Part shown: piece after piece, positions 1 through 33,585 of the stretch
How positions within the stretch are numbered: position 1 is the first letter of the stretch
How the letters are laid out: every line of letters starts with the position of its first letter
DNA from: Anaerolineales bacterium
GTDB lineage: Bacteria; Chloroflexota; Anaerolineae; Anaerolineales; UBA6663
Length of the DNA: 33,585 nucleotides
Direction: 5' to 3'
Assembly: GCA_020845955.1 (NCBI GenBank)
Contig: JADLEU010000287.1
Location: 1 to 33,585 of the forward strand
The notes under the pieces: generated by a model
What the model was told of the DNA's origin: nothing
Databases searched by the model: none
What the model saw: the letters and a program-made list of their open reading frames with translations, nothing else
Translations under genes and position numbers: made by a program

Positions 1-416
1 AGTCACCCTGGGTTAACGGTTGGCTGCACACCGGGGATCTGGTCTACCGGGACGACGCCGGCTATCTGTTCCTGGTCGGCCGGACGTACGAAACCATCAA
101 CGTGGCCGGGCACAAAGTCTATGCGCCAGAAGTCGAGCGGGCGCTGGCCAGCCACCCCGCCGTGGCCGAAGCAGCCGTGGTAGGTCAGCCCGATGCGCTG
201 CGCGGGGAGATGCTTGTGGCGCACGTCGTTCTGAAGGCAGGTAGGCAGGCCAGCATCGCCGAGCTGCGCGCGCATTGTGAGACGCGCCTGGCTGCCCACA
301 AGCTGCCCCGGCGGATGCGCTTTGTCGGCGATCTGCCGCGCACGGCCACCGGCAAGGTCAACAAGCAAGCGCTGAGCACGATGGTCCTTGAGGATCAGAC
401 AGGCGCGCTGGCCTAG
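1..416 (+). CDS. Acyl-activating enzyme (AMP-forming ligase), C-terminal part only
   Basis: Partial gene; its 5' end lies outside the window and the reading frame is open from base 3. The visible 137 residues are the end of the large domain and the mobile C-terminal domain of the ANL superfamily (acyl-CoA synthetases, acyl-AMP ligases, NRPS adenylation domains). Seen in order: GWLHTGDL (core motif A7, with the ATP-ribose-binding Asp), VGRTYETINVAGHKVYAPEVE (the A8 hinge region), and PRTATGKVNKQ near the end, which holds the catalytic Lys of motif A10. The family activates a carboxylic acid with ATP to an acyl-AMP and usually passes it to CoA or a carrier protein. The substrate cannot be told from this fragment. 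Four unassigned genes follow on the same strand with short gaps, so it may head their operon. Confidence 0.9.
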   Translation, partial: SPWVNGWLHTGDLVYRDDAGYLFLVGRTYETINVAGHKVYAPEVERALASHPAVAEAAVVGQPDALRGEMLVAHVVLKAGRQASIAELRAHCETRLAAHKLPRRMRFVGDLPRTATGKVNKQALSTMVLEDQTGALA

Positions 417-453
417 CCAGCGCTGTGATCATCACACGCCAAGGAGGCATGCT

Positions 454-1008
454 ATGGGCGGCGGAGGCGGCGGCAAAGGCGGCGGGGGCAGCAGCACGAG
501 CAGCAAGATCGAGGTGATCAACAGCGGCACAACCAATGTGGACGTAGACAGCACGGTCGAGGTCCAGGGTCTGGACAACATCCAGCAGAAGCTGACCCTG
601 GACCTGCCGCAGCCGCTGAAGACCGAGAGCCGGCAGGAATTGGCCGTCACACAGCCCATCGTTACCGACAGCCGCAACGCGATGGCGCTGGATATCCGGC
701 CGATGACGGTCGACCTGTGCCTCAATGTCAACCTGGGACCGCCCGCCCCTACTTGTGTTCGCCAGCCCTATCATCACCATTTTGGGCTGACGCTGTTCGG
801 CCTGGAGCTCCTGGGCTTCAACTTCTCAGGCGAATCGCAGACCATCGTGCAGGAGGCGCCCAGGCAGCCCCAGGTCGTGTGGGGCGCTCCGGAGTGGAGC
901 CACCACGAACACGGGCACAAAGGAGCCGGCGTTCGGGTTGAACGAGGCCAGGCCAGCGCGCGGCCGTCCGAGCCGCGCGCTGGCCTGCGCATCCGGTTAG
1001 GATCCTAG
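454..1008 (+). CDS. Unassigned protein with glycine-rich N-terminus (184 aa)
   Basis: Not recognised. The start is ATG 454, preceded at 441-447 by a strong AAGGAGG ribosome-binding site; an upstream in-frame start at 388 would overlap the ligase gene. Residues 1-17 are almost only Gly, Ser, Lys and Thr. Residues 18-80 look like repeated beta strands with alternating hydrophobic and polar residues (KIEVINSGTTNVDVDSTVEV and similar). A conserved-looking centre follows with two Cys and the stretch PYHHHFGLTLFGLELLGFNF. The tail is His-rich, then Arg-rich. There is no signal peptide or clear membrane helix, so a cytoplasmic or surface-assembled beta protein is plausible. It lies 37 bases after the acyl ligase and 11 bases before the next gene, which suggests one operon. 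A structural role is inference only. Confidence 0.8.
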   Translation: MGGGGGGKGGGGSSTSSKIEVINSGTTNVDVDSTVEVQGLDNIQQKLTLDLPQPLKTESRQELAVTQPIVTDSRNAMALDIRPMTVDLCLNVNLGPPAPTCVRQPYHHHFGLTLFGLELLGFNFSGESQTIVQEAPRQPQVVWGAPEWSHHEHGHKGAGVRVERGQASARPSEPRAGLRIRLGS

Positions 1009-1019
1009 AAGGCCAGACA

Positions 1020-1838
1020 ATGGCCCGCACCGACACGCCAGAGTACGACGTGCTGGCTCACGCCGCCGACGAGCCAATCGTCCTGGTTGGCCCGCCGCAC
1101 GCCCTGCAGGGTGAGCTGCGCCTGCACAATCCCGGCGCGCAAAAACTTGTCCTTCGCGATGCCCGGCTGCGCGGCGAAGCGACGGAAGCGGTCCAGGCGC
1201 GCCTGCCATCCGTGCCCGAGTATGTCCTGCGGCGCATCGTGCTTCGGCCGGGAGAGCTGCGGCAGATCCCTCTGCGCGTGCCGCTCAGCCCGCACATACC
1301 CCCCGGCGAGTATCGCGGTCTGCTGGAGGTCGCCGGCCGCACGCGCCAAGTCGTCATGTACATCACCGAGGTAGTCCAGTTGGACATTTCGCCAGTGCCA
1401 ATCGTGGTCGAGAACCACCCGGGCGCGACGGTCGTCAAGCGCGCCGTCTTCACCAACTCTGGCAATGTTCCCTTGACCATCGGGGATATCGGCCCAGTGG
1501 TGCTGGACGACACGCTGCTGGAGTGCCGCACCGGCCGGGCCGCCATCGCCGCGGTCGGCGACAGCATCGAAAGTCTGGACGATTACTTTGCGGAAGTGGT
1601 TCGCCAGACCAAGGCAACCCTGGAGCAAACCGGCCTCCTGCGGGTGCACCTGATGGCGGACCCGTTGACGCTGGCGCCGGGCGAGGTCCACCCGGTCGAC
1701 ATTGAAGTCCGAGTGCCCGACAACCTGGATCGGCGTGCGCGCTACCTGGGCGTGGCGGCGCTGTACACCGGCAACCTAGAAATCCTGCTTGTGCCCACGA
1801 ACACGGCCCGCCCCAAGCGCGGCAAACGTGCTTCTTAG
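1020..1838 (+). CDS. Protein of two Ig-like beta-sandwich domains (272 aa)
   Basis: No family name can be given. ATG 1020 lies 11 bases after the previous stop, with AGAAGG just upstream. The sequence reads as two beta-sandwich modules. Residues about 18-120 contain GELRLHNPGAQKLVLRDARL and then LRPGELRQIPLRVPLSPHIP-PGEYRGLLEVAG, the pattern of NEW3/CARDB-type Ig-like domains, in which 'GEY.G.L.V' marks the last strands. Residues about 125-262 repeat it with VFTNSGNVPLTIGDIGPVVL and LAPGEVHPVDIEVRVPDNLD. There is no signal peptide, whereas such domains are usually extracellular. The Lys/Arg-rich end (RPKRGKRAS) could bind nucleic acid or acidic lipid. The two following genes carry a similar beta half, so the three products may assemble together (inference). 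Confidence 0.8.
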   Translation: MARTDTPEYDVLAHAADEPIVLVGPPHALQGELRLHNPGAQKLVLRDARLRGEATEAVQARLPSVPEYVLRRIVLRPGELRQIPLRVPLSPHIPPGEYRGLLEVAGRTRQVVMYITEVVQLDISPVPIVVENHPGATVVKRAVFTNSGNVPLTIGDIGPVVLDDTLLECRTGRAAIAAVGDSIESLDDYFAEVVRQTKATLEQTGLLRVHLMADPLTLAPGEVHPVDIEVRVPDNLDRRARYLGVAALYTGNLEILLVPTNTARPKRGKRAS

Positions 1839-1874
1839 CTGTGGCGGACTGCCAAGCTCACCAGGAGGCAACCC

Positions 1875-2732
1875 ATGCAACGCGGTCGTTTTGCCAGCCC
1901 CTATAATTTGCCCGATTGGATGGCCCTGTATGGCTTCGCACCGCGCCGCGCCAGGCCGTTAGGCCAGCCGCCCCGCGACACCACGGATATGCTGAGCCAA
2001 ATGGCCGAGGCCTACAATGCGCTGTACGCGCCCGTTGTGGAAAGCCTCACTCGGTTCTGGACCGGGGGCGCCGCTAATCCATGGACTGCGCCGGACCCGA
2101 GTGCCAATTGGCCCGGCCAGCAGGTCTGGCCCGGTGGGCGCACCCACAAGCACGGGCGTCGCCACGAGCACCGCTGTGACTGCGGCTGTGACGAGGGAGA
2201 GTGCGATGGCTGCTACACCGACGACTGTCACTGCCGCTGCTGTATCCATGACGCCGACCTGGTGGTCCATGCCAGGCTCGGCGAGCGGCGGATCGTGCCC
2301 TTGACCATTGAGAACCCACGCCGGCGCGAACGCCAGATCAAGCTTGAGTTGAGCAGTTGGACGACGCGCAGTGGCTCGCCGGCCGCCGTCAAAGCACGCC
2401 TGCTGCCGCCGACCGAGTTCACCCTCGAGCCGTGCCAGGATCGCGACCTGATCCTTCTGGTCGAGGCAGAGATCCAGTCCGCCCCGCAGCCGGCGCCGGG
2501 CGATGTTTCGGGCCGCCAGCAGGCCAGCGAGTTTGCGGGCTTGTCTGCAGCCGCGCCGGCGGGCGCCGCCGACACCGGCGAGCGCCGCCTGCCCGACATC
2601 GAGCAATGCGAAGTGTACTATGCCGATTTGCGCGTCGCAGGGTGTGATGTCCGCCCGGTGCGCATCGCGCTGGCGCTGCTGCCGCGAGCCTGCGCCTCGC
2701 ACCCCATCGATTGTAGCTGCGGCTGCTGCTGA
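1875..2732 (+). CDS. Cys/His-rich protein with Ig-like C-terminal half (285 aa)
   Basis: Not recognised. The start ATG 1875 has AGGAGG 8 bases upstream. Residues 1-62 (NLPDWMALYGF, then a helix with SQMAEAYNALYAPVVESLTRFW) look like a short amphipathic helical module. Residues 91-125 form a dense metal-ligand cluster: His 91, 93, 97 and 99, then Cys 101, 103, 105, 110, 113, 118, 120, 122 and 123, with His 119 and 125. Residues about 127-200 and 226-270 resemble the Ig-like beta domain of the neighbouring proteins (VPLTIENPRRRERQIKLELS; FTLEPCQDRDLILLVEAEI), split by an Ala/Gly/Pro-rich linker. The protein ends in a second Cys cluster (Cys 273, 280, 282, 284, 285). It may bind Zn, Fe-S or another metal, or be disulphide cross-linked. 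It has no signal peptide. Confidence 0.8.
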   Translation: MQRGRFASPYNLPDWMALYGFAPRRARPLGQPPRDTTDMLSQMAEAYNALYAPVVESLTRFWTGGAANPWTAPDPSANWPGQQVWPGGRTHKHGRRHEHRCDCGCDEGECDGCYTDDCHCRCCIHDADLVVHARLGERRIVPLTIENPRRRERQIKLELSSWTTRSGSPAAVKARLLPPTEFTLEPCQDRDLILLVEAEIQSAPQPAPGDVSGRQQASEFAGLSAAAPAGAADTGERRLPDIEQCEVYYADLRVAGCDVRPVRIALALLPRACASHPIDCSCGCC

Positions 2733-2832
2733 CGTGTGATGAGGCTCGCGACCGACGGCTGCCGTTCCCGGCCGAGGCGCGACGGCGCGAAGTTCCGGCT
2801 GGCTGGCGCGGCTTGCATGATGCGCTTGGGTT

Positions 2833-3570
2833 ATGACCTCTCAGTCATTTGACTACGCCCAATGGCTGGAGGAGTTCATGTCGCGTTCGCTGGCCGACCA
2901 GCGGCGTGCCAGCGAACGCTATGGGGACGTTGTGCAGCGCATCTCGCGCGGCGAGCTGGACCCGGGCGAAGTACAAGGTGAATTCCTGCGGTTCGCGGCC
3001 GAAGCGGGAGTTGAGTACGCGCGTGACCTGGCAGAGTTAAGCTCGCGCTACTTCTTGGCCTTGCTCGACATCGGCCGCTCCTACAACGACCGCTTCTATG
3101 ATCAGGTATTGCCATCCGCGCGGCCCATGGACAGCCGTCCGGCGCCGCCTGAGCCGAGGCAGGTCGTCCTGGACCTCAGCGGCCAGCTAGGCCGAGAAGT
3201 CACAACCGGTTTTGTCATCGAGAACAAACGTTCTGACCCAGCCGACATCTCGTTTGTGGTATCGGACTGCGTTGACACCAGCGGTGGCGCCACCTTCCGA
3301 CCGCCGCTGACACTTGAGCCGCGGCAGCTGATGCTGCGTCCCCATCACGAAGCAGACATCAGGCTGCTTCTGCCGCTGCCGCCCGAGTTGTTCAAGGCCG
3401 GACACCAGTACCGCACCAAAATCGCCGTGCGCGGCTATGACGACCTAGAATTGCTCGTCAAACTCGCGGTGCAGCCGGCCGCTGAGCCAAGCACGCGGGC
3501 CTCAGCCGCCACCGCGCCGCGGGGGGCCCAACCCGCGCGGAAGAAGCGCACACATCATTCCCCACAATAA
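2833..3570 (+). CDS. Phasin/PhaE-like helical domain joined to Ig-like domain (245 aa)
   Basis: ATG 2833 is the first usable start and has no clear ribosome-binding site. Residues 1-95 are strongly helical and amphipathic (DYAQWLEEFMSRSLADQRR; ISRGELDPGEVQGEFLRFAA; YARDLAELSSRYFLALLDI). This recalls phasins and the PhaE subunit of class III polyhydroxyalkanoate synthase, but the match is by general character and not a proven family hit. Residues about 108-215 are an Ig-like beta domain (TTGFVIENKRSDPADISFVV; LTLEPRQLMLRPHHEADIRL; AGHQYRTKIAVRGYDDLELL). The tail is Ala/Pro-rich and then basic (RKKRTHHSPQ). It is separated by 100 bases from the Cys-rich gene. With the acyl ligase upstream, a granule-coat or polyester-synthase accessory role is a reasonable but unproven idea. 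Confidence 0.8.
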   Translation: MTSQSFDYAQWLEEFMSRSLADQRRASERYGDVVQRISRGELDPGEVQGEFLRFAAEAGVEYARDLAELSSRYFLALLDIGRSYNDRFYDQVLPSARPMDSRPAPPEPRQVVLDLSGQLGREVTTGFVIENKRSDPADISFVVSDCVDTSGGATFRPPLTLEPRQLMLRPHHEADIRLLLPLPPELFKAGHQYRTKIAVRGYDDLELLVKLAVQPAAEPSTRASAATAPRGAQPARKKRTHHSPQ

Positions 3571-3616
3571 GGCGCCGTTGACATTCGGGTATAGAATAGG
3601 CTCCCGCGGAGCCGCG

Positions 3617-4702
3617 ATGACAGACCCGAATGTGAGTTTCCCGTTTGCTAGTCCTGGGCAGGCCGGCCCAGGCCATCTGCCGCCTGGCTTGGCGAGGCGT
3701 GCCTACAGGTTGGTGGTTGTCTTATGCCTGGCAGCCGGACTGCTCTCGACGCGCGTGGCGTGGGCTGATCAGATCGTCCACATTGTCCAACCGGGCGAGA
3801 ACCTGTTTCGCATCGGCCTGCGGTATGGAGTAGGTTGGCAGTCGCTGATGGCCGCCAATGGTCTTGCCTCGACACAGATCTATGTCGGGCAGGCCCTGGT
3901 CATTCCGAGCCCAGGCAGCCCTACGGCAGCGCTCACCGCTGCTGTTCCATCGGCGGCAGTCCCCGCGCCTTTGCCCGCTGCCCCAAGCGGCACATACATC
4001 GTTCAACCCGGCGACACCTTGTGGCGGATCGCGCAGCGCCATCGCCTGACCCTGAGCGGCCTGATGGCGGCCAACGGGCTGGTTGAGCCCAACCGCATTT
4101 TCTCTGGGCAGACGCTGCTCATACCGGGCGCAGCGCCTGCCGCCGCCAAGCTGCTGTCGGTGACCGGCCAACCACAGGCGTGGCCGCTGGACTGCGAGGC
4201 CCGCTCGGCCGTCGACTGGGCCGCGTACTTCGGTACGGTCATTGACGAGGCCGACTTCGTCAGCCGGCTGCCGTTGTCCGACGACCCCGACCTGGGCTTC
4301 GTCGGCGATGTGCGCGGCCGGCCGGGGCAGTTGCCACCCGAGTCTTACGGAGTGCATGCTGGGCCGCTGGCGGCATTGCTGCAAGCGTATGGTCTGAGCG
4401 CTCGCGCGGCACGGGGCCTGACCTGGGACGCCGTGCGCGCCGAAATCGATGCCAACCGGCCCGTCATCGTGTGGGTGATCGGGCAGTCATGGCCAGGAGC
4501 AGCCGTGGACTACGCCGTCCCGTCATCTGGCCGGGTAACCCGCGTGGCCGCCTTCGAGCACACTGCCCTGGTGATCGGTTACAACGGCGAGTTCGTTTCG
4601 CTGCTGGATGGCGCTACTGTCTATCAAGCTTCGCTCGCACGCTTCATGGCTTCCTGGGGCGTGCTCGGCAATATGGCGGTGTTGTCAGAGCAGGCTTACT
4701 AA
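3617..4702 (+). CDS. Exported LysM protein with C39-like peptidase domain
   Basis: A cell-wall-associated protein of 361 residues from ATG 3617; an upstream TTG at 3578 is in frame but less likely. A hydrophobic segment at about residues 29-47 (YRLVVVLCLAAGLLSTRVAWA) fits a signal peptide or anchor with a long N-terminal region. Two LysM peptidoglycan-binding motifs follow: HIVQPGENLFRIGLRYGV...LVIPSPG and YIVQPGDTLWRIAQRHRL...LLIPGA. The C-terminal half matches the C39_2-like papain-fold domain. LDCEARSAVDW contains the probable nucleophile Cys193, and FEHTALVIGYNG the catalytic His315, followed by LLDG. Such domains are either peptidases or amidases of the wall, or inactive relatives; both main residues are present. 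A single-gene transcript is likely, since 700 non-coding bases follow. Confidence 0.88.
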   Translation: MTDPNVSFPFASPGQAGPGHLPPGLARRAYRLVVVLCLAAGLLSTRVAWADQIVHIVQPGENLFRIGLRYGVGWQSLMAANGLASTQIYVGQALVIPSPGSPTAALTAAVPSAAVPAPLPAAPSGTYIVQPGDTLWRIAQRHRLTLSGLMAANGLVEPNRIFSGQTLLIPGAAPAAAKLLSVTGQPQAWPLDCEARSAVDWAAYFGTVIDEADFVSRLPLSDDPDLGFVGDVRGRPGQLPPESYGVHAGPLAALLQAYGLSARAARGLTWDAVRAEIDANRPVIVWVIGQSWPGAAVDYAVPSSGRVTRVAAFEHTALVIGYNGEFVSLLDGATVYQASLARFMASWGVLGNMAVLSEQAY

Positions 4703-5402
4703 GGCAGACGCAGCGCCTACCTGGGCGCCCTCCCGGCCGGCGGCGCGTTGGCCTGCCGGCCGACTGGTGTTTTCGCTCAAAGCCATCGCTAACCCCCAAC
4801 CGGTCCCCGCCCAATTCTCGTTCAGACCGCCCGCCTCTAGCCGCCTGGCTGATGTCGAGCGGTTGCTCGTCAGCACCCCGGCCGTCATAGTAGCCAACGG
4901 CTGGCCATTCGCCGGCCCGACGAAGCGGCCACGGGCGACCGAGGCGGACGGCTTGCACGCCGCCCGCCAACACCAAGGCCTGGAGCGCATGGATCAGATC
5001 AGATTCACGGTGCTCGAAGAGAGCGGCTGTGTAATGAGTGGGCCGCAACGCAGCCATGACCTCATTGGTGATGACCTTGCGCCTGCTTGATTGTTCTGCG
5101 ATGCAGCCTGAGGCAAAGCCTCGGATCATGTAGGCGGAAACCCGACATGACCTCACCCTTTTGCTGACGCTGTGAACAGCCATAGGCCGATAGGCATTGG
5201 TTATCTTGGGTGCTAGATTGGTGAGGGGCCCGACCGCAAAATGGGCCTTCGCAGAGTTCGCTGCTGCTGGCATTCGGTCGAATGGCCGAGGCCATGGCGG
5301 CGCCGGCAGACCAAAGGATACTGGAGGTCCGTCATCACTGTGACGATTACGGAGGTGTGTGGCGAGCGGTATCGAGGCCTGTGATGAAAGAGAATTACAC
5401 CT
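4703..5402. other. 700-base gap without a recognisable gene
   Basis: No frame here shows a recognisable protein. The longest one, on the minus strand, overlaps the end of the LysM gene and the start of the PRC-barrel gene and has no domain pattern. The composition is less GC-biased from about 5080 onward. Two adjacent hairpins lie at 5108-5150 (listed separately). The stretch 5160-5402 presumably carries the promoter of the PRC-barrel gene, but no well-spaced sigma-70 boxes were found. Confidence 0.6.
5108..5150 (+). other. Tandem RNA-type hairpins, possible structured leader or ncRNA
   Basis: First hairpin: CTGAGGC (5108-5114), loop AAA, GCCTCGG (5118-5124), 7 pairs with one G-T. Second hairpin, after one base: TCATGT (5126-5131), bulge AGG, CGG, loop AAAC, CCG, ACATGA (to 5150), 9 pairs. 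CCTCACCCTTTT follows. The two could stack on each other. They lie about 250 bases before the PRC-barrel gene in DNA with no coding signal, so a structured RNA is possible; a weak terminator or chance is also possible. The strand is assumed to be that of the next gene. Confidence 0.35.
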
Positions 5403-6062
5403 ATGAAGCTTAAGAAGAACGCCCGCGTGGTGACGGCCGGCGGGCAGGCCGTAGGCGAAGTGGACCGCGTCGTTATGAACCCGCGCACGAAGGAAGTCAG
5501 TCACCTGGTGGTGCGCAAGGGGCTGCTGTTTCCTGATGACCGGGTAGTGCCCATAGATCTGATTGCTCGGTCGACAGATGGTCAGGTCATACTGCGCGAG
5601 GATGCCGGCGACCTAGAGCGATTGCCAGTCTTTGAGGAGACCCATTACGTGCCCCTGGACGACTACGAGCGGTCGCAGATGCCCGGGGGCCATTACGTGC
5701 CGCCCATGTATTGGTATCCGCCGCATCCGGTCGTGGGCTGGGGCTTGGCTGGCGGAGACTACTACGGTCCACCGAATGTGATCCGCACGGAGGAGAACAT
5801 CCCCACGGGCACGGTGGCTCTGGCTGAGGGCGCCAAGGTCATCAGCGCCGACGGCCAGCACGTTGGCAACGTCGAGCAGGTGCTGACCGATCCCCAGGCC
5901 AATCGCGCCACGCATTTCGTCGTTTCTTCGGGCTTGTTGCTCAAGACCCGAAAGTTGGTCCCGACCGCCTGGATTAGCGACCTAGGTCGCGACGAAGTTC
6001 ACCTGGCAGTCGGCGCCCACCTATTAGGTGAGCTGCGTGAGTATCAGCCACAGGCGCAGTAG
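5403..6062 (+). CDS. Protein with two PRC-barrel domains (219 aa)
   Basis: The start ATG 5403 begins directly with the domain (MKLKKNARVVTAGGQAVGEV). Domain 1 spans residues about 1-70 and contains VGEVDRVVMNPRTKEVSHLV and PDDRVVPIDLIARS. Domain 2 spans about 138-215 with VALAEGAKVISADGQHVGNV and KTRKLVPTAWISDL. Both show the usual PRC-barrel order: glycine turn, 'G.V..V..D', then the basic 'R.VP...I' strand. The linker is rich in Pro, Tyr and Trp (GGHYVPPMYWYPPHPVVGWG). PRC-barrels occur in photosynthetic reaction centre subunit H, RimM and many stress-linked bacterial proteins, so the exact role is unknown. The ferritin-like gene follows after 46 bases; the pair may be a stress operon. Cytoplasmic, no signal peptide. 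Confidence 0.87.
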   Translation: MKLKKNARVVTAGGQAVGEVDRVVMNPRTKEVSHLVVRKGLLFPDDRVVPIDLIARSTDGQVILREDAGDLERLPVFEETHYVPLDDYERSQMPGGHYVPPMYWYPPHPVVGWGLAGGDYYGPPNVIRTEENIPTGTVALAEGAKVISADGQHVGNVEQVLTDPQANRATHFVVSSGLLLKTRKLVPTAWISDLGRDEVHLAVGAHLLGELREYQPQAQ

Positions 6063-6108
6063 CAGTAAAAGGATAATCTCATCGAGTAGTGATCGGAGGT
6101 AATAAGAC

Positions 6109-6600
6109 ATGGATCTGACGCGCGATCAGTTGATCGAACATCTGAACGATGACCTGGCACGCGAGTATCAGGCCGTCATCGCCTACGTGGTGTACTCGCA
6201 GGTGATCAAGGGCGCGGCCTACATGAACATCGCCCAGGAGTTGGAAGTGCATGCAAAGGAGGAGCTGCAGCACGCGCTCACCATTGCCCGGCAGATCGAC
6301 TACCTGGGCGGCATGCCGACCAGCGCCCCGAAGCCTGTGAAGACCTCGGAAGTTGCCGAGGTCATGCTGCGCTTCGACCTGGAGAACGAGAATGAGACTG
6401 TGCGCCAGTACCGCGAGCGCGTACGCCAGTGCGAAGCCTTGAGCGAATTTGCCATGGCCGAGCACATCCGCGAGATCCTGGTTCAGGAGCAGGGGCACCA
6501 GATTGACCTGGCGACTGCCCTGGGCCAGGACGTCCCCGACGTAGCCGCGTCGCCCGCCAAGGAGACCTCGGGCGACGGAATGCGGAAAGGGACTCGTTAG
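6109..6600 (+). CDS. Bacterioferritin-like ferritin (diiron four-helix protein)
   Basis: A 163-residue ferritin-like protein, close to the usual bacterioferritin length of about 158. A good GGAGGT ribosome-binding site (6096-6101) precedes ATG 6109. The diiron ligands are all visible at bacterioferritin spacing: Glu19 (DDLAREYQAV), Glu52 and His55 (EELQH), Glu94, Glu127 and His130 (EQGH). The haem-ligand Met of bacterioferritin (next to the second Glu, MxH) is replaced by Leu53, so haem binding is doubtful. The protein probably oxidises ferrous iron with oxygen or peroxide and may store or detoxify iron; whether it forms a 24-mer shell cannot be seen. The last 20 residues are a flexible charged tail. 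It follows the PRC-barrel gene on the same strand. Confidence 0.88.
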   Translation: MDLTRDQLIEHLNDDLAREYQAVIAYVVYSQVIKGAAYMNIAQELEVHAKEELQHALTIARQIDYLGGMPTSAPKPVKTSEVAEVMLRFDLENENETVRQYRERVRQCEALSEFAMAEHIREILVQEQGHQIDLATALGQDVPDVAASPAKETSGDGMRKGTR

Positions 6601-6619
6601 GTCAGGCCATCGTTTCCGA

Positions 6620-7195
6620 ACGCCTTTTGGCCTTCGAGTTGTCGGAGGGCGCGCCGCCAACGACCCGGCAGCTCGCGATTGCGCCGACCGTTGCTGAGGC
6701 GGCGCCGGCCACCGAAGTTGAACCGTTCGCCACAAGCCTGGCCACACAAGTCGCCTCGCCAGCGTTGCCGCCACCGCCGCGTTCGACGCGCGACCTTGGC
6801 CGGCCCAGCAACTGCTTGTCGAGCCTGACGCCCAAACGCCGACGATGGCGGGCAGCAGGCAGATCAGGCAGCCGCCCTGGCCGCGCCGGATGACGAGCCA
6901 CTCCTGCCGGACCTATATGCTCGCAGCCATCGTCCAACCGGCCGTAGGCTGAGATCGGCTATCCGTTGGCCGCGTTTCGTAGCCCGCACCGCGCCCCGTT
7001 GCCACTCGGTCGCCCGATTCCGCGCGGGAACCGGCACTGCATGCGCCCTCCGCCGGCTGAAAACCTGACGACCCACCCTTGCGCCGCCAGCCACCCCCGC
7101 ACCGCCTGGCGGGTGTGAAGGCTGGCGTTGTCCGCCAGCGCGTACAGCCGGCCGCAAGATCGGCAGCCGCAGCAGGTTGGCTTCGTCTTCGGCCC
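6620..7195 (-). pseudogene. Decayed IS630-type transposase remnant
   Basis: The minus strand shows scattered pieces of an IS630-like DDE transposase in different frames. Around 7195-7152 reads EDEANLLRLPILRPA, resembling the 'DE' acidic motif. Around 7145-7070, shifted by one base, reads YALADNASLHTRQAVRGWLA, the hallmark second Asp 'DNA..H....V..WL'. Further on, RLVANGSTSVAGAASATVGA resembles the C-terminal 'VAN....S...L..A' helix. The roughly 70 residues normally between the first two motifs are missing, and the third catalytic Glu region cannot be found. So this is an internally deleted, frameshifted copy. Terminal repeats were not identified. It fills the gap between the ferritin gene and the tRNA. 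Confidence 0.5.
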
Positions 7196-7261
7196 CTACA
7201 AGAGCGCCCCGCAGCCCTTTCGCTCACATGCCTTCTGCCTGGCAGGGCCGAGGCGACAGTT

Positions 7262-7291
7262 CTGGCACAATTGAGGGGCATTTGGTATACT
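7262..7291 (+). promoter_or_regulatory. Extended -10 promoter for tRNA-Thr and uridine kinase
   Basis: CTGGCA (7262-7267, 4 of 6 to TTGACA), an 18-base spacer, and TATACT (7286-7291, 5 of 6 to TATAAT) preceded by TGG, an extended -10. The expected start, 6-8 bases downstream, falls within 1-3 bases of the tRNA 5' end at 7300, as is common for tRNA promoters. Confidence 0.6.
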
Positions 7292-7299
7292 TTGCCCAC

Positions 7300-7372
7300 G
7301 CCACCTTAGCTCAATCGGCAGAGCACCCGCTTCGTAAGTGGTAGGTTTCGGGTTCAACTCCCGAAGGTGGCT
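7300..7372 (+). tRNA. tRNA-Thr (anticodon CGT)
   Basis: A full cloverleaf can be drawn. Acceptor stem GCCACCT (7300-7306) pairs with AGGTGGC (7365-7371), discriminator T 7372. The D stem is GCTC/GAGC. The anticodon arm has loop TTCGTAA (7331-7337), giving anticodon CGT, which reads ACG (Thr). The T stem is TCGGG/CCCGA around loop TTCAACT. The outermost anticodon-stem pair is C-T, a mismatch. The 3' CCA is not encoded, so it must be added by the nucleotidyltransferase. Confidence 0.95.
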
Positions 7373-7376
7373 TTGA

Positions 7377-8000
7377 ATGCCTCCCCCGCCCGTGGTCATC
7401 GGCCTGGCCGGCGGCACCGGGTCTGGCAAGACCACGGTCGCCAACGTCATCTTCAGCCGCGCCGGCGCCGAGCGCCTGGCCTACGTCCCCCACGACGCCT
7501 ATTACCGCAACCGCGACGATCTGCCCCCCGCCCTGCGCGCAGCCAACAACTGGGACCACCCCGATGCGCTGGAGACCGACCTGATGGTGGCGCACGTCCG
7601 CGCGCTCAAGGCTGGCCAACCGGTAGAGCTGCCGGTGTATAACTTCGCTGCCTACGCCCGCACCGGCCGCACGATCCACGTCGAGCCTAAGCCCATCATC
7701 CTGGTCGAGGGCATCCTGATCTTCGCTGACCCCCGGCTGCGAGCACTGTTCGATATGAAGATCTTCGTGGACACCGACGCCGATCTGCGCTTCATCCGCC
7801 GGCTGCAGCGCGACATCGCCGAGCGCGGGCGCACGGCCGAGTCAGTCATCACGCAGTACCTGGCGACGGTGCGGCCGATGCACCTGGAGTTCGTGGAGCC
7901 GTCCAAGCGGTATGCCGACATCATCGTGCCGGAGGGCGGGCGGAATGAGGTGGCGATGGAGATGATCGTGGCGCGGGTGAAGAGCGTAGCGGGGGCGTAG
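7377..8000 (+). CDS. udk: Uridine kinase
   Basis: A 207-residue P-loop kinase that phosphorylates uridine and cytidine to UMP and CMP with ATP or GTP in pyrimidine salvage. The Walker A motif GGTGSGKTT is at residues 12-20. Further family marks are PHDAYYRN (substrate-binding Asp/Tyr), NNWDHPDALETDL, the 'PVYNFAAYART' loop, ILVEGILIF (Walker-B-like strand) and RRLQRDIAERGRT in the lid. Length and order match bacterial Udk. The ATG is only 4 bases after the tRNA 3' end, with no ribosome-binding site outside the tRNA, so tRNA processing would leave a nearly leaderless message. A phosphoribulokinase-like relative is the only realistic alternative. Confidence 0.93.
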   Translation: MPPPPVVIGLAGGTGSGKTTVANVIFSRAGAERLAYVPHDAYYRNRDDLPPALRAANNWDHPDALETDLMVAHVRALKAGQPVELPVYNFAAYARTGRTIHVEPKPIILVEGILIFADPRLRALFDMKIFVDTDADLRFIRRLQRDIAERGRTAESVITQYLATVRPMHLEFVEPSKRYADIIVPEGGRNEVAMEMIVARVKSVAGA

Positions 8001-8240
8001 GCTAAGCTGATACCCTTTGCCGCGCATTGACACGAACCAGCACGATGAACCTGGGTCAAGGCCCCGTTCACCTTCATCTCCCTCAGTTCGCCATTGCCTC
8101 ATTTCCTTCCGCTCCCCGGCCTTTACTCCCCCGCCTCCCTTGAGTCCCCAGATCTCCATTTCCCCGCTCTTCCATCTCGACAATTTCTCCACATTTCCCC
8201 GCTACAGTAGTTCGGATTATGTGACCAAGGAGACGCAAGC
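8001..8240. other. Pyrimidine-rich spacer with ribosome-binding site for the next operon
   Basis: From about 8066 to 8203 the plus strand is strongly C/T-biased (TTCACCTTCATCTCCCTC and similar runs such as ATCTCCATTTCCCCGCTC). No reading frame is supported. The end carries AAGGAG (8227-8232), the ribosome-binding site of the adaptor gene. No convincing promoter was found, although one must lie here if the operon is independent. Confidence 0.6.
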
Positions 8241-9839
8241 ATGAAGGCGCGAACGCGGTGGATCTTGGGCGGGGCGGTGGTGATCGTGGCCGGGATGGCG
8301 GCGTTTGGGCTGCCGGCCGTGCGTGGGCTGCGCGCCGCCGGGCGGGGAGCGCCAGGGGACGAGCTGGCGACAGGGCAGGTGACGACTGGGACGGCTATCA
8401 CGGCGGTCGAGTCGTCGGGGCCGATCGAGCCGCTGCAGTCGGCGTCGCTGGCGTGGAAGACGACCGGCACGGTGGCCACGGTGGCGGCGCAGGTAGGCGA
8501 CCAGGTACGGGCCGGCGACGTGCTGATGACGCTCGACCCGGCCAGCGCACCTGCCAGCGTCATCCAGGCGCAGGGCGAGCTGGTCGCGGCCCAGAACGCG
8601 CTCGATGATCTGCTCAACCCCAGCGCGCTGAGTGTGGCCAACGCCGAGAAGGCGGTGGCCGACGCTGCCGAGGCGGTCGAGCGCGCCCAGCGCGACCTAC
8701 GCTACCTGACCAACCCGGACCTGAATTATTACCAGGACCAGGTAGCGAGGGCGGAGCAGGCGCTGCTGGCGGCGCAGCAGAACGCCGAGAAGACAGGCCT
8801 GGGCAGCCCGGCGCAGGCGCTCGAAACGGCCCGTAAGGACCAAGAGACCAAGACCAACCAACTCAACGACGCGCGCAGCGCGCAAGAGCAGTGCCCGGGC
8901 TGCACGGTGGTGTTCATCAACGCCACCGGCCGGCGCATGTCGCTGGCAGACGCCGAGGCGCAGTACAACGACGCGGTCGACGCGCTGCGTGTGGCCGAGA
9001 TCAATTACGAGCAGGCTGCCGCCAGCGGGCAGGACGCAATCGAGGACTCCCAGGCTGCGCTGGACGACGCGCAAGCCAACCTGGCCGCCGCCCAGCACGA
9101 ACCCGACGCGCTCGACCTGGCACAGAAGGAGGCGGCGCTGGCGCTGGCCGAGGCTAACCTGGCCGACGCCCAGGAAACGCTCGGCGCGCTGCGGAACGGT
9201 CCCGATCCCGACGACGTCGCCGCGGCCGAGACCCGCATCCTGGTCGCGCGAGCCACGGTGGACGCGCTGGCGCTGCGGGCCCCCTTCGACGGCGAGGTGC
9301 TGGCGGTCAACTACCTGCCGGGTGACCCGGCCTCGCAGAGCACGCCGGCGGTGCGGCTGGCCAACCGCGCGCGGCTGCACGTCGACGTCTCGGTGGACGA
9401 AACCGACGTAGGCCTGGTGAGCGTGGGCAACCCGGTGACGCTGACAGTGGACGCCTGGCCCGACCTCAGCCTGGCCGGCCAGGTGGCGCGGGTGGAGACC
9501 TTCGGCGAGACAGTGCAGGGCCTGGTGCGCTACACGGTGCGGGTGGACCTGCGGGAGAGCGACCCGCGCTTATACTTGAACATGACGGCCAACGCCAGCA
9601 TCGTCACAGCCGTACAGGAGGCGGCGCTGGCAGTGCCGCTGGACGCGATCCAGTTTGACGACGCCGGCGAGTTTGTGAACCGGGTGCGGGCTGACGGGAC
9701 GGTCGAGCGCGTCAACGTGATCAGCGGCGAGATCGCGGGCGACCTGGTCTACGTCAGCGGCAGTCTGCAGCCGGGCGACCGGGTGCAGTTGATCCTGCCC
9801 GAGACGCCGCCCGACAATGGGTTCCCCTTCGGGGGCTGA
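8241..9839 (+). CDS. Membrane-fusion adaptor (HlyD/YknX family) of an ABC exporter
   Basis: A 532-residue adaptor. The N-terminal membrane helix is at residues about 5-28 (RWILGGAVVIVAGMAAFGL). The first half of the barrel-sandwich domain follows (VESSGPIEPLQSASLAWKTT...VGDQVRAGDVLMTLD), then an unusually long Ala/Gln/Asp-rich coiled coil at about 110-345. The second half is VDALALRAPFDGEVLAVNYL, followed by a beta-barrel (VDVSVDETDVGLVSVGNPVT) and a C-terminal domain. In YknXYZ/MacAB systems this protein sits outside the membrane and works with the ATPase and permease encoded next. The coiled coil holds a CPGC pair (Cys218, Cys221), which is uncommon. It is the first gene of a five-gene operon; ATG 8241 has AAGGAG at 8227. 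Confidence 0.92.
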   Translation: MKARTRWILGGAVVIVAGMAAFGLPAVRGLRAAGRGAPGDELATGQVTTGTAITAVESSGPIEPLQSASLAWKTTGTVATVAAQVGDQVRAGDVLMTLDPASAPASVIQAQGELVAAQNALDDLLNPSALSVANAEKAVADAAEAVERAQRDLRYLTNPDLNYYQDQVARAEQALLAAQQNAEKTGLGSPAQALETARKDQETKTNQLNDARSAQEQCPGCTVVFINATGRRMSLADAEAQYNDAVDALRVAEINYEQAAASGQDAIEDSQAALDDAQANLAAAQHEPDALDLAQKEAALALAEANLADAQETLGALRNGPDPDDVAAAETRILVARATVDALALRAPFDGEVLAVNYLPGDPASQSTPAVRLANRARLHVDVSVDETDVGLVSVGNPVTLTVDAWPDLSLAGQVARVETFGETVQGLVRYTVRVDLRESDPRLYLNMTANASIVTAVQEAALAVPLDAIQFDDAGEFVNRVRADGTVERVNVISGEIAGDLVYVSGSLQPGDRVQLILPETPPDNGFPFGG

Positions 9840-9845
9840 GGGTTC

Positions 9846-10574
9846 ATGATCGAGCTGAGCGGCGTTACCAAGATTTACCAGATGGGCGGCACGGAGGTAC
9901 GCGCCCTGGGCGGGGTCGACCTGTTCATCGACAAGGGCGAGATGACGGCCATCATGGGGCCGTCGGGCTCGGGCAAGAGCACCCTGCTGGCCATCCTGGG
10001 CTGCCTGGACGTGCCCACCAGTGGCGCCTACAGCCTGGACGGCATCAACGTCGAGAAGATGACGGACGACCAGTTGGCGCGCGTGCGCAGTGAGAAGATC
10101 GGCTTCGTGTTCCAGCAGTTCAACCTGCTGGCGCGCACCACGGCGCTAGAGAACGTGATGCTGCCGCTGATCTATGCCGGCGTGGGCGGGCGCGAGCGGC
10201 GCAGGCGGGCCCAGGCCGCGCTGGACATGGTGGGGCTGTCCGACCGGATGCACCACCGGCCCAACGAGCTCTCGGGTGGTCAGCAGCAGCGCGTGGCCAT
10301 CGCGCGGGCGCTGGCCAATGAGCCGGCCATCTTGCTGGCCGACGAGCCGACCGGCGCGCTCGATAGCAAGACCGGCACCGAGATTATCGAGCTCTTCCAG
10401 CAGCTTCACCGCGACATCGGGCAGACGGTGATCTACGTCACGCACGACCCCTTCATTGCCCGCCACACCCAGCGAATTGTGCGGCTAGCCGACGGCCTGG
10501 TGGCCGGCGACGACCCGGTGGCGCATCCGCTGGCAGCTGGCGCGAAGCGTGAAGATGAGATCGTAACGTCATGA
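9846..10574 (+). CDS. ABC transporter ATPase (MacB/LolD/YknY type)
   Basis: A 242-residue ATPase that powers the permease encoded next. Walker [10 protein letters not shown] is at residues 38-46, followed by the Q-loop ([20 protein letters not shown]). The signature LSGGQQQR starts at about residue 142, Walker [13 protein letters not shown] follows, and the H-loop is [11 protein letters not shown]. '[19 protein letters not shown]' is typical of the MacB/LolD/FtsE group, which drive mechanical transport and not import. The gene starts 6 bases after the adaptor stop and its last 4 bases overlap the permease start (ATGA), so translation is coupled. No unusual residues. Confidence 0.95.
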
Positions 10575-11803
10575 ACATCGGCGAGAGTTTCCGAATCGCG
10601 CTGCGGGCGCTGGCGGCCAACAAGCTGCGCGCGGCACTGACGATGCTGGGCATCATCATCGGCGTGGGGTCGGTGGTGGCCCTGATGGCCATCGGCAATG
10701 GGGCCACGGCCAGCATCACCAGCCAGGTGCAGGGCATCGGCTCGAACCTGCTGACAGTGATGCCCGGGCGGCTGCAGCGAGGGCCGGGCGCGGAGGCGGA
10801 CGCCGCCGCGTACCTGTACTACTCGGACTACGAGGTCCTGGCGCGGCAATTGGACAACGCCGAGCACATGGCGCCTATGTTCCAGAGCCGCCTGCAGGCC
10901 ACGCACGATCGCGAGTCGATCGGCGTGGGCGTAGTCGCCACGCTGCCGGCCTACCTGCCGGCGCGCGCCCTTGAATTGGAGCACGGGCGCTTCTTCAGCG
11001 AGAGCGAGAGCGGCAGCCAGGCGCGCGTGGCCGTGCTGGGCGCGCAGACAGCTACCGATCTGTTCGGCCCGCGCGACCCGCTGGGCCGGGCGATCAAGTT
11101 GGACGGCGTGCCATTCAAGGTGGTCGGGGTGTTAGCGGCGCGCGGCTCGGCAGGCTTTACCAATGACGACGAGGTGGTGCTCGTTCCACTGGAGACAGGC
11201 TACGCCAAACTCTTCGGTGCGGCGGCCAGCCTCAACGGCCGCCGGCGAGTGACGGGCATCCTGATCTCGGCTTCCAGCCCCGAGGCGGTAGACGGCGTGA
11301 TGGAGGACACCCGGCACCTGCTGCGCCGCGCCCGCGGCCTCAAGCCCAGCGCCGAGGCCGATTTCACGGTGCTCAGCCAGGCCCAGATCCTGGATACGCT
11401 AGGAGCCATCACGACCACGCTGACGATCTTCCTGGGGGCGATCGCGGGCATTTCGCTGCTGGTGGGCGGCATCGGCATCATGAACATCATGCTCGTGTCG
11501 GTCACCGAACGCACCAAGGAGGTCGGGCTGCGCAAGGCGGTGGGGGCGCCGCGGCGCGCTATCCTGGCGCAGTTCCTGGTCGAAACGCTGGCGCTCAGCC
11601 TGACCGGCGGGCTGCTGGGCATCGCGCTGGGCGTGCTCATCGCCGCGGGAGTGACGGCGGCAGGCCTGATCGCCGCGCGGGTGACACTCGACTCGATGGC
11701 GCTGGCCTTTGGGTTCTCAGCCGTGGTCGGTTTGTTCTTCGGCCTCTACCCGGCCTGGCGCGCGTCGCGGCTGCGGCCGATTGACGCCCTGAGATACGAG
11801 TAG
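10571..11803 (+). CDS. MacB-type ABC permease (FtsX-like)
   Basis: A 410-residue permease with the four-helix MacB plan. Helix 1 lies at about residues 17-42 (KLRAALTMLGIIIGVGSVVA). The large extracytoplasmic MacB_PCD domain covers about 45-265 (LLTVMPGRLQRG; AVLGAQTATDLFGPRDPLGR). Three helices at about 280-400 form the FtsX domain, with the conserved cytoplasmic loop VSVTERTKEVGLRKAVGAPR that contacts the ATPase and the ending YPAWRASRLRPIDALRYE. It forms a dimer and probably moves peptides, lipids or antibiotics away from the membrane; the substrate is unknown. It overlaps the ATPase gene by 4 bases. Confidence 0.95.
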   Translation: MNIGESFRIALRALAANKLRAALTMLGIIIGVGSVVALMAIGNGATASITSQVQGIGSNLLTVMPGRLQRGPGAEADAAAYLYYSDYEVLARQLDNAEHMAPMFQSRLQATHDRESIGVGVVATLPAYLPARALELEHGRFFSESESGSQARVAVLGAQTATDLFGPRDPLGRAIKLDGVPFKVVGVLAARGSAGFTNDDEVVLVPLETGYAKLFGAAASLNGRRRVTGILISASSPEAVDGVMEDTRHLLRRARGLKPSAEADFTVLSQAQILDTLGAITTTLTIFLGAIAGISLLVGGIGIMNIMLVSVTERTKEVGLRKAVGAPRRAILAQFLVETLALSLTGGLLGIALGVLIAAGVTAAGLIAARVTLDSMALAFGFSAVVGLFFGLYPAWRASRLRPIDALRYE

Positions 11804-11818
11804 CCCGCCGCGAAGAAC

Positions 11819-12499
11819 ATGCCCCGGACGGTCCTTGTCATCGACGACGAGCCCAAGATCGCCGAACTGTGCCGCGATTACCTGGCCGCCGCCGGATACG
11901 CGGTGCTGACCGCCAGCGACGGGGCGCTTGGGCTGGCACTTGCGCGCCGCGAGCGCCCCGACCTGGTGGTGCTCGACCTGATGCTGCCAGGCATGGACGG
12001 GCTAGACGTGTGCCGGGCGCTGCGTCGCGACAACAGCGTGCCCATCATCATGCTCACCGCGCGGGTGGAAGAGAGCGACAAGCTCATCGGGCTGGAGCTG
12101 GGCGCTGACGACTACCTGACCAAGCCCTTCAGCCCGCGCGAGCTGGTGGCGCGCGTGCGCACCGTGCTGCGCCGGGCCGTGGCCGGCCTGGCGACCGACG
12201 ACGTCATCCGCGCCGGCGGCCTGACGCTCGACCGGGCACGCTTCAAGGTCAGCCTGCCCGGCCGCGAGGTGACGCTGACGCCCACCGAGTTCGAGATCCT
12301 GGCGGCGCTAGTCGGGCAGCCGGGACGGGTGTTCTCGCGCGCCCAATTGCTCACCATCGCGCGTGGCGTGGCCTTCGAGAGCTACGAGCGCGCCATCGAT
12401 TCGCACATCCGCAACTTGCGCCGCAAGCTGGCGCCGGAGGCGGGCGACCCGGAGTACATCGTCACAGTGCACGGTGTTGGGTACAAGCTTGTGGAGTAA
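11819..12499 (+). CDS. OmpR/PhoB-family response regulator
   Basis: A 226-residue DNA-binding regulator. The receiver domain is at residues 1-115, with acidic pair Asp9-Asp10, phosphorylated Asp53 (VVLDLMLPGMDG), switch Thr in MLTARVEES and Lys in DDYLTKPFSP. The winged-helix domain is at about 130-226 (LTPTEFEILAALVGQPGRVF; SHIRNLRRKLAPEAGDPEYI; TVHGVGYKLVE). It begins 15 bases after the permease and overlaps the kinase start by one base (TAATG), so the pair is coupled. It most likely controls this operon in response to the substrate of the transporter. That is inferred from gene order; no operator repeat was identified. Confidence 0.95.
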   Translation: MPRTVLVIDDEPKIAELCRDYLAAAGYAVLTASDGALGLALARRERPDLVVLDLMLPGMDGLDVCRALRRDNSVPIIMLTARVEESDKLIGLELGADDYLTKPFSPRELVARVRTVLRRAVAGLATDDVIRAGGLTLDRARFKVSLPGREVTLTPTEFEILAALVGQPGRVFSRAQLLTIARGVAFESYERAIDSHIRNLRRKLAPEAGDPEYIVTVHGVGYKLVE

Positions 12500-13872
12500 T
12501 GGCTCACGGTAACGATCCGCGGCGCTCGGCGCGACTGATCCGCCGGCGACTGTTCGCGCTGCTCATGCAGGCCTTCGGCGTGGTGGTGGCGGTGACCGTG
12601 GTGCTGCTGGTGGGCCTGCTGGCCGTGCTGGCCGGCGCGGTCACCAGCGGCGGCATGGGCTGGCGGCCGCCGGTGGCGCGCGAGCTGGAGGTCTACTACC
12701 TGGCCACGGGCGGCTGGGCCGGGGTGGGTGCCGTGGCCGCCCAAAGCGCGGGCGAGGCCGGCGACTTCGCGCCCGATTGGCGCAGCCTGACCGTGCTCGG
12801 CGCCGACGGGCGCGTGTGGCTCGACCGCGGGCTGGCCGCCGGCGGGTTGGTGGGCGGCGTTTACCCGGCCGGCGGGCGCGGCGTGCGTTTTCCGCTGCGC
12901 GCTGGCGGCAGCCAGGTGGGCACGCTGGTTCTGCACCGCGAAAGCTGGCACGGGCTGCTGGGGCTGTTCTCGGGACTGGTCGCGCCCGTGCTCATCATTA
13001 GCTTTTTCACCGGGCTGCTCACCCTCGTCATCGGCTTCCTGCTGGCGCGGCGGGTGGTGACGCCGCTGGCCGACGTGGTCGCGGCGGCTCACCAGGTGGC
13101 GGCCGGCGACCTGACGGCGCGGGTGCAAGTCCGCGGTCCAGGCGATCTGCGCAGCCTGAGCGACAGCTTCAACCGCATGGCCAGCGCACTTGAGACCAGC
13201 GACCACCAGCGCCGCGATCTGCTGGCCGACATTGCCCACGAGCTGCGCACGCCGCTGACAGTGATCCGCGGCAAGCTGGAAGGGATGCTCGACGGCGTCT
13301 ACCCGGCCGACGAGGCGCACGTGGCGCCGGTGCTGGAGGAGACCTACGTGCTCGAACGCCTGGTGGACGACCTGCGCACGCTCACCCTGGCCGAGGCGCG
13401 CCAGCTCCACTTCGACCGGCAGCCGGTGGATCTGGGCGAGATGGCCGAGCGCGCGGTGGGCTTGTTCGAGGCCGAGGCGGCCGAGCGCGGCATCACCCTG
13501 GCTACCGAACTGGCGCCGGGGCTGCCCCTGGTGCACGCCGACGCTCAGCGCCTGGGCCAGGTAATCGGCAACTTGATGAGCAACGCGCTGCGCTACGTGC
13601 CGGGCCAGGGGCGCGTAACTCTGAGCATGCGCCCGGCAGCGGGCGGCGGCGTGGAATTCTCGGTCAGCGACGACGGGCCCGGCGTGGCCGAGGCCGACCT
13701 GCCTCACGTTTTTGACCGTTTCTGGCGCGGCGAAAAGTCGCGCACCCGCGCGGCGGGCGGCGCGGGGCTGGGCCTGGCCATCGCGCGCCAGTTGGTCGAG
13801 GCCCACGACGGCGCCATTTCGGCCGAGAATCGCCCTGGTGGTGGGCTGCGGGTGACCTTTGTGCTACGCTGA
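12499..13872 (+). CDS. HAMP-domain sensor histidine kinase
   Basis: A 457-residue membrane kinase. Helix 1 is at about residues 14-45 (LFALLMQAFGVVVAVTVVLL). An extracytoplasmic sensor region of about 110 residues follows, then helix 2 at about 153-182 (LIISFFTGLLTLVIGFLLAR). HAMP is at about 180-235 (VVTPLADVVAAAHQVAAGDL). The H-box DIAHELRTPLT has phospho-acceptor His247. The ATPase domain shows the N-box (IGNLMSNALRYVPGQG), G1 (SDDGPGV), F-box (FDRFWRG) and G2 (GGAGLGLAIARQLVEAH). All catalytic motifs are intact. The sensor region has no recognisable fold and no Cys. It is the last gene of the adaptor-ABC-regulator-kinase operon. Confidence 0.95.
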   Translation: MAHGNDPRRSARLIRRRLFALLMQAFGVVVAVTVVLLVGLLAVLAGAVTSGGMGWRPPVARELEVYYLATGGWAGVGAVAAQSAGEAGDFAPDWRSLTVLGADGRVWLDRGLAAGGLVGGVYPAGGRGVRFPLRAGGSQVGTLVLHRESWHGLLGLFSGLVAPVLIISFFTGLLTLVIGFLLARRVVTPLADVVAAAHQVAAGDLTARVQVRGPGDLRSLSDSFNRMASALETSDHQRRDLLADIAHELRTPLTVIRGKLEGMLDGVYPADEAHVAPVLEETYVLERLVDDLRTLTLAEARQLHFDRQPVDLGEMAERAVGLFEAEAAERGITLATELAPGLPLVHADAQRLGQVIGNLMSNALRYVPGQGRVTLSMRPAAGGGVEFSVSDDGPGVAEADLPHVFDRFWRGEKSRTRAAGGAGLGLAIARQLVEAHDGAISAENRPGGGLRVTFVLR

Positions 13873-14063
13873 ACACCTTTAACTCCTCTGGCTGCCAGGC
13901 GGATAACCAGCGCAGCCTGCCCGGGCCCGGCGCCCGCCCTGCCAGGCTTATGATCCGGCTGCCCAAACTCAGCACGCACGCCTTACGGAACGGGGACACA
14001 ACGCTCTGCCGGCTGCTCGCCTGCTGATCGTGGCCATCGACAGCGGCCAGGTGCACTCCCACA
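13873..14063. other. Spacer after kinase, probably including a decayed PfkB tail
   Basis: No intact gene. Just after the kinase stop lies a GC-rich stretch (about 13914-13950) with short self-complementary pieces but no clean hairpin plus T-run terminator. On the minus strand at about 14062-14010, VHLAAVDGHDQQ loosely resembles the part of PfkB kinases before their catalytic 'DxTGAGD' motif. So this spacer may be what is left of the lost 3' half of the neighbouring pseudogene. Confidence 0.4.
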
Positions 14064-14762
14064 CTACCCCACACAGACGCTCAGAAGAGATCCGGCGCGC
14101 GTTCGAGAGTGCGCCTGCGGTTTAGCTGAGGCGTAGGACGGCGTTTTGGAGGGCGGCGCGGCGCCGGCCTCCACCAGCCGCTCGACCAGCGCCTGAGGCT
14201 GACCCGGGCCAACGAGCGATTCGGCGTCGGCGCGGTTGGGCGAGAAGACATCCGCGGCGGTCAACAGCGCGCTCAGCGCGATCGGTGCGGGGCGCTCCAT
14301 AGCGGACCCGAAGGGCTCGACGCTCAGCGTGCCGCCCAGCGCGCGCCGATCGGCCAGGAAGCCCAGGTCGGGCTCGTCAGGGTGCAGGCCCAGATGTCAG
14401 CCGCGCGGCGCGCGAAAGGCGGGCGGCAGGGCCACGGCCGAGCGGGCGAGCTGCGCGCTGACGACGGGGCCGGGCGTCAACCACTGGTGCCCGCGTTGGG
14501 GGGCCGCGTCGAAGCGCTGGCGCGCGCGCAGCGTGGGCCGATTGGTGACCGCCAGGCCGGCCGTGTCGATGCTGGCCGCGCGCAGCCAGGCCCAGACCCA
14601 GTCGGGCAGGTCGGCGCCCACGCGGGCGGCCAGGCCCACGTGGTCTGCCCATAGCCGCAGCCCAAAGGCCGTCTGCGGACCGCCGCCGCCCAAGACGACC
14701 CGCTCGGGCTCGACCGGGAGGTCAAGGTGATCGAGGGTGACGCCGAAGTTGATGTAGTCCAA
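14064..14762 (-). pseudogene. Broken PfkB-family sugar or nucleoside kinase
   Basis: The minus-strand frame from 14762 reads DYINFGVTLDHLDLP and LGGGGPQTAFGLRLWADHVG, the N-terminal lid and substrate-binding part of a PfkB (ribokinase/adenosine kinase) protein. The frame meets a TGA at 14397-14399, then continues in the same frame with HLGLHPDEPDLGFLADRRAL, LSVEPFGS and AADVFSPNRADAESLVGPG, all PfkB-like. The TGA sits where a Trp (RG-W-HLG) would fit. After about residue 205 the similarity stops and the frame seems shifted; the 'DxTGAGD' anion-hole motif and catalytic Asp are absent. It starts (TTG 14762) directly after the stop of the nucleoside hydrolase gene. A kinase for the sugar or nucleoside released there would fit the pairing. 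Confidence 0.8.
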
Positions 14763-15716
14763 CTAAGCCCGGCGCGAGCCGGCCTGCAGGCCAAGCCGCG
14801 CGTGGAAGCGCGCCAAGAGCCGACGGGAATCGACGCCGGTGCAGACGTCGATCTCGGGCAGCGGGCTCCACTGGCGGCGCGGATCAGCCACCACCTGGCC
14901 GGCGCAGCGGCCCTCGGTCTCCACGTAGACCGGCATGCGCTGCACACTAAACAGGCTCGGGTCCAGAGCGAAGGCGATGGCCGAGGGGTCGTGGGTGGGC
15001 ACCACGTCCATGTTGTGATAGGTGCGATAGGACTCCAGGTAGACAGGTAGGATGCGGGTGATGAAGCGCGCGGCGGGCGTGTCGACGCGGCTGATGGCCT
15101 CCAGGTCGTCCGGCGTCTGGCAGGTCTGCATGGTCACGTCCAGGCCGACCAGGGTCAGGGGCCAGCCGGCGGCAAACACCTGCCGCGCCGCTTCCGGGTC
15201 GTGGAAGATGTTGGCTTCAGCCACCGGGGTGATATTGCCGGGGCAGAACATTGCGCCGCCCATGAGGACAACCTGGCGCACGGCGCCGGGTAGGCGCGGC
15301 TGGCGCTGAAGCGCCTGGGCCAGGTTGGTGAGCGGGCCGACAGCGATCAGCGTCACCTCGCCGGGCCGCGCCAGCACGGTGTCCGCGATGAAGCCGGGCG
15401 CCCCGCCGGGCCACTGGGCCGGCGAGCGAGCCGGCGGCGGCAGGTTGAGGTTGCCCAGCCCATCGACGCCGTGGAACTTGCCGCGCGGCCAGGGCGGGCG
15501 CGCCAGCGGCTGGGACGCGCCGGCCACCACGGGGAGATCGGGCCGGGCAGCCGCGTCCAGGATGTGCAGCGCGTTCCGCGCGGTCTGCTCGACCGGCACG
15601 TTGCCAAAGACGGTGGTGACGCCCAGCAGCTCCAACTCGGGCGAGGCCAAGGCGAATAGCAGGGCCATGGCATCGTCGATGCCAGGGTCGGTGTCGAGGA
15701 GCAAGGGGAGTGGCAT
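14763..15716 (-). CDS. Inosine-uridine-type nucleoside hydrolase
   Basis: A 317-residue enzyme from ATG 15716; an alternative TTG at 15734 would add 6 residues. It hydrolyses the N-glycosidic bond of a ribonucleoside to free base and ribose. The calcium-binding family motif LLDTDPGIDDAMAL is at residues about 4-18. Also seen are GVTTVFGNV (with the Asn of the active site), GPLTNLAQAL, VLMGGAMFCPGNITPVAEAN and HDPSAIA near the C-terminus, which holds the catalytic His and a Ca-binding Asp. Length is normal for the family. Substrate preference (purine, pyrimidine or both) cannot be read. It is downstream of the sugar-ABC ATPase, with a 26-bp palindrome between, and directly followed by the broken PfkB kinase. 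Confidence 0.92.
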   Translation of the reverse strand: MPLPLLLDTDPGIDDAMALLFALASPELELLGVTTVFGNVPVEQTARNALHILDAAARPDLPVVAGASQPLARPPWPRGKFHGVDGLGNLNLPPPARSPAQWPGGAPGFIADTVLARPGEVTLIAVGPLTNLAQALQRQPRLPGAVRQVVLMGGAMFCPGNITPVAEANIFHDPEAARQVFAAGWPLTLVGLDVTMQTCQTPDDLEAISRVDTPAARFITRILPVYLESYRTYHNMDVVPTHDPSAIAFALDPSLFSVQRMPVYVETEGRCAGQVVADPRRQWSPLPEIDVCTGVDSRRLLARFHARLGLQAGSRRA

Positions 15717-15796
15717 GGAGCGGTATTGCGCCAATGCGCTGGTGGAGATTGGCCCAACCCGAAGGCCTGCAGCAGGCGCGCCAGGCGGATTTGCAT

Positions 15797-15822
15797 AGCG
15801 GGCCGCCCATGGGCGGCCCGCT
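15797..15822 (-). terminator. 26-bp perfect palindrome downstream of ABC ATPase gene
   Basis: The arms AGCGGGCCGCCC and GGGCGGCCCGCT are exact reverse complements around a central AT; as RNA this gives a stem of about 11 pairs with a CATG loop. It begins 31 bases after the stop of the ATPase gene (minus strand) and lies upstream of the nucleoside hydrolase. No T-run follows on either strand, so it may act as a weak or factor-assisted terminator, an mRNA-end stabiliser, or a binding site for a dimeric protein. Confidence 0.5.
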
Positions 15823-15853
15823 GCCGTTGCTGGAGATGGATTGCGGCCAGCGG

Positions 15854-16954
<1,101 letters not shown>

Positions 16955-16992
16955 CGTGGGAGTCTCCTTTTGTTTCTCATATAGTGATTTCA

Positions 16993-17020
16993 ATTATAGT
17001 CCAGCAAAAATGGAAGTCAA
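16993..17020 (-). promoter_or_regulatory. Sigma-70-type promoter of the sugar ABC ATPase gene
   Basis: Read on the minus strand: TTGACT (17020-17015, 5 of 6 to consensus), a 16-base spacer and a perfect TATAAT (16998-16993). The predicted start near 16986 gives a leader of about 30 bases that includes the AAAGGAG site. The region is visibly AT-rich compared with its surroundings. Confidence 0.75.
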
Positions 17021-17028
17021 ACCTAACG

Positions 17029-17037
17029 TGCTACAAT
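17029..17037 (+). promoter_or_regulatory. Extended -10 element placing a leaderless start for the GAF gene
   Basis: TGC followed by TACAAT (17032-17037), an extended -10 with no good -35. The expected transcription start, 7 bases on, coincides with ATG 17045, so the transcript would be leaderless; no ribosome-binding site is present. It is divergent from the ABC ATPase promoter, about 40 bases away. Confidence 0.45.
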
Positions 17038-17044
17038 CCCCCGT

Positions 17045-17487
17045 ATGGGCGTACAGACCGCGACCGACACCGAGAAGCTCAAGCGGCGCAACCGCGAGTT
17101 GTCGATCCTCAACGCCATCGCCGAGGCCCTCAACCGCGAGGTAGACCTGACACGCGCGCTGGAGGCCACCCTGGCCCAGGTGGCCAAGCTGCTCGACCTG
17201 CAGACCGGCTGGGTCTGGCTGCTGCACGAAGACACGGGCCAGCCCTACCTGGCCGCCGCGCTCAACCTGCCCCCCGCCTTGGCCAACGCCCCGCAGCGAA
17301 TGGAGGGTGCCTGCTACTGCCTCGACACCTACCGCGCCGGCGACCTGGCGGGCGCGGCCAACGTCAACGTCGTCACCTGCACTCGTCTGAAGTGGCTCGC
17401 GGACGGCCTGCGCTATCACACCAGCATCTCGTTGTACGCCCACGGCCGGCCGCCGGGGGTGCTCAACGTGGCCAGCCCGCGCGGCTG
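17045..17487 (+). pseudogene. GAF-domain sensor, truncated after the GAF domain
   Basis: From ATG 17045 the first 147 residues are an N-terminal helix (LKRRNRELSILNAIAEALNR) and a GAF domain (LLDLQTGWVWLLHEDTGQPY; ACYCLDTYRAGDLAGAANV; GVLNVAS). This is the sensor module found at the front of many nitrate/oxygen-type histidine kinases and phosphatases. At about 17487 the similarity stops in mid-protein; the frame stays open to 17749, but its last 85 or so residues are only an out-of-frame reading of the SDR gene. The effector domain is missing. The join looks like a deletion between two genes, or an assembly error. If expressed, the product would be a lone GAF domain with a basic, Arg-rich tail. 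Confidence 0.7.
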
Positions 17488-17963
17488 GCGGCCTGACCGC
17501 CGTCGTCAACAACGCCAGCCTGCTCGGCGCCAGCCCGCAGCCCAGGCTGCTCGACTATCCCTTGGCCGTGCTGCGCGGCGTCTACGAAGCCAACGTGCTC
17601 GCCCCGCTGGGCATCCTGCAAGCCGTGGCCCGCCACCTGCGGCCCGGCGCGCGCGTGCTCAACATCAGCAGCGATGCCGGCTTGCAGGCCTACGCCGGGT
17701 GGGGCGGCTACGGGTCGAGCAAAGCGGCGCTCGAGCAGCTTTCGGCTAACCTGGCAGCCGAAAACCCCCAATGGAACGTGTATTGGATCGACCCGGGCGA
17801 CATGCGCACGCAGATGCAGCAGGAGGCCTACCCGGGCGAGGACATCAGCAACCGGCCGCCGCCGGAGGCTAGCGTGCCTGGGCTGCTAGAGCTGCTGATG
17901 GCTGAGCCGGCGCTGCCCAGCAGGCGCTACGCGGCGCGCGATGTGACGCTGGCGGAGATATGA
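17487..17963 (+). pseudogene. Short-chain dehydrogenase/reductase lacking its N-terminus
   Basis: The frame shows LTAVVNNASLLG (NNAG-type motif), VLNISSDAG (active-site Ser strand) and YGSSKAALEQLSANLAAENP (catalytic YxxxK), followed by the WIDPGDMRTQM region. The first 80-90 residues with the cofactor-binding TGxxxGxG are missing; upstream lies the truncated GAF gene in another frame. A TTG at 17562 could start a 133-residue product, but it would have no nucleotide-binding half. The 3' end is intact: its TGA (17961-17963) overlaps the ATG of the QueA-like gene (ATGA), which suggests the two were once translationally coupled. Confidence 0.75.
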
Positions 17964-19141
17964 TCCACGGGCGCGCGCGCCTGGCGGCCCGCGGCAAGAA
18001 TGTCCCCGACAATCCGCGCCTGCCGCCAGTGGCGGCGCGGCGCACTGCGGCAGAAACCAGCCCACGCGTGACGAACGGCCCCGCCGGCCTGCCGGCCCTG
18101 GACTTCGCGCTGCCACCGGATCTGGAAGCGGCCGCGCCGCCCGAGGCGCGCGGGCTGCCGCGCGACGGCGTGCGCCTGCTGGTGTCGCGTGGCGCCGGGA
18201 CAGCGCCCCAACTGACGCACACCTGTTTCGGCGCCCTGCCCGCCTTCCTCGAACCGGGCGACGTGCTGGCGATCAACACCAGCGGGACACTCAACGCGGC
18301 GCCGCCCGCGCGGCGGGCCGACGGCGCGGCGCTCGAACTACACCTCTCGACCCGGCTGCCAGCCGGGCTGTGGAGCGTCGAGGTGCGCCGGCCGCAGGCA
18401 GGCAGCACGGTCCCGTTCTACACCCCCTCGGCCGGCGAGACCCTGCAATTGCCAGCAGGGGCCAGCGTCACACTGCACGCGCCGCAAGCCAGCCCGCACG
18501 GCGGTCGCGTGCGGCTGTGGCTGGCGACGTTGAACCTGCCCGGCCCATTGGCGCCATACCTGGCCGCCCACGGTTTCCCCATCCGCTACAATTACGTTCC
18601 CCGGGCCTGGCCCGGCGAATATTACCAGACGGTGTACGCCACGGAGCCAGGCAGCGCCGAGATGCCCTCGGCCGGGCGAGCCTTTACACCCGAGCTGATC
18701 ACGCGGCTGGTGGCGCGCGGTGTGCAGGTGGCGCCGCTGTTGCTTCACACCGGCGTGGCCAGCCTGCAAGATCACGAGCCGCCCTACGAGGAGTACTATC
18801 GCGTGCCGGCGGCCACGGCTCAACTCGTGAACGCGGCGCGCGCAGCGGGTCAGCGCGTGGTAGCAGTAGGGACCACGACGGTGCGCGCGCTGGAGACCAC
18901 GGCCGAAGCACGCGGTCTGGCCCACCCTGGTGAGGGCTGGACCGACCTGATCATCTCGCCGGATCGCCTGCTGCGAGTGGTGAATGGCCTCCTCACCGGG
19001 TTCCACGAGCCGAATGCCACACACCTGGCCATGCTCGCGGCGGTGGCCGGGCTTGACCGCCTGCGGGCGGCCTATGCTGCGGCCCTGCGCGAGCGTTACC
19101 TGTGGCACGAATTCGGCGATCTGCACTTGATCCTTCCGTGA
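17960..19141 (+). CDS. QueA-like S-adenosylmethionine:tRNA ribosyltransferase-isomerase
   Basis: A 393-residue protein of the QueA family, which transfers and isomerises the ribosyl part of S-adenosylmethionine onto preQ1-tRNA in queuosine synthesis. Matches: LDFALPPDLEA (family start), LPAFLEPGDVLAINTSGTLN, RYNYVPRAWPGEYYQTVYAT, VAPLLLHTGVASL, VAVGTTTVRALET and GWTDLIISP...VNGLLTGFHEPNATHL. The sequence is divergent from typical QueA (for example HTGVASL and NTSGTLNA), so it may be a paralogue. ATG 17960 overlaps the SDR stop but gives a 36-residue basic extension with no counterpart. GTG 18068 would start just before the family region and may be the true start. No other queuosine gene is in the window. 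Confidence 0.85.
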   Translation: MIHGRARLAARGKNVPDNPRLPPVAARRTAAETSPRVTNGPAGLPALDFALPPDLEAAAPPEARGLPRDGVRLLVSRGAGTAPQLTHTCFGALPAFLEPGDVLAINTSGTLNAAPPARRADGAALELHLSTRLPAGLWSVEVRRPQAGSTVPFYTPSAGETLQLPAGASVTLHAPQASPHGGRVRLWLATLNLPGPLAPYLAAHGFPIRYNYVPRAWPGEYYQTVYATEPGSAEMPSAGRAFTPELITRLVARGVQVAPLLLHTGVASLQDHEPPYEEYYRVPAATAQLVNAARAAGQRVVAVGTTTVRALETTAEARGLAHPGEGWTDLIISPDRLLRVVNGLLTGFHEPNATHLAMLAAVAGLDRLRAAYAAALRERYLWHEFGDLHLILP

Positions 19142-19202
19142 ACGCCGCGCATAATCAGGCTGCCGGCTGTACGCGACGGGACGCGAGGTTGGCGGAGAAG
19201 AA

Positions 19203-19958
19203 ATGGTTGACGCATATCTCGACCGCATCGACTATCACGGCCCGCGCGCGCCCACGTTGGAGGCGCTGTCGGCGCTGCACCAGGCCCACCTGCTGGCCGT
19301 GCCGTTCGAGAACCTGGACATTATCAGCGGCACGCCCATCGTGCTGGAAGAAGAGCGCCTCTTTGACAAACTCGTGCGCCGCCAGCGCGGCGGCTTCTGC
19401 TACGAGCTAAACGGGCTGTTCGCGACGCTGCTGCGCGCGCTGGGCTACGGCGTAACGCTGCTCTCGGCCCGCGGGCGCGCGGGCCAAGAGTTTGGCCCCG
19501 AGTACGATCACTTGACGCTGAGCGTGGCCGGCGGCCAGCTCCCAGAACCCTACCTGGCCGACGTGGGCTTTGGCGAGTGCTTCCGTGAACCACTGCCGCT
19601 GGCGGATGGGGCCGAAGTGGACGAAGGGCTGCACGCCTATCGGCTGGCGGCCGGCAGGGCAGAATGGCGGCTGGAAACGCGGCGGGCAGGCGGCGCCTGG
19701 GAGCCGACCTATGCTTTCACCTTGCAGCCCCGGCAAATGTCTGACTTCGAGCCGATGTGCCGCCACCACCAGACGTCGCCCCAGTCGCATTTCACACGCG
19801 GCCGGATCTGGTCCATTGCCACGCGGGGCGGGCGGTGGAGCCTGAGCAGCCACCAGCTAGTCATCACCCACGGCAGCCAGCGCGAGGAGCGACCGATCCA
19901 GTCGGAGGCGGAATTCTGGGAGGTGCTGCGAGAAAAGTTCCGCGTTGAGGCGTTGTAG
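19203..19958 (+). CDS. Arylamine N-acetyltransferase
   Basis: A 251-residue cytoplasmic enzyme that transfers acetyl (or another acyl) from CoA to arylamines, hydrazines or related amines. The catalytic triad is visible: Cys66 in RGGFCYELN, His103 in EYDHLTL and Asp120 in YLADVGFG. Also present are the N-terminal AYLDRIDYHG and VPFENLDI motifs and the third-domain FTLQPRQMSDFEPMCRHHQT. Length is slightly below the usual 260-280. ATG 19203 has GGAGAAG just upstream. It lies 61 bases after the QueA-like gene and may be co-transcribed. In bacteria these enzymes act in xenobiotic detoxification or in acyl transfer during secondary metabolism; which applies here is unknown. Confidence 0.93.
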   Translation: MVDAYLDRIDYHGPRAPTLEALSALHQAHLLAVPFENLDIISGTPIVLEEERLFDKLVRRQRGGFCYELNGLFATLLRALGYGVTLLSARGRAGQEFGPEYDHLTLSVAGGQLPEPYLADVGFGECFREPLPLADGAEVDEGLHAYRLAAGRAEWRLETRRAGGAWEPTYAFTLQPRQMSDFEPMCRHHQTSPQSHFTRGRIWSIATRGGRWSLSSHQLVITHGSQREERPIQSEAEFWEVLREKFRVEAL

Positions 19959-20062
19959 CAGGCCGCGCTGAACCATGCACGGGTGGCGCCAGCAAGACGG
20001 ATGGCACGGATACGGCGTTTCGCGAGGTCTGGGGCTGGGACTGCTACTTGTGATAATGCGCA

Positions 20063-20668
20063 TTAGGCCGCGCCGGGCTCGGGAGCCTCGTCGCGGTAGG
20101 CGCGGATGAACTCTAGGATCGCCTCGGCGTCAAAGGCTTTCAGGCGATACAGGTGGCCCCACGACGTCAGCGTGATGTGGGTCTCCATGCCGGTCCGCGG
20201 GGCAGCCACCAACTTGAGTGTGCCGGTGACGGTCGAGACGCCGGCGCGGCCCATCACATCGCGGATTTGGGCCTTGAGCTGAGCGCAGTCGGCCTCGACC
20301 AGCGCGCTGCAGTCATACCAGATGATGACGTGGCCGTGCTCCATGTTATGGACGAGCTGTTCGTCTGGGGGCGCCTCGTCATAGAAGCCGGCCTCGGCGG
20401 GCTGCTCGTAATGTGGACCCGAGGTGGGCGGATCCGAGTTGTAGGGATCGTGAGGCTGGCCCACGGAGATGTGCTCGGCACCCTGGATGGTGATGACGTC
20501 GCCGGGCCGCGGGTCGGGGATCGTTTCCTGCCAGACCAGGTACGCTAACAGCCCGACAAACACCACGGCGACGCCGATCCAGCCGCCAATGATGAGCCGG
20601 CGGCGGCGCTTCTCGCGCTGTTCCCATTCGGAGCGTTGCTGGGCGTTGCGGGCTCGGGCGGTCGTCAT
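20063..20668 (-). CDS. DUF3105-family membrane-anchored protein
   Basis: A 201-residue protein of unknown function. An N-terminal basic helix (NAQQRSEWEQREKRRRRLI) precedes one membrane segment at about residues 26-47 (IGGWIGVAVVFVGLLAYLVW). The outer domain has the DUF3105 marks: HISVGQPHDPYNSDPPTSGP, HYEQPAEAG and the highly typical LVHNMEHGHVIIWYDC. The His/Glu/Cys set in that motif could bind metal. ATG 20668 is preferred over TTG 20707 because a TATGAT -10 box occupies 20707-20712. The family is common in Actinobacteria and Chloroflexota; its role is not known. It is monocistronic and convergent with the acetyltransferase gene. Confidence 0.88.
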   Translation of the reverse strand: MTTARARNAQQRSEWEQREKRRRRLIIGGWIGVAVVFVGLLAYLVWQETIPDPRPGDVITIQGAEHISVGQPHDPYNSDPPTSGPHYEQPAEAGFYDEAPPDEQLVHNMEHGHVIIWYDCSALVEADCAQLKAQIRDVMGRAGVSTVTGTLKLVAAPRTGMETHITLTSWGHLYRLKAFDAEAILEFIRAYRDEAPEPGAA

Positions 20669-20706
20669 CGTTCGGTCATTCCTCTGCTTGCCGGCTTGAT
20701 TGGTCA

Positions 20707-20715
20707 ATCATACCA
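20707..20715 (-). promoter_or_regulatory. Extended -10 promoter of the DUF3105 gene
   Basis: Minus strand TGG followed by TATGAT (20712-20707, 5 of 6 to TATAAT) in a small AT-rich patch. No good -35 was seen 17 bases upstream. The predicted start near 20700 leaves a leader of about 32 bases to ATG 20668. Confidence 0.5.
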
Positions 20716-21068
20716 TTTAGATCGGCATTGATGCCAGGGAGCCGGGACGGCTCTCATGCGCCGCTCATCTGCTGCCAGGCGAGACACTGGCGCCTGGCCG
20801 GCGCCAGCCAACTGAGACGGGCAGCTACTGCCACCCCGCCGCCAGCCAGGGCCATGACGCGGAGGCCATCGTCATCACCATCGATCCGCCTGAGGCGCGC
20901 GGCACAATGCCGCTAGGACAGGCAGGTGACTGTTGGGTGCCCACGCTGGCCGGCTTGACGGTCTGCTGGCGCGGCGGACCATCACTGGGCGGGGTTGTCA
21001 CAAACGGCGGCCGGGCGCATACTGGCGGGGTCCGCGGTTCCAAGTGACTGCACCCGCGAGGTCCTGCC
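20716..21068. other. Intergenic region with one hairpin, no supported gene
   Basis: A region between two divergent genes. A hairpin lies at 20787-20807: CTGGCGCC, loop TGGCC, GGCGCCAG (8 perfect pairs). From about 20850 to 21045 the plus strand can be read as a short frame (AEAIVITIDPPEARGTMPLG, then WVPTLAGLTVCWRGG), which ends in TGA but has no start with a ribosome-binding site and no known match. It may be a gene remnant or chance. The promoter of the glycosidase gene was not identified. Confidence 0.4.
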
Positions 21069-23714
21069 ATGCCCCTACCCTCCACGGCCGAGCACACGCG
21101 CCTGGCTGAACACCGCTCCCGCAGCGTCGACTGGAAGCTGTGGGGGCCTTACCTGAGCGAACGGGCCTGGGGCACCGTGCGTGAGGACTACAGCCCCCGC
21201 GGCACGGCCTGGAGATACTTCACCCACGACCAGGCGCGCAGCCGAGCCTACCGTTGGAGCGAGGATGGGCTGCTGGGCATCTGCGACCGCCGCCAGAACC
21301 TGTGCGTGGCGCTGGCGGTGTGGAACGAGCGCGACCCGATCCTGAAGGAGCGCCTATTCGGCCTGGCAGGTCCAGAAGGCAACCACGGCGAAGACGTCAA
21401 GGAATACTACTTCTACCTCGACAGCACGCCGACGCACTCGTACATGCGGGCGCTCTACAAGTACCCGCAGGCCGCCTTCCCATACCAGCAGCTCGTGGAC
21501 GTTAACCGGGATCGTGGCCGGCTGAAGCCTGAGTTTGAGCTGCTCGACACCGGCGTCTTCGATAGTGACCGCTACTTTGACATCTTCTCCGAATATGCCA
21601 AGGCCAGCCCCACCGACGTGCTGCTGCGGGTGACGATCGTCAACCGCGGCCCCGACCCGGCCCCCCTCCACGTGCTGCCGCAGTTGTGGTTCCGCAACAC
21701 CTGGTCGTGGGGCTATACCTGGATGGTGCGGCCCGAGCTGCACGCGGAAGGGCCGGGCGCCATCCTGGCAAACGCCAAGCACCTGCCGGGCCAATGGCTG
21801 TATTGCGACGGCGCGCCGGAGCTGTGGTTCACCGAAAACGAGAGCAACGCCGAGCGGCTGTGGGGCCAGCCAAACGCCAGTCCATATGTCAAGGACAGCT
21901 TCAACGACGCGCTGGTCCACAGCGCGCCCGGCCGGCTCAACCCCCAGCAGCGCGGCACCAAGGCCGCCGCCCATTATCACCTGAGCCTGGCAGCGGGCGA
22001 GACGGCCGTGCTGCGCCTACGGCTGACGGGCCAGGCGGTAGAATCCCCGTTCGATAACTTCGAGACCGTCTTCAAGCAGCGCGCCGGCGAAGCCGACGAA
22101 TTCTACGCCACAGTGATGCCCGCGCGGCTCAGCGAGGACGAGCGACGGGTGATGCGCCAGGCCTGCGCCGGGCTGCTGTGGAGCAAACAATACTACGGCT
22201 ACGACATTGACCAATGGCTGGAGGGTGACCCGGCCGGACCGCCCCCGCCCAGCCAGCGCCTCCAGGGGCGCAACGCCGATTGGATGCACTTGCACACCTC
22301 CGACATCCTCTCCATGCCTGATAAGTGGGAGTATCCCTGGTTCGCCGCCTGGGACCTGGCCTTCCACTGTCTACCGCTGGCCCTCATCGACCCCGACTTC
22401 GCCAAGCGGCAGCTCATCCTGATGCTGCGCGAATGGTATATGCACCCCAACGGCCAGATCCCGGCCTACGAGTGGTCTTTCAGCGACGTCAACCCGCCCG
22501 TGCACGCCTGGGCCTGCTGGCGGGTTTACAAGATCGACCGGCGCATCACCGGCCGCGCCGACGTGAGCTTCCTGGAGCGCGTATTCCTCAAGCTGCTGCT
22601 CAATTTCACCTGGTGGGTGAACCGCAAGGATACCGCTGGGCACAATATCTTCCAGGGCGGCTTCCTCGGGTTGGACAACATCGGCGTCTTCGACCGCAGC
22701 GCCCCGCTGCCCACCGGCGGCTATCTGGAGCAGGCCGACGGCACGAGCTGGATGGGTATGTTCTGCCTGAACCTTCTGGCCATGGCGCTCGAGCTGGCTC
22801 GGCACAACCCCGCTTACGAAGACATGGCTACCAAGTTCCTCGAGCACTTCATCTACATCGCGCACGCCATTAACCACATGGGTGGCAGCGAGCACAGTTT
22901 GTGGGACCCCGTAGACGGTTTCTACTACGATGCGCTCCACCTGCCGGATGGCACCCAGTTCCCGCTCAAGGTCCGCTCGCTGGTAGGCCTCATCCCACTC
23001 TTCGCGGTCGAGACCCTCGAGCCCGACCTGCTGGATGTGCTGCCGCGCTTCAAGCGCCGCATGAACTGGTTTCTGGAGAACCGGCCGCAATTGGTGCAGT
23101 CGGTGGCTTCGCTGACCGCGCCTGGCCTGGGCGGGCGGCGGCTGCTCTCGATCGTCGACCGCGGGAAACTTGACCGCATCCTGCCGCGCCTGCTTGACCC
23201 CGACCAGTTCCTGGGCGAGTACGGCATCCGCGCGCTGTCGCGCGCTCACTTGAAGTACCCATACGAGCTGCGCGTGGACGGCAGCGTCCGCCGTGTGACC
23301 TACGAACCGGCCGAATCGACCACCGGCTTGTTCGGCGGTAACTCCAACTGGCGCGGGCCGATCTGGTTCCCGACCAACTTCCTGATGATTGAGTCGCTGC
23401 AGAAGTATCACCACTACTACGGCGACAGCTACGTGGCCGAGTGCCCACGTGGCTCGGGCCGGATGCTGACGCTCGACGAGGTCGCGGCCGACCTGTCGCG
23501 CCGCCTCATCGGCCTCTTCCGGCGCGACACCGCCGGGCGCCGGCCGGTCTACGGCGGCACCGAGCGATTCCAGCGCGACCCGCACTGGCGCGACTGCGTC
23601 TTGTTCTACGAGTACTTCCACGGTGACAACGGCGCCGGTCTCGGCGCCAGCCACCAGACCGGCTGGACAGGCCTGGTAGCGAAGCTCATCCAGCAGTCCG
23701 GAGGTGAGACCTGA
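21069..23714 (+). CDS. GH63/MGH1-like glycoside hydrolase
   Basis: An 881-residue enzyme of the GH63 / MGH1-like (alpha/alpha)6-barrel group, related to mannosyl-oligosaccharide glucosidase and to bacterial alpha-glucosidases. The N-terminal part (about 1-330) is a beta-rich domain ([40 protein letters not shown]). The catalytic barrel (about 340-880) contains [20 protein letters not shown], with the probable acid Asp, then [35 protein letters not shown] and [20 protein letters not shown], all strongly conserved in the group. There is no signal peptide, so it acts inside the cell on a glucosyl-glycan or small glucoside. It precedes a glycosyltransferase cluster on the same strand and may trim or recycle the same material (inference). 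Confidence 0.9.
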
Positions 23715-23771
23715 GCGGCGGGAGGTAGACCTCGCACCTCTGGCTTGCGGTGGCCCGCCTCCCAACTAGGC

Positions 23772-23777
23772 TATAAT
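23772..23777 (+). promoter_or_regulatory. Perfect -10 box before the glycosyltransferase cluster
   Basis: TATAAT at 23772-23777, in an otherwise GC-rich 99-base gap, predicts a start about 30 bases before ATG 23814. The nearest -35-like TTGCGG (23745) is 21 bases away, too far for a normal spacer, so the call rests on the -10 box alone. Confidence 0.35.
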
Positions 23778-23813
23778 GCCCGCAAGCGATACGCGCCCGG
23801 TCCCGCCACCGTC

Positions 23814-25061
23814 ATGACCGCCCCTCTAGCCCCCGCAGTGAGAGACACCGCCGCCGAAGGCGCGCCCCAGCTGGCAGAACAACCCGAACCTGAGATCAGG
23901 GCCGTGCAGGTGTCGGTAGTCATGCCCTGCCTGAACGAGCGCGGCACGATTGGAATCTGCGTCGAGCGCGCGCTGACGGCGCTGCGGGCAGCCGGGATCC
24001 AGGGCGAGGTGGTGGTTGCTGACAACGGCTCCACCGATGGCTCGGTGGAGATCGCCCAGGGGCTGGGAGCGCGCGTGGTCCACCAGGGGCTGCGCGGCTA
24101 CGGGGCGGCCTACATGACCGGCATCGCCACCGCCGTCGGCGACTATATCCTCATCGGCGACTCGGACAACACCTACGACTTCATGGATCTGCCGCGGCTG
24201 ATCGAGCCGTTGCGCCAGGGCGCTGACTTGGTGCTGGGGTCGCGCTTCATGGGGCGCATCATGCCCGGAGCCATGCCGTGGGCCCACCGCTATATCGGCA
24301 ACCCGATCCTCACCGGCATGCTCAACCGGTTGTTTGGCCTCAAGATCACCGACGCGCACTCGGGCCTGCGCGCCTTCACGCGCCGGGCCTTCGACCGCAT
24401 GCAGCTGCAGACGCCGGGGATGGAGTTCGCCTCTGAAATGGTCATCAAGGCCTCGCTGGCACGGCTGAAGATCGCCGAGGTCCCGATCACTTACCACCCG
24501 CGCCAGGGCACCTCCAAGCTCCAACCGCTGGGCGACGCCTGGCGCCACGTGCGGTTCATGCTGCTCTTTAGCCCAGGCTATGTCTTCCTGCTGCCCGGCA
24601 TCCTGGCCGTGCTGGTCGGGCTGGTGGTCACGGCCGCCCTGGTGCGCGGGCCGTTCTACCTCGGCAGCACGTACATCGGCATTCACTTCCAGGTGCTCGG
24701 CAGCCTGCTGGCCGTACTGGGGCAACAGATGATCACCTTCGGGTTGTCGGCGCGAGCCTATGCCTTCAGCGAGCACTTGGTGAGCCGCGACCGGTGGGTA
24801 GACCGCTTCCTGAAATACTACAGCTTGGAGCGCGGCCTGGTGGTGGGCGGCGCGTGCGCGGCCGCCGGCCTGGCCACGTTTGTTTACATCCTGGTGCAGT
24901 GGCTAGCGGGCGACGTGCGTTTCAACGATTTAGTCCACCTGCACGAGGCCATTGCCGCCTCGACTCTGACCATGATGGGGGCCCAGCTCATGGCCGCCTC
25001 CTTCTTCCTGAGCCTGCTCGAGCTGCACCGCCCACCGCGCGGCGACCCAGAGCGGGCGTAG
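23814..25061 (+). CDS. Family 2 glycosyltransferase with C-terminal membrane helices
   Basis: A 415-residue membrane-bound GT2 from ATG 23814; an upstream start at 23745 would span the -10 box. The GT-A domain is at residues about 38-270: VSVVMPCLNERGTIGICVER, VVVADNGSTDGS, LIGDSDNTYDFMDLPRLIEP (DxD-like metal site), LVLGSRFMG and LKITDAHSGLRAFTRRAF. Several hydrophobic helices follow (YVFLLPGILAVLVGLVVTAA; MGAQLMAASFFLSLLEL). This plan is seen in polyprenyl-phosphate sugar transferases and dolichol-phosphate-mannose-synthase-like enzymes, which make lipid-linked sugar donors used by membrane GT39 enzymes such as those encoded further on. The donor sugar cannot be read. Confidence 0.92.
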   Translation: MTAPLAPAVRDTAAEGAPQLAEQPEPEIRAVQVSVVMPCLNERGTIGICVERALTALRAAGIQGEVVVADNGSTDGSVEIAQGLGARVVHQGLRGYGAAYMTGIATAVGDYILIGDSDNTYDFMDLPRLIEPLRQGADLVLGSRFMGRIMPGAMPWAHRYIGNPILTGMLNRLFGLKITDAHSGLRAFTRRAFDRMQLQTPGMEFASEMVIKASLARLKIAEVPITYHPRQGTSKLQPLGDAWRHVRFMLLFSPGYVFLLPGILAVLVGLVVTAALVRGPFYLGSTYIGIHFQVLGSLLAVLGQQMITFGLSARAYAFSEHLVSRDRWVDRFLKYYSLERGLVVGGACAAAGLATFVYILVQWLAGDVRFNDLVHLHEAIAASTLTMMGAQLMAASFFLSLLELHRPPRGDPERA

Positions 25062-25125
25062 GGGCGCGCGTCCCGCCTGACCAGTGAGCGCGCGGCCGCC
25101 CGGCCAGCCTGCCCCCATCGACGGC

Positions 25126-26073
25126 ATGAGCCAACCCCGGCTTTCGATCATCCTCCTGACACTCAACGGGGGCCAGCCGTTGGCCAACACGCTCGACGCC
25201 ATTGCCGCGCAGGACCTGGCGGCCGGGCCGAGCCCCCTGCCCCCGCCCGAGATCGTTGCCATCGATTCGGGCTCGCGCGACGGCACGCTGGCGGTCCTGC
25301 GCGCCCGCGGGCTGGAGCCGCACCGCATCCCGTCTGAGCAGTTCAGCCACGGCGGCACTCGCAACCTGGGCGCGCGATTGGCCCAAGGCAACTGGCTGAT
25401 CTACCTCTCGCAGGATGCCGTGCCGGCGCACCCGCGCTGGCTGGCCAACCTGACCCGCCACCTGCACGATCCGCAGGTGGCGGCGGCGTTTGGGCGGCAG
25501 CTCCCCCCGGCTGGGATGGACCCGATCGGCACGTTCTTCTTGGAGCAGACCTACCCGCCGCGCGCTTTCCGCCACGCCCCTACACCGCCTGGCGCCGAGC
25601 GCACTTCGATCCAGCGCATCTTCTTTTCCAACGTCAACGCCGCCATCAGGAAGGAAGTCTGGGCGCGCTGCCCGTTCCCCGAGGACCTGATCATGAGCGA
25701 GGACCAAGCCTTCGCGCGGGCAGCGCTGGCAGCCGGCTACAGTCTGGTGTACGACCCCGAGGCAGGCGTGACTCACGGTCACCGCTATAGCCTGCCGCAG
25801 CTCTTCCGGCGCCAGTTCGACAGCGGCTATTCGCTGCGCGGCATTGCTGGCGACAGTTTCGCCGAGGTGGCCCGGTTGGGACTGGACTACGTCTGGACCG
25901 AGATGCGCTACCTGGCGCGCGGAGGCCACTGGGCCCACCTGCCATACGCGCTGCTGCACGAGGCTGTACGCAGCCTGGGCTTCGCCGCCGGGCGCAACGG
26001 CCACCGGCTCCCCGACTGGCTGCGGCCACGCCTCTCGCTGCACTCGCACTACTGGACCACACGGCATGGCTGA
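25126..26073 (+). CDS. Family 2 glycosyltransferase (rhamnosyltransferase-like)
   Basis: A 315-residue soluble GT2 from ATG 25126; GTG 25084 is in frame and would add 14 residues. Seen: PRLSIILLTLNGGQPLANTL, EIVAIDSGSRDGTL, FSHGGTRNLGARLAQGNWLI, YLSQDAVPAHPRWL (the metal-binding Asp), FFSNVNAAIRKEVWARCPFP and EDLIMSEDQAFARAALAAGY. The 'F.HG..RN.G' and 'LSQDA.P' pattern is typical of rhamnosyltransferases acting in cell-surface polysaccharide synthesis. The C-terminal part is helical with a YSLPQLFRRQFDSGYSLRGI segment. Its last 8 bases overlap the next glycosyltransferase gene, so the two are coupled. Confidence 0.9.
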   Translation: MSQPRLSIILLTLNGGQPLANTLDAIAAQDLAAGPSPLPPPEIVAIDSGSRDGTLAVLRARGLEPHRIPSEQFSHGGTRNLGARLAQGNWLIYLSQDAVPAHPRWLANLTRHLHDPQVAAAFGRQLPPAGMDPIGTFFLEQTYPPRAFRHAPTPPGAERTSIQRIFFSNVNAAIRKEVWARCPFPEDLIMSEDQAFARAALAAGYSLVYDPEAGVTHGHRYSLPQLFRRQFDSGYSLRGIAGDSFAEVARLGLDYVWTEMRYLARGGHWAHLPYALLHEAVRSLGFAAGRNGHRLPDWLRPRLSLHSHYWTTRHG

Positions 26074-27100
26074 CGTCGCCATCGTGGTCTTGAATTTCAA
26101 CGGGCGGCACCTGCTACCCGACTGCCTGGCCAGCCTGGAGCGGCTGACAGCCCCGGCCGACGTGGTGGTGGCCGACAACGGCTCCAGCGACAACTCGCTG
26201 GCCTACCTGCGTGCCGAGCACCCTCATGTGCAGGTGCTCGACCTGGGCCGCAATCTGGGCTTCGCCAACGGCTACAACCAGGCGCTGGCGGCGGTGGACC
26301 GGCCCTGGCTGGTGCTGCTCAACAACGACGCCGCGCTGGCGGCCGACTGGCTCGAGCGCCTGCTGGCGTACGCGGGCGCCATGCCGCAGGCCGGCATCCT
26401 GGGCGGCAAGCTCCTGTTCTACCGGCCCGGCCAGCCCGAGACGCGCACGCACGTCCTGCAGAGCGCCGGCGCCTGCTTTACCGACGCGGGCACCGCCTTC
26501 GAGATCGGCTGGGGACAACCCGACCACGGGCAGTACGACCGGCCGGGCGAGGTCGGCGCCATCCCAGGCGCGGCCATGCTCGTGCGCCGCAGCCTGTTCT
26601 TCGAGCTGGGCGGCTTCGAGCCCGACTACCACGCCTACCTGGAAGATGTGGACCTGTGCTGGCGGGCCTGGCTGCGCGGCCACGAAGTCCATTTTGTGCC
26701 GGGAGCGGTGGCGCTGCACCAGTACGGCGCCTCGGGCGGAGGGCGGCTGTCGCCATTTCGCATCCGCTGGATGCAGCGCAACCGGCTGGCCAACATGGTC
26801 AAGAACCTGGAGAGCGGCTCGCTGCCCGGGGCGCTAGCCGTGTCGCTGACCTACGATGGGTACCGCGTGTTAGAATACCTCGCAAAGCGGCGTTGGCTGG
26901 CGCTCCGGGCGCTGCTGGCCGGCACGCGGGCATTCTGGCGCGATCTGCGCCCCATCCTGGCCCGGCGCCGGCAGATCCAGAAGAGGCGCCTCCTCAGCGA
27001 CCGCGCACTGCGCAGCCGCGGGCTGCTGGTTCCGGCGCTGGAGGCCTTTCGGGAGTACCGCCGGCTGGGCAAGACCGCGGCGCGCGGTGTCCCGGACTAA
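26066..27100 (+). CDS. Family 2 glycosyltransferase (WbbL-like)
   Basis: A 344-residue GT2. ATG 26066 lies inside the end of the preceding gene (8-base overlap); longer in-frame starts upstream lie within that gene and are rejected. Motifs: VAIVVLNFNGRHLLPDCLAS, VVVADNGSSDNSLAYL, NLGFANGYNQALAAVDRPWL, LLNNDAALAADWLERLLAYA (metal site), GAAMLVRRSLFFELGGFEPD and YLEDVDLCWRAWLRGHEVHF, with the catalytic ED. This is the dTDP-rhamnosyl/galactofuranosyl-type GT2 common in O-antigen, arabinogalactan and exopolysaccharide loci. The C-terminal 90 residues are basic and helical. With the preceding genes and the export permease it makes a glycan assembly unit. Confidence 0.93.
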   Translation: MADVAIVVLNFNGRHLLPDCLASLERLTAPADVVVADNGSSDNSLAYLRAEHPHVQVLDLGRNLGFANGYNQALAAVDRPWLVLLNNDAALAADWLERLLAYAGAMPQAGILGGKLLFYRPGQPETRTHVLQSAGACFTDAGTAFEIGWGQPDHGQYDRPGEVGAIPGAAMLVRRSLFFELGGFEPDYHAYLEDVDLCWRAWLRGHEVHFVPGAVALHQYGASGGGRLSPFRIRWMQRNRLANMVKNLESGSLPGALAVSLTYDGYRVLEYLAKRRWLALRALLAGTRAFWRDLRPILARRRQIQKRRLLSDRALRSRGLLVPALEAFREYRRLGKTAARGVPD

Positions 27101-27122
27101 GCCCGCCCGAATAACCCTGCCA

Positions 27123-27146
27123 TTCCGAGGCGTTCCTTTTCCGAGG
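27123..27146. repeat. Short direct repeat of TTCCGAGG
   Basis: TTCCGAGG occurs at 27123-27130 and 27139-27146, 8 bases apart, and the second copy is followed by AATCTCG. It lies between a glycosyltransferase gene and the export permease gene. Similar 'CCGAGGAATCTCG' pieces are known to me as dispersed intergenic repeats in some bacteria; whether this is one cannot be judged from a single window. Confidence 0.3.
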
Positions 27147-27201
27147 AATCTCGTCTCTTGATGGGCGGCCAGGCTGAAACGCCCGCGGCCGATGGGAAGA
27201 A

Positions 27202-27984
27202 ATGCTGGCTCAGATTCAGGCGCTCTATCAATATCGCGAGGCGGTCCGCCACCTGATGGCGCGCGACCTTAAGGTGCGCTACAGCAACTCGGTGCTGGGT
27301 ATCGCCTGGAGCCTGTTCGCTCCGCTGCTGATGGCGCTGGTCTACTACGTGGTCTTCACCTGGCTCGTGCCGCAAGGCGTCGACAAATACCCGGTCTTCC
27401 TTCTGGCCGGGCTGCTGCCCTGGACGTTCTTCACCGGCTCGGTGGTCGGCGCCACCAGCATTATCACCGCCAACGGCCACCTCATCAACCGGGTGTATTT
27501 CCCGCGCGAAGTGCTGCCGGTGGCCAGCCTGCTGGCCAATGCCGTCAACTTTGGCATCGCGCTGGTGCTGCTCTTTGGCTTTATCCTGCTCTTCCGCGTG
27601 CCGCTGGGCGCCTCGCTGCTCTGGCTGCCGGTGATCTTCGTGATCCAGGCGGCCTTCACCCTCGGCCTGGGGCTGTTCCTGGCGGCCATCAACGTCTACC
27701 TGCGCGACGTACAGCAGATCGTGGACGTGGGCCTGTTGGCCTGGTTCTTCCTGACGCCCATCATCTACCCGCTGGAGCGCATCTCCAGCGGCGCGCTGCG
27801 CACGCTGCTCCAGGTCATCAACCCCATGGCCGGGCAGGTGGCGGCCTATCGCGCCGTGCTCTACGCCGGGCAGGCGCCCAACCTGGCCATCCTCGGCGTG
27901 TCAGCGCTGGAGGCGCTGCTCGTGCTGGCGGTCGGGGCGACGGTGTTCCAGCGCCTGAGCCCGTCTTTCGCGGAAGAAGTGTGA
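27202..27984 (+). CDS. ABC-2 type polysaccharide-export permease (Wzm-like)
   Basis: A 260-residue permease with six hydrophobic helices. An N-terminal amphipathic segment (YQYREAVRHLMARDLKVRYS) precedes the 'NSVLGIAWSLFAPLLMALVY' helix; together these are the hallmark of the Wzm/TagG/KpsM O-antigen and teichoic-acid exporters. Further helices are at about residues 55-75, 105-130, 138-162, 170-190 and 228-250, with NVYLRDVQQIVDVGLLAWFF and LTPIIYPLERI as typical late motifs. ATG 27202 has GGGAAG before it. It would move a lipid-linked glycan across the membrane together with a Wzt-type ATPase. That gene normally follows directly but is absent here; a secreted-protein gene follows instead. Confidence 0.93.
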   Translation: MLAQIQALYQYREAVRHLMARDLKVRYSNSVLGIAWSLFAPLLMALVYYVVFTWLVPQGVDKYPVFLLAGLLPWTFFTGSVVGATSIITANGHLINRVYFPREVLPVASLLANAVNFGIALVLLFGFILLFRVPLGASLLWLPVIFVIQAAFTLGLGLFLAAINVYLRDVQQIVDVGLLAWFFLTPIIYPLERISSGALRTLLQVINPMAGQVAAYRAVLYAGQAPNLAILGVSALEALLVLAVGATVFQRLSPSFAEEV

Positions 27985-28014
27985 GCCTTGAGTTGCTTAT
28001 TGGATTGTGGTCCC

Positions 28015-28905
28015 ATGCGCGCCCCCCTGGCATCGATCCGTAGGTACGGCCCGCGGCCGGCGGCCCTGGCCGCGCGCGCCGCCATCGCCTTCGCGCTGCT
28101 GGCGCTGCCGGCAGCCGGCTCCTCAGCCAGCGCGGCGCCCGGCGGCGGAGGCCTCCAGGTGTTCTTGCCGTTCGTGGGGAAGAACGCCGTCAAGGATGTC
28201 GAGGTCGCGAATGGGTCATTTGAATGGAATACCGTTGAAGGCTTGCCAGATCCGATTCACTGCCGATATGACGATTGGCGGCCTGACGACCAGCGGACCA
28301 GCAACCAGCCGCCGCAAGGCTGGGACTTCTACTCGCCTGCCTCCGGCCAATTGATGCCCTTCCCGACCAAGCTACAGGAGGGCAGCCTCGTGCCTGCCAC
28401 CAGCGGGGGCGAGGGGGAGTACGTTCATAAGTGTGAGTGGCACCTGCCGGAAAACGAACGGCCAGGTATGCCTCAAAGCTTGATCATGCACGGCAATTGG
28501 ACGTACAAGGCCTTCAGCGACCACATCCCCCAGGCGCTGCGGCTGTCGCAGGTCATCACCGGCGTGCCCGGCTTGCAGGTGCGCCTCACGGGTTGGATCT
28601 TGGGCGAGACACACGACGTGCCCAGCCCGCCCAATACCAAGCTCGAAGACGACCATTTCATTGCCTCCGTGCGCCTGGGCAATGTGGTGGACACTCGCTA
28701 CTACGCCGAGATGATCCAGACCTTTGACGTGCCCGGCAACACCCGCCCCTGGAACTTCTTCGTGCTGACGGCCACCGTCCCGGCCAACGGCCTGCTCAAC
28801 CTGACCGTGATCACCCAGCAAAACTGGCCCGGCAATGGCCAGGGCGGCCCAGGCGGCACCGACTTCTTCCTGGACGATTTCCGCGCGACTTATGTGCTGG
28901 ACTGA
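28015..28905 (+). CDS. Secreted protein of unknown function (296 aa)
   Basis: Not recognised as a family. ATG 28015 (30 bases after the permease stop) gives a basic start and hydrophobic core (ARAAIAFALLALPAAGSSAS) with a likely cleavage after Ala-rich SASA-AP. After it comes LQVFLPFVGKN, a motif often seen just after the signal peptide in Chloroflexota secreted proteins. The rest is beta-rich with many Trp, Asn, Asp and Pro (VANGSFEWNTVEG; PPQGWDFYSPASG; LRLSQVITGVPGLQVRLTGW; DFFLDDFRATYVLD). The 'NGSFE...GW..Y' start and 'F.LDDF....' end resemble carbohydrate-binding jelly-roll modules of the CBM4/CBM9 type (inference). Only two mature Cys are present. Its place between export genes suggests a surface glycan-binding role. 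Confidence 0.82.
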   Translation: MRAPLASIRRYGPRPAALAARAAIAFALLALPAAGSSASAAPGGGGLQVFLPFVGKNAVKDVEVANGSFEWNTVEGLPDPIHCRYDDWRPDDQRTSNQPPQGWDFYSPASGQLMPFPTKLQEGSLVPATSGGEGEYVHKCEWHLPENERPGMPQSLIMHGNWTYKAFSDHIPQALRLSQVITGVPGLQVRLTGWILGETHDVPSPPNTKLEDDHFIASVRLGNVVDTRYYAEMIQTFDVPGNTRPWNFFVLTATVPANGLLNLTVITQQNWPGNGQGGPGGTDFFLDDFRATYVLD

Positions 28906-28943
28906 GAGCGCGCTGAGCGAACTTATAGGCCGGCCCAGCGGCC

Positions 28944-31268
28944 GTGCGTGGTAGGGCCTTGACGATAGGCCGCATCTCCGCCGCGCGCGGGCCGTGGTCC
29001 CGCGCGCGGTCTTTATTGCCCCTGCTGCTCCTGCTGGCGGCGCGCCTGGCACTGGGTCTGGCCTACAGCCAGGTGGTGCCCATCTGGGAGTCGTACGACG
29101 AGGACGGGCACTTCGCCTACGCTCGCTACCTGGCAGTGCACGGCACGCTGGCGCTCGACCCCAACGACCCGGAGGCCGTGGCGATCTGGGAACGCTTTCA
29201 GCCCCCGCTGTACTACAACCTGGTCGCGCCGCTGATCGCCCGGTATGACCTGGGCAGGCGCTTCGAGCTTCCCGAGCGCAACCCGCACTTCGTCGCCGGC
29301 GACGCGGGCGTGAACTACGCGCTCCACCCGCTCGCCCTCAGCGGCCCAAAGCTGGCGATCGAGCGGGCGGTGCGCATGGCGCGCGCTCTGAGCGTGGCGA
29401 TCAGCACCCTCAGCGTCGTGGTCGTGTTCCTGGCGGCGCGGCGGCTGTGGCCGCGCGACCCGGCTGTGGGCTGGGCGGCGACCAGCTTGTATGCGTTCTG
29501 GCCGCAGTTCCTGTTCGTGGGCAGTATGGTCAGCAACGACGTGCTGGTCACGGCGCTCTCGGCAGCGGCGCTGCTGCTGGCGCTGCGCCTGGCGCTGGAC
29601 GGCTTCCACCTGGGCCGCGCGCTGCTGCTGGCGCTGGCGGTGGGCGCGGGCCTGCTGGCCAAGCTCAACGCCGTCGGGCTCATCCCCCTGGCGTTGGCGG
29701 CGCTGGCCCTTAGCCTGCTGCCCGGGCCAGGGCGCGCGGCCCGCTGGCGGCCATCGCAGATCGTACTGGGTTTGGGCGGCCTGGCGCTGTTGGCGGCCGG
29801 CGCGCTAGGGGTGCTCAGCTCGCTCGACTTCGTCACCGGGCAAGTCCTGCAGCTCGCCACGCTCAGCGACTTCATCCGGAACCTGGACCCCGGCGGCGAG
29901 GCCGGCGGCGCGGGCGGCCTGGTCTCGGCCGCGCTGCCCTACGCCTTCCGCACCTACTACGCCTCGTTCGGCTGGGGCAACCTGGAGACCGCCGGCTGGC
30001 TCTACTGGCTGTGGAGCGCGGGCGCGGCGCTGGGCGCCGCGGGCCTGGCGGTAAGCGGTTATCGGGCGTGGCGGCGCGCCGGCGGCCAGAATGGCGCCTG
30101 GCGTGCCTATCTGCTGATGGGCTTGCTGCTGGCCTCCATCCTGGGATTGACGCTGGCGCTGGCCATTGCTCACGGCAGCATCCACCTGGTGCCGGGCCGC
30201 TACTTGCTGCCCACCTTGCCGGCCGTGATCTTCCTGCTGGTAGCGGGCTGGCGCGCGCTGTTGCCGCGGGGCGCGCCGCGCCGGTGGGCCTGGCGAGGGT
30301 TGGGCGCGGGCGCGGCGCTGGCGGGCTGGGCCATCGTGTTGTGGACCCTGATTCCGGCTTATGCCCGGCCCGCGCCGCTCCTGGCTGGCGCGGCCGACGT
30401 GGAGACGCCGCAAGCGCTGTTCTTCAACCGCCAGATCGAACTGCTGGGCTACAACGGCCCCGAGCGTGCCGTGGCCGGCGAGCCGCTGCGCCTGGCGCTG
30501 TGCTGGCAGGCGGTGGCGCCCGTGGCGGAGAACTACACTCTCTTCCTGGAAGTGGTCGGCGCCGACAACCAGGGCTATGGCCGGCTGCAGACGTATCCCG
30601 GCCGGGGAAATTATCCTACCTCGGCCTGGCGGCTGAACGAGCCGTTCTGCGACGACTACGTGGTGGAGATGGGCGCCAATATCCCGGCCCCGGCGCTGTC
30701 GCGTCTGCGTGTGGCCTGGCGCGACGACGCCACCGGCCGCGCTCTGCCGGTGGAGACCTTTGCAGGTGAGCTGCTGCCCGATCCAGAGATCAGCCTGCAG
30801 TTCAAGGTATCGACGCCGGACGGGTACCGGCCGGAGATCGCCAATCCCGTCTCGTACGCCTTTGGCAGCACCAGCCTCGCCACTGCCCCACTGCGCCTGA
30901 CGGGTTATGCCCTCGCGGCCGGCGCGGGCGAGGCGCGGGTGATCCTGCGCTGGGAGGCGCGCGCGCCGCTGCCCGGCAACTACATGGTCTTCGTCCACCT
31001 GCGCGACATGCCTGACGATTCTTACGCCCAGGGCGACAGCCTGCCGCTGGGCGGCGCCTACCCCACCTGGCTGTGGCAGCCGGGCGAGATTGTGCTCGAT
31101 CCACACGTCCTGGAGCTGCCCGCCGGCAGCAGCCCGACGCCGCCGCTGGACCTGTACGTCGGCCTGTACGACGTGGACACCAACCAGCGCCTGCCAGCCT
31201 TCGACGCTGGCGGCGCTCAACTGCCGAACGACGAGATTATCCTCGAGCGCGGCATCCGCCTGCCGTAG
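28944..31268 (+). CDS. GT39-like polytopic membrane glycosyltransferase with extracellular beta-domains
   Basis: A 774-residue protein from GTG 28944 (a later start is possible, since the first helix begins at about residue 24). About ten hydrophobic helices cover residues 24-475. The first outer loop has VPIWESYDEDGHFAYARYLA, with the acidic pair typical of GT-C enzymes such as PMT/ArnT, followed by a later FQPPLYYNLVAPL. These enzymes take sugar from a polyprenyl-phosphate donor on the outer face. The C-terminal 290 residues are outside the membrane and contain two similar beta-modules (about 490-600 and 650-765), each with a 'L.GY......G..L.L.W.A..P....Y..F' pattern. The acceptor is unknown. 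It follows the secreted-protein gene by 38 bases and converges on the next gene. Confidence 0.87.
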   Translation: MRGRALTIGRISAARGPWSRARSLLPLLLLLAARLALGLAYSQVVPIWESYDEDGHFAYARYLAVHGTLALDPNDPEAVAIWERFQPPLYYNLVAPLIARYDLGRRFELPERNPHFVAGDAGVNYALHPLALSGPKLAIERAVRMARALSVAISTLSVVVVFLAARRLWPRDPAVGWAATSLYAFWPQFLFVGSMVSNDVLVTALSAAALLLALRLALDGFHLGRALLLALAVGAGLLAKLNAVGLIPLALAALALSLLPGPGRAARWRPSQIVLGLGGLALLAAGALGVLSSLDFVTGQVLQLATLSDFIRNLDPGGEAGGAGGLVSAALPYAFRTYYASFGWGNLETAGWLYWLWSAGAALGAAGLAVSGYRAWRRAGGQNGAWRAYLLMGLLLASILGLTLALAIAHGSIHLVPGRYLLPTLPAVIFLLVAGWRALLPRGAPRRWAWRGLGAGAALAGWAIVLWTLIPAYARPAPLLAGAADVETPQALFFNRQIELLGYNGPERAVAGEPLRLALCWQAVAPVAENYTLFLEVVGADNQGYGRLQTYPGRGNYPTSAWRLNEPFCDDYVVEMGANIPAPALSRLRVAWRDDATGRALPVETFAGELLPDPEISLQFKVSTPDGYRPEIANPVSYAFGSTSLATAPLRLTGYALAAGAGEARVILRWEARAPLPGNYMVFVHLRDMPDDSYAQGDSLPLGGAYPTWLWQPGEIVLDPHVLELPAGSSPTPPLDLYVGLYDVDTNQRLPAFDAGGAQLPNDEIILERGIRLP

Positions 31269-31432
31269 CAAAGCCGCGCCCCTCGCCTGGGCCCCTGTTT
31301 GTGGGGACCGCCTGTAGCCGCGATCGGTAGCCACACACCCACCGGCGCACAAACGCGCGCAAGGCTTACAACCGCGATGCGCTTCCGGCTGTGTGCGGGA
31401 ACGGCGCGAAACGGCCGGGCGTCACGCATCGA

Positions 31433-33585
31433 CTACTCGACGACAGCAAAGATCCACGCTGAGCCGTTGGTGTAGACCAGCGCATACCCCGGCTGATCCA
31501 CGAACATTTCCGGCCGCAGAGGACCGCCGCGGGCGCCGATGAAGATATGCGTTACGTCGGCCGCGCGCAGCAGCTGGGGCGCCGGCGCCGCGCCCTCGGC
31601 GGTGGCCTCGGCCAGGCGCTGCTGCCAGGCATTGACTTCTGCCTGCCAGCCCGCGCTGCCATAGGCATAGTCAGCGGGCGGCAGCGTCGTGCGCCGGCCC
31701 GTCAGCGGCCAGATCCAGCCCCCGGCATCCGAGCCGGCCCAGGTGCCGTTGAGCCACTCCCAGCTGTTGATGGCAAAGACCGCGCCGGCAGGCGTGTTTG
31801 CTTCGAGCCACTCCAGCGCCGCGCGGTCGGCCGGCGTGGCCAGGACCGTCACCCGGTTGACGACGCTTACCTGGGCCGGCAGCCCACGCGCCGCGCCGTA
31901 GGCCAGGAGGCCAGCGAGCAGGGCCAGCATGAGCGCGCCGGCCAGGAGCCGCAGCCGAAGCGCCAGGCTGGAGCCCGGCTCAGCACTTGCCGGCGCCGCA
32001 TCGCCTGGTGCGTGATCTGTGCGCATAGCCTCAGTCGCTTCTGAGTTGCCAGTGTCCCTCCCGTCGCCGCTGGTTATGGCTATGCGCAGGTTTTCAGGTG
32101 AAGTAAGCGTTGGGCGGGCCGTCGCCTGCGTGGGGAATGGCGCAACCCACGCCAGCGCCACGCCCAGCCAGCGGTCTGCTCCCCACCCCAGTACGATAGC
32201 GCCCGGCACGAACAGCGAGATGGCCAGGGCGTTGTTGTTCACCAACCAGTTGCCGGGCCCCAGGTTGACCAGCGCCGCCAGCGCGCCCAGCCAGGCCGCC
32301 ACGAACGCCACAAGACGATCGCGGCGAAGTAGCCCCCAAACCAGGCAGCCGCCTGCCAGGGTCAGCCAGCCACACTCGAGCGGACTGGAAAAGTACTCGA
32401 ACGGAAAGGCATTGTAGCCCAGCGGCGCGGCCAGCCGTTGGGGCTGGGCTGCCAGGCCGGCCAGCGTGCCCGCTAGCCGCCACAGCCAGGGCGCGGCCAG
32501 GAGCGCGCCGGTCAGGCCCGCCAACAACAGGGAAGCGGCGGGTTCGCCTGCCGCGCCAGCGTGGTTCGCATCTGTGCCAGGGCTGGGGGCAGACCGCCGG
32601 CCCAGGCGCCCGCCGACCAGCCGACGTGCCAGCGCCGCCGCCCCAGCCAGCGCTGCCCAGGCGAGCCACAGCACGAAGACCACGTAGTGCGTCACCAGCA
32701 GGCCCGCTGCCAGGATCCCCGCCAGACCAATGCTCCCCACCATGCCGTCTTGCCGCCGCGCTGCTCGTGGCGCGGGCAGCGCCAGTCGCCAGACCAGCGC
32801 CAGCGCGGGGAACAGCAGCAGCACGCCGGTGAGGTGGGTATACCGGCCCCAGGTGAGGTAGTAGCCGGGGAAGTATGACACCAGGGCCAGGAAGGCGGCC
32901 GCCAGCAGCCCGGCGCGCGGCCGGCCGGTGAGGGCTGCCACGCCGGCGTAGGCCGCCAGCGGCACGAGGCCCTGCAGTAGTTGGCCCAGATCGAGAAGGA
33001 CCTCCTCCAACGGCAGCCCGCTGAGCCAGTGCACCGTCACCGCCAGCGCATGAAAGCCGAAGTGATACAAGAACGGCGCGATGGGCAGCACCGGCTCATA
33101 GCTTGGCGGTACCTGCCCCGTCTCGGCCAGAAGGCGGGCGATGGCGAAGTGGTGCGGGCCGTCCACCCACTGCGGCAGCGCCAGGTCCCGGGCAGCCACG
33201 AGGCGGGCGAGCAGGCCGGCGACAAGGAGGATGAGGAGCGAAAGGATGTGTGCGGGCGGCTGAGTACTGCTGACTGCCTCGTTTGCATCGCGAGGTTTAG
33301 TGTCTCTACGCCGCAGGCAGACGACCAGCACCCAATGAAGAGCCCAAACTAGTCCCAACAACCCATAGGCGACGCGCAGGGCGGCCAAGGACCAGTGCAG
33401 GCCAAACACACCCACCCACAGCCAACCCAGGGCCAACAGCGCCAGGCTGAGGGCCAGCGCCGCGCCCCAACGCGCCGCGCGGCCGGACCCGGCGGGCGCG
33501 GCGCGCGGCGCCAAGGATAGCAGTAGCAGGCCCGGCGCGAACAGCACCAGCCAGGCCGGCAGCGCCAGCCGCCCCAGGCGGCCAA
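31433..33585 (-). CDS. Large polytopic membrane protein, 5' end outside window
   Basis: The frame is open to the window edge and the first helix (LALPAWLVLFAPGLLLLSLA) appears cut, so the start lies beyond 33585; an internal GTG at 33547 is unlikely to be the true start. At least 716 residues are visible. Twelve or so hydrophobic helices are followed by a soluble C-terminal region of about 140 residues (RAALEWLEANTPAGAVFAIN; LLRAADVTHIFIGARGGPLR). In the first outer loop is LPQWVDGPHHFAIARLLAET, which resembles the acidic site of GT-C/GT39-like proteins. A low-complexity, Thr/Asn/Asp-rich cytoplasmic loop of about 60 residues lies before the last helix (TSPENLRIAITSGDGRDTGN). It is probably a glycosyltransferase or a DUF6541-like protein; the substrate is unknown. 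Confidence 0.8.
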   Translation of the reverse strand, partial: GRLGRLALPAWLVLFAPGLLLLSLAPRAAPAGSGRAARWGAALALSLALLALGWLWVGVFGLHWSLAALRVAYGLLGLVWALHWVLVVCLRRRDTKPRDANEAVSSTQPPAHILSLLILLVAGLLARLVAARDLALPQWVDGPHHFAIARLLAETGQVPPSYEPVLPIAPFLYHFGFHALAVTVHWLSGLPLEEVLLDLGQLLQGLVPLAAYAGVAALTGRPRAGLLAAAFLALVSYFPGYYLTWGRYTHLTGVLLLFPALALVWRLALPAPRAARRQDGMVGSIGLAGILAAGLLVTHYVVFVLWLAWAALAGAAALARRLVGGRLGRRSAPSPGTDANHAGAAGEPAASLLLAGLTGALLAAPWLWRLAGTLAGLAAQPQRLAAPLGYNAFPFEYFSSPLECGWLTLAGGCLVWGLLRRDRLVAFVAAWLGALAALVNLGPGNWLVNNNALAISLFVPGAIVLGWGADRWLGVALAWVAPFPTQATARPTLTSPENLRIAITSGDGRDTGNSEATEAMRTDHAPGDAAPASAEPGSSLALRLRLLAGALMLALLAGLLAYGAARGLPAQVSVVNRVTVLATPADRAALEWLEANTPAGAVFAINSWEWLNGTWAGSDAGGWIWPLTGRRTTLPPADYAYGSAGWQAEVNAWQQRLAEATAEGAAPAPQLLRAADVTHIFIGARGGPLRPEMFVDQPGYALVYTNGSAWIFAVVE

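Follow-up and report, generated by a model that had tools for sequence, protein, structure and literature searches.

The closest described counterparts of the locus analysed here are the proteins of polyester (PHA) granules, type I polyketide synthase (PKS) operons with an adjacent acyl ligase and, for one of its products, P4, the ASH/PapD/MSP-like proteins (CEP192, HYDIN, VAP and the periplasmic PapD chaperones). With the granule proteins (phasins, and PhaE with class III PhaC) the locus has in common a helical protein coupled to a condensing enzyme and an acyl-CoA chemistry, but it differs from them in giving no PHA synthase match and no significant phasin match, and in that P4 adds a PapD-like domain. 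As in the PKS operons, KS, AT, KR and ACP are found over threshold with a ligase behind the PKS, whereas here four or five non-enzymatic proteins, none of a known family, are also present and a methyltransferase is fused C-terminally to the ACP. To our knowledge, type I PKS operons do not usually come with a dedicated set of structural, non-enzymatic proteins, and our literature search did not turn up a description of an operon of this kind. Residues 109–214 of P4 share their predicted fold with the ASH/PapD/MSP-like proteins; P4 differs from these in having no signal peptide (by hydropathy), in being fused to a helical hairpin and in its linkage to a PKS, and the identity is only 10–19%.

The ligase–P1–P4 block in two genera

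The window, that is the whole stretch of 33,585 nucleotides analysed, is one complete contig (C287) of an Anaerolineales genome (G000) of 6.06 Mb in 431 contigs, rated 100% complete with 4.4% contamination. Two further contigs of the same genome, C117 and C294, are considered below, together with a genome from another genus of the same family (G005). The features of the window are as follows.

3–416, + strand: ANL acyl-CoA ligase, C-terminal part (AMP-binding_C); the gene runs past the contig start
454–1008, + strand: P1, 184 aa, Gly-rich start and repeat body; orthologue on G005 contig C99
949–987, + strand: perfect 16-bp inverted repeat (loop of 7 nt) within the coding region of P1, at its 3' end
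1020–1838, + strand: P2, 272 aa, beta-rich; orthologue in G005
1875–2732, + strand: P3, 285 aa, Cys/His-rich cluster and C-terminal domain; orthologue in G005
2175–2243, + strand: Cys cluster of P3, with CHCRCC common to P3 and its G005 orthologue (alignment)
2833–3570, + strand: P4, 245 aa, helical hairpin, PapD-like domain and basic tail; orthologue in G005
2854–3117, + strand: two long amphipathic helices of P4, residues 8–38 and 44–95 (AF2 model, amphipathicity)
3157–3474, + strand: PapD/ASH/MSP-like domain of P4, residues 109–214 (fold match of the predicted model)

The original prediction described the end of an ANL ligase followed by four genes, and this arrangement is present: AMP-binding_C matches the ligase fragment with E 3.9e-26 and four co-directional open reading frames follow, the gaps from the ligase through to P4 being, in order, 37, 11, 36 and 100 nt. 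The top NCBIfam models for the fragment are CoA ligases, with scores that, for a fragment only, fall far under the full-length cut-offs. Strong ribosome-binding sites precede two of the four genes, as had been noted, namely P1 (CCAAGGAGG) and P3 (CCAGGAGG); that of P2 is weak and no clear site was found for P4.

In G005, contig C99 begins in the C-terminal half of a ligase, behind which orthologues of P1 to P4 are arranged as in the window. Since these are 60% (over 129 aa), 53%, 50% and 42% identical to their counterparts in the window, respectively, we take all four to be genuine genes. The 3' neighbour of P4 is a LysM–C39 protein in the window and, by inspection, a phosphofructokinase-like gene on the opposite strand in G005; it is therefore the block that is conserved and not the neighbourhood. 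The linkage with an acyl ligase is seen in two Anaerolineales-related genera, both uncultured, and the concern that the four genes might never occur together elsewhere does not hold. Short N runs at about 412 and 860 of C99 shift the frame inside the P1 orthologue, so that its full frame cannot be read there.

Profile searches of sampled genomes found relatives only in the window's own genome and in G005, whether with P4 in 396 genomes of the class, with P3 in 400 genomes of the order or with P3 and P1 in 400 genomes of the phylum; weak matches in the phylum (E 8e-4 to 0.009 over about 30–96 positions) were taken as chance. The profiles were built from two to four sequences and distant relatives may escape them. 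A scan of public contigs, with poor patterns, returned a single match, Anaerolineales bacterium UBA6663, which is the same contig as C99. With sampled genomes and poor scan patterns these results do not prove that the block is absent elsewhere. A phage or mobile origin was considered and rejected: there was no significant match in PHROGs, no relative of P1, P2, P3 or P4'' (a longer relative of P4, described below) on plasmids and, with the few patterns used, none of P2 or P3 on viral contigs.

The four proteins

None of P1–P4 gave a match above threshold in Pfam or NCBIfam, in agreement with the view that they belong to no known family. The suggestion that the products lack signal peptides and are cytoplasmic in character is supported by hydropathy, which revealed no signal-peptide-like or membrane segment in any of the four; the highest mean over 19 residues is 1.47 (in P2), compared with 2.01 in the downstream LysM protein. 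These previously undescribed proteins are probably structural.

P1 had been described as a Gly-rich beta protein. The Gly-rich start is there, but it is restricted to approximately the first 12 residues, and the body is instead a short repeat with a 14-residue spacing (LPQPxxTE / VTQPxxTD). The inverted repeat in the 3' end of its gene folds better than all but one of 200 shuffles (z −3.6); nothing like it was found in the G005 block. P2 is predicted to be beta-rich from an AF2 model of low confidence (pLDDT 43.6). The double Ig-like fold proposed for it is not proven: its two halves did not match each other when compared, and the match to NPCBM_assoc reached only E 0.096. P3 is Cys/His-rich as described, with the CHCRCC motif kept in G005. 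Its C-terminal domain is probably related to the PapD-like domain of P4, judging from an hhalign probability of 65 between the two and from a search of a small group of loci, in which the P4 profile matched this domain with E 0.0019.

The AF2 model of P4 (mean pLDDT 78) predicts helices at residues 8–38 and 44–95, with an amphipathicity exceeding that of ~97% of shuffles, and a beta-sandwich at 109–214. The best fold match of the predicted sandwich is the ASH domain of CEP192 (6fvi; Z 11.3, rmsd 1.9 over 102 residues). P4 is thus predicted to consist of a long helical hairpin and a PapD/ASH/MSP-like domain, the latter having been overlooked earlier. PapD-like domains have many different roles, and this likeness of fold shows no function.

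A probable upstream polyketide synthase

A longer relative of P4, P4'', with two helical repeats and a P4-type C-terminal domain, is found on contig C117. It precedes a type I PKS, and its stop codon overlaps the start codon of the PKS as ATGA in both genomes. C117 and C294 share an exact end overlap of 127 bp, as adjacent contigs of an assembly graph typically do. C294 carries the remaining part of the PKS (KR, carrier protein and methyltransferase), followed by the N-terminal half of an ANL ligase that runs to the contig end. Across the two joined contigs KS, AT, KR and ACP all score above the Pfam threshold, and KS, AT and ACP, the domains by which a type I PKS is recognised, lie on one protein. 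The domain order is KS-AT-KR-ACP-methyltransferase; Pfam found no DH, ER or thioesterase domain in the PKS pieces read. By inspection, the acyltransferase carries the motif HAFH, which we take to be the one usual for malonyl units. The NCBIfam models nearest to the methyltransferase are phthiotriol dimycocerosate methyltransferase and the fatty-acid O-methyltransferase Mtf2, at 142 and 131 bits against cut-offs of 300 and 400; the present domain thus lies below both cut-offs and differs from these enzymes in being fused to a PKS.

The arrangement in G005 is very similar. Contig C232 ends in P4'', C18 opens in the last part of a P4''-like gene, whose overlap with the PKS is again ATGA, and continues with PKS, methyltransferase and the N-terminal half of a ligase, and C99 begins in the C-terminal half. 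Between the two genomes, identity is 78% for those parts of the PKS and methyltransferase that are sequenced, and 53% and 73% for the two ligase halves; the genes upstream of P4'' differ. On C117 these are, in a row at 4207–9284, an S8 subtilase-like gene, a TPR-CHAT protein and a zf-HC2 protein, possibly a separate CHAT-protease unit.

In neither genome is the ligase gap bridged by a contig; measured against a full-length ligase of G000, the stretch absent between the two halves amounts to roughly 150 residues in G000 and to about 100 in G005. The match on C294 is the only strong AMP-binding match in G000 that is cut off after its N-terminal part, and the halves are complementary, which favours their belonging to one gene, although we infer the join. 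Because the contig ends and the gene order repeat in both genomes, the likely unit is P4''-PKS-ligase-P1-P2-P3-P4, the order of PKS and P1–P4 being alike in the two with the ligase gap unspanned. Elsewhere, the Brasilonema region nearest to the PKS part of C294 is an NRPS-PKS cluster that, by annotation, contains nothing resembling this unit, and at seven loci where relatives of the methyltransferase stand alone, the fetched stretches showed no relative of P1–P4.

Possible roles of P1–P4

We tentatively favour, at a little under an even chance, the explanation that P1–P4 make up the 3' half of a polyketide operon of seven genes, whose accessory proteins scaffold the synthase or coat its lipid-like product. 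The operon itself is well supported: the same block occurs in two genera with diverging flanks, C117 and C294 overlap, the ATGA is present and the ligase halves are complementary. Set against it are the unspanned ligase gap, the unequal conservation of the ligase halves and the occurrence of the block in two genomes only. The amphipathic hairpin and the PapD-like domain of P4 suggest a scaffold or coat role for P1–P4 and P4'', and the many roles of PapD-like domains count against it. The PKS is considerably better conserved between the genomes than P1–P4 (78% compared with 42–60%); a lower conservation than that of enzymes is often seen for structural proteins, and we count this difference in favour of a structural accessory role.

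In such an operon the PKS would make a malonyl-derived, KR-reduced, O-methylated acyl chain, a reduced and O-methylated product being a reasonable guess from the domains present, and the ligase would activate substrate or product as a CoA ester. The hairpins of the P4-type proteins (P4'' and P4) would bind a hydrophobic surface, of synthase or product, or each other, their PapD-like domains would hold P1–P3 and the enzymes, and the result would be a cytoplasmic scaffold or coat around synthase and product. A more far-reaching form, in which the product is packed or handled in a cytoplasmic body, an inclusion of an undescribed kind, inside a scaffold of hairpin/PapD-like, repeat and Cys-cluster proteins, we regard as unlikely. 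If the operon is real, a polyketide pathway brings its own non-enzymatic structural proteins, and the P1–P4/P4'' unit could reveal a new way to organise a type I PKS or to store its product. P1–P4 also give a small set of unknown protein families for testing.

The original prediction proposed that the genes may build and coat an acyl- or polyester-based body or related scaffold. The linkage to an acyl ligase and the hairpin of P4 agree with this; the polyester part is not supported, and the coated body is something that we infer. A PHA granule system would account for a helical P4 next to an acyl ligase, and P4 had been likened to phasins and PhaE. The amphipathic hairpin stands, but the only phasin match of the P4 family, Phasin_2, is confined to one of its four members and is not significant (E 0.18; 12.5 bits, with the cut-off at 24.9), and no phasin is among the matches listed in the fold search with P4, where the Ig-like domain fills the list. 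The P4 helices may still be distant kin of phasins. The class III PHA synthase model TIGR01836, which matches in a Caulobacter control, found nothing in the window's own genome (rated 100% complete), the other PhaC classes being covered through this model alone. Nor does this model find a PhaC-like enzyme near the block, where a search for one had been proposed; the probable upstream partner is a type I PKS. A granule is therefore unlikely on the synthase and phasin results and, with a unit that most likely holds a PKS, we rejected it as highly improbable. The PKS and the second P4-like protein make a polyketide chemistry more likely than a polyester one, and the polyester idea gives way to one that can be tested, KR-reduced, O-methylated acyl chains.

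Other readings keep the PKS. The P4-type proteins may be partner subunits that dock, activate or stabilise it, as PhaE does for PhaC, with P1–P3 as soluble cofactors and no body or coat. This is possible, if rather unlikely: the overlap of P4'' with the PKS start codon in both genomes fits subunits produced in equal amounts, and the predicted hairpin of P4 would agree with this, but P1–P3 and the presence of P4-type proteins at opposite ends of the unit are left unexplained. That the accessory proteins carry a polyketide lipid to the envelope and present it there, again without a cytoplasmic body, seems to us quite unlikely. MSP-like domains act at membranes in eukaryotes, P4 has an MSP-like fold match and a LysM-C39 protein comes after it in the window; yet P1–P4 are without signal peptide or membrane segment, there is no transporter within the unit and G005 lacks the LysM gene at that place. 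Very unlikely, finally, is a separate locus, in which ligase and P1–P4 have a role of their own and PKS and P4'' are unlinked to them. The ligase gap, spanned in neither genome, and the differing conservation of the halves (53% and 73%) would allow it, but the halves are complementary and non-overlapping at contig ends in both genomes, and the protein next to the PKS, P4'', is a member of the P4 family, which was found in no other genome searched.

The LysM protein directly 3' of P4 (window 3617–4702) has two LysM repeats and a Peptidase_C39_2-like domain, at a place not kept in G005. Further ketoacyl-synthase matches in G000, five on contig C311 and two on C284, one of the latter in a reading frame that also has AMP-binding domains, likely belong to other PKS or NRPS-PKS clusters.
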